The notes below the pieces were generated by a model, which searched no databases, was not told the origin of the DNA, and was given only the letters and a program-made list of their open reading frames with translations. Below are positions 1 through 64,000 of a stretch of 64,000 nucleotides of DNA, in pieces. The translations under genes and the position numbers were made by a program. The number at the start of each line of letters is the position of its first letter. Position 1 is the stretch's first letter. Origin of the DNA: Taklimakanibacter albus (GTDB lineage: Bacteria > Pseudomonadota > Alphaproteobacteria > Rhizobiales > Aestuariivirgaceae); the NCBI RefSeq assembly GCF_016595235.1, contig NZ_JAENHL010000007.1, forward strand, positions 124,001 to 188,000, in the 5' to 3' direction.

Positions 1-1205
1 TCGCCTCGCTGCTGACGGATGAAACCCTGACGCTGCACCGCGTGCCGCGCCTCGCCGATGTCCGCCTCCTCCAGCGCATCCTGCAGAATCACGGCGTCGA
101 CATCACCATCGCCGGCAAGCGCGCCGGCCAGAACGGCCATGACGGCGAGACCATGCGCATCTCGGCCAAGACCATCGCCGACACTACCGCACCCTATGAG
201 CTCGTCTCCAAGATGCGCGCCAGCTTCTGGGTCCTGGCCCCTCTCCTCGCCCGCTGCGGCGAGGCGCGCGTCTCGCTGCCCGGCGGCTGCGCCATCGGCA
301 CGCGTCCAGTCGATCTCCATATCCTCGCCATGGAAAAGCTCGGCGTCCAGATTTCGATCGACGGCGGCTATGTCGTGGCGAAGGCGCCCAAGGGTTTCAC
401 CGGCGGCCATATCAACTTCCCGAAAGTATCGGTCGGCGCCACCCATGCAGCGCTCATGGGCGCCGTCACCGCCAAGGGCGATACGCTCATCGAAAACGCC
501 GCGCGTGAACCCGAGATCACCGACGTCGCCGAATGCTTGGTGAAGATGGGCGCGAAGATCGACGGTATCGGCTCGGCCACCATCCGCATCGCCGGCGTGC
601 CGCGCCTCCATGGTGCCGAGCACTCGGTCATCGCCGATCGCATAGAAGCCGGTACCTATGCCATGGCCGCCGCCATGACCGGCGGCACGGTGACGCTCGC
701 CGGCGCCCGCCTCGACACGCTCGATGAGGTTATGAACATCATGCGCACCTCGGGCGTCGACATCGAGGCGGCCAATGACGGCCTGAAGATCAAGCGCAAC
801 GGCGCCGGCCTTTCCGCCATCAAGGTCGATACCGAACCCTATCCGGGCTTCCCGACCGATCTCCAGGCACAGCTGATGGCGCTCACGACCAGGGCGAAGG
901 GCACCTCGATCATCCGCGAGACCATCTTCGAGAATCGCTTCATGCATGTGCAGGAACTCGCCCGTTTCGGCGCCGACATCCAACTCCATGGCGACACCGC
1001 CGAGATCCGCGGCGTCGAGCGCCTCACCGGCGCGCAAGTGATGGCGACAGATCTCCGGGCCTCCGTCTCGCTCGTCATCGCGGCGCTTGCCGCCGATGGT
1101 GAAACGACACTTCACCGCGTCTATCATCTCGACCGCGGCTTCGAGACGCTGGAGGATAAACTCAAAGCCTGCGGCGCCGATATCGAGCGCCTCTCCGGCC
1201 ACTGA
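1..1205 (+). CDS. murA: MurA, UDP-N-acetylglucosamine 1-carboxyvinyltransferase (5' end outside window)
   Basis: Cytoplasmic enzyme of the first committed step of peptidoglycan synthesis, transferring enolpyruvate from PEP to UDP-GlcNAc. The frame is already open from base 3 (reading [14 protein letters not shown]), so the true start lies left of the window and the GTG at 42 is internal. The catalytic-cysteine loop [10 protein letters not shown] is intact (Cys codon 288-290); this is the residue fosfomycin alkylates in the family. Other family marks are [13 protein letters not shown], the FPTDLQAQ segment and the C-terminal YHLDRGFE stretch. About 400 of the usual 420-430 residues are present. 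DUF2948 follows after 2 bases, the order usual in Hyphomicrobiales. Confidence 0.97.
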
Positions 1206-1207
1206 CC

Positions 1208-1624
1208 ATGCTCAAACTCAGCGCCCTCGACCCCGCCGATCTCGAGATCATCTCCGCCCATATGCAGGACGCGGTGATCACCATCGGCGATATCCGTTAT
1301 CTCAAGGCGGCGGAGAAATTCGCCCTCATCGGCAACCGTTTCCTGTGGCAAACGCAGAAACCGCCTTATGAGCGCCGGCGCACCGGCCTGTCCTTCGATC
1401 GTGTGCTCGCCGCGCAATCGCACCATATCCGTCAGGGCGCCGATGATGCGATCCTGTCGCTGCTGTCGATTTCCTTCACCCCCGATGAGGAGCCCTCCGG
1501 CACCGTCACGCTCACCTTCTCGGGTGGCGGCGCCATCAGCCTCAAGGTCGAATGCATCGAGGCGCGCCTCGAGGATCTGGGCCCCGCCTGGGAGACGAAG
1601 AACCTCCCCACGCATGAGCGTTGA
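1208..1624 (+). CDS. DUF2948 family protein
   Basis: A 138-residue soluble protein of unknown function, recognised as DUF2948 by its length, its place directly after murA, and the features LKLSALDPADLEIISAHMQDAV near the N-terminus (read here in two parts: LKLSALDPADLEI and ISAHMQDAV), the RRRTGLSFDRV segment and the LEDLGPAWET tail. There is no signal peptide or membrane segment. It starts 2 bases after the murA stop, so it is probably translated from the same message. The family is conserved in alphaproteobacteria, which suggests a housekeeping role, but no biochemical activity is known to me. Confidence 0.85.
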   Translation: MLKLSALDPADLEIISAHMQDAVITIGDIRYLKAAEKFALIGNRFLWQTQKPPYERRRTGLSFDRVLAAQSHHIRQGADDAILSLLSISFTPDEEPSGTVTLTFSGGGAISLKVECIEARLEDLGPAWETKNLPTHER

Positions 1625-1654
1625 GTCTGCGCGGGCGAACCCGATGCGCTTCAA

Positions 1655-1854
1655 CTCTCCCTCCGCCACCGAAGGTGGGGAGGGTGGCGCGCGGAACGCG
1701 CGACGGGTGGGGTCTCTCCGCGAGGAGGATCTCCGAGCAAAATTTGCTCGCGCTTCGTTCGAGCCCCGTTGATGAATACCGGTCGGTTGAGAGACCCCAC
1801 CCGTCCGCCCTTCGGGCGGCCACCCTCCCCGCGCTTCGCGCGGCGGAGGGAGAG
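1655..1854. repeat. Long inverted-repeat intergenic element, copy 1
   Basis: About 200 bp with complementary ends. The left arm opens with CTCTCCCTCCGCC and includes GGGGAGGGTGGCGCGCGGAA and GACGGGTGGGGTCTCTC. The right arm reads GAGAGACCCCACCCGTC and closes with GGCGGAGGGAGAG. A less conserved core of about 80 bases separates the arms, and each arm carries its own small palindrome (for example CCGCCCTTCGGGCGG). A second copy lies at 4022-4220. It sits between DUF2948 and the UPF0262 gene, where hisD is found in many related genomes. It resembles the REP/palindromic elements common in Hyphomicrobiales; I cannot name a family. Confidence 0.8.
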
Positions 1855-1908
1855 CGTTCTTTTCGGCGAAATGTTTCCCAACACCCGGAAGCACGCTAGG
1901 TTGACGTC

Positions 1909-2397
1909 ATGACCGCCAAGGATGCGCCAGATACCAATCGCCTCGCCGCCGTCGATCTCGACGACAGCATCGGCTCGGCGCTCAGCGCCGATGCCGATCA
2001 CGAGCGCCGTGTCGCCATCTATGATCTCATCGAGGACAACCGTTTCACCGTGATCGGCCACGAGACCGGCCCCTATCGCCTGGCGCTTTCGGCCGCCGAC
2101 GGCCGCATCATCTTCGACATCTGGAGCGCCCGGGAAGAACGCGTCTCGATGATCGGCCTGTCGCTCTCGCCCTTCCGGCGCATCGTGAAGGACTATTTCA
2201 TGATCTGCGAGAGCTACTACAAGGCGATCCGCACCGCGACGCCGAGCCAGATCGAAACCATCGACATGGCGCGGCGCGGCCTGCACAATGAAGGAGGCGA
2301 CCTGCTGAAGGAACGGCTCGACGGCAAGATCGAGGTCGATATGACCACCTCGCGCCGGCTGTTCACATTGCTTTGCGTATTGCATTGGCGCGGCTGA
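1909..2397 (+). CDS. UPF0262 family protein
   Basis: A 162-residue protein of an uncharacterised alphaproteobacterial family. Recognisable parts are [12 protein letters not shown], the central [20 protein letters not shown] and the C-terminal [14 protein letters not shown]. It is soluble, with no signal or membrane segment. In related genomes it sits between hisD and a small phosphatase gene and upstream of infA. Here the downstream partners are present but hisD is not, and a palindromic element lies upstream. The next gene follows after 12 bases, suggesting cotranscription. Function is unknown. Confidence 0.88.
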
Positions 2398-2409
2398 GCG
2401 GGCGTCTCG

Positions 2410-2856
2410 ATGGCGGCTGATCTCCCGGGAGCTCTGCTCTTCGCCTGCACCCAGAACGTCATCCGCTCGCCGATGGCGGCGGCCATCGCCCGGCATTTCT
2501 ACGGCAACCGCGTCTTCGTCGCCTCCTGCGGCGTGAAGCCCGGCGAGCCCGATCCTTTCGTCGGCGTCGTCATGGACGAGATCGGCATGAATCTCAGCAA
2601 GCACCGGCCGCAGAGTTTCGCCGATCTCGAGGATTCGAGCTTCGACATCGTCATCTCGCTGTCGCCCGAGGCCCACCATCGGGCCCTCGAAATGACCCGC
2701 ACCATGGCCATCGAGGCGGAATACTGGCCGACCATGGACCCGTCCGCCGCGATGGGCAGCCGCGAGCAGATTCTCGATGCCTATCGCGACGTCCGCGACG
2801 GCCTGATGCGCCGCATCCGGGCCCGATTCGGGGCGCAAGGGGCACGCGGCGTGTAA
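2410..2856 (+). CDS. Low-molecular-weight protein-tyrosine-phosphatase-like protein
   Basis: A 148-residue cytoplasmic protein of the LMW-PTP/arsenate reductase fold. The P-loop near residue 13 reads CTQNVIRSP, which keeps the Cys-X5-Arg-Ser phosphate-binding signature (the family's usual form is CxxNxCRS; here Ile replaces the second Cys). The general-acid Asp-Pro pair is likely in WPTMDPS towards the C-terminus. It could be a tyrosine phosphatase or an ArsC-like reductase; the single P-loop Cys and housekeeping location favour phosphatase, but the substrate is unknown. It lies in the conserved UPF0262 - phosphatase - infA order. Confidence 0.85.
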   Translation: MAADLPGALLFACTQNVIRSPMAAAIARHFYGNRVFVASCGVKPGEPDPFVGVVMDEIGMNLSKHRPQSFADLEDSSFDIVISLSPEAHHRALEMTRTMAIEAEYWPTMDPSAAMGSREQILDAYRDVRDGLMRRIRARFGAQGARGV

Positions 2857-2931
2857 ATTAGCGCGCCGACTTGATTTTACCGGGCAACCGGTTCATGGGT
2901 AGCCGCGATCGTTAACCAGCCAGGGAACCTT

Positions 2932-3150
2932 ATGGCGAAGGAAGAATTGCTTGAATTTGAGGGCACGGTGACCGAGCTCCTGCCCAACGCGACTTTCCGC
3001 GTAAAGCTCGACAATAACCATGAGATCATCGCCCATACCGCCGGCAAGATGCGCAAGAACCGCATCCGCGTGCTCGCCGGCGACCGTGTCATGGTCGAAA
3101 TGACGCCCTATGACCTGACCAAGGGCCGCATCAACTATCGCTTCAAATAG
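2932..3150 (+). CDS. infA: Translation initiation factor IF-1
   Basis: A complete 72-residue IF-1, the OB-fold factor that binds the 30S A site during initiation. It starts with [13 protein letters not shown] and contains the family core [20 protein letters not shown], then the basic [11 protein letters not shown] stretch and [18 protein letters not shown]. The 75-base gap upstream suggests its own promoter. It precedes maf and yacG as in other Hyphomicrobiales. Confidence 0.98.
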
Positions 3151-3164
3151 GGACCGGCGGACGA

Positions 3165-3803
3165 ATGACGGAAGCCCGCGTCAAGCTCGTGCTGGCCAGC
3201 GCCTCACCGCGCCGCCTGGCGCTGCTCGAGCAGGCGGGCATCAAGCCCGACCTCCTGATGCCGGCAGACATCGACGAGACGCCGATGAAGCGGGAAACCC
3301 CGCGCCGCCTGGCGATCCGGCTTGCCAATGAGAAGGCGCGCACCGCTCAGGAAGCTCCCCTCGTCAAGAAGCTCGGCACCAAGACCTTCATCATCGCCGC
3401 CGATACGGTGGTGGGGCTCGGCCGCCGTATCCTGCCCAAGCCCGAAACGCCCGAAGAGGCCGAATCCTGCCTGTGGCTGCTGTCGGGCCGTTCGCACTGG
3501 GTCTATTCGGCCGTGACGCTCCTGGCGCCCGGTGGCCAATCCTGGCGGCGCTGCTCCGAAACGAAGGTCCGCTTCAAGCGCTTCTCGCGCGAGGATGTCG
3601 ACACCTATCTCAAATCCGGTGAATGGCGCGGCAAGGCCGGCGGCTATGCGGTGCAGGGACGCGCCGAATCATTCGTGCGTACCTTGAGCGGCTCACATTC
3701 GGGCGTGGTCGGACTGCCGCTCTACGAAACCATCCATCTCCTCCATGGCGCGGGCTATCCTGTCCATTACACATGGCTGACCGCGCCCCTTAGCGGCGTA
3801 TGA
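3165..3803 (+). CDS. maf: Maf-like nucleoside triphosphate pyrophosphatase
   Basis: A 212-residue Maf/YhdE-type enzyme that hydrolyses non-canonical or selected nucleoside triphosphates to monophosphates, a house-cleaning activity in the cytoplasm. The hallmark [17 protein letters not shown] is at residues 9-25, followed by [11 protein letters not shown], the catalytic-Asp region [15 protein letters not shown] and the [15 protein letters not shown] segment. All usual motifs are present and the length is normal. It begins 14 bases after infA, and its stop overlaps the start of yacG (ATGA at 3800-3803), so the two are translationally coupled. Confidence 0.95.
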
Positions 3804-4012
3804 CCGGCGCCAAGGAGCCGGTGCGTTTGCGCCCCAGGCGCCCCTGTCCGATTTGCGGCAAGCCTTCGCAGCAGAAATTCCATCCCTTCTGCTCTACCCG
3901 CTGTGCCAATATCGATCTCAACCGCTGGTTCGGCGGCCACTACACCATACCCGCCGAGGAAGGGCCGGATCCGGGCGACGAGACGGCGGAGCCCAAGCGC
4001 GACGAGGAGTGA
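3800..4012 (+). CDS. yacG: YacG family zinc-finger protein (DNA gyrase inhibitor family)
   Basis: A 70-residue zinc-binding protein. The four-Cys site is [20 protein letters not shown], i.e. CxxC then CxxxC, followed by the family segment [13 protein letters not shown] and an acidic tail. E. coli YacG binds GyrB and inhibits gyrase; the same role here is by family inference. It overlaps maf by four bases. Confidence 0.93.
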
Positions 4013-4021
4013 GTTACCAGT

Positions 4022-4220
4022 TCTCCCTCCGCCACGCAAAGCGTGGGGAGGGTGGCGCGCGGAACGCGCGACGGGTGGGGTCTCTCAGCAAAGGAGATCC
4101 ATCAGGCAAGAAAATCTCTAAGCCGTTCAGTCCTACTGATGAGCGCTTGTCGGTGGAGAAACCCCACCCGTCCGCCCCTATGGGCGGACACCCTCCCCGC
4201 GCTTCGCGCGGTGGAGGGAG
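4022..4220. repeat. Long inverted-repeat intergenic element, copy 2
   Basis: A second copy of the element at 1655-1854. The outer arms match it nearly base for base (left TCTCCCTCCGCCACG and GGGGAGGGTGGCGCGCGGAA; right CACCCTCCCCGCGCTTCGCG and GGTGGAGGGAG), while the central 80 bases differ completely. It occupies the gap between the convergent yacG and purine-permease genes. Conserved complementary arms with a divergent core suggest that the folded arms, not a coded protein, are what is maintained. Confidence 0.8.
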
Positions 4221-4325
4221 GTTGCTTTGACCGGCCTCTTGGCCACTATCGCTTGCAATGACGCGCACAATCGTCGGATTTTACCACGGTCAGGGAAATC
4301 CCCTGTTTCCGCGATTTTCGCGAAA

Positions 4326-4393
4326 ATTCCCTGCAGATCCCTGCAGATCCGCTGCAAATCCCCTGTAAATTCCGCTGCAAAATCCGCTGCTAA
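4326..4393. repeat. Short tandem repeat, about six degenerate 11-bp units
   Basis: Consecutive units read ATTCCCTGCAG, ATCCCTGCAG, ATCCGCTGCAA, ATCCCCTGTAA, ATTCCGCTGCAA and AATCCGCTGCTAA. The array runs up to the stop codon of the minus-strand permease (4390), so on the transcribed strand it forms the start of that gene's 3' untranslated region. The 10-12 base period is close to one DNA turn. No function can be assigned. Confidence 0.75.
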
Positions 4394-5736
4394 TTTTTCG
4401 AGTTCCCCTGCTCCGGCAGGACCTGGTGCAACAGGATGGCGCCGACCGCGCCGAAGGCGATCGATGAGCCCAGGAGATACTGCACGACATTGGGCAGGCT
4501 CTTGAGATAGTCCGGCGGGATGAGGGTGGCGAAGAGCGCCAGCAGCACCGGCAGGCCGACCACCAGCATGTTGCGCTCGCTGAGCGGGCTCGAGCGCACC
4601 ACCCGGAACCCGTTCATGGCAATGATGGCGCACAGCACGCCGAAGACGCCGCCGATGACCGGCTGCGGAATGGAGGCGATGGCAGCCCCCAGCTTGCCGA
4701 CGAGCCCGAACAGCACCAGCAAAATGCCGGCCGCCGCGAAAGCAGCGCGGCTCGCCACGCCGGTGATGGCGATGACGCCGGCATTGGAGGAATAACCGGT
4801 CACCGGGGTCGAGCCGACGAGCGCGCTGACGAGGCAGCCGAGGCCTTCGCCGGTGGCGCCGCGATCGAGCCGGCTGTCGGTGATCTCCTTGCCGATCACC
4901 GCGCCGACCGCGAACCAGGTCCCGGTGGTCTCGGCCAGCACCACCGCATAGACGACCAGCATGGTGAGGATGGCCGAGAGGGAGAAATTGATGTCGAGCG
5001 TGAGGAAGGCGATGCGCGGCAGCGTCAGCCAGGAAGCATCGACGATGCCTTGCGCGCTGAAACGGCCCATGAAGGAAGCAACCAGCGTACCGGCGCCGAG
5101 CGCCAGGATCACCGCGGCGAGCCTGAGCCACACGCCACGTTTGCCCATGCTGATGCCGGCCATCATCGCGGCGATGAGCACGCTTGCCGCGACGGCGGCG
5201 AGCAGGATATTGCCGCCCACCGTCGCATCGCCATGGACGGCGAAGACGCTCTCCTTCAATGCCACCGGCATCAGTGCGATGCCGACGACCAGGATGATCG
5301 TGCCGCCGACGATCGGCGGCACCAGCTTCTTGATGACCCGGTGGAAAATGCCAGTCGGCCAGCCCAGCAAGGCCACGATGATGGCGCCCGGAATGAGCGC
5401 GCCGAAAACAGTGGCGAGGCCGGCGGTGCCGCCGCCCGAGGCGAAGGCGATGGCGAGGACGGCGCCGATCGGCACATAGGACGGGCCCTGGACGACCGGC
5501 AGGCGCATGCACCATTTCGACTGGATGAAGGTCGCGATGCCGGCGGCGATGAAGGCCGATTGGATCAGCGTGGCGGAATCGGCGACGGCGAGGCCAAGGA
5601 CCGAGGCGATGATGAAGGGGACGACATAGACATCCATGGCCAGCACATGCTGGAGACCGAGCAAGGCCGCCTGGCCTACCGGCAGCCGATCATGGAGACG
5701 CGCCACGAGCACGATTTCATTCGCGGGCTGCTGCAT
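4390..5736 (-). CDS. NCS2-family purine (xanthine/uracil type) permease
   Basis: A 448-residue inner-membrane carrier of the nucleobase-cation symporter-2 family, with about 12-14 hydrophobic segments. Family marks are the N-terminal LGLQHVLAM, the VVQGPSYVPIGA region, the VGGTIILVVGIALMP helix, ETTGTWFAVGAVIG and the VTGYSSNAGVIAITGV loop. It is divergent from the guanine deaminase gene across 137 bases, so it probably imports guanine or xanthine for that enzyme. The substrate is inferred from context; uracil or other purines are possible. The start ATG at 5736 has AGGGG about 11 bases upstream. Confidence 0.9.
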   Translation of the reverse strand: MQQPANEIVLVARLHDRLPVGQAALLGLQHVLAMDVYVVPFIIASVLGLAVADSATLIQSAFIAAGIATFIQSKWCMRLPVVQGPSYVPIGAVLAIAFASGGGTAGLATVFGALIPGAIIVALLGWPTGIFHRVIKKLVPPIVGGTIILVVGIALMPVALKESVFAVHGDATVGGNILLAAVAASVLIAAMMAGISMGKRGVWLRLAAVILALGAGTLVASFMGRFSAQGIVDASWLTLPRIAFLTLDINFSLSAILTMLVVYAVVLAETTGTWFAVGAVIGKEITDSRLDRGATGEGLGCLVSALVGSTPVTGYSSNAGVIAITGVASRAAFAAAGILLVLFGLVGKLGAAIASIPQPVIGGVFGVLCAIIAMNGFRVVRSSPLSERNMLVVGLPVLLALFATLIPPDYLKSLPNVVQYLLGSSIAFGAVGAILLHQVLPEQGNSKN

Positions 5737-5830
5737 GATATTTCATCCCCTTTCGGCCGCCGGCCCCCGGCGACTCAATCTACCCCTATGGGAAAGCTAG
5801 CATGCCACGAGAGGCCACGCAGTCACCCCT

Positions 5831-5854
5831 CTCTCCCCGCTCGCGCGGGGCGAG
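5831..5854. repeat. GC-rich hairpin upstream of guanine deaminase
   Basis: CCCCGC (5835-5840), loop TCGC, GCGGGG (5845-5850), with a flanking CTC/GAG pair. It sits 20 bases before the guanine deaminase start and resembles a single arm of the palindromic elements in this window. It could be a solitary repeat or affect initiation of the message; no evidence decides. Confidence 0.5.
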
Positions 5855-5873
5855 GGATTATACGGAGTCCTGA

Positions 5874-7226
5874 ATGAAAGCTCCTTTCAGCATCTGCGGC
5901 ACCGCCTTTCACGCACCAAAGCGCGGCGAGCTCGAGATACTCTCCGACGCGCTGATCGAGGTCGGCGCCGATGGCGGCATCGACCAGATCCTGAAGCCTG
6001 ATCATCCCCACTATGACGAACGGAAATCGGCCGCGCGCGCCTCGGGCATGCTGCGGCTTCTGGGCGACGGTGAATATCTCCTGCCCGGCTTCGTCGATCT
6101 GCACATCCATGCGCCGCAATTCCCGCAGCTCGGCAAGGCGCTCGATGCGCCGCTCGAGGACTGGCTGCAGAAATATACGTTTCCGCTCGAGGCGCGTTAT
6201 TCCGACCGGGCTTTCGCTTCCTCCGTCTATGACAGTCTCGTCGGCACGCTGCTCGCCAACGGCACAACGACGGCCGTCTATTTTGCCACCCGCCATCTCG
6301 ACGGCAGCCTTGTCCTTGCCGAAACCTGCCTCGCCAAGGGCCAGCGCGCCGTCATCGGCCGCGTCGCCATGGACGACATCCACCAATGCCCTGATTATTA
6401 TCGTGACGCCTCGCCCGATGAAGGCATCGAGCTGTCGCGGCAGTTCATTCAGCGGCTGCGCGCCCTCCCCGGCAACGGCAAGGCGCTGGTCAGGCCCGCC
6501 GTCACGCCGCGTTTCATCCCGAGCTGCAGCGATCGCCTGCTCTCAGGCCTCGGCGAGCTTCTCGAGGCGGAAGCCTGTCATATGCAGACGCATTGTTCGG
6601 AAAGCGACTGGGCGCATGCTTATGTGCTGGAGCGCTTCGGCAAGAGCGATACCGAGATGCTCGCCGAATTCGGTCTGCTCACCCGCCAGAGCATCCTCGC
6701 CCATGCCAACCTCATGGGCACCAGCGATTTCGATCTCGTCCAGGCCAAGGGGTCGGGCGTCGCGCATTGCCCGCTCTCCAACTTCTACTTCGCCAATGCG
6801 GTTTTTCCGCTGCGCCGCCTGCTCGACCAGGGTCTCCATCTGGGCCTCGGCACCGATATATCGGGCGGCCACAGCCCGTCCATTCTCGACAATTGCCGCC
6901 ATGCGATGACGGCCGCGCGGGCGCTTCATGATGGTGTCGACGCGCGGCTGCCCGCAGCACGGCGTGGCGCCGCGCCCGCACGCATCATGCCCAGCGAGGC
7001 GTTCTGGCTCGCCACCGCCGGCGGCGGCGAGGCCCTCGATCTGCCGATCGGTCTGTTCCGCGAAGGCATGCGCTTCGACGCCCTGCTCGTCGATGTGAAT
7101 GCGCCGCAGTCCAACATCACGCGCGCCGACAATGACGGCCTGCCCGACATCTTCCAGAAGATACTGTGCAATGCCGGCCGGCCCAACATCACCTCGGTGT
7201 GGGTCGAGGGCCGCTGTGTGTCCTAG
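5874..7226 (+). CDS. guaD: Guanine deaminase
   Basis: A 450-residue zinc amidohydrolase that deaminates guanine to xanthine in the cytoplasm. The metal-binding N-terminal motif is GFVDLHIHAPQF (around residue 78), followed by the guanine-deaminase segment DWLQKYTFPLEARY. Further ligands lie in MQTHCSES, ILAHAN and the C-terminal LGTDISGGHS. Length and motif order match the family. It is divergent from a purine permease, giving an import-and-deaminate module. No xanthine dehydrogenase genes lie in the window, so the later steps must be encoded elsewhere. Confidence 0.93.
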   Translation: MKAPFSICGTAFHAPKRGELEILSDALIEVGADGGIDQILKPDHPHYDERKSAARASGMLRLLGDGEYLLPGFVDLHIHAPQFPQLGKALDAPLEDWLQKYTFPLEARYSDRAFASSVYDSLVGTLLANGTTTAVYFATRHLDGSLVLAETCLAKGQRAVIGRVAMDDIHQCPDYYRDASPDEGIELSRQFIQRLRALPGNGKALVRPAVTPRFIPSCSDRLLSGLGELLEAEACHMQTHCSESDWAHAYVLERFGKSDTEMLAEFGLLTRQSILAHANLMGTSDFDLVQAKGSGVAHCPLSNFYFANAVFPLRRLLDQGLHLGLGTDISGGHSPSILDNCRHAMTAARALHDGVDARLPAARRGAAPARIMPSEAFWLATAGGGEALDLPIGLFREGMRFDALLVDVNAPQSNITRADNDGLPDIFQKILCNAGRPNITSVWVEGRCVS

Positions 7227-8410
7227 AGCAACCCCCGCTTCGCCAGGTTGCGCATCAGATGGCTCACGCCGAAAGTCCAGGCGGGACATTCATGGCTGCG
7301 CCGCATGCGGTTGGTGAGGCTGCCGAGCCTGGGCGTGGCGATGGTGACGATGTCGCCTTCCTTGTGGGTGAAACCCTTGCCCTTGGTGTCACGGTCCTCG
7401 ACGGGTGCGAACATGGTGCCGAGGAACAATACGAAACCGTCCGGATACTGATGATGTTTGCCGATCGTCTGGTCGACGATGTCGGCGGGATCGCGGCTGA
7501 TCATGGCGATGGACGATGAGCCTTTGAGCGCGAAGCCCTCCGGCCCCAGGACCTCAAGCGTAACCGTCGCCTGGCGCACATCGTCGAGACTGAAGCTGTC
7601 GTCGAAGAAGCGCAGGAACGGCCCCACGGCGCAGGAGGCATTGTTGTCCTTGGCTTTTGACAGCAGCAAGGCTGAGCGGCCTTCGACGTCGCGCAGATTG
7701 ATGTCGTTGCCGAGCGTCGCACCGACGATCCGGCCGGCGGAGGAGACGACGACGACCACTTCCGGCTCGGGATTATTCCAGGTCGACATGGCGTGCAGCC
7801 CGCCGTCTGCGCCGGGACCGACCGAGGACATGACCTGTGCCTTGGTGAAGACTTCCGCGTCGGGACCGATGCCGACTTCGAGATATTGACTCCAGGCGCC
7901 TTGCGCGATGAGCGTCTCCTTGAGTTTCATGGCCTGTGGAGAACCGGGCATCAGCTTCTTCAGATCGTCGCCGACCAGCTCCTTGACCGTCTTGCGGATC
8001 TCGGCCGCCGCATTGTAGTCGCCGCGCGCCCGCTCCTCGATGACACGCTCCAGCATCGAGATGGCGAAGGTGACGCCCGCCGCCTTCACCGCCTGAAGGT
8101 CGATCGGCGCCAGGAACCACGGCTTCTTCGCATTGCGTGTATCGGGCGCGGTATTGGCGAGGATGTCGGCGACCTTGCCGATCGTCTCGCCCTTGGCTGA
8201 CCGCAGGGCCTTGGCCGGGTCCGCGTTTTCGCAGAGATCACGCATGGTTGGGAATACGGCACTGACATCGACGACATCGCCACCACGCAGCGCCACGATT
8301 GACGGCCCTTCGACTTCCGGCCGCCAGACGCGTCCGGCAAGCGCCGCCTTGTCGTGATCCACCGGCAGGACTGTTTCAGGTTTCAAATGATCGTTCAGGG
8401 AGGTGCTCAT
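7223..8410 (-). CDS. Fumarylacetoacetate hydrolase (FAH) family protein
   Basis: A 395-residue FAH-superfamily enzyme; members hydrolyse or dehydrate 2-keto acids using a divalent metal. The likely metal site is the Glu-X-Glu in NPEPEVVVVV with the Asp in GNDINLRDVEG, followed by LLLSKAKDNNASCAVGPF. The nearly 400-residue length resembles 2-keto-3-deoxy-sugar-acid dehydratases of this superfamily more than short 2-hydroxymuconate hydrolases, but the substrate is not determined. I prefer the ATG at 8410 over an upstream ATG at 8464 because the longer form would place a perfect palindrome (8439-8453) inside the gene. Its 3' end overlaps guanine deaminase by 4 bases, tail to tail. Confidence 0.85.
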   Translation of the reverse strand: MSTSLNDHLKPETVLPVDHDKAALAGRVWRPEVEGPSIVALRGGDVVDVSAVFPTMRDLCENADPAKALRSAKGETIGKVADILANTAPDTRNAKKPWFLAPIDLQAVKAAGVTFAISMLERVIEERARGDYNAAAEIRKTVKELVGDDLKKLMPGSPQAMKLKETLIAQGAWSQYLEVGIGPDAEVFTKAQVMSSVGPGADGGLHAMSTWNNPEPEVVVVVSSAGRIVGATLGNDINLRDVEGRSALLLSKAKDNNASCAVGPFLRFFDDSFSLDDVRQATVTLEVLGPEGFALKGSSSIAMISRDPADIVDQTIGKHHQYPDGFVLFLGTMFAPVEDRDTKGKGFTHKEGDIVTIATPRLGSLTNRMRRSHECPAWTFGVSHLMRNLAKRGLL

Positions 8411-8438
8411 GTGATCGAATATGTACTGCTGCTGTTTG

Positions 8439-8453
8439 GACAATTCTATTGTC
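8439..8453. promoter_or_regulatory. Perfect palindrome, candidate operator
   Basis: GACAAT-TCT-ATTGTC, with two perfect 6-base arms, lies in the 99-base gap between the divergent FAH-family (start 8410) and iminopeptidase (start 8510) genes. The position suits control of both by one dimeric regulator. No regulator gene is adjacent. Confidence 0.45.
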
Positions 8454-8509
8454 GCATTGTGCATATTTGTCAGGCAAAAGAAAACAATGTTGGAAGTTCA
8501 TGAAATTTC

Positions 8510-9475
8510 ATGTCTCCGCCATTGCCACCTGCCAAAAACCGCTATAGCGTCACGTCCGTCTTTGGGGACAATGTTTGCATGCGCATATATTCCAAGGAAG
8601 GCTACGCGCCCTTCCGTGACTATGTAACCTGGTACCGCGTAACGGGTGATCCTCAGTCGAAAAAGCCGCCAGTGGTGCTCTTGCACGGCGGTCCGGGCGC
8701 CGCCCACGACTATCTCGACAGATACAAGCTTCTCGCCCGCGACGGACGCCAGGTCATCCACTATGACCAGCTGGGCTGCGGCAAATCCACTTTGCTCCCC
8801 GACAAGGGCGCCGACTTCTGGACGCCCAAGCTCTTCGTCGAGGAGCTCAACAGCCTCATCGATTTTCTGGGAATTCGCTCCGCCTATCACGTCCTGGGCC
8901 AGTCCTGGGGCGGCATGCTCGGCGCCGAATTCGGCATCACCCGGCCCAAGGGCCTCAAATCGCTGACCATCGCCAACTCGCCGGCCTCGATGGAACTCTG
9001 GGTGGCGGAAGCAAACCGCCTGCGCTCCGAGATGCCGGCGAAAATCCGCTCGGCGCTCGACCGGCATGAGAAGGCCGGCACCTTGACCGACCCGGAATAT
9101 CTCGATGCGGCCATGGCCTTTTATGAGCGCCATGTCTGCCGCGTCGTCCCCTTTCCGCCGGAAGTGAAACGCTCCTTCGACCAGATCGGGCGCAACCCGA
9201 CCGTCTACAACACGATGAACGGACCCAATGAGTTCTTCGTCATCGGCAGCCTCAAGACCTGGAGCGTCGTCGACAAGGTCAAAGCCATCGACGTGCCCAC
9301 CCTTCTGATCTCCGGCCGCTATGACGAGGCGACGCCGGCCGTCGTGCAGCCTTTCGCCGACAATATCAAAGGCGCGCGCTGGGTGATCTTCGAGAAATCG
9401 AGCCACCTGCCGCATGTCGAAGAAACCGAAAAATGCATGAAGACCGTCGCTTCTTTCCTCGACGAGAACGACTAG
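8510..9475 (+). CDS. Proline iminopeptidase-family alpha/beta hydrolase
   Basis: A 321-residue alpha/beta hydrolase. The oxyanion motif HGGPGAAHDY is near residue 60, the nucleophile elbow GQSWGG near residue 133, the acid in SGRYDEATP and the catalytic His in SHLPHVEE near the C-terminus. HGGPG plus GQSWGG is the combination seen in proline iminopeptidases and amino-acid amidases that remove N-terminal residues from small peptides. There is no signal peptide, so it should be cytoplasmic. It sits 28 bases upstream of a complete oligopeptide-type ABC importer, suggesting that it processes the imported peptides or amides. Confidence 0.88.
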   Translation: MSPPLPPAKNRYSVTSVFGDNVCMRIYSKEGYAPFRDYVTWYRVTGDPQSKKPPVVLLHGGPGAAHDYLDRYKLLARDGRQVIHYDQLGCGKSTLLPDKGADFWTPKLFVEELNSLIDFLGIRSAYHVLGQSWGGMLGAEFGITRPKGLKSLTIANSPASMELWVAEANRLRSEMPAKIRSALDRHEKAGTLTDPEYLDAAMAFYERHVCRVVPFPPEVKRSFDQIGRNPTVYNTMNGPNEFFVIGSLKTWSVVDKVKAIDVPTLLISGRYDEATPAVVQPFADNIKGARWVIFEKSSHLPHVEETEKCMKTVASFLDEND

Positions 9476-9503
9476 ACACCAAAAAACGACAGGGAGACGT
9501 CCA

Positions 9504-11162
9504 ATGAAGAAATGGTTGCTGGCAGGCGCCGCGGCCCTGCTGATCAGTGCCTTGAGTACCCCGAGTTTCGCCGAATACAAAGCCGAGCACAGAGGCGGCA
9601 CGATACGCCTGCTCTCGCGTTCCGCCGGCGGCACGCTCGACCCGCATATCAATTACACGCTGCAATATTGGCAGCTCTACCAGCCGACCTATGACGGCCT
9701 CGTCACCTTCAAGAAGGCGGCGGGTGCGGAAGGTTTCAAGATCGTCGCAGATCTCGCCGAGGAAGTGCCGAAGCCCGAGAATGACGGCAAGACCTATGTG
9801 TTCAAGCTGCGCAAGGGCATCAAGTTTTCCGACGGCCGCGACCTCGGCGTGAAGGACGTCGTCGCCTCCTTCCAGCGCATCTACAAGGTGTCGAGCCCGA
9901 CCTCCGGCTCGTTCTTCTCCGGCATCGTCGGCGCCGATAAGTGCCTCGCCGAGCCGGCCAAATGCACGCTCGATGGCGGTGTTGTGGCCGATGAGGCGAA
10001 CAATACCGTTACCATCAATCTCACCCAGCCGGATGCCGAGTTCTTCTACAAGCTCGGTCTCCCGCATGCCGTGATCCTCCCCGCTGACGCCCCGACCCAG
10101 GATGCGGGCTCGGTGCCCATTCCCGGCACCGGCCCTTACATGTTCAGCTCCTATGACCCGAACAAAGCGCTGGTCATGGAGCGAAACCCGCATTTCAAAG
10201 TGTGGAGCGAAGAAGCCCAGCCCGACGGCTATCCCGACAAGGTCCAGTATGATTTCGGCCTGAGCGAGGAAGCCGCGGTGACCGCCATCCAGAATGGCGA
10301 GGCCGACTGGCTGTTCGACGAAATCCCGGCCGACCGTCTGGCCGAGATCGGCACCAAGAACAAGGACCAGGTTCACGTGACGCCGCTCACCGCCTGGTGG
10401 TACCTGCCGATGAACACCAGGCTGGCGCCGTTCGACAATGAGAAGGCCCGTCAGGCCGTCTCCTATGCGATCGACCGCAACGCGCTGGTCAAGATCTTCG
10501 GCGGCAAAGTGCTGGCGGCTCCCGTCTGTCAGGTCCTGCCTCCGGGCTTCCCCGGGCATGAGCCCTATTGCCCCTTCACCAAGGACCCCGGCGCGAAGTG
10601 GTCGGCGCCCGATATGGAGAAGGCCAAGAAACTCGTCGAGGAATCCGGCACCAAGGGCCAGAAGGTGACGATCATCGCCGAGGACAAGGCGATCTCCAAG
10701 GCCGTCGGCGTCTATCTGCAGAGCGTCCTGACCGATCTCGGCTACGACGCCGAAGTCAAGCCGATCGCCACCAATATCCAGTTCACTTACATCCAGAACA
10801 CCAACAACAAAGTGCAGATGTCGATCACGCAGTGGTATCAGGACTACCCTGCGGCGTCCGACTTCCTCTATGTGCTGTTCGGCTGTGAGAGCTTCCGCGA
10901 AGGCTCCGATTCATCGGTCAATATCTCCGGCTTCTGCGACAAGGAGATCAATGACAAGATGAAGGCAGCGCTCGCTTTGGGCGTCACCGACCAGGCTGCC
11001 GCCGACAAGATGTGGACCGAGATCGACAAGGCGGTCACCGACAAGGCGCCCGCCGCGGCCCTCTTCACGCCGAAGCACCTCGACTTCGTCTCCAAGCGCG
11101 TCGGCAACTTCCAGTTCAACTCGCAGTACTACTGGATGGTCACCCAGTCCTGGGTCCAGTAA
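9504..11162 (+). CDS. ABC transporter substrate-binding protein, family 5 (peptide/opine type)
   Basis: A 552-residue periplasmic binding protein. A Sec signal peptide covers residues 1-23 (KKW, a hydrophobic core, then cleavage after PSFA). The mature part shows family features: GGTLDPHINYTLQYWQLYQP, the FKLRKGIKFSDGRDL segment and GTGPYMFSSYDPNKALVMER. Length is normal for DppA/OppA-like proteins. It is the first gene of the importer and has an SD (AGGGAGA) before the ATG. The ligand cannot be read from sequence; small peptides are likely given the iminopeptidase-like neighbour. Confidence 0.93.
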   Translation: MKKWLLAGAAALLISALSTPSFAEYKAEHRGGTIRLLSRSAGGTLDPHINYTLQYWQLYQPTYDGLVTFKKAAGAEGFKIVADLAEEVPKPENDGKTYVFKLRKGIKFSDGRDLGVKDVVASFQRIYKVSSPTSGSFFSGIVGADKCLAEPAKCTLDGGVVADEANNTVTINLTQPDAEFFYKLGLPHAVILPADAPTQDAGSVPIPGTGPYMFSSYDPNKALVMERNPHFKVWSEEAQPDGYPDKVQYDFGLSEEAAVTAIQNGEADWLFDEIPADRLAEIGTKNKDQVHVTPLTAWWYLPMNTRLAPFDNEKARQAVSYAIDRNALVKIFGGKVLAAPVCQVLPPGFPGHEPYCPFTKDPGAKWSAPDMEKAKKLVEESGTKGQKVTIIAEDKAISKAVGVYLQSVLTDLGYDAEVKPIATNIQFTYIQNTNNKVQMSITQWYQDYPAASDFLYVLFGCESFREGSDSSVNISGFCDKEINDKMKAALALGVTDQAAADKMWTEIDKAVTDKAPAAALFTPKHLDFVSKRVGNFQFNSQYYWMVTQSWVQ

Positions 11163-11179
11163 AACCTCGAGTTTGATCG

Positions 11180-12193
11180 ATGTCCGACGCAGTTGCGTCA
11201 CTCCGTGTAAGCCGTGGCCCCTGGGCCACGGCTCTTCGCAGGCTCTCCCGCGACAAGGCCGCCATGGTCTGCCTCGCGGTCTTCATCCTCATCGTCATCG
11301 TCTCGCTCCTGGCGCCGGCCTATGCGTCCTGGGCCAACACCGATCCGTTCCGCTCCACCCTCGATGCCACCGTCATGATCGACGGCCAGGAGATCCCGGT
11401 GATGGAGCAGTCGACCGAAGGTCTCGGCCTCGGCTACACGCCCATTGGTCCCACCTGGGAGCTCGGCAATTATTTCCTCGGCGCCGACAATCAGGGTCGC
11501 GATGTCATGGCGCGGCTCCTTTATGGCGGGCGCAATTCGCTTCTTATCGCCGGCGCCTCGACCGTCATCACCATCCTGGTCGCCACCATCATCGGCCTCG
11601 CCGCCGGCTTCTTCGGCGGCGTTACCGACACCATCCTGTCGCGCATCCTCGACGTGCTGTGGGCCTTTCCGGTCTATCTGCTCGCCATTTCGCTGTCGAT
11701 CGTGCTCATCGCCCATGGCATCGATCTCGGCCTCATCACGCTCGAGGCGGGAAGTCTCTGGCTGCCGATCTTCATCATCGGCATCGTCTACATTCCCTAT
11801 ATCGCCCGTCCGATCCGCGGCCAGGTCCTGGCGCTGCGGCGCAGCGAATTCGTGCTTGCCGCCATCGGCCTCGGCGTGCCCGAGCACCGCATCCTGCTGC
11901 GCGACATCCTGCCCAATGTGTCGACGACGCTAATCGTCTTCGTGCCCTTGATGCTCGCGATCAACATGCTGACCGAGTCGGCGCTCTCCTTCCTCTCAAT
12001 CGGCGTGCAGCCGCCCGATGCGAGCTGGGGCACTATCATCCAGGACGGCCAGGGCCTCCTCTATACCAGGCCCTGGGTGGCGCTGGCCCCCGGCCTCGCC
12101 ATCGCCTTGACCGTGCTCGTCCTCAATGTGCTGGGCGACGGTCTGCGTGACGCGCTCGACCCGCGCTCGAAGATCAGGCTCGGAGGCGACTGA
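11180..12193 (+). CDS. ABC transporter permease, DppC/OppC type
   Basis: A 337-residue inner-membrane permease. After a cytoplasmic N-terminus, helix 1 (MVCLAVFILIVIVSLLAP) is followed by a long periplasmic stretch of about 60 residues ending FLGADNQGRDVMARLLYGGR, the DppC-type signature. The ATPase-contacting EAA loop is EFVLAAIGLGVPEHRILLRD. It ends in TGATG, sharing one base with the next permease. The C-before-B order is the reverse of the common dppBC order. Confidence 0.93.
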   Translation: MSDAVASLRVSRGPWATALRRLSRDKAAMVCLAVFILIVIVSLLAPAYASWANTDPFRSTLDATVMIDGQEIPVMEQSTEGLGLGYTPIGPTWELGNYFLGADNQGRDVMARLLYGGRNSLLIAGASTVITILVATIIGLAAGFFGGVTDTILSRILDVLWAFPVYLLAISLSIVLIAHGIDLGLITLEAGSLWLPIFIIGIVYIPYIARPIRGQVLALRRSEFVLAAIGLGVPEHRILLRDILPNVSTTLIVFVPLMLAINMLTESALSFLSIGVQPPDASWGTIIQDGQGLLYTRPWVALAPGLAIALTVLVLNVLGDGLRDALDPRSKIRLGGD

Positions 12194-13164
12194 TGCTGCT
12201 CGCCCTCATCCGCCGCTTTGGCCAGATGATCTTTGTGATGTTCGGCATCAGCGTGCTGGTGTTCCTCATCTTCTTCGTGACGCCCGGCGCCGACCCCGCC
12301 GCCCGCATCGCCGGCCGCAACGCCTCGCCCGAGACGCTCGAGGCGGTGCGCAAAAGCTTCGGCTTCGATCAGCCGGTCTGGGTGCAGTACTACACGTTGA
12401 TGAAGAAGCTCTTCGTCACCCAGGACCTGACCTCTTTCGTCAATCGCGGCTGGAAGGTCGTGCCGGCGGTGATCGACACCATACCCGTCACGCTGTCGCT
12501 GGTGATCGGCGCCGCCGTGCTGTGGGTGATCTTCGGCCTACTGGTCGGCCTCATCGCCGCAGCGACACGCGGCAGCTGGATCGACAAATCACTGATGGCC
12601 TTGGGGCTGATCGGTTGCGCCATGCCGGTCTATTGGCTGGGCGAGGTCATGAATCTCATCACCCAAAGCCGCTACCACGACAGCTGGATGTTCTCCTGGG
12701 TGCCGCCGCTGGGCTACAAGCCCTTGACCGAGGACCCCAAGGGCTGGTTCCTCACTTTGGTCATCCCGTGGATCACTTTGTCGATCCTCTATATCGGCCT
12801 CTATGGCCGCGTGCTCAGGGCCAATCTCATTGAGGCGATGCAGGAGGATTATATCCGCACCGCCCGCGCCAAGGGCCTCTCCGAGACGCGTATCATGCTG
12901 CGCCATGCTTTGCGCACCTCGCTCATCAGCTTCGTCACTCTGTTCGGCCTCGATTTCGGCGCCCTGGTCGGCGGCGCCGCCCTCCTCACCGAGGTGGTCT
13001 TCGGCCTCCAGGGCGTCGGCAAGCTCACTTACGACGCGCTGCAGAATCTCGATCTGCCGGTCATCATGACCACCGTCATCTATGCTTCCTTCTTCGTCGT
13101 TCTCGCCAATGCGCTGGTCGATGTCGTCTATATCCTGCTCGACCCGCGCGTGAGGTCGGCCTGA
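12193..13164 (+). CDS. ABC transporter permease, DppB/OppB type
   Basis: A 323-residue permease with an N-terminal helix (FGQMIFVMFGISVLVFLIFF), the DppB-like loop containing FGFDQPVWVQYY, and an EAA loop of EDYIRTARAKGLSETRIMLRH. It completes the membrane channel with the upstream DppC-like subunit and overlaps both neighbours by one base. Confidence 0.93.
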   Translation: MLLALIRRFGQMIFVMFGISVLVFLIFFVTPGADPAARIAGRNASPETLEAVRKSFGFDQPVWVQYYTLMKKLFVTQDLTSFVNRGWKVVPAVIDTIPVTLSLVIGAAVLWVIFGLLVGLIAAATRGSWIDKSLMALGLIGCAMPVYWLGEVMNLITQSRYHDSWMFSWVPPLGYKPLTEDPKGWFLTLVIPWITLSILYIGLYGRVLRANLIEAMQEDYIRTARAKGLSETRIMLRHALRTSLISFVTLFGLDFGALVGGAALLTEVVFGLQGVGKLTYDALQNLDLPVIMTTVIYASFFVVLANALVDVVYILLDPRVRSA

Positions 13165-14117
13165 TGCTCGAAGTGCGCGATCTCAGGATCTCCTTCCGCA
13201 CCGAACACGGCCGGGTGCGCGCCATCGACGGCGTGTCCTTCGACGTGGCCGAGAGCGAGATTTTGGGCGTGGTGGGCGAGTCGGGCTCCGGCAAAACCAT
13301 CTCGCTCTTGGCTGTCATGGGCCTCATCAACGATCCCAATGCGGTGATCGAGGGCTCGATCAAGCTCAGAGGCCGCGAGCTCATCGGCCTCAAGGCCAGC
13401 GAGATGCGCAAATTGCGCGGCCGGGAGATCGCCATGATCTTCCAGGACCCGATGACCGCCATGACGCCGGTCTATACGATCGGCTGGCAGATCGCCGAGC
13501 AGATCATGGTGCATGAGCGCATCGGCAAGAAGGCGGCGCTTGCCCGCGCCATCGACCTGCTCGCCGAAGTGAACATCCCCAATCCGCGCGAGGCGATCGA
13601 GCGTTATCCGCATCAGCTGTCGGGCGGCATGCGCCAGCGCGCCGTCATCGCCATGGCGCTCTCCTGCAACCCGGCCCTCCTCATCGCCGATGAGCCGACC
13701 ACGGCGCTCGACGTGACGGTCCAGGCGCAGATCCTCGACCTCATCCGCAAGCTGAGGCGCGTTCACAAATCGGCGATCGTCTTCATCACCCATGACATGG
13801 GCGTCATCGCCGAAACGGCCGACCGGGTGATGGTCATGTATTCGGGCCGCGTCGTCGAGCGCGGCACCAAGGCGGAGATCCTGCTGGAGCCTCGTCACCC
13901 CTACACCAAGGCGCTGCTCGATTCGATCCCGCCGCTCGAAGGCGAGAAGCCGCGCCGCCTCAAATCCATTCCAGGCTCACCGCCCTCACTTCTCGATCTG
14001 CCGAAAGGCTGCTCTTTCGGCCCGCGCTGTCCCTCGCGCTTCGACAAATGCGCCGAGAAGCCGCCTCTCGAAGGCGGCGCCCATGCCGCCGCCTGTTTCC
14101 TGAAGGCCGCGCCATGA
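13164..14117 (+). CDS. Oligopeptide-type ABC transporter ATP-binding protein (DppD/OppD)
   Basis: A 317-residue ATPase subunit. Walker A is GESGSGKT near residue 37, the signature is LSGGMRQR and Walker B is [12 protein letters not shown], followed by the switch histidine in FITHDMGV. The C-terminal peptide-transporter extension keeps the cysteine pattern [15 protein letters not shown]. It overlaps the next ATPase gene by four bases (ATGA). Confidence 0.95.
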
Positions 14118-15097
14118 CCGCCGCTCCCCTCCTCGAAGCCCGCAACGTGACGAAGCAATTCGTCATCGGCAACCGTTTCACCGCGCAAGGCCTGCGCACC
14201 GTGCATGCGGTGGACGCGGTCTCATTGAAGATCATGCCGGGCGAGACCGTCGGCCTCGTCGGGGAATCGGGCTGCGGCAAGTCCACCCTCGGGCGCTGCA
14301 TGACGCGCCTCTATGACATCACCGGCGGCGAGCTCTATTTCGAAGGCGTCGACATCACCACGAAGACGCTGCGCCAGATGCGCCCCTTGCGGCAGCGCAT
14401 GCAAATGGTCTTCCAGGACCCTTATGCCTCACTCAATCCGCGCCGCCGGATCCGCGATCTCATCGCCGAGCCCCTGCGCGTCCATTTGCGCCTGAGCGAG
14501 ACGGAAGTCCGCGACCGGGTCAGGCAGCTTCTCGACGTGGTAGGACTCTCGCCCGACCATATGGACCGCTTCCCGCATGAATTCTCCGGAGGCCAGCGCC
14601 AGCGCATCGGCATCGCGCGCGCCATCGCCCTCGAGCCGAGCCTGATCGTCGCCGACGAGCCGGTCTCGGCCCTTGACGTCTCGGTCCAGGCTCAGATCGT
14701 CAACCTGCTCGCCGATCTGCAGGAGCGCCTGAGCCTCACTTACGTCTTCATCGCTCATGATCTGAGCGTGGTGCGCCAGGTCTCGACCCGCATCGCGGTC
14801 ATGTATCTGGGTTCGATCGTCGAACTCGGCAGCGCCAACGACATCTTCGCCAAGCCGAGCCATCCCTATACGCAGGCGCTGATCTCGGCGGTGCCGCAGC
14901 CCGACCTCAAGAAGGCCGGCGAGCGCAAGCGTATCGTGCTGACCGGCGATGTGCCGAGCCCGATCAACCCGCCGCAGGGCTGTCGCTTCCACCCGCGTTG
15001 CCCGTTCGCCACCGACAAATGCCGTGAGGAGAGGCCGGTTTTGACAGAAATGGCCGGAACGCGTAGTGTCGCCTGCCATTATCCCCTCACGGCCTGA
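14114..15097 (+). CDS. Oligopeptide-type ABC transporter ATP-binding protein (DppF/OppF)
   Basis: A 327-residue second ATPase. The start ATG at 14114 overlaps the preceding stop; an in-frame upstream ATG at 14048 would add 22 arginine-rich residues read from inside the neighbouring gene and was rejected. Walker A is GESGCGKST, the signature FSGGQRQR and Walker [13 protein letters not shown]. The C-terminal [15 protein letters not shown] cysteine motif is present. This closes a complete five-gene importer. Confidence 0.95.
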
Positions 15098-15106
15098 ACC
15101 ACACCC

Positions 15107-15739
15107 ATGCCCGAGCTTTCCACCCATCTCGCTTTCGCGCTGATTGCGCTTGGCATGGTGCTCACCCCCGGCCCGAACATGATCTATCTCGTCTCGCGCT
15201 CGATTTCGCAGGGGCGTGTGGCCGGGCTCATCTCGCTGGGCGGCGTGGCCTTGGGTTTCGTGGTCTATATGCTCTGCGCGGCTTTCGGCATCACCGCCAT
15301 CGTCATCGCCATTCCCTATGCCTATGACGCCCTGCGTTTCGGCGGCGCGCTTTATCTCCTCTATCTCGCCTGGCAGGCGGTCAGGCCCAATGGCAGCTCG
15401 CCCTTCGCCGTGAAGGCATTGCCCAAGGATGGACCACGCAAGCTGTTTCTGATGGGTTTCCTGACTAATCTGCTCAATCCCAAGATCGCGGTTCTCTATC
15501 TTTCGCTGCTGCCGCAATTCATCGATCCCGAGAAGGGCAGCGTGCTCCTGCAGTCCGTCGTACTTGGCGCGACCCAGATCGCCATCAGCGTCACGGTCAA
15601 TACGATCATTGCCGTGACCGCCGGCTCGATCGCCGTCTTCCTCTCCGGCCGCCCAACCTTCCTGCTCGTCCAGCGCTGGCTGATGGGCACCGTGCTCGCC
15701 GGCCTCGCCATCAAGATGGCGACCGAAGCCCGCCGCTAA
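15107..15739 (+). CDS. LysE/RhtB family amino acid exporter
   Basis: A 210-residue inner-membrane protein with about six helices. The family mark MVLTPGPNMIYLVSRSISQG is at residues 16-35, and FLMGFLTNLLNPKIAVLYLS in the middle is also typical. These proteins export amino acids or derivatives. It lies 9 bases after the peptide importer, so it may relieve amino-acid excess when imported peptides are broken down; that link is inference. Confidence 0.92.
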   Translation: MPELSTHLAFALIALGMVLTPGPNMIYLVSRSISQGRVAGLISLGGVALGFVVYMLCAAFGITAIVIAIPYAYDALRFGGALYLLYLAWQAVRPNGSSPFAVKALPKDGPRKLFLMGFLTNLLNPKIAVLYLSLLPQFIDPEKGSVLLQSVVLGATQIAISVTVNTIIAVTAGSIAVFLSGRPTFLLVQRWLMGTVLAGLAIKMATEARR

Positions 15740-15772
15740 ACGGACGGCTTCCTCTTTTAGAAAGGAACCACT

Positions 15773-16351
15773 ATGTCGCCAGACAGCGACCGCTTTTTCA
15801 TTGTCACCGGCGGTCCCGGCGCCGGCAAGACGACGCTTCTCGACGCGCTTGCGGCACAAGGCTTTCACCGCACTGTCGAGGCTGGCCGCGCCATCATCCA
15901 GGACCAGATGGCGATCGACGGCCCGGCGCTCCCCTGGCGCGATCCAGCCCTTTTCGCCGAGGCGATGCTGGTCTTCGACATGCGTTCCTATCGCCTGGCC
16001 GAAGACACGCTGGGCACCGTCTTCTTCGACCGCGGCGTCCCCGATTTGATCGGCTATCTGCGCCTCATGGGCTTATCCGTTCCCGCCCACATGCTGAAGG
16101 CAGCAGCGACCTTCCGCTACAACCGGCGCGTCTTCATCGCACCCTTCTGGCCGGAGATCTTCGCCAATGACCGCGAACGCAAGCAATCACCCGAAGAAGC
16201 CAGGCGCACTTGCGAGAGCATCGAAGAGACCTACCGTGAGCTCGGCTTCGACATCGTCGAGCTGCCGAAATCATCCATCGAGGACCGTGTCCGCTTCGTA
16301 CTGACCAGCATGATTACACGCGATCCAGGAAAACCCGCACCCGCGTCATGA
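15773..16351 (+). CDS. AAA-type predicted ATPase/kinase, small
   Basis: A 192-residue P-loop protein. Walker A is GGPGAGKTT (residues 13-21), with a later FFDRGVPD segment that carries the acidic pair expected for magnesium, and a basic helix with NDRERKQSPEEARR. This matches the AAA_28-like family of small nucleoside/nucleotide kinase-fold proteins of unknown substrate. There are no membrane segments. It overlaps the 3' end of the convergent hydrolase gene by 38 bases. Confidence 0.8.
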   Translation: MSPDSDRFFIVTGGPGAGKTTLLDALAAQGFHRTVEAGRAIIQDQMAIDGPALPWRDPALFAEAMLVFDMRSYRLAEDTLGTVFFDRGVPDLIGYLRLMGLSVPAHMLKAAATFRYNRRVFIAPFWPEIFANDRERKQSPEEARRTCESIEETYRELGFDIVELPKSSIEDRVRFVLTSMITRDPGKPAPAS

Positions 16352-16895
16352 GCAGCGCCGTCGCTTCCGCGTCATAGGACGGGAGCGAGCTGTCGGCGAA
16401 ATAATGCTGGTCGCCTGGATAGAGGAAGAGCTCCGCATCCAGCGCGGTGGCGACGATGGTGCGGGCAGACTCGATATCGCCTTCGCTCACGAAGATAGGA
16501 TCCTTGTCCATGCCGTGGATCTGCACCGGAACACTCTTTGGCCACGGGCCGATGGCCCATTCTCCAGTGACCGGCAGGCACGAATAGAAGAGCAAGGCGC
16601 CGCGCGCCCCGGCCCGGGTCTGCGCGAGTTTCTGCGCCGGCAGGACACCGAAGGAAAATCCGGCATAAACGAGACCGGCGGGAAGATCATCGGCGACGCG
16701 TACGCCGCGCTCGCGCATCTCTTCGAACCCGATCTTGTTGATATAGCCGAGCCCCTCCTCGATGCTGTCGAATGTCCGGCCTTCGAACAAGTCGGGCATA
16801 TGCACGACATGGCCGGCCGCCCTGAGATCATCGGCGAAGGCCCGCATGCCGGGCGTCAGCCCTTGCGCGTGGTGGAACACGAGGATGTCGACCAT
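16314..16895 (-). CDS. Dienelactone hydrolase family protein
   Basis: A 193-residue alpha/beta hydrolase. The nucleophile elbow reads GFSFG (dienelactone hydrolase itself has Cys at this place, so this is a serine-type member), the His is in GDQHYFADSS and the acid probably lies in HGMDKDPIF. It is shorter than the roughly 230-residue archetype but contains all three catalytic positions. It is the last gene of the minus-strand sugar importer operon, 33 bases after a permease, so it may act on an ester or lactone form of the imported compound. Substrate unknown. Confidence 0.82.
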   Translation of the reverse strand: MVDILVFHHAQGLTPGMRAFADDLRAAGHVVHMPDLFEGRTFDSIEEGLGYINKIGFEEMRERGVRVADDLPAGLVYAGFSFGVLPAQKLAQTRAGARGALLFYSCLPVTGEWAIGPWPKSVPVQIHGMDKDPIFVSEGDIESARTIVATALDAELFLYPGDQHYFADSSLPSYDAEATALLMTRVRVFLDRV

Positions 16896-16928
16896 GGGAA
16901 ACCTCCAGGTCAGATAGTGCGCCGTCCG

Positions 16929-17807
16929 CTATTTGACCGCGCCGGCGGTCAGTCCCTTCACGATATAACGTTCGAGAAACACCCCGATGACGACGAGTGG
17001 CGCGATGGCCGCGGTCGACAAGGCGGCCATCGACCACCAGCTGATGCCTTGCGAACCGGTCTGGCTCGCTACCATCACCGGCAAGGTCTTGGCATTGGTC
17101 GAGGTCAAGAGTGCCGCGAAGAAATATTCGTTCCAGCACAGGATGACCGAGAGGATGAAAGCCGCCACCATGCCCGGCAATGCGATCGGCACGACGATGC
17201 GCAGGAAAGCGCCCCAGACCGAGCAGCCGTCGACGAGGGCCGCCTGCTCCAATTCGATCGGGATCGTGTCGAACTGGTCGCGCATGATCCAGATCACGAT
17301 CGGCAACACCATCAGCGTGTAAACGAGGATCAGGCCGATGCGGGTGTCGAGCAGCGCCAGCTCCTTGTAGAGGACGAGAAACGGCATCGCCAGCACGACC
17401 GGTGGCAGGATGAGCTGTGACAGGAAAAAGAAGGAGATGTCCTTGTTGCGCATCCAGCCGAATTTGTAGTCGAAGCGGCTCAGGCCATAGGCCGCGAGCG
17501 AACCGATCACCACCGCCAGCGCGGCGGCGCCGAGCGAGGCGATGACGCTGTTGGCGAAGCGCTTGAGGAATTCCTCGCGCACCGTCGAGACCTGGCCGAT
17601 CGTGTCGGGTGAAAGGCCGAGCGAGCGCCAGCCCTTCCAGTCCGGCAGGAAGTCGACCCATGGGATGAGATGGCCCTGAGTGACGTTCACCGCCGTCTTG
17701 AACGAGGTGGTGAGCGTCCAATAGATCGGGAACAGCGAGACGAAGGTCCAGATGATGAGCGCGCCATAGACGAGCACGCGGACGGTGATTCTTTGCGTGT
17801 CGCTCAT
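16929..17807 (-). CDS. Carbohydrate ABC transporter permease, MalG type (CUT1)
   Basis: A 292-residue inner-membrane permease with six helices. The N-terminal helix contains LIIWTFVSLFPIYWTLTTSF, the MalG-type start, and the EAA loop is PIELEQAALVDGCSVWGAFLR. The protein ends with LERYIVKGLTAGAVK, the usual CUT1 C-terminus. A single base separates it from the MalF-type gene upstream. Confidence 0.93.
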   Translation of the reverse strand: MSDTQRITVRVLVYGALIIWTFVSLFPIYWTLTTSFKTAVNVTQGHLIPWVDFLPDWKGWRSLGLSPDTIGQVSTVREEFLKRFANSVIASLGAAALAVVIGSLAAYGLSRFDYKFGWMRNKDISFFFLSQLILPPVVLAMPFLVLYKELALLDTRIGLILVYTLMVLPIVIWIMRDQFDTIPIELEQAALVDGCSVWGAFLRIVVPIALPGMVAAFILSVILCWNEYFFAALLTSTNAKTLPVMVASQTGSQGISWWSMAALSTAAIAPLVVIGVFLERYIVKGLTAGAVK

Positions 17808-17808
17808 G

Positions 17809-18927
17809 TCAGGTCGTCCTCTGCATGAAGCGGCTGGCGAATTTGAGCAGCAGGGTCACGAAGATGATGATGATCACCAGATAGAATTCGGCAAGCATCG
17901 TACCGTAGCCGACATTCGAGCGGTCGCGATATTCGCGGAAGATGAAGCTCGACACTGTGTCGGTGGCGCCCCCTGGCCCGCCCGAGGTCACATTGATCAC
18001 GATGTCGGCGAGCTTGAGCTGGAAGATGACTTTCAGCACGATGGCCGTGACGCTGACCGGCAGCATCAAGGGAAAGGTGATCTGCCAGAAGGACTGCCAC
18101 GGGCTGGCACCGTCGACCTTGGCGGCTTCGGTGATTTCCTTGGGCATCGCCTGAAGGCCGGCGAGCAGCAGGATCATGATGAAGGGGATCCACACCCAGG
18201 CGTCCATGGCGACGATGCTGAGACGCGCGATCCACGGTGTGGTGAAGAAGGCGGGATTGTCCCAGCCAAGATGGCGGGCGAGCGTCGCCGCCGGGCCGAA
18301 GCGGTATTCCATCAAAGACTTGCCGATCATCCAGCTCACCGCCACCGGGCTCAACATGAAAGGCAGGAGGAACGCGACACGGAAGAACTTGCGCGCCTTG
18401 ATGTCGGCATTGAGGAGCAGCGCCAGACCGAAGGCGATCGTATATTGGACGAGCACGAACAACACGTAATAGACCATGTTGAGGAGCGCGTTCCAAAAAT
18501 AGGCATCGGCGAAAAGCGAGCGCAGATTGTCGAGCCCGTTGAACTGCGGTCCCGCGGCCGAGCTCAGATTCCAGTTGGTGAAAGCGAGATAGAGACCGAA
18601 GAAGGTCGGGAAGATCACCATCGCCACGGTGAAGGCGACGGCCGGCAGCACGAACAATGCATGCTTGCCGCGCTCGCCGCGCATGAGGACCTGCGCCACG
18701 CCGATCGCTACCGTCCACAACAGGAAGGCATAGAGCACCGGACGCCAGCTCTCGAAGCCGGACGCGATCACACCGGCCGAATAAAGCGCCTGCCAGAGAG
18801 CGATGAAGGCGAGGCTTAGAGACGCGCCCCAGACAAGCGCGCGCCCGAGGGGTCCTTGCGGCGTATCGGCGATACGCGACAGCGGTTCATGCATCTTGCC
18901 GGCGGTCTGAGGCAGCGCGGTGTTCAT
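17809..18927 (-). CDS. Carbohydrate ABC transporter permease, MalF type (CUT1)
   Basis: A 372-residue permease, longer than typical (about 300) because of an N-terminal region with two additional hydrophobic segments (ALVWGASLSLAFIALWQALY and VLYAFLLWTVAIGVAQVLM) before the standard CUT1 core that begins at ALFVLPAVAFTVAMVIFP. The EAA loop is KEITEAAKVDGASPWQSFWQ. It pairs with the MalG-type protein and the large binding protein encoded upstream. Confidence 0.92.
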   Translation of the reverse strand: MNTALPQTAGKMHEPLSRIADTPQGPLGRALVWGASLSLAFIALWQALYSAGVIASGFESWRPVLYAFLLWTVAIGVAQVLMRGERGKHALFVLPAVAFTVAMVIFPTFFGLYLAFTNWNLSSAAGPQFNGLDNLRSLFADAYFWNALLNMVYYVLFVLVQYTIAFGLALLLNADIKARKFFRVAFLLPFMLSPVAVSWMIGKSLMEYRFGPAATLARHLGWDNPAFFTTPWIARLSIVAMDAWVWIPFIMILLLAGLQAMPKEITEAAKVDGASPWQSFWQITFPLMLPVSVTAIVLKVIFQLKLADIVINVTSGGPGGATDTVSSFIFREYRDRSNVGYGTMLAEFYLVIIIIFVTLLLKFASRFMQRTT

Positions 18928-18957
18928 GACAGCGAGGACATCCGTACAGAAACAAGA

Positions 18958-18988
18958 ATCCTGGTGACGCAGGCTGCGCCACCAGGAT
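18958..18988 (-). terminator. Intergenic hairpin between binding-protein and permease genes
   Basis: ATCCTGGTG (18958-18966) pairs perfectly with CACCAGGAT (18980-18988). On the minus strand the stem is followed by a U-rich TTCTTGTTTC. It lies in the 82-base gap after the binding-protein gene and before the MalF-type gene. Such hairpins often act as leaky terminators or 3' stabilisers that leave more binding-protein than permease message; that role is inferred. Confidence 0.65.
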
Positions 18989-19009
18989 GATATGTGTCAA
19001 ATGCGAGAG

Positions 19010-20668
19010 CTAGAGGCCGAGCGAGGCCTTGTAGAGCTTGATCTGGTTCTCGCGGCCGATCTGGTCGGTGATCTTCTCCCAGGCGGCGGCGATCGCATCG
19101 GCGCCGGCCTGCGCCGTGGAGCCGCCGGCATAGATCTTGGCGAGCTCGTCTTCCGCGACGCTGTAATACTGGAAGATGCCGGGAATACGCGGCTCGATCG
19201 CCGCATTCGGATGATTGTAGGAATCCGACTGCGACTTCAGATAGGACGTGATGAAGGCTTCGTCATAACCCGCCGCCACCCATTCCGGAATGTTGAAATG
19301 GCTGTTGCGATAGGGCTGGAAGCCCGACGGATAGGCGGCCGTCCACAGCGACAGATCCTTGCCGCCGAGATGCGCCGCCGCACTCCACGCCGCCTTCTGC
19401 TTCACCGGATCGCTGTCGACGCGCGCCATGACGTAAACGCCCCAGCCGATATAGGCCATGTTGGGCGCGAAATTCGGGCCCGAGGCGAGCTTGTCCCACT
19501 GGCCGGTCTTGGCGTTGTAGACATCGTCCGAACCGGGGAGGATCGAGAACGCGACCGTGTCGCCGATCACCGAGCCGTCGCTGGTCTTGGCCATCGAGCC
19601 GACATCGCCCCACCAGGCAAGCATCGAGCCCGTGCCGGCGAGGAACTGCTGGAACGCCGTCGTGCCCGGATCGGCATTGAGCTGGTCCGCCGGTTCCGAC
19701 GGCAGCGCGTCGATCACGTCCTGGATGGCGCGCACGAAGGCCGGGTTGTTGACGCGCGGCTTCATCGTATCGACATCGAAGAGCCAGGCCTTGTCGTCGG
19801 GATGCTTGGCATAAGCCGTGGTGCGGCTTTCGAGGAAGTAGAAGCCGAAGCCACCCCAGCCCTTGGCGGGATCGAGATAGCCATAGGCATCCTGGCCGGC
19901 GGCCTTCTTGCCTTTCAGGAACTTGGTGACTTCCTGCACCTTCTGCCAGGTGGTGGGCACGGCCCAGTCGCCCTGATGGCCCTCGTCCTTCCACGCTTTG
20001 GCGAGCTCGGGATCGGAGAAGACGTCGGTGCGGTAGTTGAAGGTGTGGCAGTCGCCGTCGATCGAGATGCGGTAGGTCTTGCCGCCCCAGGTGCCGACCG
20101 GCGCCTTGAGGTATCCGACATAGTCGTCCATCTCGATCTGCGTCTTGACCCAGTCGGGCATCTCGGAAGCGAGGCCCTTGCCGCAGACATCGCCCTCGAA
20201 AGGAGCGCCCATCTCGACGATGTCGAAATCGACCGTGCCGGTCGCGATCGACTGCTGCAGGCGCGCATTGTAGTCGGCCTGGGCGAGGTCGATCCAGTTG
20301 ATCTTGGCGCCGGTATAGGTCTCCCACGGCTTGAGGAAGCCGCGGAACAGGAGATTGTGCAGGTTCTGGTTGTTGAGCCCCATGAAGGTCAGCTCGACGC
20401 CCTTGAACTCGCCTTCCTTGACATTGGCCTTGGTGGCGCCGAGGCACAATTCACCGACCTTCTGCCAGTCGGCATCGGTCGGCGAGCCTTTGCCCACGCC
20501 TGGAATCTGCAGGAGCTCCTTGCGCAGATCGGACTGTGCCGAGGCTTCCGGCGCGAAAGCGGTGAGACCGCCGGTGGCGGCGAGCGCTGAAATCGCGGCA
20601 GCGCCTTTCAGGACGGTACGGCGATTGGCCTGCATGGCCAAAAGCATGTCATGCTGGTTGATATTCAC
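19010..20668 (-). CDS. Large sugar ABC transporter substrate-binding protein
   Basis: A 552-residue extracytoplasmic binding protein of the family-1 (CUT1) class, over 100 residues longer than usual. The N-terminus has a Tat-like signal (NRRTVLKG at about residues 15-22, then an alanine-rich core ending EASA). The mature part shows TGAKINWIDLAQADYNARL and GTVDFDIVEMGAP, typical of sugar-binding proteins. It is transcribed with the downstream permeases, with a hairpin between. A 12-bp palindrome lies 67 bases upstream. Sugar specificity cannot be read; the adjacent PfkB kinase suggests a sugar or polyol. Confidence 0.9.
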   Translation of the reverse strand: MNINQHDMLLAMQANRRTVLKGAAAISALAATGGLTAFAPEASAQSDLRKELLQIPGVGKGSPTDADWQKVGELCLGATKANVKEGEFKGVELTFMGLNNQNLHNLLFRGFLKPWETYTGAKINWIDLAQADYNARLQQSIATGTVDFDIVEMGAPFEGDVCGKGLASEMPDWVKTQIEMDDYVGYLKAPVGTWGGKTYRISIDGDCHTFNYRTDVFSDPELAKAWKDEGHQGDWAVPTTWQKVQEVTKFLKGKKAAGQDAYGYLDPAKGWGGFGFYFLESRTTAYAKHPDDKAWLFDVDTMKPRVNNPAFVRAIQDVIDALPSEPADQLNADPGTTAFQQFLAGTGSMLAWWGDVGSMAKTSDGSVIGDTVAFSILPGSDDVYNAKTGQWDKLASGPNFAPNMAYIGWGVYVMARVDSDPVKQKAAWSAAAHLGGKDLSLWTAAYPSGFQPYRNSHFNIPEWVAAGYDEAFITSYLKSQSDSYNHPNAAIEPRIPGIFQYYSVAEDELAKIYAGGSTAQAGADAIAAAWEKITDQIGRENQIKLYKASLGL

Positions 20669-20734
20669 GTGTTCTTCCTCCCTTTGCGGACGTAGTTTCC
20701 TGATTCCGTTTGGCCGGTTCGATGCCGGCCATTG

Positions 20735-20746
20735 CTAACATGTTAG
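20735..20746. promoter_or_regulatory. 12-bp perfect palindrome, candidate operator
   Basis: CTAACATGTTAG lies in the 110-base gap between the ribokinase-like gene (ends 20779) and the binding-protein gene (starts 20668). It suits a dimeric regulator such as the divergent GntR protein encoded at 22892-23566. A separate promoter here would explain independent expression of the binding protein. Confidence 0.45.
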
Positions 20747-20778
20747 TATGCGCAGCCGGGAAAGCTGTCAATCGGGCT

Positions 20779-21704
20779 TCAGCGTTTCAACAGGGCGTCG
20801 ACTTCCGATCGTGTCGGCATGGAGGGCGCCGTACCCGCCCGGGTCACCGATATCCCGGCCACCGCCGCGCCGAAGCGCGCCGCCTCGAGGGGTGCGGCGC
20901 CTTCGGCGAGCGCCGCGGCGAAACCGCCATTGAAGGCATCCCCCGCCCCTGTCGTCTCGACCACGGGGCCTGCCTTGAAAGCCGGCACGAGCGTGGATTG
21001 CGTCTTCGAATGCAGGAGTGCCCCCGCTTCGCCCAGCGTGATGAGCGCGGTGCCGGCGCCATTCTTGAGGAAGATGTCACCGGCCTTGCGCGCATCATCG
21101 ACCGTCTTGACCTCGATGCCGGTCAGCAGCGTCGCTTCGCTTTCATTCGGCGTGACATAGTCGCAGAGCCCATAGAGCGCATCGTCGAAGCGTTCCGCCG
21201 GCGCCGGATTGAAGATGGTGACGGCGCCCGCCTCTCTGGCGATCGCGAGGCCGCGTTTGGCCGCGGCGACCGGCTGCTCGAGCTGCGTGATGAAGACCGC
21301 CGCGTTGCGGATGGCGTCGGCGGCGGCATCGACATCGGCAGCCGTAATCGTCGCCGCCGCGCCCGGCACGACGATGATGGCATTGTCGCCATTCGTGTCG
21401 TTGACATAGATGAAGGCGGCGCCGGTCGGCTGGTCGTCCATCTCGACGACGCGCGGCGTGATGCCTTCCTTCTTCCAGGTCGCCAGCGCATTGGCGCCGA
21501 ATTCATCGCGCCCGATCTTGGAGATGAAGGTGACCTTGGCGCCGACACGCGCGGCGGCCACGGCCTGGTTCGAGCCTTTGCCGCCCGGCCCCATCTTGAA
21601 GCCGGAACCGGCAATGGTCTCGCCGATGCCGGGCAGCCGCCCGGCGCGAAACGCCAGATCGGCGACGAAGATGCCGAGAATGGCGACGCCCCGACGTCCG
21701 CTCA

Positions 21705-21705
<1 letters not shown>
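20779..21705 (-). CDS. Ribokinase-like PfkB-family sugar kinase
   Basis: A 308-residue cytoplasmic kinase. PfkB signature 1 is the MGPGGKGSNQAVAAARVG region near residue 35 and signature 2 is ETTGAGDAFNGGFAAAL near residue 250, with the catalytic Asp in GAGD. Both match ribokinase closely. Its start overlaps the stop of the upstream ATPase gene (TGATG), so kinase and transporter are coexpressed. It probably phosphorylates the imported sugar or a derivative at a primary hydroxyl. Ribose itself is not certain, because ribose importers are usually of the CUT2 class. Confidence 0.9.
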
Positions 21706-22769
<1,064 letters not shown>

Positions 22770-22891
22770 GAGAATTCCTCCCGATTTGTTTTCTGGACCG
22801 GGACGTTATTGCATCTTTCCGGCAGGGTCCAGCGCGGATGCCAATTGTCCGGCAAAGAGGCTACACTTCTCGAATCACGATGGCAGGAACC

Positions 22892-23566
22892 ATGATCAAG
22901 CGAATGATAGTGCCGCCGACGCGCGCCACGGCCGCCGCCGACGAGTTGCGCCGGCGGATCCTGGAGGGCGACTATCCGGCCGGCATGCAGTTGCGCCAGG
23001 CGGTTTTGGCCGAAGAATTGGGCATCAGCCGCATTCCCTTCCGCGAGGCGCTCATCCTGCTCGAAGCCGAGGGCCTGGTGCAGCTCGAGGCCCATAAAGG
23101 CGCCGTCGTCGCCGGTTTCTCGCCCGAGGAGGTCGAGGAATTGTTCGAGTTCCGCGCCCTTCTCGAACCGGCACTGCTCGAGAAGTCGGCTCCGCATCTG
23201 ACCGACGCAGACTATGCCGAGCTCGACGCGATCTTGCGCGAATATAGCGACGAGTTGCGCACCCATAATCCCGGCCGCTGGGGGGCGCTCAACACCGAGC
23301 TCCATGCCCTGCTCTATCGCCGCGCCCAGAGCCCGCGCATGCTCGCCACCGCCGACCAGTTGCTCAAAAGCACCGACCGCTTCACCCGCATGCAGCTCTA
23401 TTACACCGACGGGCGCGCCCGGGCCGAGAAGGAGCATCTCGAGATCGTCACCGAATGCCGGGCGGGCAATGTGAAGAAGGCGGCCAAGCTGCTCCGCCAG
23501 CACATCCTCACCGCCGGCGAGGCGTTGGTCAGCCTCCTGCGCGAACGCCAGCAGGCGACCACCTAG
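22892..23566 (+). CDS. GntR family transcriptional regulator (FCD domain)
   Basis: A 224-residue FadR-subfamily regulator. The winged helix spans the first 70 residues (ADELRRRILEGDYPAG, then LAEELGISRIPFREALILLEAEGLV) and an all-helical FCD effector domain follows (FEFRALLEPALLE, with metal-binding-type histidines in LNTELHALLY and KEHLEIV). I chose the ATG at 22892 because AGGAA lies 4-8 bases upstream; in-frame ATGs at 22838, 22880 and 22904 lack a good SD. It is divergent from the sugar importer operon and is its likely regulator. Confidence 0.9.
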   Translation: MIKRMIVPPTRATAAADELRRRILEGDYPAGMQLRQAVLAEELGISRIPFREALILLEAEGLVQLEAHKGAVVAGFSPEEVEELFEFRALLEPALLEKSAPHLTDADYAELDAILREYSDELRTHNPGRWGALNTELHALLYRRAQSPRMLATADQLLKSTDRFTRMQLYYTDGRARAEKEHLEIVTECRAGNVKKAAKLLRQHILTAGEALVSLLRERQQATT

Positions 23567-23606
23567 CCTCACATCGAACCTTGACATCCCTCGCCTCCCG
23601 CCACAA

Positions 23607-23624
23607 AGTGAAACCGGTTTCACT
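23607..23624. promoter_or_regulatory. 18-bp perfect palindrome, LacI-type candidate operator with upstream -35
   Basis: AGTGAAACC-GGTTTCACT is a perfect 9+9 palindrome with a central CG, the form bound by LacI/GalR regulators. It lies 21 bases before the TTG start of the importer operon. A consensus -35 TTGACA is at 23581-23586; the -10 would overlap the palindrome's left edge, so a bound protein would block the promoter. The LacI regulator at the operon's far end (27457-28455) is the obvious candidate. Confidence 0.65.
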
Positions 23625-23644
23625 CTACAGGGTTCCGGGGGAGC

Positions 23645-24316
23645 TTGCAGTTCGATCTCACCATTCTCGGCCCGTATCTGGGCTTTCTGGGCCAAGGGGC
23701 CGTGCTGACGGCAGTGATCTGCCTGCTGTCGCTGGCGGGCGCGGTCGTTCTCGGCATGCTGGTCGCCATCGCCCGCACCTCGCAGACGGCCTGGATCCGC
23801 CGGCTCGCCTTCATCTATGTCGATGTCTTCCGCAACATCCCCTTCATCGTCCAGCTGTTCTTTTTCTATTACGGCCTGCCCGAGATCGGCATCTATATCG
23901 ACGCCATCACCACCGGCGTGATTGCGCTGTCGATCGCCGGCGGCGCCTATGCGTCGGATGCGATCCGCTCCGGCATTCTCGCCATCGACAACGGCATTCT
24001 CGAAGCGGCTGAGGTGAGCGGCCTGTCGAAACGCATCACCTTCACCCGCATCGTGCTGCCCATCGCCCTGCGCACTTCCGTCCGTCCCTTGGGCTCGGTG
24101 CTGATCAATATGATCCTCACCTCCTCCATCCTGTCGACCATCACGGTCAATGAGCTCACCGGCCAAGCCAAGATCGTCGCCTCCGACACGTTCCGGCCCT
24201 TCGAAGTCTATGCGGTGCTGCTCGTCGTCTATGCAGCTTTGACCTGGCTCGTCTCGATCGGCATCTCCCATCTGCACAAGCATCTCAACCGCGACCTCGC
24301 CAGCGAGGCCGCCTGA
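23645..24316 (+). CDS. Polar amino acid ABC transporter permease, subunit 1
   Basis: A 223-residue HisM/GlnP-type permease with five helices. The start is the TTG at 23645, supported by a strong GGGGGAG SD just upstream; no suitable ATG exists. The family EAA loop reads NGILEAAEVSGLSKRITFTR, and FIYVDVFRNIPFIVQLFFFY is the typical second-helix region. Its stop overlaps the next permease (TGATG). Confidence 0.93.
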   Translation: MQFDLTILGPYLGFLGQGAVLTAVICLLSLAGAVVLGMLVAIARTSQTAWIRRLAFIYVDVFRNIPFIVQLFFFYYGLPEIGIYIDAITTGVIALSIAGGAYASDAIRSGILAIDNGILEAAEVSGLSKRITFTRIVLPIALRTSVRPLGSVLINMILTSSILSTITVNELTGQAKIVASDTFRPFEVYAVLLVVYAALTWLVSIGISHLHKHLNRDLASEAA

Positions 24317-24987
24317 TGCGCTACAGCGATTTCACGACCTATGATCTGCTGCTGCTGGCGCAAGGCCTCGGGGTCACCATCGGTCTCTTCCTCGTCACCT
24401 CGCTTATCGGTCTGGTGATCGGCGTCCTCTGGGGCGTCGTCCGCTTCTATCGCATTCCGCTTCTCACGCCGCTCATCACCTTCATCGCCGAGCTTCTCAA
24501 GAACTCGCCGGTCCTGGTTCAGCTCTTCCTCGTCTTCTTCGGCTTTCCGGCTTTCTTCCATCTGAACGTCACACCGGTCCAGGCGGCTGTCGTGACGCTC
24601 TCCGCCAATACCGCCGCCTTCATCTATGTGATCGCCGTCTCGGCCATCGAGTCGGTCGGGCGCGAGCAGATCGACGCGGCGCGCGCCTTCGGCTTGAGCC
24701 GCTGGCAGATCCTGCGCCATGTGATCGCGCCTCAGGCGGCCGCCTTCTCCATCGGCCCGCTGACGGCACTCCTCGTCAACCAGCTCCAGGTGACCTCGCT
24801 CATCTCGGTCATCGGTGTCATGGATCTCGCCAAGATCGGCGCCACGCTCAATCTGCGCACGCTGAAGCCCTTCATCGTCTGGGCGGTGGTCGGCCTCCTT
24901 TATTACCTCACCGCCAAGCTCATCGCCGCTGTGGGCGCGCGTTACGAAACGCGCTTGCGCCGCTTCAGCGAATTCCGAGGCCTCTAG
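24316..24987 (+). CDS. Polar amino acid ABC transporter permease, subunit 2
   Basis: A second 223-residue permease of the same family, with FIAELLKNSPVLVQLFLVFF and an EAA-type loop REQIDAARAFGLSRWQILRH. Two different permeases imply a heterodimeric channel. It overlaps the upstream gene by one base and leaves one base before the ATPase gene. Confidence 0.93.
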   Translation: MRYSDFTTYDLLLLAQGLGVTIGLFLVTSLIGLVIGVLWGVVRFYRIPLLTPLITFIAELLKNSPVLVQLFLVFFGFPAFFHLNVTPVQAAVVTLSANTAAFIYVIAVSAIESVGREQIDAARAFGLSRWQILRHVIAPQAAAFSIGPLTALLVNQLQVTSLISVIGVMDLAKIGATLNLRTLKPFIVWAVVGLLYYLTAKLIAAVGARYETRLRRFSEFRGL

Positions 24988-24988
24988 A

Positions 24989-25723
24989 ATGCTGAAAGTC
25001 GAAAACGTCAAGAAAGCCTTCGGCGCCGCAACCGTTCTGGACGGCGTCAATCTCACCGTCTCGCCGGGTGAAGTGGTGTCGATCCTGGGCTCCTCGGGCT
25101 CCGGCAAGTCGACCCTCATCCGCTGCATCAACGGGCTCGAGAAGCTCAATGGCGGCCGCATCGCCATCGACGACTTCGATGTCGCAAAACCGAAGGAGCT
25201 CGCCGAGGCGCGGAAACGCTCGGCCACCGTCTTCCAGCTCTTCAACCTCTACCCGCATATGACGACGCTGCAGAATATTGCGCTGGCGCCGGTCGAGGTG
25301 CTGAAACGGCCACGCGCCGAAGTCGAGCAGGAAGCGCGGGCCCTTCTCGCCTCAGTCGGCCTCTCCGACAAGGTGGATGCCTATCCAGCGCATCTCTCCG
25401 GCGGCCAGCGCCAGCGTGTCGGCATCTGCCGGGCGCTGGCGATGAAGCCGCGTTATCTGCTGCTCGACGAGGTGACCAGCGCGCTCGATCCCGAAATGAC
25501 CGCCGAAGTGCTGGCCATCCTGGCCAAGCTCGCGCGCGAAGGCACGACGATGCTCTTCGTCACCCACGAGGTCGAGTTCGCCCGCCAGATCTCCAACCGC
25601 ATCGTGTTTCTCGACAAAGGCGTGCTGCTGGTCGACTTGCCGACGGAAGAGTTCTTCGCTGCCTCCGGCGGCCTCGCCCAGCCGCGCATCGCCCAATTCC
25701 TTTCCAAGATGAAGAAAGACTGA
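24989..25723 (+). CDS. Polar amino acid ABC transporter ATP-binding protein
   Basis: A 244-residue GlnQ/HisP-type ATPase. Walker A is GSSGSGKST, the Q-loop lies in TVFQLFNLYPHMT, the signature is LSGGQRQRV, Walker B is YLLLDEVTSALD and the switch histidine is in FVTHEVEFA. In the Q-loop neighbourhood Leu replaces the more common Gln of FQQFNL, a small departure. Six bases separate it from the asparaginase gene. Confidence 0.95.
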   Translation: MLKVENVKKAFGAATVLDGVNLTVSPGEVVSILGSSGSGKSTLIRCINGLEKLNGGRIAIDDFDVAKPKELAEARKRSATVFQLFNLYPHMTTLQNIALAPVEVLKRPRAEVEQEARALLASVGLSDKVDAYPAHLSGGQRQRVGICRALAMKPRYLLLDEVTSALDPEMTAEVLAILAKLAREGTTMLFVTHEVEFARQISNRIVFLDKGVLLVDLPTEEFFAASGGLAQPRIAQFLSKMKKD

Positions 25724-25729
25724 CTGTCC

Positions 25730-26647
25730 ATGTTGTTGATTGCCAATGCCGAAGCCTGGCCCGGATTTCCGACCACGGTCGATATGCTGAAGACGGGCGC
25801 CGACAGCCTGACCGCGCTGGTCAACGGCATCAGCATGGTCGAGGCCGATCCCCGCGTCCGCAGTGTCGGTTATGGCGGCTGGCCCAATATGCTGGGCGTC
25901 ATGGAATGCGACGCCGGCGTCATGGACGGCAATACGCGCGAAGTGGGAACGGTCGGCGCGGTCCCCAACACCATCCAGACGGTCAGGCTCGCGCATGAGG
26001 TGATGAAACGCCTGCCGCATGTGATGCTGACCGGCGACGGTGCCCGCCGCTTCGCCAGCGAGATCGGCTTCTCGCTCGACGATGTGATGTTTCCCGACAG
26101 CAAACGCGTCTGGTGGGAACGCCTCGAGAAAGAACTGCCGCCTGAGGCGCTGGCGAAATTCCCCGACATTCCGCTCGCGCCCTTGAGCCGCACCATCACC
26201 GATCCCGAGCGGGTGCGCGACACGACGGTTTTCCTCAACGCCGATGCCGAGCATGGCATCCATGTCGCCACGTCGACCTCGGGCTGGGCCTGGAAATACC
26301 CGGGCCGCCTGGGCGACAGTCCCATTCCCGGCGCCGGCTTCTATGCCGACAGCCGGTATGGCGCGGCCGCCTGCACTCATACGGGTGAGATGACCATGCG
26401 TTGTTCGACCGCGCGCAGCATCGTGCTCGCCATGAAGCTCGGTCGCAGCTTGAGCGATGCGGTGAAGCTCGCGGTCGACGAACTCGCCGAGCTGTCCGGG
26501 GGCTTTCTCGGTGGCGTGGTGATCCACGCCGTCGATTCACGCGGCAATCATGAGGTCGCGAATTTCCAGTGTGGGGAAGAGATCCGCTACTGGCTCTGGC
26601 AGGACAACATGGCCGAGCCGGAATTGCGTGTTGCCAAGACTTTCTAG
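25730..26647 (+). CDS. Glycosylasparaginase/isoaspartyl-peptidase-type asparaginase (Ntn-hydrolase)
   Basis: A 305-residue type of N4-(beta-N-acetylglucosaminyl)-L-asparaginase. In this family the precursor cleaves itself before a Thr, which becomes the nucleophile. Here the likely site is Asp164-Thr165 in RVRDTTVFL, followed by the conserved ATSTSGWAWKYPGRLGDSP and GAGFYAD segments. The N-terminal part has SVGYGGWPNMLGVMECDAGVM, also typical. There is no signal peptide. It lies inside an amino-acid importer operon, before the binding-protein gene, so the importer probably delivers its substrate: asparagine, a beta-aspartyl peptide or a GlcNAc-asparagine compound. Confidence 0.9.
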   Translation: MLLIANAEAWPGFPTTVDMLKTGADSLTALVNGISMVEADPRVRSVGYGGWPNMLGVMECDAGVMDGNTREVGTVGAVPNTIQTVRLAHEVMKRLPHVMLTGDGARRFASEIGFSLDDVMFPDSKRVWWERLEKELPPEALAKFPDIPLAPLSRTITDPERVRDTTVFLNADAEHGIHVATSTSGWAWKYPGRLGDSPIPGAGFYADSRYGAAACTHTGEMTMRCSTARSIVLAMKLGRSLSDAVKLAVDELAELSGGFLGGVVIHAVDSRGNHEVANFQCGEEIRYWLWQDNMAEPELRVAKTF

Positions 26648-26660
26648 AGGAGGAGTGAAG

Positions 26661-27452
26661 ATGAAAAGACTGATGACTGCCTTTGCCGCGTTGGCGCTCG
26701 TCGCCGGCCTGGCGAGTTCCGCCCTGGCCGGCGCCATCGACGACATCCGCTCGCGCGGCACCGTACGTATCGGTGTCTCGCTGGGTGGCGAGCCGATTGG
26801 CTTCCGCGACGCTCAGAACAACCCCGTCGGCTATGACGTCGATGTTGCCACCCGTCTTGCCGAAAAGCTCGGCGTGCCGGTCGAGTTCACCGACGTTTCG
26901 GGCGATGCTCGTATCTCGATGCTGGTGTCGGGCCAGCTCGACATCGTCGTCGCCAACACCTCGGCGACCCTCGAGCGCGCCAAGACCGTCAATTTCTCCA
27001 TCCCCTATAACCGGGCCGGTCTGCGCGTCATCGTGCAGAAGGGCTCCGGCATCGCCAAGCTGGAGGACCTCGCCGGAAAGAAGATCGTGGTCGGCCGCGG
27101 CACCACCGGCGAGACCTTCATCAAGAAGGCGGTTCCGACCGCCGAGCTTGTTTATGTCGACCAGTTCGCGCCCGATGGCGTCCTGCAGCTGACGCAGAAA
27201 CGTGTCGACGCGGCGATCGAGGATTCGTCCCTGCTCGACTATCTCGCCACCAAGAACCCCGAGCTGGTAACGTTGCCCGGCCTTTATTCCAACGACCCGA
27301 TCGGCATCGCCGTCGCCAAGGGCGATCCCGAATTCGTGCGCTGGATCGATATGTTCGTGTCCGACTACATCCAGTCGGGCGCTTACGAGGCCAATTACAA
27401 GAAGTGGTGGGGCGAGACCGCCAACCCGCCGGCGCTCACACCGCTTTGGTAA
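26661..27452 (+). CDS. Polar amino acid ABC transporter substrate-binding protein (family 3)
   Basis: A 264-residue periplasmic protein. The start ATG at 26661 has a strong AGGAGG-type SD at 26648-26654; an upstream in-frame ATG at 26550 lies within the asparaginase gene and was rejected. The signal peptide (MKRLMTAFAALALVAGLA, cleavage after SALA) precedes the family core IRSRGTVRIGVSLGGEPIG and FRDAQNNPVGYDVDVA. FDIVVANTSATLERAKTVNF-like residues (DIVVANTSATLERAKTVNF) fit the ligand lobe. The gene ends 4 bases from the convergent LacI gene. Confidence 0.94.
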   Translation: MKRLMTAFAALALVAGLASSALAGAIDDIRSRGTVRIGVSLGGEPIGFRDAQNNPVGYDVDVATRLAEKLGVPVEFTDVSGDARISMLVSGQLDIVVANTSATLERAKTVNFSIPYNRAGLRVIVQKGSGIAKLEDLAGKKIVVGRGTTGETFIKKAVPTAELVYVDQFAPDGVLQLTQKRVDAAIEDSSLLDYLATKNPELVTLPGLYSNDPIGIAVAKGDPEFVRWIDMFVSDYIQSGAYEANYKKWWGETANPPALTPLW

Positions 27453-27469
27453 CGGCTTAACCAGCCGTT
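27451..27469. terminator. Short hairpin at the convergent gene junction
   Basis: AACGGCT (27451-27457) and AGCCGTT (27463-27469) form a perfect 7-bp stem with a 5-base loop, exactly over the facing ends of the binding-protein and LacI genes. There is no T-run on either side, so a bidirectional terminator role is possible but weak. Confidence 0.35.
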
Positions 27470-28455
27470 GAACGAGAAATGAATCGCGTCGGTATGGCTG
27501 TGGGCTTCTGGCCCGGCGTGAAGGCATCTGGTGTGCTGAGAAACCGCATCACGTGCCGCACATAGGCCAGCTTGTCATAGCCGATCGACGCGATCGGATA
27601 GGCATCGAAATCGAGCAGCGACAGATTGTCGAAGCCGTAGAGCCGGAAGCGCCGCGGCCGGTTGCCGGGAAAATCGGCGCGGCAGGCATCGAGAATGCCC
27701 ATCGCCATGGCGTCCGAGGTGCAGAAGACCGCATCGGGACAATCGCTACCGGCAAAGCTCTTCGCCGCGTCATGGCCGCTGGAATAGGAGTAGTCGCCCT
27801 GGACGCTGTTGACGAGCTTGATGCCATGCCGCTCGAAGGCCTGGCGATAGGACGTGACACGGGCCTGTTCGACCAGCGAGGAGGCGCGGCCGGTGACGAG
27901 CCCCGCGGTCGCGACACCTTTGCCGGCCGCATCCGCCACCGCTTCGCCGATGCCTTGCGCCTCATCGGCAATGACCGCCGGCGACTGCCGGTCATGCCGG
28001 CCGTTGAGCATGACCACGAGGTCGGAACGGAACATCTGCCGGACCGTCACCGCATCGGCGAAGTCCGAAAACACCAGAGCGGCATCGACATGATAGGCAA
28101 TGCCTTGGCGCAGGAATTCCTCGGCCCGATCGTTCGAGCCGACACGGATGAGGATGACCTGCTTGCCGATCGCCTGCGTCTCGGCCAGGAGAAGATCGAA
28201 GAGATCGAGATCGGAAAGATCGTGGATATGATTGACGACGACGGCGATGAGATTGACCGTCTTGGTGGTGAGGCTCTGCGCCAGGAGATTGATGCGGAAA
28301 CCGAGCTCTTGCGCTGCTTTCAGCACCCGCTCGCGCTTGTCGGGCGAAACGGGGCGTTTCTCGGCCGAAAGTGCCCGCGACGCGACCGCACGGGAAACCC
28401 CCGCGAGATCGGCCACATCCTGGATCGTCGGGGTCGCCCGCTGCCTTTCACTCAT
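27457..28455 (-). CDS. LacI family transcriptional regulator
   Basis: A 332-residue repressor. The helix-turn-helix is TIQDVADLAGVSRAVASRAL (residues 10-29), followed by a hinge and a periplasmic-binding-protein-like effector domain (VNLIAVVVNHIHD, CPDAVFCTSDAMAMGIL, YGFDNLSLLDFDAYP). It is convergent with the asparaginase operon and divergent from the ROK kinase gene over a 44-base gap. The 18-bp operator-like palindrome at 23607-23624 has LacI-type form, so this protein may control that operon, the ROK-cutC pair, or both. Confidence 0.93.
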   Translation of the reverse strand: MSERQRATPTIQDVADLAGVSRAVASRALSAEKRPVSPDKRERVLKAAQELGFRINLLAQSLTTKTVNLIAVVVNHIHDLSDLDLFDLLLAETQAIGKQVILIRVGSNDRAEEFLRQGIAYHVDAALVFSDFADAVTVRQMFRSDLVVMLNGRHDRQSPAVIADEAQGIGEAVADAAGKGVATAGLVTGRASSLVEQARVTSYRQAFERHGIKLVNSVQGDYSYSSGHDAAKSFAGSDCPDAVFCTSDAMAMGILDACRADFPGNRPRRFRLYGFDNLSLLDFDAYPIASIGYDKLAYVRHVMRFLSTPDAFTPGQKPTAIPTRFISRSTAG

Positions 28456-28499
28456 TCTTCTGTTCTAATCCGCCATGGAATTCGAATCGATAGGCTAGA

Positions 28500-29414
28500 A
28501 TGATTATCTGCTTTGATATTGGCGGTTCGGCGATCAAAGGCGCCTTCGCCGCGAACCCGACGACGCTGGTCCCGCTCGGCGACCGGCCCACGCCGCCGCA
28601 TGATTTCGACGCCTTCCTGTCGGTCATTACCGACATGGTCGGCGCGGCCCCTGCCCCCGATGACGCTCCGGTCGCCATCGCCATCACCGGCGTCGTCGAT
28701 CCTGATACCGGCCGCATCCAATGCGCCAACATCCCATGCGTCGACGGACGTCATCTGGCCGCCGAGATCACGGCGCGGCTCGCGCGGCCGGTGCACATCG
28801 CCAATGACGCCGACTGCTTCGCGCTCGCCGAGGCGCTGGCGGGCGCCGGGCGCGGCCATCCCATCGTCTTCGGCGCGATCCTCGGCAGCGGCGTCGGCGG
28901 CGGCCTCGTCATCGACGGCCGCATCATCACCGGTCCCGGCGGCTATGCGGGTGAATGGGGACATGGTCCCATCGCCGCGACAGAGGCAGGCTCGCCGCCC
29001 GTCGCTATTCCGCATTTCACCTGCGGCTGCGGGCTGAAAGGCTGCGTCAATACGGTGGGCGGCGCCCGCGGCACCGAGGTTCTGCACCGCCATCTCCATG
29101 GCATCGACCTGCCGAGCACCGCCATCATGGCGGCATGGCTTGCCGGCGATCCTGAAGCGGAACGCACCATCGCCTGTCAGATCGAGCTTCTCGCCGGCCC
29201 GCTCGCGGTCGCGGTCAATATCGTCGGCCCCGGCAAGGTGCCGGTGGGCGGCGGGCTTGCGCGTGAGCCGCGCTTCATCGCGAGGCTCGATCAGGAAGTG
29301 CGCCGCCGCATCATGCGCCGGCTCGACACGCCGCTCGTGGTGCCGGGCGAACTCATCACATTGAATCCCGGCCTCGTCGGCGTGGCGCTGCTGGGATTTG
29401 CGGAGCGGACATGA
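28500..29414 (+). CDS. ROK family sugar kinase
   Basis: A 304-residue kinase. The phosphate loop is FDIGGSAIKGAF at the N-terminus, the catalytic base lies in NDADCFALAEA, and the zinc site is formed by GEWGHGP with CGCGLKGCVN. The last motif is normally CxCGxxGCxE; here Asn replaces Glu, an unusual change in a substrate-contacting position. Family members phosphorylate glucose, GlcNAc, ManNAc or similar. It overlaps cutC by four bases and is divergent from a LacI regulator whose gap contains ATTCGAAT, a possible operator. Confidence 0.9.
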   Translation: MIICFDIGGSAIKGAFAANPTTLVPLGDRPTPPHDFDAFLSVITDMVGAAPAPDDAPVAIAITGVVDPDTGRIQCANIPCVDGRHLAAEITARLARPVHIANDADCFALAEALAGAGRGHPIVFGAILGSGVGGGLVIDGRIITGPGGYAGEWGHGPIAATEAGSPPVAIPHFTCGCGLKGCVNTVGGARGTEVLHRHLHGIDLPSTAIMAAWLAGDPEAERTIACQIELLAGPLAVAVNIVGPGKVPVGGGLAREPRFIARLDQEVRRRIMRRLDTPLVVPGELITLNPGLVGVALLGFAERT

Positions 29415-30145
29415 CGAACACCCCCTTGCTCGAAGTCTGCGTCGCGGACGCCGAAAGCCTTGCCGCGGCAATCGCCGGCGGCGCCGATCGCATCGAGCTC
29501 TGCTCGGCCCTCGAGCTGGGCGGCCTCACCCCTGCTCCCGGCCTGATGCGGCTTGCCGCCCAGGCGCCGATACCGGTCTATGCCATGGTGCGCCCGAGAA
29601 GTGGCGACTTCGTCTTTTCGTCCGATGAGCTCGACGTCATGCGCGCCGATATCGATGCCATAAGCGGCGCCGGCCTGGCGGGCGCTGTCATCGGCGCCTC
29701 GCGGCGGGACGGGACGCTCGATGAGGATATGCTGCAGCACCTGCGCGATCATGCCCAGGGATTGGGCCTCACCTTGCATCGCGCCTTCGACCTCGTGCCG
29801 GATTTTGCCCCGGCGATCGAAACCGCGATCGGGCTCGGCATCGAACGCATCCTGACATCGGGCGGCGCCCGGTCGGTGCCCGAGGGCATTCCGGCCCTGC
29901 GGTCTATACACGCCATGGCGCGCGGACGCATCTCCGTCATGCCCGGCGGCGGCCTGACGGCTGAGAATGCCGGCGAGCTGCTGAAGGCCGTCCCGGTTAT
30001 GGAAGTCCACAGCTCCTGCTCACTTCCACGCGCCACGCCGGATCAGCGGGCTGTCGAGTTGCATCTTGCGGAGCGCAGCCATCGGCGCACCAGCGCGGAC
30101 ATGGTCGCGGCCTTCAAGGGCGCATTAAGCAACCCCTCCAGCTGA
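29411..30145 (+). CDS. cutC: CutC family protein
   Basis: A 244-residue TIM-barrel CutC protein: LEVCVADAESLAAAIAGGAD and RIELCSALELGGLTP at the N-terminus, then VYAMVRPRSGDFVFS, LTLHRAFDLV and the glycine-rich ISVMPGGGLTAENA. CutC was named for copper tolerance in E. coli, but that phenotype was later traced to the small RNA MicL encoded within cutC, so the enzyme's true role is open. Translational coupling to a ROK sugar kinase here suggests a role in sugar metabolism rather than copper handling. Confidence 0.9.
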   Translation: MTNTPLLEVCVADAESLAAAIAGGADRIELCSALELGGLTPAPGLMRLAAQAPIPVYAMVRPRSGDFVFSSDELDVMRADIDAISGAGLAGAVIGASRRDGTLDEDMLQHLRDHAQGLGLTLHRAFDLVPDFAPAIETAIGLGIERILTSGGARSVPEGIPALRSIHAMARGRISVMPGGGLTAENAGELLKAVPVMEVHSSCSLPRATPDQRAVELHLAERSHRRTSADMVAAFKGALSNPSS

Positions 30146-30264
30146 ATCAAAATCTCAGCCTCCGACTCTAAGCAATTATTTCGATTCACTTTTCCCTCGC
30201 AGCGCGCAGCGGCGGGGGACAACCCGCTTTGGGTGCTTGACGTCCTTTGAAAGTGGGATAACGT

Positions 30265-30289
30265 AGCTGGTATGACAGGTATACCAGCT
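30265..30289. promoter_or_regulatory. NanR-like operator overlapping the start codon of a GntR gene
   Basis: AGCTGGTAT (30265-30273) and ATACCAGCT (30281-30289) are perfect 9-base arms around a 7-base spacer. The site also contains GGTATG and GGTATA 10 bases apart; E. coli NanR binds GGTATA repeats. It covers the ATG at 30272. A -35-like TTGACG is at 30237-30242 with a weak -10 around 30258-30264, so the start of transcription would fall near the ATG. Confidence 0.6.
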
Positions 30290-31009
30290 GAGAACCGACC
30301 CATACGGCCCCAAAAGCTCTATGAGCAGGTCTCGGCGCGCCTCGAAGCCCGCATCATCGACAAGACCTATGACATCGGTGACCTGCTGCCGTCCGAGCGG
30401 GACCTCATGCGGGAATTCGGCGTCGGCCGCCCGGCAATCCGCGAGGCGCTCATCCATTTGCGCAATATGGGCCTGGTCGAATTGCGCTCGGGCGAACGCG
30501 CCTTGGTCATCCGCCCCACCCCGGAAGTCGTCGTCGAGGCGCTGTCGGGCGTGGCCAAGCATATGCTCTCGGCAACCGACGGGGTGCGCGACTTCCAGAA
30601 CGCGCGCTTGTTCTTCGAGGTGGGTCTCGCCCGCCATGCCGCCGCCCATGCGACGGCCGAGGATATCGAGCAATTGCATGCCGCCCTCGAGATCAACCGC
30701 GCGGCGCTCGACGATTTGCCGCGCTTCGAGAAGACCGACGTCGCCTTCCACTATGTCCTGGCGGTCATCCCGCGCAACCCGATCTTCCCCGCCATTCATG
30801 CGGCCATCGCCGAATGGCTGGTGCAGCAGCGCCACATCACCCTGAACTGGCGCGGCCGCAAAGGCACCGCCGAGCAGGCCTATCAGGCCCACAAGGCCAT
30901 CTATGAGGCGATCGCCGCGCGCGATCCGGACCGTGCCGAAAAGGCCATGCGCGACCACCTCGCCCATGTCGCCAATGTGTTCTGGGAAGCGATGGAGTCC
31001 GATACATGA
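30272..31009 (+). CDS. GntR family transcriptional regulator, NanR/FadR-like
   Basis: A 245-residue FadR-type regulator. The winged helix is at the N-terminus (YEQVSARLEARIIDKTYDIG, LLPSERDLMREFGVGRPAIR, EALIHLRNMGLVELRSGE), and the FCD domain contains FFEVGLARHAAAHA and a metal-site-type histidine in DVAFHYVL. A perfect inverted repeat overlaps its own start codon, pointing to autoregulation. Its stop overlaps the next gene (ATGA at 31006), so it is the first gene of the catabolic operon it probably controls. Confidence 0.92.
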   Translation: MTGIPAENRPIRPQKLYEQVSARLEARIIDKTYDIGDLLPSERDLMREFGVGRPAIREALIHLRNMGLVELRSGERALVIRPTPEVVVEALSGVAKHMLSATDGVRDFQNARLFFEVGLARHAAAHATAEDIEQLHAALEINRAALDDLPRFEKTDVAFHYVLAVIPRNPIFPAIHAAIAEWLVQQRHITLNWRGRKGTAEQAYQAHKAIYEAIAARDPDRAEKAMRDHLAHVANVFWEAMESDT

Positions 31010-31314
31010 GCGGTTATGTCATCCTGGTCGATTTCCTGCTGAAGCCGGGGAGCAAGGCCGAGTTCCGTCGCGCCATCGACGCCAATGCGAAGGCCTCGTG
31101 CCGCGCCGAGCCGGGCTGCCGCCAGTTCGATGTCGTCGAGCCCAGGGACGATCCCGACCGTATCGTTCTCTACGAGATCTATGACGACCGTGCCGCCTTC
31201 GAGGCGCATCTGAAGACACCGCATCTCGCCGCCTTCGAAGCGGCAAGCAACCACCTCGTCACCAAGAAGACCGTGATCGCCGGCGACCTCGCCTGCGAAG
31301 GATCGAAAGAATAA
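31006..31314 (+). CDS. Putative quinol monooxygenase (ABM domain)
   Basis: A 102-residue protein of the antibiotic-biosynthesis-monooxygenase fold. It matches the family by length and by the central EPGCRQFDVVEPRDDPDRIV and LYEIYDDRAAFEAHLKTPHL segments. Such single-domain dimers include YgiN-type quinol monooxygenases and many uncharacterised proteins often placed in sugar-acid and aldehyde catabolic operons. Cofactor and substrate are unknown. It overlaps the GntR gene and precedes the aldolase by 16 bases. Confidence 0.85.
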   Translation: MSGYVILVDFLLKPGSKAEFRRAIDANAKASCRAEPGCRQFDVVEPRDDPDRIVLYEIYDDRAAFEAHLKTPHLAAFEAASNHLVTKKTVIAGDLACEGSKE

Positions 31315-31330
31315 TACTGGGAGGAATTCG

Positions 31331-32119
31331 ATGAGTGTTTCCGGCCTCAAGGCCATGTCGAAGACCAAAGCGCCGAAATTCGGGCATTTCATCGTGGAAT
31401 TCGCCACGCCCGGCATCGGCCACATCATGAAGTCGGCGGGCTGTGACTTCACTCTGTTCGATCTCGAGCATTCGGGCTTCGGCTTCGAGACGGTGAAGAG
31501 CGCGCTGCGTTATTTCGAGGCCGCCGATCTTCCCGCCATCGTGCGGGTGCCGTCGCGCGAATATCACCACATCGCCCGCGCCATGGATATGGGCGCCGAA
31601 GGCCTCATGCTGCCGATGGTCGGCAATGTCGACGAAGTGCGCCACATCGTGAATTCGATGAAATACCACCCGCAAGGCAAACGCGGCGTGGCGCTGCAGG
31701 TGGCGCATGACCGTTACCGGCCGGGCGCCGTCGCCGACAAATTCACCACCGCCAACGACCGCACCACCCTCTTCTGCCAGATCGAGACGGTGGAAGGTGT
31801 CGAAAATGCTGACGCTATGGCGGCGATCGACGGCGTCGATTGTCTCTGGGTCGGCCATTTCGACCTGTCAGTGTCACTCGGCATTCCCGGCCAGTTCGAG
31901 CACAAGGATTTCAAGCGCGCCATCGAGCGCACCATCGCCGCCACCAAGAAGCACAAGAAAGCCCTGGGCCGCCTCGTGCCCAATGTCGAGACCGGCATCG
32001 CGATCAACAAGCAGGGTTTCGACTTCGTCTGCTACTCGGGCGATGTCTGGCTGCTCCATGCCGCGATCGAGGACGGCATCAAGAAGCTGCGTGCCGGCTG
32101 CGGCAAACGGAGGTCATGA
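31331..32119 (+). CDS. HpcH/HpaI-family class II aldolase
   Basis: A 262-residue TIM-barrel aldolase that cleaves 2-keto-3-deoxy (or 4-hydroxy-2-keto) acids to pyruvate and an aldehyde. The metal ligands are expected in CQIETVEGVEN (Glu) and VGHFDLSVSLG (Asp); the family usually has GPxDLS, and His for Pro here is unusual. FDLEHSGFGFETVKSALRY and ARAMDMGAEGLMLPMV are also typical. SD is GGGAGGAATTCG. With the neighbouring dehydrogenase and the lactonase-like protein, it fits the cleavage step of a sugar-acid pathway. Confidence 0.9.
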   Translation: MSVSGLKAMSKTKAPKFGHFIVEFATPGIGHIMKSAGCDFTLFDLEHSGFGFETVKSALRYFEAADLPAIVRVPSREYHHIARAMDMGAEGLMLPMVGNVDEVRHIVNSMKYHPQGKRGVALQVAHDRYRPGAVADKFTTANDRTTLFCQIETVEGVENADAMAAIDGVDCLWVGHFDLSVSLGIPGQFEHKDFKRAIERTIAATKKHKKALGRLVPNVETGIAINKQGFDFVCYSGDVWLLHAAIEDGIKKLRAGCGKRRS

Positions 32120-33171
32120 TGGCGGCGCCCTTCCGCGTAGCCCTCTCCGGCGACTTCAGGAAAGCCGACGGATCACCGACCTATCCCGATTTCGACCTGG
32201 CGCTCCTGAAGAACGCGCCCAATGTCGAGATGGTATTCCTCGAGCCCGCCAATCCCTTGCGCGCCGACCAGCTCGAGGATTTCGACGCGCTCATCCTACT
32301 TGCCCATCGTTTCACCGCCGACAGTGTGCCGAAATCGGGCCGGCTCGCCGTCGTCGCGCGCTTCGGTGTCGGCTATGACACGGTCGACGTGCCGGCCTGC
32401 AGCAAGGCGGGAATAGCCCTGGTGATCACGCCCGACGGCGTGCGCCGACCGGTAGCCGTCTCGATCATCACCTTCATCCTGGCATTGACCGGCAAGCTCC
32501 TGATCAAGGACGGGCTCACGCGCGAAGCCGCGGCGGGCTTCGCCAAACGCTCGGATCATATGGGTGTCGGCCTGGTTGGCCGCACGCTGGGCTCGATCGG
32601 CATCGGCAATATCGGCGCCGAGATGTTCCGCATGGCGAAGCCTTTCGACATGAAGTTCATCGCCCATGATCCCTTTGCCGACAAGAAGATGGCGGCCGAG
32701 TTGGGCATCGAGCTCGTCTCGCTCGAGGATGTGTTCTGCCGCTCCGACGTCGTGTCGGTGAGCTGTCCGTTGAGCGCCGAGACACATCACCTGGTCAATG
32801 CCGAACGCCTCGCTTTGATGAAACCCACAGCGTATTTCATCAACACCGCGCGTGGCCCCATCGTCGACCAGGAGGCACTGACCAAAGCGCTCCAGGAGCG
32901 CCGCATCGCCGGCGCCGGCCTCGACGTGCTGGAGCAGGAGCCGCCAGATCCCGACGATCCGATCCTCAAGCTCGATAACGTCATCCTGGCGCCGCATGCT
33001 TTGTGCTGGACCGACCAGTGCTTCGCCGGCAACGGCGCCGCCGATGTGAAGGCCGTGCTCGAAGTCCAGCATGGCCGCGAGCCGCGCGGCATCGTCAACA
33101 AGGATGTGCTGAAGCACCCCGACTGGCAAAGGCGCCTTTCCGCTTTCGCCAGCAGGTTCGGAGGCCAATGA
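32119..33171 (+). CDS. D-isomer-specific 2-hydroxyacid dehydrogenase
   Basis: A 350-residue NAD(P)-dependent dehydrogenase. The Rossmann motif is GIGNIGAEMF and the catalytic set is Arg in NTARGPIVDQEAL, Glu in LDVLEQEPP and His in LAPHALCW. The HALCWTDQC stretch departs from the common HIAGxT form. I chose the ATG at 32119, 5 bases after GGAGGT; the adjacent in-frame ATG at 32116 is nearly equivalent, and both overlap the aldolase stop. It could reduce glyoxylate, hydroxypyruvate or another 2-keto acid released by the aldolase; which one is not determined. Confidence 0.9.
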   Translation: MAAPFRVALSGDFRKADGSPTYPDFDLALLKNAPNVEMVFLEPANPLRADQLEDFDALILLAHRFTADSVPKSGRLAVVARFGVGYDTVDVPACSKAGIALVITPDGVRRPVAVSIITFILALTGKLLIKDGLTREAAAGFAKRSDHMGVGLVGRTLGSIGIGNIGAEMFRMAKPFDMKFIAHDPFADKKMAAELGIELVSLEDVFCRSDVVSVSCPLSAETHHLVNAERLALMKPTAYFINTARGPIVDQEALTKALQERRIAGAGLDVLEQEPPDPDDPILKLDNVILAPHALCWTDQCFAGNGAADVKAVLEVQHGREPRGIVNKDVLKHPDWQRRLSAFASRFGGQ

Positions 33172-33263
33172 CAAGAAGAGTCGTTTCCAAGAACTGACTC
33201 CGGCCGACAGAAGCCGGTGACTGTCACGTGCAGACTGACAAACAACTGGGAGGAATGACGACC

Positions 33264-34919
33264 ATGAATGACCGTGAGAAGCGTGATTTCCAAGCCGGTC
33301 TCAATGCCGAGATCGACGCCTGGCTCAAGGGCGAGAACACCCGCCGCAGCTTCATCAAGAAATTCGGCCTGATGACCGGCCTTCTCGCCACATCCGGCGG
33401 GATATTGAGCCCCTGGGCCGAGAATGCCCTGGCGCAGGCCGCCGTCGATCTGGCCGACCCGGCATCGCCACTCGGCAAGGCGCAGGCCGCGGCGATGAAG
33501 GCCTCGACCGAGGGACCGGCCGACGGCTCGGCCTATCGCGCCGCGCAGGCCGCCAAGCAGTTTACCGGCGCCACCCTCAACATGACCTATGAAGCGGGTC
33601 TGCAGGCGCTCGATCCGCGCAATTTCTCAGGCCCCGTCTGGGAGCAGCTCACCGGCATCAAGTCGAATGTCGTCGAGCTGTCTAATCCTGACCAGTATTC
33701 GAAGGCCGTCGCCGAGCATATCGCCGGCTCCGGCGCCTACGACGTGCTCGACATCTCGCCCGCCTGGACGCCGTCACTGGCCGATGGCGGCGTGATCGCG
33801 CCGCTCGACGATTACATCGCCAAATACATGAACCAGGCGGATCTCGACGACGTGCATCCGCTCTACAAGGCGCTGCCCACCTATAAGGGCAAGATCTGGG
33901 GCTTCTTCGATGATGGCGACATGTTCGCGCTTTATTATCGCAAGGACATCTTCGAGGACGCGAAGCTGAAGGAGGCCTATCAGGCCAAATTCTCGAAGGC
34001 GCTCGAGCCGCCCAAGACCTGGGAGGACTATGCGCAAGTCGCCCAGTTCATCACCGACAATCTGGCGCCCAATGTCTATGGCGCCGGCCATTTCCGCAAA
34101 GCCGGCAGCCCCGGCAACCAGTTCGACTTCCTGCAGCAATACCGCGCCAATGGAGGCATCCTGTTCAGCGACGACATGAAGGCCGGCCTCAATTCCGATG
34201 CCGGCATGAAGACGCTGACCAACATGCTGGCGGCGAATGCGGCCTCGATCCCGGGCAATAACGAGCTCGATGCCGTCTCGCTATGGGCGGCGTTCCTGCA
34301 GGGCAAAGTGGCGATGATCTATTCATGGCCGCCGACCGGGCGCATGGCGGCGAACTATTCGCAAAGCGCCAAGGCGATCAACTTCATCCCGCAGTCCTCG
34401 ATCGCGGGCAAGGTCGGTTATGCCGTGGTGCCGGGCAATCCCGAGCATGCGACGGGTTACAACAAGGCGCTGTCGGCCGACTCGAAGAATGCCGAGGCCG
34501 CTTATCTCTTCATGCAGTGGGTGACCTCGCCGCCGGTGTCGCTCGCCCGCGTGATGCTGCCTTATGCGCTGCGCGACCCCTACCGCCTGTCGCATTTCAA
34601 GTCGGATCTCTATGGCGAGCTGTTCCCGAGCGCCAAGGAATATCTGATCAACCTCAACAACTCCGCCAATGTCGGCCTGCTCGACATCATCATGCCGGGT
34701 GCCCAGGATTATTTCCTGAGCCTCGACCGCATGTGCACATCGGTCTGGGCCGGCACCGATCCCAAAGCGGCGCTTGAAACCGCAGCCGCCGAATGGGACC
34801 AGACGACCGACCGCCTCGGTGTCGACCAGCAGAAAGCCTTCTACACCGAGTTCAAGAAGCTGCCTGGTGCTTCGGCCGACAATACGGTCGAGAAACTGGG
34901 GCTCGCGGTGAAGCTCTGA
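33264..34919 (+). CDS. Sugar ABC transporter substrate-binding protein with Tat signal
   Basis: A 551-residue family-1 binding protein. The N-terminus has a twin-arginine signal (TRRSFIKKF near residue 27, hydrophobic GLMTGLLATSGGIL, then ALAQA), so it is probably folded before export. The mature protein has YDVLDISPAWTPSLADGGVI and IWGFFDDGDMFALYYRKDIF, typical of CUT1 binding proteins. Start choice: ATG 33264 is 10 bases from GGAGG, whereas ATG 33255 is only one base away and GTG 33228 has no SD. A 150-bp inverted-repeat element follows the stop. Confidence 0.9.
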   Translation: MNDREKRDFQAGLNAEIDAWLKGENTRRSFIKKFGLMTGLLATSGGILSPWAENALAQAAVDLADPASPLGKAQAAAMKASTEGPADGSAYRAAQAAKQFTGATLNMTYEAGLQALDPRNFSGPVWEQLTGIKSNVVELSNPDQYSKAVAEHIAGSGAYDVLDISPAWTPSLADGGVIAPLDDYIAKYMNQADLDDVHPLYKALPTYKGKIWGFFDDGDMFALYYRKDIFEDAKLKEAYQAKFSKALEPPKTWEDYAQVAQFITDNLAPNVYGAGHFRKAGSPGNQFDFLQQYRANGGILFSDDMKAGLNSDAGMKTLTNMLAANAASIPGNNELDAVSLWAAFLQGKVAMIYSWPPTGRMAANYSQSAKAINFIPQSSIAGKVGYAVVPGNPEHATGYNKALSADSKNAEAAYLFMQWVTSPPVSLARVMLPYALRDPYRLSHFKSDLYGELFPSAKEYLINLNNSANVGLLDIIMPGAQDYFLSLDRMCTSVWAGTDPKAALETAAAEWDQTTDRLGVDQQKAFYTEFKKLPGASADNTVEKLGLAVKL

Positions 34920-34927
34920 CGGTAAAT

Positions 34928-35077
34928 CCCTCTTCCCCCACCGGGGGAGAGGGCTAGGGTGAGGGGGAACCAGTGGAAGAGTTGACTTCAAATGCGAAGA
35001 AACTTCACCGTCAGTTCCCCCTCACCCTCCCAATGCTACGCATTGGGTCCCTCCCTCTCCCCCGGTGGGGGCGAGGG
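34928..35077. repeat. Inverted-repeat element between binding-protein and permease genes
   Basis: The left arm contains CCTCTTCCCCCACCGGGGGA and GGGTGAGGGGGAAC. The right arm contains GTTCCCCCTCACCCT and CTCTCCCCCGGTGGGGGCGA, with an extra small palindrome CCCAATGCTACGCATTGGG inserted. Arms are separated by about 45 bases. It is a different type from the elements at 1655 and 4022. Its place inside an ABC operon resembles the malE-malF REP situation, where such structures stabilise upstream message. Confidence 0.8.
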
Positions 35078-35097
35078 TAACGCCTAGGGTGTTTCCG

Positions 35098-36006
35098 ATG
35101 TCCGCTCCCGCCACCCGCTTCGACGCGCTCTCCGAATGGAGCGACCGGCATTTCAAATGGCTGCTGGTCGCGCCGGCCGTGCTCCTCATCCTGGCGCTGT
35201 CGGTCTATCCCCTGCTCTTCTCGGTCTGGGTGCTGTTCGTCAATTACGACTTCACCGTCCCCGGTCATGGCTTCGTCGGCCTGCGCAACTTTACCCGCGT
35301 ACTTGCCGATCCGGTGGCGCGCTGGTCGCTGTGGGTGACGATCCTGCTTTCTACCATCAATGTGACCATCGAATTTCTGCTCGGCCTCGCGCTGGCGCTG
35401 GCCATGGTCAAGAGCTTCCGCGGCCGCGGCCTCATCATGTCGCTGCTGATCATTCCACTCTTCATCAGCCCGGTGATCGTCGGCCAGGCCTGGGCTCTGC
35501 TGCTGCAGCGGCCTTTCGGTCCGACCAATTACGTGCTGAGCCAAATTCTTGGATTTGAGGTGACCATCGGCTGGCTGACCCAGGCGCCGTGGAACTTCAT
35601 CGCCCTTGTCCTTGCCGATGTCTGGCAGTGGACACCTTTCATGTTCGTGATCCTGCTCGCCGGCCTCACCGCCATTCCGCCCAATCTCTATGAGGCGGCC
35701 GAGCTCGACGGTGTCGATGGCTGGCGCGCTTTCTGGTGGATCACCTTGCCGCAGCTCGGCCCGATGATCATGCTCGCCATCACCTTCCGCATCCTCGATG
35801 CGGTGCGCCTGTTCGACACGATCTTCGTGATGACCGGCGGTGGTCCCGGCACCAACACCTATTCGAGCTCATTCTATCTCTACACGCTGGGCTTCACCCA
35901 GTTCCACCTCTCGGAAGCGACCGCCGGCGCCTGGATGTTCCTCGTCATCACCGCCATCCTGATCACCTTCCTGGTGCGGCGCCTGCTCAAGGCGGAACCG
36001 ACATGA
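35098..36006 (+). CDS. Sugar ABC transporter permease, MalF type (CUT1)
   Basis: A 302-residue six-helix permease. It begins with a short cytoplasmic segment and WLLVAPAVLLILALSVYPLL, and has an EAA-type loop in PPNLYEAAELDGVDGWRAFW. The start ATG at 35098 is just past the inverted-repeat element; an in-frame upstream ATG at 35065 lies inside the repeat and was rejected. It overlaps the MalG-type gene by four bases. Confidence 0.92.
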   Translation: MSAPATRFDALSEWSDRHFKWLLVAPAVLLILALSVYPLLFSVWVLFVNYDFTVPGHGFVGLRNFTRVLADPVARWSLWVTILLSTINVTIEFLLGLALALAMVKSFRGRGLIMSLLIIPLFISPVIVGQAWALLLQRPFGPTNYVLSQILGFEVTIGWLTQAPWNFIALVLADVWQWTPFMFVILLAGLTAIPPNLYEAAELDGVDGWRAFWWITLPQLGPMIMLAITFRILDAVRLFDTIFVMTGGGPGTNTYSSSFYLYTLGFTQFHLSEATAGAWMFLVITAILITFLVRRLLKAEPT

Positions 36007-36827
36007 GCCTCATCACCCGCGCCAATATCGCCCGCACGCTGCTCCTGGGGTTTTTCCTGCTCTTCACCTTCGTGCCGCTCTATTGGATGTTCATCACCTC
36101 GATCAAACCGAGCGATGACTATCTGGCGGTGCCGCCCGTCTGGTTCCCGGCCGAGCCGACGATGCTGCATTATACGGCGGCCCTCTTCGCTTATCGCGGC
36201 CTCGACGGCCTCATCAACAGCGTGATTATCTCAGCCGCCGCGACGCTGCTTTCGACGGTGCTCGGCACGCTGATGGCCTACAGCCTCGCCCGCTTCAATA
36301 CCGGCGGTCAGCATCTCTCCTTTTGGGTCCTGTCGCAGCGCTTCCTGCCGCCCATCGCCATCGTGCTGCCGATATTCCTGATCTATCGCGCGGTCGGCCT
36401 GCATGACACGCATTTCGGCCTGATCATTGCTTATACGGTCTTCACCTTGCCGGTGACCGTGTGGATGATGTTCGCCTATTTCCGCCAGATGCCGAAATCG
36501 CTCGAGGAAGCTGCCCTCGTCGATGGCTGCACGCGCTGGCAGTCCCTGTGGCGGGTCGCGATTCCGCTCGCAATGCCCGGCATCGTCGCCGCCGCCGTCT
36601 TCGCCTTTATCGCCTGCTGGACAGAATTTTTCTTCGCGCTGATCCTGACCAGCCAGACCGCTTTCACTCTGCCGACCGTGTTCCGCGCCTTTCTCGGCTT
36701 CCAGGGCGCCCAGTATGGCGAGGCGAGCGCCCTCGCGATGGTCTCGCTGGTGCCATCCATCATTCTCGGCATTCTCGTCCAGCGCCACCTGGTGCGCGGG
36801 CTGACCCTTGGCGCCGTGCGCGGCTAG
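36003..36827 (+). CDS. Sugar ABC transporter permease, MalG type (CUT1)
   Basis: A 274-residue permease with the MalG-type start (LLFTFVPLYWMFITSIKPSD), an EAA loop of PKSLEEAALVDGCTRWQSLW and the C-terminal QRHLVRGLTLGAVRG. The ATG at 36003 overlaps the preceding stop; longer upstream readings run through the MalF-type gene in another frame and were rejected. Confidence 0.93.
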   Translation: MSLITRANIARTLLLGFFLLFTFVPLYWMFITSIKPSDDYLAVPPVWFPAEPTMLHYTAALFAYRGLDGLINSVIISAAATLLSTVLGTLMAYSLARFNTGGQHLSFWVLSQRFLPPIAIVLPIFLIYRAVGLHDTHFGLIIAYTVFTLPVTVWMMFAYFRQMPKSLEEAALVDGCTRWQSLWRVAIPLAMPGIVAAAVFAFIACWTEFFFALILTSQTAFTLPTVFRAFLGFQGAQYGEASALAMVSLVPSIILGILVQRHLVRGLTLGAVRG

Positions 36828-36838
36828 AAAGGAACGAC

Positions 36839-37921
36839 ATGGCTCACGTCACCATCAAGGGTCTGCACAAGCATTTCGGGGCGGTGCATGTCGTGAAGGG
36901 CATCGACCTCGCCATCGCCGACGGTGAGTTCACCGTCCTGGTCGGCCCCTCCGGCTGCGGCAAATCCACATTGCTGCGCACCGTAGCGGGGCTCGAGCAG
37001 GCGAGCGAAGGCACGATCGAGATCGGCGGCAAGGTGGTGAACGACACACGTCCGCGCGACCGCGACGTCGCCATGGTCTTCCAGGATTATGCGCTTTATC
37101 CCCACATGACCGTCGCCCAGAATATCGGCTTTGGCCTGCGCGCCCGCAATTTCCCCAGGCCGGAGATCGAGACCCGGGTCAAGCGTGCCGCGAAGATGCT
37201 GAATATCGACCAGCTTCTCGACCGCCTGCCACGCCAGCTGTCGGGCGGCCAGCGCCAGCGTGTCGCCATCGGCCGCGCCATCGTGCGCAACCCGCAGATC
37301 TTCCTTTTCGACGAGCCCCTCTCGAACCTCGATGCGCAACTGCGCGACGAGATGCGCAGCGAGATCAAGCGCCTGCACCAGGAGCTCGGCGCCACCATGA
37401 TCTATGTGACGCATGACCAGATCGAGGCGATGACGCTCGCCGACCGGATCGTGCTCATGAATGCCGGCCAGATCGAGCAGTCGGGTACGCCGCTCGAGCT
37501 TTACGAGAAGCCCAGGACGCGGTTCGTCGCGGGTTTCCTGGGCTCGCCCAAGATCAACTTCATCAAGGCCAGGCTGGAGAACGCCGGCATAGTCTTCGCC
37601 GACGGTCAGACACTTAAACTCCCGGCGGTGGATGCGCAGCGTTACGCCGCCCATGCCGGCAAGCCGGTCATATTCGGGATCAGGCCGCAGCATATCGATC
37701 GCGCGCCGATGACCGGATCCCCCCATATCAAAAGCACCGTCGATCTCGTTCAGCCAACGGGTGCCCGCACCTATGTGACCTTCACGATCGGCGGCGAACC
37801 GGTCATGGCCGAGCTCGACGCCCATGATGCCGGCAAGCCCGGCGATGAAATAGCCATTGCCCTGGACCTCGCTCATTTCCTATTGATTGCCCCCGAAAAC
37901 GGGAACGTCCTGGGGAGATAA
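36839..37921 (+). CDS. Sugar ABC transporter ATP-binding protein (MalK/UgpC type)
   Basis: A 360-residue CUT1 ATPase. Walker A is GPSGCGKST, the signature LSGGQRQR, Walker B IFLFDEPLSNLDAQLR and the switch region YVTHDQIEAMT. The regulatory TOBE domain follows (FGIRPQHIDRAP onward). The start ATG at 36839 has GAAAGGAAC upstream; the frame is open for 126 codons before it but those are a shadow of the permease gene. The lactonase-like gene starts 2 bases after its stop. Confidence 0.95.
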   Translation: MAHVTIKGLHKHFGAVHVVKGIDLAIADGEFTVLVGPSGCGKSTLLRTVAGLEQASEGTIEIGGKVVNDTRPRDRDVAMVFQDYALYPHMTVAQNIGFGLRARNFPRPEIETRVKRAAKMLNIDQLLDRLPRQLSGGQRQRVAIGRAIVRNPQIFLFDEPLSNLDAQLRDEMRSEIKRLHQELGATMIYVTHDQIEAMTLADRIVLMNAGQIEQSGTPLELYEKPRTRFVAGFLGSPKINFIKARLENAGIVFADGQTLKLPAVDAQRYAAHAGKPVIFGIRPQHIDRAPMTGSPHIKSTVDLVQPTGARTYVTFTIGGEPVMAELDAHDAGKPGDEIAIALDLAHFLLIAPENGNVLGR

Positions 37922-37923
37922 TC

Positions 37924-39879
37924 ATGACCGACAAGCAGCCATCACGCGCCGTGCGGCTGTTCGGCACCGACGAAGCGGTCGAGCCGCCACGCATCGTGAC
38001 GGCGGGCGCCCTCAGCGTCGAATTCGAGACCGGCAATCTGCGGTATATCCGCTATGGCGGCATCGAAATGATCCGCGCCATCTCCTTCATCGTCCGTGAC
38101 AGGAATTGGGCGACCTACACGCCGCTCCTCTCCAACCTGCTGGTCGAGGAGAACGGCGACAGCTTCGCCATCAGCTATGACGCCGAGACGAAGGACGAGG
38201 ACCAGTCCTTCCGCTACTCGGCCAGGATCACCGGTGCCGCCGATGGCAGCATCGATTTCATGGCCGAGGGCAAGGCGGCGACCGACTTCGTCACCAACCG
38301 CACCGGCTTCGTCGTGCTGCACCCGATCGCCGGCGTCGCGGGGAGGCCCGCCTGGGTCGAGACGGCGGACGGCAAGAAGGTCGACACGAGCTTCCCCGAT
38401 CTCATCTCGCCGGCCCAGCCGATCATGAATATGCGCGCCATCACGCATGAATTTGCACCGGGCGCCCGCGTCGTCTGCCGCATGGAAGGCGATGTCTATG
38501 AAATGGAGGACCAGCGCAACTGGATGGATGCCTCCTACAAGACCTATGTGCGCCCGCTGGCGAAGCCCTGGCCCTATGAGCTGAAGAAGGGCGAGAAGCT
38601 CAAGCAGAAAGTATCGCTGCGCCTCGACGGCGAAGCGCCTGAGGCCAATGCCAAGGCAAAGCCCGTCACCATACGGGTGGGCAAGTGGCTGGGCGCCGTC
38701 CCGCCGCTGGGTGTCGGCCTCGCGCCGGAAGATGCCGCCTCGGCCGCCAAGGCGGTGACGCTTCTGGGCCAGATAAAGCCGGTGTATGTCATTTGCCACT
38801 ACGATACGCGCCTCGGCCACGATCAGAAGTCGCTGAGCGCGATGCTCAAGGTTGCGAAGGCGCTCAAGGCGGATGCCTGGCTCGAAGCCGTCGTCACCAA
38901 GGTCGAAGGCTTTGAGAAGGAGATCGCCGGCCTCGCCAAACAGGTCTCGCGGCTCAAGCCGCCCTTCAAAGCTGTATTCCTGTCGTCCGCTTCAGACATG
39001 AAGAGCACGCAGCCGACAGGCCCCTGGCCACCCTGCCCGCCGCTGGCGGACATCTACCGGCTCGCCCGCCGCCTGTTTCCCCGTAGCCGTATCGGTGGCG
39101 GCATGATGAGCTATTTCACCGAGATCAATCGCAAGCGCCCGCCCGCCGGACAGGCCGATTTCATCTCCTTCACCAACTCCGCCCTCGTTCATGCGAGCGA
39201 CGACCGTTCGGTGACTGAGGGACTAGAGGCGCTGCCGGCGATGGCCAAGAGTGTCCGGGCCCTCAGCGGCGGCAAGCCTTTCGCGGTGGGTCCCAGCGCC
39301 ATCGGCATGCGCTTCAATCCTTATGGCGCAGCGCCACAGGCCAATCCCAATGATGTGCGCCAGGCGATGAACCGCAATGATCCGCGCCAGCGCGGCCTGA
39401 TCGGCGCCGCCTGGGCCTTGGCTTATTTCGCCCATTTCGCGCGGGGCGGCGCCAGCGCCATTGCGCTTGGCGGGCTGACCGGTCCGTTTGGCGCACTCTA
39501 CAGCAAGAGCGCATGGCCGCAGGCCTGGTACGACACGAGCAAGGGCCTCTATCCCGTCTTCCACGTCCTGCGCGGGCTGGCGCGGCTTGCCGGCAATGAT
39601 CTTCTCGGCCTCGAGATCAGCCGGCCGCGCGACGTTCAGGCTTTGGCGGCACGGCGCCCGGATGGCAAAACCGAATTATGGCTCGCCAATCTCACCGGTG
39701 AGACCGTCACCGTCGATATCGGCGCCATGTTCAAGGGTGGGCGCAAGATGGTCCTGGATGAGCACCGCTTCATCCAGGCGGCGGACAAGGTAGAATTCCT
39801 GGACAGAAGCAGGGGCAAGGTGGAAACGTCGCGGCTTACGCTCGACGCCTATGCCACCTGCCGGGTCATTTCGCCCTAG
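37924..39879 (+). CDS. D-apionolactonase (ApnL)-like family protein
   Basis: A 651-residue cytoplasmic protein that I place, from memory of the family, with D-apionolactonase ApnL (lactone hydrolysis in D-apiose catabolism). It appears to have three parts: an N-terminal beta domain (about 1-240, with NLRYIRYGGIEMIRAISFIV and the family-typical VRDRNWATY), a TIM-barrel-like middle (about 245-560, with VYVICHYDTRLGHD and RIGGGMMSYFTEINRKRP) and a C-terminal beta domain (about 565-651, LWLANLTGETVTVDIG). There is no signal peptide. It is the last gene of an operon with importer, aldolase and dehydrogenase. The lactonase role is inference; an alternative is a glycoside-hydrolase-like enzyme. Confidence 0.6.
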   Translation: MTDKQPSRAVRLFGTDEAVEPPRIVTAGALSVEFETGNLRYIRYGGIEMIRAISFIVRDRNWATYTPLLSNLLVEENGDSFAISYDAETKDEDQSFRYSARITGAADGSIDFMAEGKAATDFVTNRTGFVVLHPIAGVAGRPAWVETADGKKVDTSFPDLISPAQPIMNMRAITHEFAPGARVVCRMEGDVYEMEDQRNWMDASYKTYVRPLAKPWPYELKKGEKLKQKVSLRLDGEAPEANAKAKPVTIRVGKWLGAVPPLGVGLAPEDAASAAKAVTLLGQIKPVYVICHYDTRLGHDQKSLSAMLKVAKALKADAWLEAVVTKVEGFEKEIAGLAKQVSRLKPPFKAVFLSSASDMKSTQPTGPWPPCPPLADIYRLARRLFPRSRIGGGMMSYFTEINRKRPPAGQADFISFTNSALVHASDDRSVTEGLEALPAMAKSVRALSGGKPFAVGPSAIGMRFNPYGAAPQANPNDVRQAMNRNDPRQRGLIGAAWALAYFAHFARGGASAIALGGLTGPFGALYSKSAWPQAWYDTSKGLYPVFHVLRGLARLAGNDLLGLEISRPRDVQALAARRPDGKTELWLANLTGETVTVDIGAMFKGGRKMVLDEHRFIQAADKVEFLDRSRGKVETSRLTLDAYATCRVISP

Positions 39880-40847
39880 CTTGAAGTTTGCGACCAGCGT
39901 GACTCGCGCGGCGACTCGCCGAAGCGCTCGCGATAACGCGTCGAGAAATGCGACTGGCTGGCGAAGCCGCACAGGAAGGCGATCTGCTGCAGGCTGTTGC
40001 CGGTGCGATAGGCGGTGAGGATCTGCCGGCGTGCTTCCTGAAGGCGAAGCTCCATCAGCTCATGGCCGAAGGTCGTGCCATGCATCTTGAACAGCTTGAA
40101 CAGATAGCGCAACGAGATGCGATGCGCCTGGGCGACCTTGGCCGGCGAGAGCTCGCCGTCGCCCAGATGCTCCTTCATATAGGCGCTCAGGCGCTTGAAC
40201 ATCACATGGGCAAGTGACCGGTCCTCGAATTCCTGCTGTCCCGCCTGCTGCGCCGTTTCCAGCATCAGGCAGAGCATGTCGAGAAGCGGCTCCGACAGAC
40301 GGTCCGCCGCCTCGGGCGACCAGGGCATGTCCGGCCGCATCAGGCGCGTCGCCATTTGCCCGATCGTGGCGGAGAGCGTCGCATTGGCGATGTTTTCGCG
40401 CGCACAGAGCGTGTCGATCGACGGCAAGCGTCCGCGCAGGATGGCGCACGGAATCTTGAGGGTCAGGTTCTCGAAATCATCCGAGCACGCCGCTTCATAA
40501 TATTCCGACGAATTGAGCAGCGCGACGCCGCCCGGATCGATGAAACCCGAGCGTCCGCGCTGATCGAAATAGAGCTGGCGCTTGAGTGGAAAGATGAAGA
40601 CGAAATTCTCGGCACCATCTTCCTTGGCCGCCTCCGCATAGCGGAAGACGCGCTGCTGGCTCGACTTGAAGCTCGATAGGCCGATGGGCCCGAGCACCGC
40701 CTCATGCAGCTCGCCCTGCACCTCGCCATCGATGCGCGGTTTCACGTCGACGCAATAATAGACCTGGTTCATGAAATCCCGCCAAGCGGCGAGCCGGGCG
40801 GCAGCCGGGACTTCCTCGGTGGAAAAGGCACGCAAGCCAAGCTTCAT
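39876..40847 (-). CDS. AraC family transcriptional regulator
   Basis: A 323-residue regulator with an N-terminal AraC-binding-like domain of the FeaR/NitR type and a C-terminal double helix-turn-helix (VAQAHRISLRYLFKLFKMHG and LQQIAFLCGFASQSHFSTRY, then RERFGESPRESR). The start ATG at 40847 follows AGGTGAGG at about 8 bases; in-frame starts at 40868 and 40877 lack an SD. It overlaps the lactonase-like gene tail to tail by 4 bases and is divergent from the amide operon at 41117, which it most likely activates; NitR-type relatives control nitrile or amide enzymes. Confidence 0.92.
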   Translation of the reverse strand: MKLGLRAFSTEEVPAAARLAAWRDFMNQVYYCVDVKPRIDGEVQGELHEAVLGPIGLSSFKSSQQRVFRYAEAAKEDGAENFVFIFPLKRQLYFDQRGRSGFIDPGGVALLNSSEYYEAACSDDFENLTLKIPCAILRGRLPSIDTLCARENIANATLSATIGQMATRLMRPDMPWSPEAADRLSEPLLDMLCLMLETAQQAGQQEFEDRSLAHVMFKRLSAYMKEHLGDGELSPAKVAQAHRISLRYLFKLFKMHGTTFGHELMELRLQEARRQILTAYRTGNSLQQIAFLCGFASQSHFSTRYRERFGESPRESRWSQTSS

Positions 40848-41071
40848 AGGAAAGCCCTCACCTCCCATGACCCACATCCGGGCTCGATAGTGACGGACAG
40901 GTGGGGGCGAGTCCAGAGGCAGGCTCAGGGCTTCCCACCAAAGTCGCCTGCGGGTTGGACGTCGTGCCCAGTACCTTCAGGTGAAAATGACTGTGCACTG
41001 GCGCGAAAGACGGGTCCGGTGAAGCTTCCTATAGTTGGAGCGCAGTCTGGGCCTGAGCCCATCCCTGCCGA

Positions 41072-41087
41072 GATGCGTGAACGCATC
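41072..41087. promoter_or_regulatory. Inverted repeat in the leader of the amide operon
   Basis: GATGCG (41072-41077), TGAA, CGCATC (41082-41087) lies 30 bases before the start of the binding-protein gene and in the gap shared with the divergent AraC gene. It could be an operator half or a leader hairpin next to the SD (GGAGGGAGA, 41102-41110). The rest of the 269-base gap shows no clear promoter to my eye. Confidence 0.4.
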
Positions 41088-41116
41088 CGTCAACGATATT
41101 TGGAGGGAGAGCCCGG

Positions 41117-42400
41117 ATGATCCGTCACATCAATCGCCGTCATATCGTCGGTGGTATCGCCGCCGGCGCCGTCGCGATGCCTTTCGTATCGAGGCGCCCG
41201 GCGCTGGCCGCCGATCCCATTCTGATCGGCCTGCCGACAGCGCAGACCGCCCAGGCCGGTGTCGCCGACCATCAGGACTATCTCAATGGCGCCACCCTCG
41301 CGATGGAAGAGATCAATGCCGCGGGCGGTGTGCTCGGCCGCGAGATCCAGTTCGTGGTGGTCGATGTCGATCCGCTCTCGCCCGAAAGCTGCCAGATCGC
41401 CATCAGCAAGCTCGTCGATGCCAAGGTGCATGCGATCGGCTGCGCCTTCACGCTGGTGCCCATCCCCACCGCAGACGCGTCCTCGAAATACAAATGCCCC
41501 TTCCTGTGGGGCGTCACACAGCGCAACTATACCGAGGAAGTCGCGAAAGACCCGGAGAAATACGGCCATTGCTTCCAGACCGATCCCTCGGAAGTCCATT
41601 ACGGCTACACCTTCCCGACCTTCCTGAAAGACATGCGCGATGCCGGCGTGTGGAAGCCGCTCAACAATGGCGTCCATATCGTGCAGGAGCAGATCGCCTA
41701 TAACCAGACGATCTCCAAGGCGCTGCAGGAGGCCCTGCCCAAGAGCGAGTTCACCCTCGCCAAGATCACCGACATTCAATACCCCGTGCAGGATTGGGGC
41801 CCGGTCATTCAGGACATCAAGGCGACCGGCGCCGGCGCCGTCATGATCGACCACTGGGTCGCCGCCGAATATGCCGCTTTCGTCAAGCAGTATCAGGCCG
41901 ATCCGCTCAAAGGCGCCCTCGTCTATCTGCAATATGGCCCCTCGCAGCCGGAATTCCTGGAGCTCTCGGGGCCTGCAGCCGAAGGCTTCGTGTGGAGCAC
42001 CGTGCTCGGCGTCTATGCCGATGAAAAGGGCAAGGCCTTTCGCGAGAAATATCAGAAGCGTTTCCCAGGCATCATGGGCCTTTGCTACACCGGCAACTCC
42101 TATGACACGGTCTATTTCCTGAAAGCCGCCTGGGAAGCGGTCGGCGATCCGTCGAAATTCAAGGAAGTCTGCGACTGGATCCGCGTCAATTCCTATCGCG
42201 GCGTCTGCGGTTTCATGGACATGAACAACAAATACCAGGAATGCGCGCATTTCCCGGACAATGGTTATGACGTCACCGCGACCGAGCTGGAAAAGGGCAT
42301 GGGCCAGCTGTTCTTCCAGGTCCAGGACGTGCAGCACAAGATCATCTATCCCGATGCGCTGAAGGAAGTGGCTCTCAGGCCCGCGCCCTGGTGGTCATGA
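41117..42400 (+). CDS. ABC transporter substrate-binding protein (branched-chain amino acid/amide type)
   Basis: A 427-residue type-1 periplasmic binding protein of the LivJ/UrtA/AmiC class. A twin-arginine-like N-terminus (NRRHIVGGIAAGAVAM, cleavage near ALA) precedes PILIGLPTAQTAQAGVADHQ and the family segment LAMEEINAAGGVLGREIQFV. It contains nine Cys residues, more than is common. Its stop overlaps the first ATPase gene (ATGA). As the operon ends in a dimethylformamidase-like enzyme, the ligand may be a small amide; urea or a branched-chain amino acid are alternatives. Confidence 0.88.
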   Translation: MIRHINRRHIVGGIAAGAVAMPFVSRRPALAADPILIGLPTAQTAQAGVADHQDYLNGATLAMEEINAAGGVLGREIQFVVVDVDPLSPESCQIAISKLVDAKVHAIGCAFTLVPIPTADASSKYKCPFLWGVTQRNYTEEVAKDPEKYGHCFQTDPSEVHYGYTFPTFLKDMRDAGVWKPLNNGVHIVQEQIAYNQTISKALQEALPKSEFTLAKITDIQYPVQDWGPVIQDIKATGAGAVMIDHWVAAEYAAFVKQYQADPLKGALVYLQYGPSQPEFLELSGPAAEGFVWSTVLGVYADEKGKAFREKYQKRFPGIMGLCYTGNSYDTVYFLKAAWEAVGDPSKFKEVCDWIRVNSYRGVCGFMDMNNKYQECAHFPDNGYDVTATELEKGMGQLFFQVQDVQHKIIYPDALKEVALRPAPWWS

Positions 42401-43164
42401 CGAAGACTCAAGTGAGCGCGTCGCAACCGCTCTTCGCCTGCTCGGATATCAGCCTCGACCTTGGCGGCCGTGAGATCCTGCGAAAGATCTCACTCGCCGT
42501 CGGGCCGGGCGAGGTGCTGGGCATCATCGGGCCGAATGGCGCCGGCAAGACGAGCCTCTTCGAGGTCCTGTCGGGACGCATCGCGCCCAAATCCGGCACC
42601 GTGACCTTCAGGGGCAAGGATGTCACGCGTTTGCGCCTGCATGAGCGCGCCAGGCTCGGCATCGGCCGCACCTATCAGACGCCGGTGGTTCCGGAAGACC
42701 TGACCGTCGGCGAGGTGCTGAAGGCGGCACGCCAGGCCTACAGGCCCTATCTCACCGGCGACCACGCCGAATGGGGCGCCGAGCTGGTGCGTTTCAAGAT
42801 CGACAGCCACAAGCCTGCCTCGCGCCTCGACACGCTCGACCGGCGCAAATTGCTGCTGACCTGCCTTCTGATGCGCCACCCGCCCCTCATCCTGATGGAT
42901 GAGCCGGCGGCCGGCCTCATCAATTCCGAGGTCGACGAGTTCGACGACCTGATCCGCATCCTGTCCAAGGAGATGAATGTCGCGATCATCATTGTCGAGC
43001 ATCGCATCGAACTTCTGGCGACCATCGCCGACCGCGTGATGGTCATGGATGCCGGCGAGACGATCTCGGAAGGTGCGCTCGATATCGTGCTGAACGACCC
43101 GCGCGTCCATGCCGCCTATTTCGAGAATGTAGTCGAAGGCAGCCTCGACGAGGAGGCCGCTTAA
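42397..43164 (+). CDS. ABC transporter ATP-binding protein, LivG type
   Basis: A 255-residue HAAT-family ATPase. Walker A is GPNGAGKTS and the Walker B region is LILMDEPAAGLINSEVDE, with the switch histidine in IIVEHRIELL. The ABC signature is degenerate: where LSGGQ is expected the sequence reads LDTLDRRKLLL, as in some LivG/UrtD-type subunits. The start ATG at 42397 overlaps the binding-protein stop; the GTG at 42391 is two codons upstream. Confidence 0.9.
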   Translation: MTKTQVSASQPLFACSDISLDLGGREILRKISLAVGPGEVLGIIGPNGAGKTSLFEVLSGRIAPKSGTVTFRGKDVTRLRLHERARLGIGRTYQTPVVPEDLTVGEVLKAARQAYRPYLTGDHAEWGAELVRFKIDSHKPASRLDTLDRRKLLLTCLLMRHPPLILMDEPAAGLINSEVDEFDDLIRILSKEMNVAIIIVEHRIELLATIADRVMVMDAGETISEGALDIVLNDPRVHAAYFENVVEGSLDEEAA

Positions 43165-43165
43165 G

Positions 43166-43903
43166 ATGGACCATGCCGTGCCGCAGAAGAAGGAAGTACT
43201 GAACGTCAAAGGCCTGTCGGCCGGCTATGGGCCGATGCGCGTCATCCACGACCTCGATCTCATCGTCTATTCGGGCGAGCGGGTCGGCCTTGTCGGCCTC
43301 AACGGACATGGCAAGTCGAGCTTGTTCTTGGGCATCGCCGGCCTCACCGGCTGGCAGCGCGGCTCGATCAAGCTCAATGGCGTCGAGGTCGGCCGCACCA
43401 GAAGCCAGGGGCCCGGCCGCTACACCCATCAGGTCGTCCGCCAGGGCCTGGCGCTGATCCCGCAGGGTGATGAGATCTTCACCGGCCTCACCGTCGAGGA
43501 GCATCTCGACAGCGGCGCCTTCACCCCGCGCGCCTGGCGCGAGCGGGCCGAGCGCAAGGAACACGTGCTCAAGATCTTCCCGCCGCTCCGCAAGCTCATG
43601 AAGACGGCGGTCGGCCGCCTCTCGGGTGGCGAGCGCCGCATGGTGTCGATCGGCCGCGGCCTGATGGCGGAAGCCTCGCTCTTCCTGGTCGACGAGCCTT
43701 CGCTGGGCCTCGCACCCAAGATCGGCAAAGGCGTCCTCGACGCGCTGATGAGCGTCGAGCTCGGCCAGTCGGCCATGATCATCGCCGAGCAGAATGTCGC
43801 TCTGCTCGAAGGCCGCGTCGACCGGGTCATCGGCATGCATGTCGGCAAATTGAAGGGCGAGGCTTCGGCTTCTCTCACGTTTCAGACCAGGCGGGAGCAT
43901 TAG
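43166..43903 (+). CDS. ABC transporter ATP-binding protein, LivF type
   Basis: A 245-residue second ATPase. Walker A is GLNGHGKSS (family consensus GxNGxGKTT; Ser replaces the final Thr), the signature is LSGGERRM and Walker B LFLVDEPSLGLAPK. It contains LALIPQGDEIFTGLTVEEHL, a LivF mark. Two bases separate it from LivG. A palindromic element begins at its stop codon. Confidence 0.93.
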   Translation: MDHAVPQKKEVLNVKGLSAGYGPMRVIHDLDLIVYSGERVGLVGLNGHGKSSLFLGIAGLTGWQRGSIKLNGVEVGRTRSQGPGRYTHQVVRQGLALIPQGDEIFTGLTVEEHLDSGAFTPRAWRERAERKEHVLKIFPPLRKLMKTAVGRLSGGERRMVSIGRGLMAEASLFLVDEPSLGLAPKIGKGVLDALMSVELGQSAMIIAEQNVALLEGRVDRVIGMHVGKLKGEASASLTFQTRREH

Positions 43904-43951
43904 CGCATGATCCGGAAAAGTGGATACCGGTTTTCCGGCAGGATCATGCGC
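43903..43951. repeat. Hyphomicrobiales palindromic element
   Basis: GCGCATGATCCGGAAAAG at the left and CTTTTCC-like GGTTTTCCGGCAGGATCATGCGC at the right form a 49-bp near-perfect palindrome centred on GTGGATACCGG (arms: GCGCATGATCC / GGATCATGCGC and CCGGAAAA / TTTTCCGG). I recall this motif as widely repeated in Hyphomicrobiales genomes. It fills the gap between the LivF and LivH genes inside the operon, so its RNA hairpin may affect message stability or readthrough. Confidence 0.85.
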
Positions 43952-43965
43952 ATTGGAGAGATGAT

Positions 43966-44847
43966 ATGAACTGGAGCTTCGTCATCGCCAATGCGATCAC
44001 GCTCGCCTGCATCTACGGCACGCTCGCCATCGGCATTTCGATCACCTGGTCGAGCCTCGGCCTCATCAACATGGCCTATGGCTTCATCTTCGCTTTGTCG
44101 GGTTATGGCGCCTGGCTCGCGGCGCAATATATCTCCGCCAACGGCTTCGTCGTCATGGGCGCCGGCATCTTGACCGGCGCTATAGGCGGCATGCTGGTCT
44201 GCGCCCTCGCTTTCATCCCCATCCACGACAAGCCCAATTTCACCGTGCGCGGCATGATCGCCACGCTCGCCGTGAGCCTGGTCGGCAACCAGGCGCTGCT
44301 GTGGTATTTCGGCCCACGCGCCAAGAGCCTGCCGCCGCTCTTCGGCTCCTCGCAGACGTCGATCTTCGGCGTGGTGATGACCGCCGACAAGATCGGGGCG
44401 GTGGTTTCCTCCGTGGTGCTGCTCTCGGCGGTTCTGCTGTGGATGCGCTCGAGCCGGCGCGGCCTCGAGATCCGCGCCATGATGATGAACCCGCATGCCG
44501 CCGCGATCGTCGGTATCGGGGTCAGGCGCACCGGCTTCTATGTGATGGCATTGACCGGCGGCCTTGCCGGCCTCGCCTCGGTGCTGCTCTCGCAGACCTA
44601 TTATGTCGGTCCCTTCAGTGGCATCACGCCGATGGTCAAAGGCCTGAGCGTGGCGCTCTGCGGCGGGCTCGGCAGCGTCTTCGGCGCGGTGATCGCCGCA
44701 GCCTTGCTCGGCATCAACGAAGCCATGACGTCCGTCGTTTTCGGCGGTCAATATGTGCTCATCACCCAGTTCGCGCTGATCATCCTGATCCTGCTGATCC
44801 GGCCGCGCGGCATTGCCGGCATCCTCGACAAGGCGCGCGAGGCCTGA
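43966..44847 (+). CDS. Branched-chain-type ABC transporter permease, LivH type
   Basis: A 293-residue inner-membrane permease with about eight helices. It begins WSFVIANAITLACIYGTLAI, has the LivH-typical SSLGLINMAYGFIFALSGYG and ends with ILLIRPRGIAGILDKAREA. The loop RRGLEIRAMMMNPHAAAIVG contacts the ATPases in this family. The LivM-type gene follows after 3 bases. Confidence 0.93.
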   Translation: MNWSFVIANAITLACIYGTLAIGISITWSSLGLINMAYGFIFALSGYGAWLAAQYISANGFVVMGAGILTGAIGGMLVCALAFIPIHDKPNFTVRGMIATLAVSLVGNQALLWYFGPRAKSLPPLFGSSQTSIFGVVMTADKIGAVVSSVVLLSAVLLWMRSSRRGLEIRAMMMNPHAAAIVGIGVRRTGFYVMALTGGLAGLASVLLSQTYYVGPFSGITPMVKGLSVALCGGLGSVFGAVIAAALLGINEAMTSVVFGGQYVLITQFALIILILLIRPRGIAGILDKAREA

Positions 44848-44850
44848 TCC

Positions 44851-46488
44851 ATGACCACCACCTGGAAAAATCCGGTCTCCGCCTTCGATCCGGAAAAGCC
44901 GGTCGAGGAAGTCGTCACCAACGACTATCTCTCGCCGCAGTCGCAATGGGACGCGACCCGCTCCTATAACGTGCCGACCCCTCCGGTCGGGCGCCTGCGC
45001 TACTATCACAAATGGGCCGGCCACGGCGACAAGCTCTGGCATCGCCTGCGCTACTGGCCGACGCGCCGCCGCGTGCTCGATATCTCGGGCGGCTACAATT
45101 CCAAGACCTTGCGGCGCCAGAAGACGATCGAGGACAAACGCCCGATCTGGTGGATCTTGAGCCTCCTGGCGCTGGCGATCGCCCCCTTTTTCATTCCCGA
45201 GAACCAGCAGAATGCGCTGCTGACCGCCGGCGCCGTCTTCGGCATCTATGCCGCCATCAATCTGTGCTGGATGCTGATCATCGGCACCGCCGGCATCTAT
45301 TCCCTGGCGACCTATGCGGTGGTGGGGGCCGCCGCCTATGGCTCGGCCTATCTCTCGATCCATATGGGCCTGCCCTGGTGGGCCATGCCCCTGGTCGGCA
45401 GTGTCATCGGCCTCGTCTTCGGCGTCATCATCGCCATTCCGGCGACAAGGCTCGAGGGCTTCTACTACGCCCTGCTCACGCTCGGCCTGGTCGAGCTCTG
45501 CCGCGTCTATGTCATCCAGTCGCGCGAATTCGGCTCGGCGACGGGCGGCCTCTACGGCGCCGACAGCTACATCCCGCAGGACTGGCCGCAGCATGCCCAG
45601 CTTCTGCTCGGCTATTATGCGGGCCTCGTTTTGATGATCCTGGGACTGTTCCTGTTCCGCTTCGTCAATGGCAAGCGGCTCGGCCGCGTGCTGCGCATGG
45701 CGCCGGAAAAACGCGAGGCCTTCGCCGAGGCGACCGGCGTCAATTACCGCGCCGCCCGCATTCAGGTGTTCCTCATCTCGTCATTGGCGCTGGGTTTCAT
45801 CGGCGGCTTCTATTCGGCGCATTTCCGCGGCGCGGCGCCCAGCCTTTTCTCTTTCGATACGATGCTGCTGTCGCTCGCCATGCTGGTCATCGGTGGCCTG
45901 GGCCGCGCCGAAGGCGCCGTGCTCGGCACCCTCATCGTCGTCTTCATCGACCGCGTGCTGGTCGATTGGGGGCCGATGCGTTTCGTCCTGATCGGCACCC
46001 TCATGCTGCTGGTGGTGCTGTTCCTGCGCGGCGGCCTGTTCGGCATCAAGGAACAGTTCCGCGCCTGGCGCGACAAGAAGAAGAGCGAGAACCGTTCGTC
46101 ACGGGCGGAGAAAGGTGGAGAGATGTTACCCGAGGAAGCGACCGAGACCGAAAACAAGGACATCATCTATTTCCGCCGCTTCGACAAGATGCAGCGCGAT
46201 TTTCTCAAGAAGCTCATCACGCCCGAAATCATCGAGGAGCATCGCAAGCGGCCGCTCGGCCAGCACAGCGAAGCGCTCGAGCGCGTGCTCACCTATTTCC
46301 GCCGTCAGCCGCAGAACGACAAATATGCGATCACGGTGATCGAGCCCTTCAAGTCCTATCGCCTCGTGGCGCTGTCGGGCACGCGCGGCGTGGCCCCGCG
46401 CCTCGTCGAGGACAAGATCTATGGCAGTCCCGACGAGGCCTATCACGCTCTGTTCCTGCGCCGCGTGCAGGACCTGCTGGAAGCCTGA
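44851..46488 (+). CDS. LivM-type ABC permease fused to a dimethylformamidase small-subunit domain
   Basis: A 545-residue protein with three parts. Residues 1-95 are a hydrophilic, basic extension not usual in LivM. Residues about 96-400 are the LivM permease (WWILSLLALAIAPFF, LLIIGTAGIYSLATYA-type helices, the loop with GVNYRAARIQVFLISS, and the final LIGTLMLLVVLFLRGGLFG). After a charged linker, residues about 438-545 match what I recall of the roughly 130-residue N,N-dimethylformamidase small subunit: IIEEHRKRPLG, LTYFRRQPQNDKYAI, and HALFLRRVQDLLEA. The frame is continuous. A LivM C-terminus is cytoplasmic, so the domain would face the large subunit encoded 33 bases downstream. Confidence 0.85.
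   Translation: MTTTWKNPVSAFDPEKPVEEVVTNDYLSPQSQWDATRSYNVPTPPVGRLRYYHKWAGHGDKLWHRLRYWPTRRRVLDISGGYNSKTLRRQKTIEDKRPIWWILSLLALAIAPFFIPENQQNALLTAGAVFGIYAAINLCWMLIIGTAGIYSLATYAVVGAAAYGSAYLSIHMGLPWWAMPLVGSVIGLVFGVIIAIPATRLEGFYYALLTLGLVELCRVYVIQSREFGSATGGLYGADSYIPQDWPQHAQLLLGYYAGLVLMILGLFLFRFVNGKRLGRVLRMAPEKREAFAEATGVNYRAARIQVFLISSLALGFIGGFYSAHFRGAAPSLFSFDTMLLSLAMLVIGGLGRAEGAVLGTLIVVFIDRVLVDWGPMRFVLIGTLMLLVVLFLRGGLFGIKEQFRAWRDKKKSENRSSRAEKGGEMLPEEATETENKDIIYFRRFDKMQRDFLKKLITPEIIEEHRKRPLGQHSEALERVLTYFRRQPQNDKYAITVIEPFKSYRLVALSGTRGVAPRLVEDKIYGSPDEAYHALFLRRVQDLLEA
46113..46125 (+). promoter_or_regulatory. Possible internal ribosome binding site and start codon
   Basis: AGGTGGAGAG followed by ATG (46123-46125, Met425 of the fusion protein) lies in the linker between the permease and the small-subunit domain, in the same frame. 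Starting here would give a free 121-residue protein, close to the roughly 130 residues of separate dimethylformamidase small subunits. Whether it is used is unknown. Confidence 0.45.
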
Positions 46489-46521
46489 ATTTTCTACGAT
46501 TGTTGACCGGAGTCGTTCTTC

Positions 46522-48840
46522 ATGGCGCAAATCAAAGTCTTTGGTTACACGGACAAGATCTCCGTGAAGCCCGGTGACGAGCTCACCTTCCATATCCATG
46601 CTGACGGCACCGACAAAGCCATGGCGCAACTGGTCCGGCTCATCCATGGCGACGAGCATCCGAGCGGCCCGGGCTTCATCGAGGAGGAGATCGCCTCGCC
46701 GCTCAACGGCGAATGGAAGGTCCGCAAGCAATATACCCAGGTCGGCTCGTTCCTCACCGTGGACGACCCTGGTCAAAGGCTGGGCCAGGACGGCGACTTC
46801 ACCCTCTGCGCCTTCATCTACCCCACCCTTCACGGCAATGGCGTGCGCCAGGCTCTGCTCGGCCGCTGGGACATCTACAAGAACGAAGGCTTCGCGCTGT
46901 GGATCAACCAGAAGGGCTTTCTCGAATTCGGCGTCGGCGATGGCGAGGAAGTCGACTATCTCGCGGCCGAGGCGCCGCTCATCCGGAACATGTGGTATTT
47001 CGTGGCGGCGAGCTATGACCGTAAGAGCGGCAAGGCCACGCTCTATCAGGAATGCGTGGCGACCCGGTACAACAGCCTCCTCAGCAAGGTGGTGCCTTAC
47101 GACTACCGCTCGCATGTGCGCGAGACTTTCCGCTTCAAGCCGAAGAACCCGAAGGACCTGCCCTTTCTCATCGCCGGGGCGCGTGACTGGCATGAGGTCA
47201 GAGGCTCGTTCGTCGCCCAGAATTTCAACGGCAAGATCGACCGGCATGGCATGTTCGACCGGGTTCTCACGCGCGAGGAGCTGGACGGTATTCGCGACAC
47301 CGGCAAGCCGCCGCAATCCGGCATCATCGCTTATTGGGACACGACCGCCGGCTATACCGACTATGGCATTGGCGATGAGGTCCGCGACATCGGGCCCCAT
47401 GGCCTGCATTCCAAAGGCTACAATCGCCCGGTCCGCGCCCAGACCGGCTTCAACTGGAACGGCCGCAATGATTCATTCCGCCTGGCACCCCAGGAATATG
47501 GCGGCGTCGAGTTCCACAATGATGCGGTGATCGACTGCAAATGGGAACCGACCAAGAGCTGGACGGTGCCGGAGCTCAAGAGTGGCGCCTATGCGATGCG
47601 GCTGCGCGCCGGCGACGGCAAAGGGCTCGGGGAGGAATATGTCGTCTTCTTCGTGCGCGCCAAGACGCCTAAGGCCCGCATCGCCTTCCTGGTGCCGACC
47701 GCCAGCTATCTGGCTTACGCCAATGAGCATTTGAGCTTCGATGCCCAGATGGTGCAGCCGATCAGCGGCCAGCCGCCGATCGTGTCGGAGATCGACATCG
47801 AGCTCTATCAGACCAAGGATTTCGGCCTCTCCACCTATGACCATCACGCCGACGACGCCGGCGTCTGCTACTCCTCCTATCGCCGTCCCATTTTGAATAT
47901 GCGCCCGCGCAGCCGCCTCTCCTCGATGGGCATCACCTGGCAGTTCCCGGCCGACCTCTCGATCATCGGCTGGCTCGAGCATCTGAACTATGACTATGAG
48001 GTGCTGACCGACGAGGACCTGCATGTCGAGGGGCTGGCGGCGCTCAAGCCCTATAATCTCGTCATCAACGGCTCGCATCCCGAATATTATTCTGAGGAGA
48101 TGCTCGACGCGACCGAGGACTATATCGCCGAGGGCGGCCGGCTCATTTATATGGGCGGCAACGGCTATTACTGGAATATCGGCTTCCGGCCCGAGGAACC
48201 CTGGTGCATGGAGGTGCGCAAGCTCGATTCCGGCATGCGTGCCTGGAACGCGCGGCCCGGCGAGCATTATCTGGCGACCAACGGCCAGCGCAGCGGCCTG
48301 TGGAAGAATCTGGGCCGGCCGCCGCAGAAGCTCACCGGCGTCGGCTTCATCTCGCAAGGCTTTGAGTCGGCGAGGCCCTATCGCCGCATGCCGGACAGCT
48401 ACCACCGCCGTGCGTCCTGGATGTTCGAAGGGATCGAGGGTGAGATCATCGGCGATTTCGGCCTCGCCCATGAAGGGGCGGCCGGCATCGAGATCGACCG
48501 CTACGATCTGAGTCTCGGCACCCCGCCCCATACGCTGATCGTCGCGGCATCGGGCGGCCACAGCGACAATTACATGCTGGTCTGTGAGGAGATCCTCTAT
48601 GCCTATCCGGGCATGACCGGCACGCACGACTACCGCATCCGCGCCGACATCACCTATTTCACCGCTCCCCATGACGGCGCCGTCGTGTCGACCGGTTCGA
48701 TCGCTTTCGGTCAGTCGCTGCCCTTCAACAACTTCGACAACAACGTCTCGAAGCTCTTGAAGAACATCGTTGACGCCTTCGCCAAGAAGGGCAAATTGCC
48801 GGGCTGGGCCTGGACGGCTGAGGAAAAGCAATGGCGCTGA
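46522..48840 (+). CDS. N,N-dimethylformamidase-like amidohydrolase, large subunit
   Basis: A 772-residue cytoplasmic protein matching the roughly 760-residue large subunit of N,N-dimethylformamidase, which hydrolyses dimethylformamide to formate and dimethylamine. Residues about 60-260 look like a laminin-G/concanavalin-like domain (FTLCAFIYPTLHG, GFALWINQKGFLEFGVGDGE), and the rest is the catalytic part. The known Paracoccus enzyme has a two-tyrosine, one-carboxylate mononuclear iron site. The corresponding residues here are probably Tyr399 (ASYLAYANEH), Tyr439 (LSTYDHHADDAG) and Glu521 (NGSHPEYYS). SD CCGGAG precedes the ATG. The true substrate may be another formamide or small amide. Confidence 0.88.
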   Translation: MAQIKVFGYTDKISVKPGDELTFHIHADGTDKAMAQLVRLIHGDEHPSGPGFIEEEIASPLNGEWKVRKQYTQVGSFLTVDDPGQRLGQDGDFTLCAFIYPTLHGNGVRQALLGRWDIYKNEGFALWINQKGFLEFGVGDGEEVDYLAAEAPLIRNMWYFVAASYDRKSGKATLYQECVATRYNSLLSKVVPYDYRSHVRETFRFKPKNPKDLPFLIAGARDWHEVRGSFVAQNFNGKIDRHGMFDRVLTREELDGIRDTGKPPQSGIIAYWDTTAGYTDYGIGDEVRDIGPHGLHSKGYNRPVRAQTGFNWNGRNDSFRLAPQEYGGVEFHNDAVIDCKWEPTKSWTVPELKSGAYAMRLRAGDGKGLGEEYVVFFVRAKTPKARIAFLVPTASYLAYANEHLSFDAQMVQPISGQPPIVSEIDIELYQTKDFGLSTYDHHADDAGVCYSSYRRPILNMRPRSRLSSMGITWQFPADLSIIGWLEHLNYDYEVLTDEDLHVEGLAALKPYNLVINGSHPEYYSEEMLDATEDYIAEGGRLIYMGGNGYYWNIGFRPEEPWCMEVRKLDSGMRAWNARPGEHYLATNGQRSGLWKNLGRPPQKLTGVGFISQGFESARPYRRMPDSYHRRASWMFEGIEGEIIGDFGLAHEGAAGIEIDRYDLSLGTPPHTLIVAASGGHSDNYMLVCEEILYAYPGMTGTHDYRIRADITYFTAPHDGAVVSTGSIAFGQSLPFNNFDNNVSKLLKNIVDAFAKKGKLPGWAWTAEEKQWR

Positions 48841-49550
48841 TGGCGCATGGGTCCGTCGGCTGAAGCAAATCGTCAGTCGACAGAGCTAATATGCTCAATT
48901 TATTCAATTTTCGCGGACTTGTGGCTTCCATGAACGGGCCGCACGGCGGTCTACCGGAGCACCTCGAATGCCGGGGGCCGGAGACGATGCGAGAGTGAAT
49001 ATCCCACCAGCCACTGACAGTCGATGCTGCAAACACAGCTTCACCGTCCGCCCAAGCGGTGCGGAAATCGCAATCCAGGTGGCGAACACAATTCTCTGCA
49101 ACCGGTAGAATTGGGATGGCAACCGGGTCGCAGACGCCAAATAGATTCTTTTATGGTTGACAACCTTGCTCAAGGACGGGCTCCAGGCAATTGCCTAAGG
49201 GGAATTTTCCCTTTAAAATCATAACCCATGGTCAATTTTTAATTATCCAACTCGGTCGAATTTTAACAATATTTTAGTAGCATTCCCAACTGCCCTAGCG
49301 TAGCCTTTAAGTGGGATGGCACGTAGGCGTACACTTTCTTTGAGTACCGGTTCTGCCGGAGGTTTGGCGAAGGCTCGTTGGAGCACTCTGACCAAGCAGA
49401 ACGGATTTCTCGCGAAAATCGACAGCTCGACGAGCTCGATGGCTTTGCCAAGGGATGCCGGCGCATCTTTGGCGGCATGGTGGTTGCAACGCGCCCCTGG
49501 CCAACATTGGATTGGCTCAAAATCGCACACTGGCACAGAGGCACGCCACT
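48841..49550. other. Intergenic region, 710 bp, without a convincing gene
   Basis: No reading frame here resembles a known protein, and the longest (80-97 codons on either strand) have no good SD. The segment 49197-49285 is clearly AT-rich for this genome, with AGGGGAATTTTCCCT, a TTTTTAATTA tract and TTAACAATATTTTAG (49263-49277, one mismatch from the CtrA pattern TTAA-N7-TTAA). GGTTGACAACC (49155-49165) and CCTTGCTCAAGG (49164-49175) are small inverted repeats. It probably carries the promoter of the polysaccharide region that follows. Confidence 0.6.
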
Positions 49551-50573
49551 ATGCTTGATCGTACCAAATCTCCGGAGAAGTCATGGGGCGCGGCGCCCCG
49601 TACCTACTCCAACTCACGCAATACGCTGGTTCTGGGCGGCGCCGGTTTCGTCGGCTCGCATCTTTGCGAACGGCTCCTTGCCGAAGGTCACACCGTGACC
49701 TGCGTCGACAACATGCTCACCGGCTCGCCCGCTAATGTCGCGCATCTGATGCAGACGAACCGATTCTCCCTGGTCCAGCACGACATCGTCAAGCCGATGA
49801 AGTTCACCGGCAGGTTCGACCAGATCTACAATCTCGCCTGCCCGGCTTCACCGCCCGCCTATCAGGCTGACCCTATCCACACGATGAAGACCAGCGTCCT
49901 GGGCGCCATCAATGTCCTTGACCTGGCGCGCGAAGACAAGGCGTCGGTCTTCCAGGCTTCGACGTCCGAAATCTATGGCGATCCCCTCCATCACCCGCAG
50001 AACGAGAAAGACTGGGGCAACGTGAATCCGATCGGTCCCCGCGCCTGCTATGACGAAGGCAAGCGTTGCGCCGAAACGCTGTTCTTCGACTATCACCGCG
50101 TCCACGGTGTGAAAATCCGCGTCGCGCGCATCTTCAACACCTATGGCCCGCGCATGGCGATCAATGACGGGCGCGTGGTTTCGAATTTCGTCGTGGCCGC
50201 GCTGCAGAACAAGCCGATCACCATCTACGGGACCGGGGCGCAGACACGTTCCTTCTGCTATGTCGACGATCTCGTGACCGGCATTATCCGGATGATGAAC
50301 GCCCCGGACAACGTCGTGGGCCCGATCAATCTCGGCAATCCGGAAGAATTCACCGTCCGGGATTTCGCCGAACTCGTGATCCGCCTGACCAATTCGAAGT
50401 CATCGATCGTCTATCTGCCGCTGCCCACCGACGATCCCCGACAGCGCCGTCCCGATATCGGCCGTGCCGCCGAGATCCTGGGCTGGCGCCCGACCGTCGC
50501 GGTCGAGGCCGGTGTCCTGCGGACCATCGCCTATTTCGACTCCGTGCTGAGGATACCGGAAGCGGTGCATTGA
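49551..50573 (+). CDS. UDP-glucuronate decarboxylase (UDP-xylose synthase) type NAD-dependent epimerase
   Basis: A 340-residue extended short-chain dehydrogenase. The NAD motif is [15 protein letters not shown], followed by the UXS-typical [34 protein letters not shown] and [20 protein letters not shown] with the catalytic Tyr-X3-Lys (YDEGK). [10 protein letters not shown] and [11 protein letters not shown] are also family marks. It should make UDP-xylose from UDP-glucuronate. The ATG at 49551 has AGAGG about 11 bases upstream; an in-frame start at 49455 would add 32 residues unlike the family. It opens the polysaccharide region. Confidence 0.9.
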
Positions 50574-50623
50574 CGGCAACTTGAGCGCAACGACCCTGGC
50601 AAACCACAAATCGTGAGGCGGCC

Positions 50624-51817
50624 ATGCTGAACACAAACTTTCCGACATTCAAGGCTCGTCGCGTGAACCATATGAGACGCATTTTCTGCGTGTCGTTGGC
50701 AGGACTGTCGATGATGCTGATCCCGACGGTGCATGCGCAATCGAGCACCAATTCCGCACCGGCTGTCGCCGAGCAAACCGTGGCGGCCGCAACCACAGAA
50801 ACTGCCCTGCCCAATGCCGGAGAAAGCCTCAGCGCCCAGCGCGAACGCGGCGAGAACCTCATTACCGGCTGGAACACGACTCAAAACAAGGAGGAAGGCG
50901 TCAAGCTGCTGGAGGCGGCCATCGAGAAGGGCGACCGCAGATCCCTCATCATTCTTGGGCGCCTCTATATGGATGGCCAATTTCTGAAGCGCGATCATCG
51001 CCGTGCTCTGGATCTGTTTCAGCGCGCCGCAAAAAATGGTGATTTCGAGGGCGTGGAAGCGCTGGGAGAAACCCTGATGTGGGATGCCAAAACGCCGGCC
51101 GACCGGCGGGAAGCGGAACGGCTTCTCAATTTGGCGGGCACTGGGGGCCGCGGGAGCGCCTGGACGACATTGGCTTATGGCGCGCTCTATGACAAACTTA
51201 GCTCCGCAGCGAACGCGAACTACAATACCTATGTTGAGAAGGCGCGTGCGCTTGGCGATGCGCAGATCGAAATCGTCGAAGCCGAACGCCTGCTCTATCG
51301 CGCAAGCAGGAGGCCCAATCCAAGCGCGGCGATTGCCAGCCTCGAGAAAGCGGCGTCCGGTGGAAATTCGGAAGCCATAAAATATCTGGTCAAGCTGTAC
51401 CGGGACGGCAATGGCTACAACGTCAAGCGCAACTTGGCGAAGGCCCGAGCTTATCTCAAGAAGTACGGGACGAAGCTGTCATCCGAGACGCAGCAGCAAC
51501 AGGCCTTTCTCCTTCAAGCCGCTGTCGCGCGGTCGAGCACCGAGTTCTCGAAGCTGGCGCATACGGCGCGCGCCCGCACCGACTTCACGTCGACTGATTT
51601 TCAGAGACAGCTCTATCAGTCAAACCAGAATTTCTCGATCTATCTCGCCCAGGACAAGCTGAGAGAGAAGAACCTCTACAAGGGTCCCCTGAATGGGCGG
51701 GCGACGACACGCACAATGGCTTCCCTGCGCGACGTCTGTAAGACGCTCGTGTGGAAGGGCAATTGCGACAAGAAGATATTGTCGGATCGCTCCCTGGCCG
51801 CGATCATCGCGAACTGA
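50624..51817 (+). CDS. Exported Sel1-like repeat protein
   Basis: A 397-residue protein with a signal peptide (RRIFCVSLAGLSMMLIPTVHAQ; the start may be ATG 50624, which has GAGGCGG upstream, or ATG 50672 directly before the signal). The mature part contains several Sel1/TPR-like helical repeats of about 36 residues, for example EEGVKLLEAAIEKGD, LIILGRLYMDGQF and AIASLEKAASGGNSEAIKYL. Such proteins act as periplasmic scaffolds in alginate and exopolysaccharide export (AlgK-like). Its place between sugar-nucleotide genes fits that, but no specific partner can be named. It ends against the convergent galE gene with no gap. Confidence 0.8.
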   Translation: MLNTNFPTFKARRVNHMRRIFCVSLAGLSMMLIPTVHAQSSTNSAPAVAEQTVAAATTETALPNAGESLSAQRERGENLITGWNTTQNKEEGVKLLEAAIEKGDRRSLIILGRLYMDGQFLKRDHRRALDLFQRAAKNGDFEGVEALGETLMWDAKTPADRREAERLLNLAGTGGRGSAWTTLAYGALYDKLSSAANANYNTYVEKARALGDAQIEIVEAERLLYRASRRPNPSAAIASLEKAASGGNSEAIKYLVKLYRDGNGYNVKRNLAKARAYLKKYGTKLSSETQQQQAFLLQAAVARSSTEFSKLAHTARARTDFTSTDFQRQLYQSNQNFSIYLAQDKLREKNLYKGPLNGRATTRTMASLRDVCKTLVWKGNCDKKILSDRSLAAIIAN

Positions 51818-52801
51818 TCAAGGTGAAGCGCCATAGACCGCCTGGATTCCCCTCCAGGCGGTTCTGACTATGGACTCAAGGTCCGAATGCTTGGGCGCGA
51901 AGCCAAGGACCTCGGCGGAACGCGCCGTGGCCGCAACGAGCACGGGCGGGTCGCCAGGACGGCGCGGGCCCCTGCTCTCCGGGACGCTCAGGCCGGTCAC
52001 GCGCTCAACCATCTCTATGATTTCTTTTACGCTGAAGCCGCGGCCGGTACCGAGATTGAGCGCGACAGGATCGGCGTTTCTCGTGAGACGATCAAAGGCC
52101 AGCCAATGAGCGGTCGCGAGATCGCCGACATGGATGTAGTCACGAATGGCCGTGCCGTCCGGCGTTTCATAATCCGTTCCATGAATCTGCAATTCCGGGC
52201 CAAACCCGCCGGCCGCCATCAAGGCCCTCGGAATAAGATGCGTCTCCGGATCATGCTTTTCGACGAGTTGCCCCTCGTGGTCGCAGCCCGCCGCGTTGAA
52301 ATAGCGCAAAATCGCGTATTGCAGACCGAAGGCAGTGGAATGGTCGGACAGCATCTGCTCGCAGATCAGCTTCGTGCGGCCATAGGGATTGATCGGTTTC
52401 TGCGGCTGCCCCTCATCGATCGGCACTTTGTCCGGAATGCCATAGGTCGCACAGCTGCTGGACAAGACAATGCGGCCTACGCCCGTCTCGCGCATGGCCT
52501 CCAGCAGCCTCGCGGTTCCCGCAACGTTGACGTCATAATAGCTGTCGGGCCGCAGCACGGATTCACCGACATAGGCCAACGCCGCGAAATGAAAGACCGC
52601 CTCGATCTCATATTCGGTAAGCGCCTTCAGAAGGCTCGCTTTGTCCCGGATATCACCGACGATCAGCGGTCCCCAACGGACTGCTTCCCGATGTCCATTG
52701 GCGAGCGAATCGAAGACGATGGGCTCGATCCCTTTTGCCGCCAGCACTTTACAAGTGTGGCTGCCGACATATCCTGCCCCACCCGTGACCAGAACCCGCA
52801 T
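51818..52801 (-). CDS. galE: UDP-glucose 4-epimerase
   Basis: A 327-residue NAD-dependent epimerase interconverting UDP-glucose and UDP-galactose. The N-terminus has TGGAGYVGSHTCKVL, the catalytic Ser is in VLSSSCATYGIP and the Tyr-X3-Lys is YGRTK in INPYGRTKLICEQML. LRYFNAAGCDHEG and TPDGTAIRDYIHVGDLA are typical of GalE. It abuts the glycosyltransferase gene with a 3-base gap (52802-52804) on the same strand. It would supply galactose units to the polymer made here. Confidence 0.95.
   Translation of the reverse strand: MRVLVTGGAGYVGSHTCKVLAAKGIEPIVFDSLANGHREAVRWGPLIVGDIRDKASLLKALTEYEIEAVFHFAALAYVGESVLRPDSYYDVNVAGTARLLEAMRETGVGRIVLSSSCATYGIPDKVPIDEGQPQKPINPYGRTKLICEQMLSDHSTAFGLQYAILRYFNAAGCDHEGQLVEKHDPETHLIPRALMAAGGFGPELQIHGTDYETPDGTAIRDYIHVGDLATAHWLAFDRLTRNADPVALNLGTGRGFSVKEIIEMVERVTGLSVPESRGPRRPGDPPVLVAATARSAEVLGFAPKHSDLESIVRTAWRGIQAVYGASP
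51837..51862 (+). terminator. Strong hairpin just past the Sel1-like gene, inside the galE 3' end
   Basis: ACCGCCTGG (51837-51845), an 8-base loop, CCAGGCGGT (51854-51862). It is 19 bases after the plus-strand stop and is also the coding sequence for the galE C-terminus on the other strand. No strong T-run follows, so terminator function for the plus-strand gene is tentative. Confidence 0.4.
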
Positions 52802-52804
52802 TTT

Positions 52805-53845
52805 TCACCGTTTTCCGTTCGCCGTCGCTTTGCGGCGCGGGCTCGCCTTGCCGGATGCGGTCGCGAACTGCTCGAAGGCGGAAGAGGTCTTCATCCAACC
52901 GAGATCGACAAGCTGCTTTGAATCACGATAGCGCGCCGAGCGTTCATATTTGAGCGAGAGATTGGGATCCTTGGCGAGCGCATCGACATAGGACGACCGC
53001 TCTTCGAGGCCCTTTTCCTTCACCCCCTTGTTGTCATTGATCGACGAGACGATGCTCTCATAGAAGCCCGGCAGGAACTTGAAGTGGAGAACGGCCCCCT
53101 GCAGGTCGGACAACCGGGCATAATTGAGCGAGTGCTGGGCGACGAGATACCCTACCCCTTTTCGCCATTTGACCAGCGGAACCTGCGTGATGCAGGGCGG
53201 GCGCTTCGCCTTATGCTTGCCATGCCAGAAGGCGCGTTCCCGGAAACCGCTGAACATCAGCTCCGGCGGATAGCTGCCCTCCGCGAAAACCGTCCATCCC
53301 AATTCGGGATCGAAATACGGGCAGGTGCCGAGGAACGATTGTCCGCGCTTGTAGCGGGCTTTCACGATCGCTCCCTCGCCATACATGTCGATCACCAGCG
53401 ATGTCAGGGCATCGGCCCCGGACTCATCGAGATACTGACAGAATCTTCTGAGCGAGATCGTCTCGCAATGTGGGTATACGAACATCTCGTCCGCATCGAG
53501 GGACAGGCTCCAATGGCCATCCCCGAAGACGTTCCGCAGCGCATTCGTCCAGCGCGGCGGCTCTACATTGTCAGCGAAGAAATTGCCGTCGCTGTGGAAG
53601 CAGTGGCAATCCCGCTGTCCGTGGAGGAATTCCACGGTCCCGTCCGTCGAGCCATTGTCGATGAAGAAGAAGCGGTCGACCCCGAGCTGCCGGTGATAGT
53701 CGAGGAGAAAGGGCAATCGCATGCTCTCGTTCTTGATGCAGGCGAAGGCCCGTATCTCCCCTTTGGCGGTGGGAACGTAATGCCGATCAAGCTTGATTAA
53801 CTGTACCGTCTGGGCCACTTCGCACCCCTTGTCCATCTCCTCCAT
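52805..53845 (-). CDS. Family 2-type glycosyltransferase (GT-A fold)
   Basis: A 346-residue glycosyltransferase of the Glyco_tranf_2_4/GT92-like kind. It begins its catalytic domain at IRAFACIKNESMRLPFLLDY, followed by LGVDRFFFIDNGSTDGTVEF and the metal-binding LSLDADEMFVYP. A C-terminal basic tail (SPRRKATANGKR) follows. There are no membrane segments. The start is uncertain: ATG 53845 or ATG 53836 (preceded by GGAGGAG) are likely, and a TTG at 53887 is also in frame. It is divergent from the large glycosyltransferase gene. Confidence 0.88.
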   Translation of the reverse strand: MEEMDKGCEVAQTVQLIKLDRHYVPTAKGEIRAFACIKNESMRLPFLLDYHRQLGVDRFFFIDNGSTDGTVEFLHGQRDCHCFHSDGNFFADNVEPPRWTNALRNVFGDGHWSLSLDADEMFVYPHCETISLRRFCQYLDESGADALTSLVIDMYGEGAIVKARYKRGQSFLGTCPYFDPELGWTVFAEGSYPPELMFSGFRERAFWHGKHKAKRPPCITQVPLVKWRKGVGYLVAQHSLNYARLSDLQGAVLHFKFLPGFYESIVSSINDNKGVKEKGLEERSSYVDALAKDPNLSLKYERSARYRDSKQLVDLGWMKTSSAFEQFATASGKASPRRKATANGKR

Positions 53846-53916
53846 ACTATAAACCAAGACGCGATAAAGTGCTTCATTTCCTGACAATTTTCGTTAAAAC
53901 TGACGTCCAGGAACCA

Positions 53917-56900
53917 ATGAAGACCTCTGCCGCGAGGACCCAGACGCCACCAGTGGCCAGGAAGCTCAAAAGAGGGAAAGACGTGCCCAGACGCAAGACG
54001 CCTGCCAAGACACAGCCGAAAAACTCGTCCAAATCAGCCAGCCGCGCCCCTCTCAAGATTTGCATCGTGACCCGCCAGCTCCATGGCTGGGACGAGCCGA
54101 GCGAGGCCACGGCCGCCACCGTCGGCCTTGCACAGTATTTTGCCGCCCAGGGCGACGCCGTCACTTTGCTCTGGGTGCCGCCGTTCGAAAGCGTCGACGA
54201 CACGCGCGTCTACAAACTCACCCAGTATTTCTTCAACAATCACCTCATCACGCTCGAAATCCTCAAATCGAGCCCGCACATGCTGCCTATCCTGTGGGGC
54301 ACCGAAAAGTCCTCCGCCGCGGTGTATTATCACCTCAAGGAGCAGAGCTTCGACGCGGTCTACTTTGCCCTCGAAGGAGGCCTCGGCTACTACACCATTC
54401 TGGCCAAGGAGCTTGGCCTGTTCGAGCCGCATCCCAAGCTCCACGTCCTTGCGAATGCGCCGATCGCCTGGCAAGCCGCCGCCGATCGGCATTTCCTCGA
54501 AGATCTCGCCCAGGTCACCATTGCCCATATGGAGCGGTACTGCGCCGAGCAGGCGGACAACCTCATCTGCTCCAGCAGCTATCTCCTGGGGTGGATGAAA
54601 CAGGAGGGCTGGGACGTCGCCAGGAATGCATCCGTCCTCCCTGCCTTGCGTCCCTTCGAATGGAAATTGCTCAGCGATGCCGTGGCCATTCGGGATCCGG
54701 ACGAGCCGGTGGACGAACTGGTCTTTTTTGCCGGTCCCGAATTCCACAGAGGGCTCACCCTTTTCTGCGATGCGCTCGACGCACTCGCCAAGACGCACAC
54801 TGGACGCCTCACCGTCACGCTCATGGGCCGCTTTGGCAAAATTCTTGGCGAGCATACGGGCGGAATGGTGGTGCGTCGTGCGCGGCGGTGGCCGTTCGAT
54901 CTTAAGATCATGCCGCGCCTCACCGATCAACAGATCGTCTCATATCTCAAAGGTCGGCGTTGCCTGGCTGTGGCAACCTATCTGTCCGCCAACACGCCGC
55001 TCGACATCGCCACATGTCTGGAAGAAGGCATTCCCTTCGTCGCCACGGATGTCGGCGGCATCGCCGAGACGATCGCGAAGAAATCGCGCGCCCACGCCTT
55101 GGCGCAGCGAAAGGCCGCGGCTATTGCAGAGAAGATTAGGGCGGCACTCGAGGCCCCCCTGCGCATCGAGCCGGAAACGCCGGCAGCCGAGAAATACGCG
55201 CTCTGGAGCCGGCACCTCGATGAACTGGCCTCGGCCTCAAAGCCCGCATCGACCGGAACAAAGATCGCCACAAGTAAGAAGCCGCCATTCGTCTCGATCG
55301 TGATGGTTCATTACGACCGGCCGGATTATCTTCTGCAGGCGATCGATGCCGTCGAGAAGCAGGATTATCCGAATTTCGAGCTCATTCTCGTCGATGACGG
55401 TAGCAAGCTGGCCGAATCGCACCGGCTGCTGGAGAGCCTGGAGCCCCGCTTCAAGAAGCGCGGCTGGAAGATCCTGCGCAAGGAGAACAAATATCTTGGC
55501 GCCGCACGCAATGCCGGTGTGCGCGCGGCCCGTGGTGAGCGCATTCTCTTCGTCGACGACGACAACGCATTGTTCAAGCATGCCGTTTCGACTTTCGTGA
55601 AGGCGATGGACGCCTCGGGCGCCGATATCTGCACCGCGTTCCAGAAGATATTCCACGAGCAGTTCATTCCGTCGGACGAGAAGTATGGTTTTGTTCAATA
55701 CTTCCCGCCGGGCGGTTCCCTCGATCTGGGCTTCATCCACGATTCATTCGGCGATGCCAATGCCATGATCCGGCGCAGCGTCTTCGACAAGATCGGATTC
55801 CAGATCGAGGACTACGGCTATACCGCGCAGGATTGGGAGTTCTATACGCGCGCGACGCTCGCCGGGCTCAAGCTCCGCATCATTCCGGAGCCGCTTTATT
55901 GGTATCGCTCGAGCTCGCAGGGCATGTATCGGACATCGCACTGGTACGACAACCGCCTGCCCATCCTGGCCGCCTTCCGCAAGCACGGTTTCACGGGGCT
56001 CGACCACCTCTACCACCTGGTGATGTCGGCCAATGTCGGCGCTTCGGAAAAGGAGAGCTACAAGGAGAATCTGCATTACAACATCTCGGACGAGCGGCAT
56101 TTGCAGCTCGCGAAGATGGATCCGGCTTCCGACGAGGCCATAACTCTGCTCTCGGAAATAGCCGCTGCCGAGGGACGAGCGGACACTGCTCTCATTCTGC
56201 TGGGGCGAGGCCGGACTCCGGATTTCCGCACGCTTGCGGGCGACGCCCTCAATGTGCGCGATCAGACCGACAAGGCGCTCATCGAATCGGGCGGCGAATT
56301 TACCGGCGATGTGCGGTTCAGCGAACAGCAGCTCAGGGAATTCGTCATCCGCTCATCGGATCGTCGCAACGCGGTTCCTCTCTCCTATGTCGAGGAAAAT
56401 GACCGCCTTTATCTCGAGGCGCGCGGAGACTTCGTCTCCGTCGCCGTGAAAGCCGCCGGAGCCTCAGCCGGTACGATTGCGGTCTCGGCGTCGATTTCCC
56501 TCAATCAGGCCATCACCCAGCCAACCGAGTTTCTCATTCTCCTCGTCCCGGAATACGCCGATCCGCTGCTCGCGGTGGAAAAGGCCGCCGCGGCGCCGGG
56601 CGAAGGTTCGAGCGGCTGGTGCGGCCTTGCCTATCCCTACGAAGCCCGCAATATCGAGGCCCGTTTTGCCCTGCCGAGCACGCAGCCTCACAATATTGTC
56701 GTCGCTATCCGGAGCAAGACAAAGCCGTCAGCGACCGCGACGCTTGGCTGCTTCGCGCGCCTGACGGTTGTGAAGTCACTGGGCTATGAAAACACGCGTC
56801 GGCCTCGCCGCGGAGCGCCGCCGCATCGCCAGCGCGCCCGCGAATGGACGGACGCGGAGCGCCTGACCGCGAAGCTCGAAACGAATTACCCGAGCGCGCT

Positions 56901-57309
56901 GCCCCTCCTGCTCTTCCCAGCCTATCACGAAGGCCTGTTCCTCCGGCCGAGCACAGACGGCCATGTTGTGGCGCATCTTCCGTGGGTGTTCCCTCCCTTC
57001 GCCCGGCGTGTCGTGGCATCGGTGGAGATCGCTCACGACGAGGCCTCGCCCTTCGAGTTCGCCATGGCTCTGACGCGGCCGACTGAGCCCGTGGAATGGT
57101 GGTCGGGAGAGATGCCGAAGGATTGCCTTGCTTTCTCAGGCTGGCTGCGCGTCGAGCGGCATTTCGAGCTTCATCAGCTTTCGATGGAACTGCCGGAAAT
57201 GGTGCGAACGCATTTGTCCATCAATCTGGCGGTGCGCCTGCCGTCAGGCTCTCAGCCCAGTCCCGCCAACGCTTACTGGCGGAAGCTGATCCTGGTTTGG
57301 GAAGAGTGA
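53917..57309 (+). CDS. Two-headed glycosyltransferase (GT-B head plus GT2 domain plus C-terminal beta domain)
   Basis: A 1130-residue protein. After a basic N-terminal tail, residues about 45-440 form a GT-B type glycosyltransferase (LKICIVTRQLHGWDEPSEAT, then the C-terminal donor site region FVATDVGGIAETI). Residues about 455-700 are a GT2 domain (VSIVMVHYDRPDYLLQAIDA, LILVDDGSK, the metal-binding FVDDDNALF, and YTAQDWEFYTR). The remaining 430 residues are mostly beta and unrecognised. Two catalytic heads suggest alternating sugar addition. I chose ATG 53917 (AGGA 4 bases upstream) over a GTG at 53869. The sulfotransferase gene follows after 10 bases. Confidence 0.87.
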   Translation: MKTSAARTQTPPVARKLKRGKDVPRRKTPAKTQPKNSSKSASRAPLKICIVTRQLHGWDEPSEATAATVGLAQYFAAQGDAVTLLWVPPFESVDDTRVYKLTQYFFNNHLITLEILKSSPHMLPILWGTEKSSAAVYYHLKEQSFDAVYFALEGGLGYYTILAKELGLFEPHPKLHVLANAPIAWQAAADRHFLEDLAQVTIAHMERYCAEQADNLICSSSYLLGWMKQEGWDVARNASVLPALRPFEWKLLSDAVAIRDPDEPVDELVFFAGPEFHRGLTLFCDALDALAKTHTGRLTVTLMGRFGKILGEHTGGMVVRRARRWPFDLKIMPRLTDQQIVSYLKGRRCLAVATYLSANTPLDIATCLEEGIPFVATDVGGIAETIAKKSRAHALAQRKAAAIAEKIRAALEAPLRIEPETPAAEKYALWSRHLDELASASKPASTGTKIATSKKPPFVSIVMVHYDRPDYLLQAIDAVEKQDYPNFELILVDDGSKLAESHRLLESLEPRFKKRGWKILRKENKYLGAARNAGVRAARGERILFVDDDNALFKHAVSTFVKAMDASGADICTAFQKIFHEQFIPSDEKYGFVQYFPPGGSLDLGFIHDSFGDANAMIRRSVFDKIGFQIEDYGYTAQDWEFYTRATLAGLKLRIIPEPLYWYRSSSQGMYRTSHWYDNRLPILAAFRKHGFTGLDHLYHLVMSANVGASEKESYKENLHYNISDERHLQLAKMDPASDEAITLLSEIAAAEGRADTALILLGRGRTPDFRTLAGDALNVRDQTDKALIESGGEFTGDVRFSEQQLREFVIRSSDRRNAVPLSYVEENDRLYLEARGDFVSVAVKAAGASAGTIAVSASISLNQAITQPTEFLILLVPEYADPLLAVEKAAAAPGEGSSGWCGLAYPYEARNIEARFALPSTQPHNIVVAIRSKTKPSATATLGCFARLTVVKSLGYENTRRPRRGAPPHRQRAREWTDAERLTAKLETNYPSALPLLLFPAYHEGLFLRPSTDGHVVAHLPWVFPPFARRVVASVEIAHDEASPFEFAMALTRPTEPVEWWSGEMPKDCLAFSGWLRVERHFELHQLSMELPEMVRTHLSINLAVRLPSGSQPSPANAYWRKLILVWEE

Positions 57310-57319
57310 TGGCCACGCT

Positions 57320-58135
57320 ATGACCGAATCCGACTATGAAGAGATTTCCCGTTCCGAACGTCCGATATTCATCTTCGCGTCCGGTCAGCGCTGCGGCAGC
57401 ACGCTGTTGCAACGCTTTCTGAATTCGAACCCGAATTTCCTGATCTGGGGCGAGCACAACGGCTATCTCCGGACCTTCTCGGAGAATTTCCGCGCCTTGC
57501 AGGATTGGTCTTACGCAAAATCCGAACAGCGCGATATTTTCTTCAGCGAGGGCTACGACAACTTCCTTCCCAATGTCGTGCCCGTCAACGAGGACCTCGA
57601 GCGCGCGGCTATCGCCCATATCTGGGCTCTGTTCGGAGCACCGGCCAGAAGGCTGGGCAAGCGCGTCTGGGGTTTCAAGGAAGTCAGATATCGCGTGCAG
57701 ATCGCCCTTCATTTGCAGGAGTGCTTCAGCAACGCGCGTTTCATCCATTTGACCCGCAACATCGGCGACTGCTTCCGATCGATGAAAAGATGGGAGGCCA
57801 CCGGTGAGTGGGAGCGCAAATGGACATATGAGGCGCTCGAAACCTGGGTCGCGGTCAATGAGAGCTTCCTCCGAAGGGGGGCTCACCTCAACCAGCTCAT
57901 GACCTTGCGCTATGAGGATATGCTGGAAATGGGGCCCCAGGCATTTGCCCGACACATGGGAGATTTTCTTGGCGAACCCCCGGCCTCTTTCAATCTTGGA
58001 GTATTTTCAAGGAAGCTCGACGGCATAGACAACGCTATTCCGAGCTCCAGGAACATCACTGATGAGGAGAAACGGCTGATCTTTTCTGACCACGTGGTGC
58101 AGATTTCCAAGAGTTATGGATACCAGACACCTTGA
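57320..58135 (+). CDS. Sulfotransferase family protein
   Basis: A 271-residue PAPS-dependent sulfotransferase-fold protein. The 5'-phosphosulfate loop is FASGQRCGSTLLQRFLNS (about residues 16-33) and the 3'-phosphate site is likely RFIHLTRNIGDCFRSMKRW. A basic, aromatic C-terminus follows. No signal or membrane segment is visible. It is placed directly after the large glycosyltransferase, so the probable acceptor is the polysaccharide or glycan made by this cluster. PAPS synthesis genes are not in the window. Confidence 0.85.
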   Translation: MTESDYEEISRSERPIFIFASGQRCGSTLLQRFLNSNPNFLIWGEHNGYLRTFSENFRALQDWSYAKSEQRDIFFSEGYDNFLPNVVPVNEDLERAAIAHIWALFGAPARRLGKRVWGFKEVRYRVQIALHLQECFSNARFIHLTRNIGDCFRSMKRWEATGEWERKWTYEALETWVAVNESFLRRGAHLNQLMTLRYEDMLEMGPQAFARHMGDFLGEPPASFNLGVFSRKLDGIDNAIPSSRNITDEEKRLIFSDHVVQISKSYGYQTP

Positions 58136-58241
58136 TCATATCGCGCCACATTTCTTCGGCTCAAAATACGACAAGCCCCCGAATATTGCCGTGAGCAGAT
58201 ATAGCGACCAACATTTTAAGCCGCGCCAATCGAGAAATCCG

Positions 58242-58922
58242 ATGCGAAGGTTATTCATATCGTTCGGACTGCTCTTCAGCTTCCTGGTCGGAGCCTTCGG
58301 CATGATGTTGGTGCCCTTGAGCACTATTGCCGAGCTCCAGACGCTTGTCGTGGGGGATCGTACCCGCGAAGGATCCGGCAATCAAAGCAAGGCGAACAAG
58401 CTGGGAAGCCCCTTCATGACGGCATTTGCCGGTGCGCCGAAGAAGGTGAAGGCCTATGAAGAGCTGACGCCCGGCTTCTCGGTGGGCTTCGATGAAACGA
58501 AGGCCGCGTCGGTCTACGTTCTCCAAAAGACCGACAGCGCAAGGATCGGCGGCCCGGAAAACAAATATCTCATCGACGTCGACATCAGGGAAGCCGCCGG
58601 CTCCGATTGGGTCACGGTCGAAAGAGCGATCGAAAAGCCAGGCATTTCCCGCGTGATCGTGGCTCTGACGGCCAGGATGGCGCAGCCCGGGCAAGTCAGC
58701 TTCGTTCTCTTTGTTCCTCAGCTCGGGCAACCACCTCAGAGAATTCCTTTAGGGACAGCCGATATCGGCACGGACTTCAGGTCATTCATCCTGGAGAAAT
58801 CTGTCGACCTGCGGAGTTTTCCGAATATCGACGTAAACTATCCCGCGCGCGTGGTGGCCCTGCTGCCGACACATGCCGGCATGTCAATCGAACTCGCCCG
58901 CTTCGATACATTCTCACTGTAA
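58242..58922 (+). CDS. Membrane-anchored protein of unknown function
   Basis: A 226-residue protein with one N-terminal hydrophobic segment (LFISFGLLFSFLVGAFGMML), probably a signal anchor, then an extracytoplasmic part rich in beta strands (YLIDVDIREAAGSDWVTVER, FVLFVPQLGQPPQ). I do not recognise the family. The longest frame starts at 58116 inside the sulfotransferase gene; the ATG at 58242, directly before the basic-hydrophobic start, is more likely. It follows the sulfotransferase gene on the same strand and may belong to the same polymer system. Confidence 0.65.
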   Translation: MRRLFISFGLLFSFLVGAFGMMLVPLSTIAELQTLVVGDRTREGSGNQSKANKLGSPFMTAFAGAPKKVKAYEELTPGFSVGFDETKAASVYVLQKTDSARIGGPENKYLIDVDIREAAGSDWVTVERAIEKPGISRVIVALTARMAQPGQVSFVLFVPQLGQPPQRIPLGTADIGTDFRSFILEKSVDLRSFPNIDVNYPARVVALLPTHAGMSIELARFDTFSL

Positions 58923-58957
58923 TCGAGAGACAGTTCAGTCCCGAAATTACATGGCAA

Positions 58958-58985
58958 ATAAAAATGGGCGCCTATGGCGCCCATT
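58958..58985 (-). terminator. Rho-independent terminator, probably bidirectional
   Basis: AATGGGCGCC (58963-58972), TAT, GGCGCCCATT (58976-58985) form a perfect 10-bp stem. On the minus strand it is followed by TTTTTATTTG, a proper U-run, and lies 31 bases past the stop of the minus-strand gene at 59016. It may also stop plus-strand transcription from 58922, though the plus side lacks a T-run. Confidence 0.85.
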
Positions 58986-59015
58986 GGTAGTCAAGATCCT
59001 TGTGCCGGTATTGCC

Positions 59016-59324
59016 TTAGTAAGGCGCGCCGCCGCCTGACCGATCCGGCACCGTGCTCTGCTGGCCATTGGAAAATTCATTCAAGGCAGCCAGCGCCAAC
59101 GCAGTACAAGCGCTGCCTTGGCCGTTCACTCCCGGGGGATACTTCCGGAGAAACTCCTCCAGGGCATCAATCGTATTCGCCTTCAGCGCATCTTCGCACG
59201 CACACTGTTCCGCCGAAGTCGTGCATTGGGGGCCTTGTACCGTCGCTTGCGCGGACAGGGCAAAACCACCAATACCCAGAGCTACTGCGCTGAGCGTGGT
59301 CAGAAGTTGTTTTCTAGGATCCAT
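59016..59324 (-). CDS. Small exported Cys-containing protein, paralog 1
   Basis: A 102-residue protein with a signal peptide (DPRKQLLTTLSAVALGIGGF, cleavage near ALSAQA). The mature part carries the motif ECACE-like QCACEDALKANTIDALEEFL followed by RKYPPG and SACTALALAAL, with four Cys (two in the CAC motif region, one before it and one in SAC). It is clearly paralogous to the product at 60346-60666. I do not recognise a named family; the helical hairpin could be a half-TPR. A perfect CtrA-type box lies 32 bases upstream. The ATG at 59324 has GGTGA 5 bases before it; a TTG at 59336 is an alternative. Confidence 0.75.
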   Translation of the reverse strand: MDPRKQLLTTLSAVALGIGGFALSAQATVQGPQCTTSAEQCACEDALKANTIDALEEFLRKYPPGVNGQGSACTALALAALNEFSNGQQSTVPDRSGGGAPY

Positions 59325-59356
59325 TGCCGTCACCAATTCTATTATGAAACCGGAGA

Positions 59357-59371
59357 TTAACCCTTTATTAA
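59357..59371. promoter_or_regulatory. CtrA box (TTAA-N7-TTAA)
   Basis: TTAACCCTTTATTAA, followed by CC, matches the CtrA consensus TTAA-N7-TTAAC exactly. It lies 32 bases upstream of the minus-strand small protein and 54 bases upstream of the plus-strand CBM60-OmpA-like gene, so it could control both. The minus-strand 17-mer GGTTAATAAAGGGTTAA is 15/17 identical to the one at 60689-60705. Confidence 0.75.
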
Positions 59372-59425
59372 CCCTTCGTCAACGTTACAATTGCCACAAA
59401 TAGTCTTGTGGTTAATTGGGGTTAG

Positions 59426-60325
59426 ATGCAAATGACGGGCCAATTCGGGGCAGTGTTGCTGGCGTGTTTGGCGCTTCTCAGCCCCCAGCAAGTACACGCA
59501 GAAGATGCAATCCTGGCCATTACGATGACCGGCGACGCCTATGAAGGCGCCCCTAAATTCAAGATATTGGCCGATGAACACACCATCGGCACCGGGGAGC
59601 TCGCTCACGCCCTCGACACCAGCAAGGGCAACCGCCTGAAATTGCCGGCTGATCTTGAACGATCCACGACCGAACGCTTTCTGTTCGCTGTGCCGGATAT
59701 CCAGAATGTGTCCCAATTTGAGATTGTGTTCGCCAATGATGCTTGGGCCGGCAAGGGCAAGCCGGGGGATCGAAATTTATATGTCCTGGGCCTCACCCTG
59801 AGCGTCGTGAAAAAGAATGCGACCGGGACCGCGGCGGAAGCACGGGACTTTCCGCCGCAACAGCTCGAGGCCCTGACACGCAGCCCGGACGGGGCCGCCG
59901 TCACACCGCACTATTCCGCCCTCTTTCAGGATGGTCGCCTCCGTCTCAGGCGGCCCCAGGGCGGGTGGATCGCGTCTGCAAGCATCGTCAAGCCCGCGCA
60001 AGCTGCGACACCGAAACCGAAGGCCAATCCGCCCTGCCAGCGCGCAAGGCTCGAGATTGGCGATTTCGCAAGGAACTCCACGGCTCTGTCACCCGCAATG
60101 CTTGAGCAATTGGAAAGGGCCAAAGCGGCTTTCAGCTCCTCTTGCACGGCGCGTATCACGGCCTATGCGAGCGGTGGGCCTTCTGACGCGTTCCGGGCCG
60201 AGCTTTCGCTCGCCCGAGCAGAGGCTGTCGCGAGGGAGTTGGCGCGGCTCGGCATGGCTCCCGAGCGCATCACAACGGTAAGCGGAAGCGGCGGTGGCCG
60301 GCGAGCGGTCATTTCCATTGAATGA
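59426..60325 (+). CDS. Exported CBM60-type carbohydrate-binding and OmpA-like protein
   Basis: A 299-residue protein with a signal peptide (GAVLLACLALLSPQQVHA, cleavage before ED). Residues about 27-130 look like a calcium-dependent xylan-binding module of the CBM36/60 kind: ITMTGDAYEGAPKFKI, and the hallmark FANDAW...GDRNLYVLGL with acidic residues for calcium. After a Pro/Lys linker, residues about 205-299 resemble an OmpA-C domain (AMLEQLERAKAAF, ITAYASGG, LSLARAEAVARELARLGMAP, ERITTVSGSG). It may link a cell-surface glycan to peptidoglycan. It stands between two small paralogous genes and faces a CtrA box. Confidence 0.75.
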   Translation: MQMTGQFGAVLLACLALLSPQQVHAEDAILAITMTGDAYEGAPKFKILADEHTIGTGELAHALDTSKGNRLKLPADLERSTTERFLFAVPDIQNVSQFEIVFANDAWAGKGKPGDRNLYVLGLTLSVVKKNATGTAAEARDFPPQQLEALTRSPDGAAVTPHYSALFQDGRLRLRRPQGGWIASASIVKPAQAATPKPKANPPCQRARLEIGDFARNSTALSPAMLEQLERAKAAFSSSCTARITAYASGGPSDAFRAELSLARAEAVARELARLGMAPERITTVSGSGGGRRAVISIE

Positions 60326-60345
60326 CCGCCAGAACCACCCTGCTC

Positions 60346-60666
60346 TCATCCTCCGGAGGACAGGTCACCCGACATAGGGTCTTCAGGCTGCTCCGCGTCC
60401 TGACGGCTCACCCCCGGTCCTTCGTCCAGCGAGGGTACACCGAGCGCCGCGCAGGCACTTTTGCCGGTCTCGGCACTGTGCGGATATTTTCTGAGGAAGG
60501 CTTCCAGCGCCTCGATCGTATTCTGCTTCAGCGCCTTTTCACAGGCGCATTCCTCGGTCTTGCATTTTCCGGTCGCTGCCTCGCTCGTAACCGCATTCAA
60601 ACTCACGGTCAGCGCCAGCACGCCGAGTGCCGTCACGATTCGCTTGCTCGTCGTCATCGCCATCAT
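60346..60666 (-). CDS. Small exported Cys-containing protein, paralog 2
   Basis: A 106-residue protein with a signal peptide (TTSKRIVTALGVLALTVSLN, cleavage near TSEA). The mature motif ECACEKALKQNTIEALEAFL then RKYPHS and SACAALGVPSL matches paralog 1 almost position by position. The C-terminal tail differs (acidic, Gly/Ser-rich). In-frame ATGs lie at 60687, 60678, 60666 and 60657; I chose 60666 because GGTGA precedes it by 5 bases, exactly as in paralog 1. A CtrA box lies 22 bases upstream. Function unknown. Confidence 0.72.
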   Translation of the reverse strand: MMAMTTSKRIVTALGVLALTVSLNAVTSEAATGKCKTEECACEKALKQNTIEALEAFLRKYPHSAETGKSACAALGVPSLDEGPGVSRQDAEQPEDPMSGDLSSGG

Positions 60667-60688
60667 GCCACTCACCATCTGCTCCATC

Positions 60689-60703
60689 TTAACGCTTTGT
60701 TAA
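60689..60703. promoter_or_regulatory. CtrA box (TTAA-N7-TTAA)
   Basis: TTAACGCTTTGTTAA followed by CC is an exact TTAA-N7-TTAAC site directly upstream of paralog 2. Read on the minus strand it is GGTTAACAAAGCGTTAA, sharing 15 of 17 bases with the site before paralog 1. Confidence 0.75.
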
Positions 60704-60775
60704 CCTAGAACCCAGCCAAAGCCGGGAATATGGTTACTTAGGGTGAGAGCAAGAGGCGTGCCATGAATGCAAAAA

Positions 60776-60796
60776 CGCGGGCCCTAGGGGCCCGCG
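60776..60796 (-). terminator. Rho-independent terminator of the minus-strand gene at 60828
   Basis: CGCGGGCC (60776-60783), loop CTAGG, GGCCCGCG (60789-60796) form an 8-bp GC stem. On the minus strand it is followed by TTTTTGC. It lies 31 bases past the stop at 60828. Confidence 0.85.
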
Positions 60797-60827
60797 CTTT
60801 CTATTCAGCAAGAATAATCCGCTCGGT

Positions 60828-61361
60828 TCAGCTGTCGGCGGGCAGCCGCGGTTTCGAGCCGCGCCGGGCGACCACCGAGCCACACGGCTTGATGAAACGG
60901 CTGGCATAGCCATAGCCCATCGTCTTCATGCTGCTGGACAAGCCGCCCTGGGAGCGGACCCACGACCTGACCCAGCCCGGATAGTTCCGCATCATGAAAT
61001 CCCGGGCGATCTTATTGCCGCGCTGGGAGGCGCCATAGGGCAGATGGAAGCTGAAGGAGGCGCCGGGGCTGATGCAGGTCTGGCTGGACGCCAGTCCCAG
61101 ATAGAGCGTGCAGGCCGACTGGCACTTGCCACCAAACCGGACCTGCGTCCCATTCTGGCGCCAGCGCAGCATGCGCAGACCGTAATTGATGACATAACCC
61201 CCGCGGTCCGATCCGATCGACACGGCGCGCGGCGACAGATCATTATTGGGGGCGAGGCTCGCATATTTCTTCTGCTTAGCCTCAGCCAGGCCGCTCGTCA
61301 TCGCGACGGCGCAGGCGGCAAACAGCAAGGTACGCACGACTTTGCGATTAAGCATATCCAA
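60828..61361 (-). CDS. Exported protein with a ClpP-like-fold CxSAC motif (COG3904-like, tentative)
   Basis: A 177-residue protein with a signal peptide (RKVVRTLLFAACAVAMTSGL, cleavage near AEA). The mature part has RFGGKCQSACTLYLGLASSQ then FSFHLPYGAS. A Cys-X-Ser-Ala-Cys-Thr-Leu motif followed by a His in FxFH is seen in predicted periplasmic ClpP/crotonase-fold proteins, where the Ser is the proposed nucleophile. The protein is basic and ends with a Cys in KPCGS. Family placement is from memory and uncertain. It is a single gene with its own terminator. Confidence 0.6.
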   Translation of the reverse strand: MDMLNRKVVRTLLFAACAVAMTSGLAEAKQKKYASLAPNNDLSPRAVSIGSDRGGYVINYGLRMLRWRQNGTQVRFGGKCQSACTLYLGLASSQTCISPGASFSFHLPYGASQRGNKIARDFMMRNYPGWVRSWVRSQGGLSSSMKTMGYGYASRFIKPCGSVVARRGSKPRLPADS

Positions 61362-61553
61362 CTCCCTTTCCCGAATATGCCGGGACGGTAGTCGCGCGCT
61401 CCGCTACTTAGAGTTAGAAAAACCGCTAAAATCCGAGCCAATCCCGATCTGGGAAAGCTCGTGTTTAAGCGACACTTGCCGATGATGCTCAAATTAGCCG
61501 AAATTTTCAGGCTCTCTTGCGCATGGTGATGGAGAGTGAAGAACCGTGAAGAC

Positions 61554-61590
61554 GCGGTGGTATTGCCCACGTCATCTGCATTACCACCGC
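61554..61590. terminator. Inverted repeat downstream of the ammonia-lyase-like gene
   Basis: GCGGTGGTA (61554-61562) and TACCACCGC (61582-61590) are perfect 9-base arms with a 19-base loop, 47 bases past the stop of the minus-strand gene at 61638. No U-run follows. The rest of the 276-base gap 61362-61637 shows no gene or clear promoter. Confidence 0.35.
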
Positions 61591-61637
61591 CTCCAGCTGA
61601 TCGGCCGCAAAACCTCAAAGCCGCCGAATGATCCCTC

Positions 61638-63470
61638 TCATTTAGGCAGCACCCCGGCGATCGGATGCGCCTTGCTTTCCGGTGGCGTGGGCCCGCCGGA
61701 ATAGAATTTCGACGCCGGATTCTCCTGCATGAAGTCATAGACGACCATGCCGAGCGGGCGCTTCTGCCGCGCGGCAGGGGCCTGCCGCCACGGGACGACC
61801 TCGCGCAATGCCGCCAGCGCCGCAGTCGGCGCCGGACCGAAATTGCGCTCAGGTCTCTGCGCCTTGCGCACTTCCATCCAGTAGCTCGCCATCAATACGT
61901 CCTGGGCCAGGAGATGGAAGGAAAGATCAACTGCCTGGCGTGCGCGCTGCGTCTTGAGCCGTGTCTGCGCTTCGAGATCCTCCACGGTCGCGACGATCGC
62001 CTGCCCGTTGGGTGTTACCGGCTGGTCGAGCTCGGCGAGCTCCTGCCACAGATCGGTCGGCAGATAGCCGTCGAAGGTCGGGATCTCCTTGCGGATCTCC
62101 GGGCTCAGCACATCGGCGGGCTTGATCACGGTGAAGAACGGATTGCGGAAGCGTTCGATGCGCTGCGCCACCGCGACACCGAGATTGGTGAGCGCGATGG
62201 TGAAGGCCTCCACCTGGTTCGCCATCGGATAGGGATCCCAATTGGCGTTGGAGAAGATGAAGCCCGACTTGCCGTTACTCAACGGTCCGCCCTTGATGTA
62301 GTATTTCATGAATTGCGGCGTCGAAAGCTCGGGCGCGCTTTCCGGCGTCAGCCCCGGCAGGACCGCCGGATTGTGATCCGACGAATTGATCGACAAATGC
62401 GTCGAGTCGCGCAATTCCGCCCAGGCTTCCCAGGCTGAACCCTGGCGCTGGCTCGAGGCCCGCATGCTTTCCGGATCCTGGATGATGCGGTCCTTGTCGT
62501 CATCGAAGAGATAGCTGCCTTTGATCATTGCCATGATGCGCGCCGCATCCCAGGTCAGCCACGGATAAGGCCGCATCGACTGCACCGGCGTCGAGATCGG
62601 CGTGACGCTCGAATTCATGCCGGTAAGACCCATGGCATAAGAGAGATCGGTCCATTCGAGGAGGCGCTGCGCATCGGCGAGGAGCAGCACGGTTTGCGCC
62701 TGCGCATAGGCATTGGTGCTGATCAGCGCCGCCTGATCGGCCGCGAACGGTTCGAGTGGCCTAATCCCCGCTTCTTTCAAGGCCTGCACCGCCGGCATCC
62801 GCACGCCTTTGTAATAGGCATCCCCCTCGCCCACCATCGCGGCGGCAATATTACCCATGGTCGGCAGGTCGCCCTCGCCCAGGGTGCCGCGCGACTGCAC
62901 CACCGGGGTCACCCGCTTGTTCAGCATGTCGACCAGGATCTGCGTCAAAGGCGGGCTCGCCGCTTCGTAGGACATCGTATTGGCGCGGATCGCCATGATG
63001 GCGCGCACCAGCGCTTCCTCATGCATCTCCGGCCCATAGCCACGCGTCACACCATTGCGGAAACGTTGCAGCTGCTGTTCGCTCAGGAGCTTCTTGTTCT
63101 CGGGCGAGGTCGGATCGCCTGAAAAGATCACCGTCTCGCGCTGATCGCCGGCACCGCGGTTGAACCAGTAGATGGTGACATTTTCGGCGGCGCCCTGCAG
63201 CAGGAGGCCATAGGCATCCGCCGAACGCTGCCGCGCCTCGGCGCTCAGATCCACTTTCGCGCCATGGCGGGCAATGTCGATGACCTGCTCCACGGTGAGA
63301 TCACGTCCGGTCAAGATGATCGTCTTGTCGGCTTGTGTTTCGGTGATCGGCTGATAGATCTGTGTCGGCTCGAAGGCCGGGGCGCTCAGCGGCGCCAGCA
63401 TCAGCACCGCCGTGAAGGCGATGGAACAAAGCAGAGTCCTGGACTTGCGACGCACGACAAGATCACTCAT
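61638..63470 (-). CDS. Exported aromatic-amino-acid-lyase-fold protein lacking the MIO triad
   Basis: A 610-residue HAL/PAL-superfamily protein. It has a signal peptide (RRKSRTLLCSIAF, hydrophobic core, cleavage near APA at residue 32), unlike cytoplasmic family members. Family segments are present: TIYWFNRGAG (for YxxNTGFG), INSSDHNPAVLPG (for NSxTDNP) and IIQDPESMRASSQRQGSAWE (for QDxYSxRCxPQxxG). However, where active lyases have GASGDL, whose Ala-Ser-Gly forms the MIO cofactor, this protein reads GTLGEGDLP (residues 195-203). It probably cannot make MIO. ATG 63470 follows GGGGAG by about 9 bases; a start at 63554 would hide the signal. Confidence 0.82.
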   Translation of the reverse strand: MSDLVVRRKSRTLLCSIAFTAVLMLAPLSAPAFEPTQIYQPITETQADKTIILTGRDLTVEQVIDIARHGAKVDLSAEARQRSADAYGLLLQGAAENVTIYWFNRGAGDQRETVIFSGDPTSPENKKLLSEQQLQRFRNGVTRGYGPEMHEEALVRAIMAIRANTMSYEAASPPLTQILVDMLNKRVTPVVQSRGTLGEGDLPTMGNIAAAMVGEGDAYYKGVRMPAVQALKEAGIRPLEPFAADQAALISTNAYAQAQTVLLLADAQRLLEWTDLSYAMGLTGMNSSVTPISTPVQSMRPYPWLTWDAARIMAMIKGSYLFDDDKDRIIQDPESMRASSQRQGSAWEAWAELRDSTHLSINSSDHNPAVLPGLTPESAPELSTPQFMKYYIKGGPLSNGKSGFIFSNANWDPYPMANQVEAFTIALTNLGVAVAQRIERFRNPFFTVIKPADVLSPEIRKEIPTFDGYLPTDLWQELAELDQPVTPNGQAIVATVEDLEAQTRLKTQRARQAVDLSFHLLAQDVLMASYWMEVRKAQRPERNFGPAPTAALAALREVVPWRQAPAARQKRPLGMVVYDFMQENPASKFYSGGPTPPESKAHPIAGVLPK

Positions 63471-63870
63471 GGCTTGAGTCTCCCCTGCAAGGCCGTTCCC
63501 GGGGAAAAGCGTATCGGCGAGGGAGGTGACGTCAATCCGCAACAGCCGTGGCACTGCCCTTCACGGTGCTCATGGCTGGCGGGCCTCGGGGCACAATTCT
63601 CCAGTATTCGCATCGGAGAATCCGATGCGTCCAGATGAAAATCCGATTACTTGTGGCCAAACGGCAACATAGGCATCATCTCGAGCAACGCTGCCTCACT
63701 CGTGCCTGGATGAAAGTCCAACAAAGGAATTACTGGCGGACCATCGCCGACAGCCCCGATCGTTGGCCGCCAAAATGGCCCTCCGGGGCTGGGTACCCGT
63801 ACCCAAACAACCGTGATAGGCTCCGTGCGGGGAGATGGACTGACCAGCTGATCGCGGGCAAAGACGGCAC
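63471..63870. other. Divergent intergenic region, 400 bp, with two inverted repeats
   Basis: No convincing gene is present. GCATCGGA-GAA-TCCGATGC (63610-63628) is a perfect 8-base inverted repeat in mid-gap. GGGTAC-CC-GTACCC (63791-63804) is a perfect 6-base inverted repeat 66 bases before the deacetylase start. Either could be an operator. No clear -35/-10 pair stood out. Confidence 0.55.
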
Positions 63871-64000
63871 ATGCAAGACGGATCATACCAGGAACTTATC
63901 GACGAGCTGGAAGAATGGCGCTCGTCGGGCCTTACCCCGCGTCTCTGGCTGCGCGACGACGACGTAACCGCTCCCTCGGCCGAGTTGGACATGCTGCTGG
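63871..64000 (+). CDS. Polysaccharide deacetylase-like protein (3' end outside window)
   Basis: The frame starting at ATG 63871 runs open to the window edge (43 codons). It begins MQDGSYQELIDELEEW and continues GLTPRLWLRDDDVTAPSAEL. The WLRDDDxxxP stretch is the start of a family of polysaccharide-deacetylase-fold proteins common in Hyphomicrobiales, in which the consecutive Asp residues contribute to the metal site. Only the N-terminal part is visible, so the call rests on this motif. It is divergent from the exported ammonia-lyase-like gene. Confidence 0.65.
   Translation, partial: MQDGSYQELIDELEEWRSSGLTPRLWLRDDDVTAPSAELDMLL

Follow-up and report, generated by a model that had tools for sequence, protein, structure and literature searches.

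The window, i.e., the whole stretch of 64,000 nucleotides from Taklimakanibacter albus analysed here, contains an operon for a full HAAT ABC importer (two BPD_transp_2 permeases, two ATPases and a Peripla_BP binding protein). One of its permease genes runs on into an N,N-dimethylformamidase (DMFase) small-subunit domain and is followed by the gene of a DMFase-type large subunit (Table 1). The five-gene layout and the Pfam families are common to other HAAT importers, e.g., LivFGHMK and UrtABCDE, but the fused permease, unlike LivM and UrtC, has an N-terminal extension and an enzyme-subunit tail. The closest solved chain to the substrate-binding protein is 3h5l_A (E = 7e-47), whose title names no ligand. 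The divergent AraC-family regulator likely controls the operon, and an AraC homologue is likewise divergent from the operon in two related loci (L074 and L075). A 138-aa ORF at 40704-41120 is probably no gene: it lacks a Pfam or NCBIfam family and overlaps the AraC gene.

Table 1. Features of the operon that carries the fused permease gene (window positions), with the related loci that encode two large subunits.
Feature	Position	Strand	Evidence
AraC-family regulator, divergent	39876..40877	-	PF12833, PF14525
Periplasmic substrate-binding protein	41117..42400	+	PF13458
LivG-type ATPase	42391..43164	+	PF00005
LivF-type ATPase	43166..43903	+	PF00005
LivH-type permease	43966..44847	+	PF02653, 97.7 bits
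LivM-type permease with DMFase small-subunit domain, 545 aa	44851..46488	+	Translation, Pfam, PDB sequence match, conserved ORF
N-terminal extension, residues 1-98, read as cytoplasmic, accompanies fused permeases	44851..45144	+	A7 profile search
LivM transmembrane core, residues 99-395	45145..46035	+	PF02653, predicted helices
Linker, residues 396-440, conserved as far as residue 432	46036..46170	+	Column identity
Predicted internal ribosome-binding site AAAGGTGGAGAG, codons of K421-E424	46111..46122	+	Codon-choice tests
Predicted free small subunit from internal ATG, M425, 121 aa, MLPEEATE...	46123..46488	+	ATG conservation
DMFase small-subunit domain, residues 441-545	46171..46485	+	6lvb_B match, Foldseek
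DMFase-type large subunit, 772 aa, iron ligands Y, Y, E with H519 and N547 equivalents	46522..48840	+	6lvb_A match
Two large-subunit genes: L111, L112, L115, L116, L119-L122, L130, L137, L139; plus L175	L175: 12536-17279		

Translation of the fused gene gives a single stop-free frame of 545 aa. Its permease part matches the Pfam profile BPD_transp_2 (PF02653) at residues 128-389 with 76.9 bits (cut-off 26.8), and the protein falls far under the curated NCBIfam cut-offs for LivM (70.1 vs 366 bits) and UrtC (49.1 vs 296.2 bits). No Pfam or NCBIfam model matches the tail. Among PDB sequences, the tail (115 aa, 46141-46488) matched 6lvb_B, the small subunit of DMFase, over tail residues 11-112 with E = 2.1e-11, and among plasmid records it matched dmfA1 of Paracoccus aminophilus (36.1% identity, E = 5e-10). 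The initial annotation, made from the sequence alone, had proposed this fusion on the strength of three motifs like those of DmfA1. The motifs are all found in the uninterrupted frame, similarity to the DmfA1 family is detectable, and the identification is upheld by sequence, predicted fold, broad conservation and the adjoining partner large subunit. Two genomes of the same genus (G001 and G002) carry the same whole ORF, with tails 99% and 93% identical, and the comparison of the window with G002 gave a dN/dS of 0.070 for the tail and 0.060 for the permease core. A frameshift or sequencing error at the joint, which had been a concern, is excluded because the fusion ORF is conserved across relatives, i.e., in these two genomes and in many independent assemblies. 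The ORF is confirmed as a genuine single gene, homologous to the DMFase small subunit at its C-terminal part.

The same fusion, whose occurrence elsewhere was left to be searched for, is present in alpha-, beta- and gammaproteobacteria and in SAR11. Eight of 60 genomes (the window's own counted) match the tail, and the full fusion was found in the window's genome, G001 and G002. Some small-subunit match exists in 55 of the 397 genomes of the order; we inspected all listed matches that lie in frames of at least 479 aa, a set that excludes two frames of 326 aa and 388 aa. A profile of the N-terminal extension alone (A7) matches 14 of the 397 genomes, and all 14 ORFs carry the tail, which in G252 is cut by the contig end; this search is free of tail bias since its query lacks the tail. 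G072 is a fifteenth fusion genome, in which the N-terminal extension scores below the threshold. We then have a larger set, from a scan of genome contigs with linker and tail, which confirmed 133 relatives, of which 80 loci were kept. The ORF bearing the tail also matches the permease in all 80, the permease being cut by the contig start in four and draft contigs L118 and L134 having frame breaks. Since the query included the tail, tail-less relatives could not surface among the 80 loci, and the frequency of tail-less permeases is not readable from this set; we found no tail-less permease of this type, most loci coming from a query that held the tail.

Among named relatives, linker and tail are most similar to those of Rhizobiales bacterium Y(2018), at 99% identity, and of Taklimakanibacter lacteus, at 94%. 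The 80-locus scan includes Bradyrhizobium, Rhodopseudomonas, Methylobacterium, Methylopila, Methylocella, Hyphomicrobium, Methylobacillus, Roseovarius, Pelagibacteraceae (SAR11) and others, and plasmid records extend the list to Agrobacterium, Rhizobium, Aminobacter and Ensifer. The fusion occurs in many soil, plant and ocean bacteria. It is rare in evenly drawn samples: besides the window, we confirmed it in G418 among 385 genomes of the class (a count that leaves out the weaker long-frame matches G503, G615, G648 and G752) and in G263 and G1084 among 398 genomes of the phylum. Plasmid records label the fused genes "branched-chain amino acid ABC transporter permease". Several candidates were rejected. 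The long-frame "fusions" of L064 and L065 are frame extensions of standalone small-subunit genes, as the 483-aa frame of L156, with a tail match and no permease match, also seems to be; and the "inner-membrane translocator" of Halalkalicoccus is a standalone small subunit of 180 aa. For the haloarchaeal standalone small subunit in L174 (8800-9342), this label was perhaps transferred from the fused family. One fusion lies on a 3.5-kb contig (L096) of a MAG named Klebsiella pneumoniae, to which the contig is probably misassigned.

The large subunit encoded next to the fused gene matches the DMFase large subunit 6lvb_A with E = 1.1e-175, and 8huy, N-acetyl-(R)-beta-phenylalanine acylase, with E = 1.8e-111; the large-type chain of the latter is homologous to it. 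The iron of DMFase is held by two Tyr and one Glu, with an essential His in addition; the variants Y440A, E521A and H519A are inactive, as is the large subunit alone (PMC7686228). The window protein has equivalents of Y399, Y440, H519, E521 and N547, as do all 63 loci with a single large subunit longer than 700 aa. Over the 80 loci, the large subunit is long enough to count in 75, and the active site is intact in at least one copy in all 74 examined (L144 was omitted, its large subunit being cut at 625 aa). The enzyme is thus likely alive, judging from its residues. The position of F693, a residue that in the solved DMFase is contributed across the dimer into the neighbour's pocket, is Tyr in the window and in all 63 single-large loci, which points to a pocket unlike that of DMF-degrading enzymes. 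The fused gene and the large subunit are some 1.2-1.3 kb apart in two loci, L088 of Methylobacillus (8460-9746) and L197 of genome G1084 (1960-3189), and no small-subunit match was found in either gap.

We modelled the 545-aa protein with AlphaFold2 without templates, from 43 aligned sequences, and obtained a mean pLDDT of 77.2. Of the PDB chains, 6lvb_B came closest to the model (Foldseek E = 3.1e-5, TM-score by target 0.80, rmsd 2.4 Å), and its permease part weakly matched ABC permeases (PsaBC at rank 4, BtuC at rank 5). Our helix count, which starts from an assumed cytoplasmic coupling loop at residues 276-295, would place both the N-terminal extension and the tail in the cytoplasm. The initial annotation had imagined the amidase docked on the cytoplasmic face of its importer, where it would receive the imported amide directly. 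Docking there is still the best reading, given the helix count from the model and the tight selection on the tail, and is well supported; direct passage of the amide to the enzyme would be a further, conjectural step. A model of tail and large subunit as one pseudo-chain (A6) had a mean pLDDT of 65.8 and was poor in the catalytic domain and confident mainly outside it, so that its interface is not readable. A mixed alignment of tail-only and large-only rows (A5) was misaligned and discarded.

The linker is conserved in an unusual manner. Mean column identity is 0.83 for residues 396-417, 0.93 for 418-432 and 0.65 for 433-440, with 0.75-0.76 in core and tail, and synonymous changes between the window and G002 are few (dS of 0.18 over the 45 linker codons vs 0.58 in the core and 0.61 in the tail). 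The linker sequence EKGGEMLPEEATE encloses, in frame, a Shine-Dalgarno (SD) sequence and a start codon, the ATG at 46123. We offer this codon pattern as a possible reason for the conservation of the linker, and predict that the AAAGGNGG codons belong to an internal start signal. The initial annotation and standard annotation both missed it.

To read this signal we divided the loci by the presence of a separate small-subunit gene, leaving out four of the 80 in which its status was unclear (L106, L118, L131 and L141); a locus counts as lacking the gene if none lies in the stretch examined, and two of the 52 such loci have fewer than 1000 bases past the large subunit. Loci without a separate gene typically read AAA GGN GGN GAR ATG. 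Position 425 is ATG in 51 of 53 of them, the window counted, and the two exceptions (L127 and L128) have GTG one codon later. Where GC exceeds 0.55, Lys421 is encoded by AAA in 38 of 41 loci, although the gene-wide share of this codon is 0.16; the simulated count has a mean of 6.5 and a maximum of 17 in 20,000. Most other Lys columns are 3-18% AAA, with columns 54 and 491 also AAA-rich (0.57 and 0.55). In the same 41 loci GGC-GGC is never used at positions 422-423 (20.1 expected), whereas other Gly-Gly columns of these proteins have it in 20 of 40, 25 of 39 and 26 of 40 cases. Eleven SAR11 copies read AGA GGA GGA GAA ATG. Signal and ATG are kept in Aminobacter pMDW2, which has two large subunits and no separate small-subunit gene, and in Agrobacterium pAt.

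The picture differs where a separate gene is present (24 loci). The protein sequence is still EKGGE there, but the codons are mostly AAG GGC GGC: at GC above 0.55, AAA encodes Lys421 in one of 23 loci and GGC-GGC occurs in 16 of 23. The ATG at 425 is kept in just seven of the 24. Two further loci with a separate gene, L061 and Ensifer L181, lack the ATG as well. A possible start lies one codon later in L060, L062, L066, L072 (cut by the contig end) and L155, as ATG, or as TTG in L062 and L066. Calculated SD energies were less telling. Against a null of sampled synonymous codons, and with a short anti-SD, 16 of the 53 loci without a separate gene scored 0.05 or less (window 0.21), and with a longer anti-SD, cut at -9, the two classes separated poorly (weak signal in 6 of 23 loci with the gene vs 0 of 50 without). 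Codon identity and the start codon are clearer measures than SD energy. An in-frame SD and start codon are thus found ahead of the C-terminal subunit and are conserved beyond codon bias, which is how we recognise an internal start. Since they are kept in loci without a separate gene and mostly lost in loci with one, two forms of the small subunit, one tethered and one free, are probably produced from a single gene. In the permease tree the separate gene needs just two origins, so that this contrast has little independent replication, and a test of separate gene against start signal on independent pairs had two pairs, too few to reach significance.

Taken together, we consider it fairly probable that the operon encodes an importer-anchored amidase with a tethered and a free small subunit from one gene. 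The ABC importer, with its binding protein, two ATPases and two permeases, would take up a small, probably N-methylated amide. The large subunit would bind the permease tail as that of DMFase binds its small subunit, which would anchor the amidase to the importer. The SD and ATG in the linker would start a second, free small subunit, a mechanism that we infer from the observed codon choice. An alpha2-beta2 enzyme could use one tethered and one free small subunit, the importer having one LivM. In two lineages a separate gene would supply the free copy, and the internal start would have decayed. The imported amide might, as a more speculative step, be hydrolysed at the membrane to a carboxylate and methylamine for assimilation. 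Uptake and breakdown of the amide look physically and genetically linked.

It might be objected that only the internally started free subunit matters, i.e., that this is a nested gene and the fused form a by-product of a lost LivM stop codon. The strong start signal in loci without a separate gene would fit, as would the standalone small subunits annotated in related systems, e.g., on Rhodococcus and Caballeronia plasmids. Yet a by-product would be expected to erode after a separate gene has arisen, and all 24 loci that also have such a gene still carry the fused tail, a count biased by a query that included the tail; two loci with both (L061 and L063, from G084 and G260) were also recovered by the unbiased search with the N-terminal extension. 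The initial annotation had named a separate gene in relatives that lack the tail as evidence against the fusion: the separate gene does exist in some relatives, but the tail is still kept there. The linker amino acids also stay in these loci though the start signal decays. Moreover, the fused tail has a lower dN/dS than the separate copy (0.01-0.08 vs 0.10-0.32) in nine of nine pairs, which were chosen and share some loci. This tighter constraint suggests that the tether matters, and the tether itself looks to be under selection. We therefore find the by-product reading improbable. In a quick tree of small subunits, with few columns and many unresolved forks, the separate copies nest among the fused ones, and the standalone copy from Caballeronia is found there too, at the end of a long branch. 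In L177 of Rhodococcus USK13 a standalone small/large pair of amidase genes precedes an AmiS/UreI family gene (9837-10391), and a primary-amine oxidase is encoded nearby.

The SD-like codons might instead be a site of ribosome pausing that aids membrane insertion before synthesis of the tail, without any start. They do come after the last transmembrane helix, and the linker stretch folds weakly as RNA (z = +0.96). Pausing, however, needs no start codon, and one is found at or, in two loci, one codon after position 425 in all loci without a separate gene. In addition, SD and ATG both tend to decay where there is a separate gene, though seven loci keep the ATG, and the separate genes of L116, L120 and L153 open with MLP at the homologous place, with starts chosen by us. 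Pausing is to us about as doubtful as the nested gene. Somewhat less remote, but still unlikely, is that the tail regulates the importer, with binding and release of the amidase gating uptake rather than passing substrate on. The conserved linker and N-terminal extension could carry a signal, and regulatory C-terminal domains are established on ABC importers, e.g., MetNI and OpuA. Against this, the tail is an enzyme subunit, accompanied by the large subunit and an intact active site in nearly all loci, as counted above; gating is also compatible with tethering and hence just partly a rival of the anchored amidase. That the fusion is an assembly or frameshift artefact, or the similarity a product of chance, has a negligible probability. 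Draft contigs are broken in the permease part in L118 (near the N-terminus) and L134 (just ahead of the final permease residues), but neither at the tail junction, and artefact is already refuted by independent assemblies of many taxa, the match at E = 2e-11 with its fold counterpart, and purifying selection.

The anchored amidase is best compared with DMFase itself (DmfA1/DmfA2; 6lvb; Paracoccus pAMI2 and Methylobacterium DM1), both subunits of which are homologous to the fused tail and the large subunit. Iron ligands and the equivalents of H519 and N547 are kept, and the large gene likewise comes after the small-subunit sequence; F693 is replaced by Tyr in the window's large subunit. In pAMI2 and pLVM1 the small subunit is separate and comes after a LuxR-type regulator, in contrast to its fusion with a permease here. 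The stretches viewed of these two plasmids, whose gene tables are incomplete, show no annotated importer. In DMF degraders dmfA1 and dmfA2 are genes of their own, according to PMC4543880 and PMC11381386. The nearest known arrangement is Cas11 within cas10d and its relatives (type I-B, I-C and I-D CRISPR), but proteins and purpose differ, and here the larger protein is a membrane permease. According to PMC10212523, the Cas11 small subunit is made both as the C-terminal part of a larger protein and as a free protein via an in-frame internal start, and for some systems duplication is the proposed origin of a separate gene. We found no description of a fusion of permease and amidase small subunit in open-licence PubMed Central full text. 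The component families are known; the fusion and the predicted second product from an internal start are new, as far as the searched literature shows. If our reading is true, a natural system joins cargo import and the first catabolic step by a covalent tether, one can directly test whether an ABC importer hands its substrate over to an enzyme, and internal translation of an enzyme small subunit from inside a transporter gene is added to the known cases.

The neighbours of the operon in SAR11 give hints on the substrate. Downstream of the large subunit in L124, L126, L132, L134 and L135 lie genes with GATase, GXGXG and Glu_synthase domains, which we take to be N-methylglutamate synthase. Unless the contig ends first, a type III glutamine synthetase comes next in these loci (627 bits for the representative, cut-off 469.6); gamma-glutamylmethylamide synthetase belongs to this class. 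Within flanks of up to 8 kb, genes resembling Glu_synthase or glutamine synthetase were found in 10 of 11 Pelagibacteraceae loci and in 13 of the 80 overall; the SAR11 loci with such neighbours are L124-L126, L129, L132-L136 and L142. No methylamine-assimilation gene was found among the window neighbours scanned. The SAR11 neighbours, resembling genes of methylamine assimilation, favour an N-methylated amide, and the substrate of the operon is probably a small amide of this kind. If so, the occurrence of the fusion in SAR11, in methylotrophs and in rhizobia suggests that amides have been overlooked as a source of methylamine.

Eleven loci have two large-subunit genes, and exactly one of the two has an intact active site in all eleven. 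The altered copies carry Y399F or Y399L, together with H519R (seven loci) or Y440C (four loci). A twelfth case is found in Aminobacter pMDW2, whose altered copy has E521A. At position 693 the altered partner has Tyr in 12 of 12 cases, and the intact partner has His in ten and Tyr in two. Since residue 693 reaches into the neighbour's pocket, this pattern fits, and suggests, an obligate heterodimer of a live and a dead subunit. In a quick tree the two pMDW2 copies are each other's closest relatives, whereas the remaining altered copies, 11 in number, fall into a single clade; such pairing would thus have arisen at least twice. In the Bradyrhizobium-type branch, one large subunit would be live and the other catalytically broken, the broken one keeping the pocket residue that reaches the live site. 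Only tentatively do we extend these results to a widespread importer-enzyme machine with stoichiometry set by dual translation, an asymmetric branch of the Bradyrhizobium type and a SAR11 route of N-methylamide uptake.

Three more small/large amidase pairs, with unfused small subunits, are encoded on contig C8 of the window's own genome (L069, L070 and L071). Their large subunits have intact ligand residues, with Ala, Asp or Val at the position of F693. Finally, 18 of the 80 loci (L078, L080, L085-L087, L089, L090, L104, L110, L114, L138, L143, L145 and L148-L152) encode, upstream of the operon, a PAS histidine kinase with its response regulator as well as another binding protein in divergent orientation; these possibly form a dedicated amide sensor.
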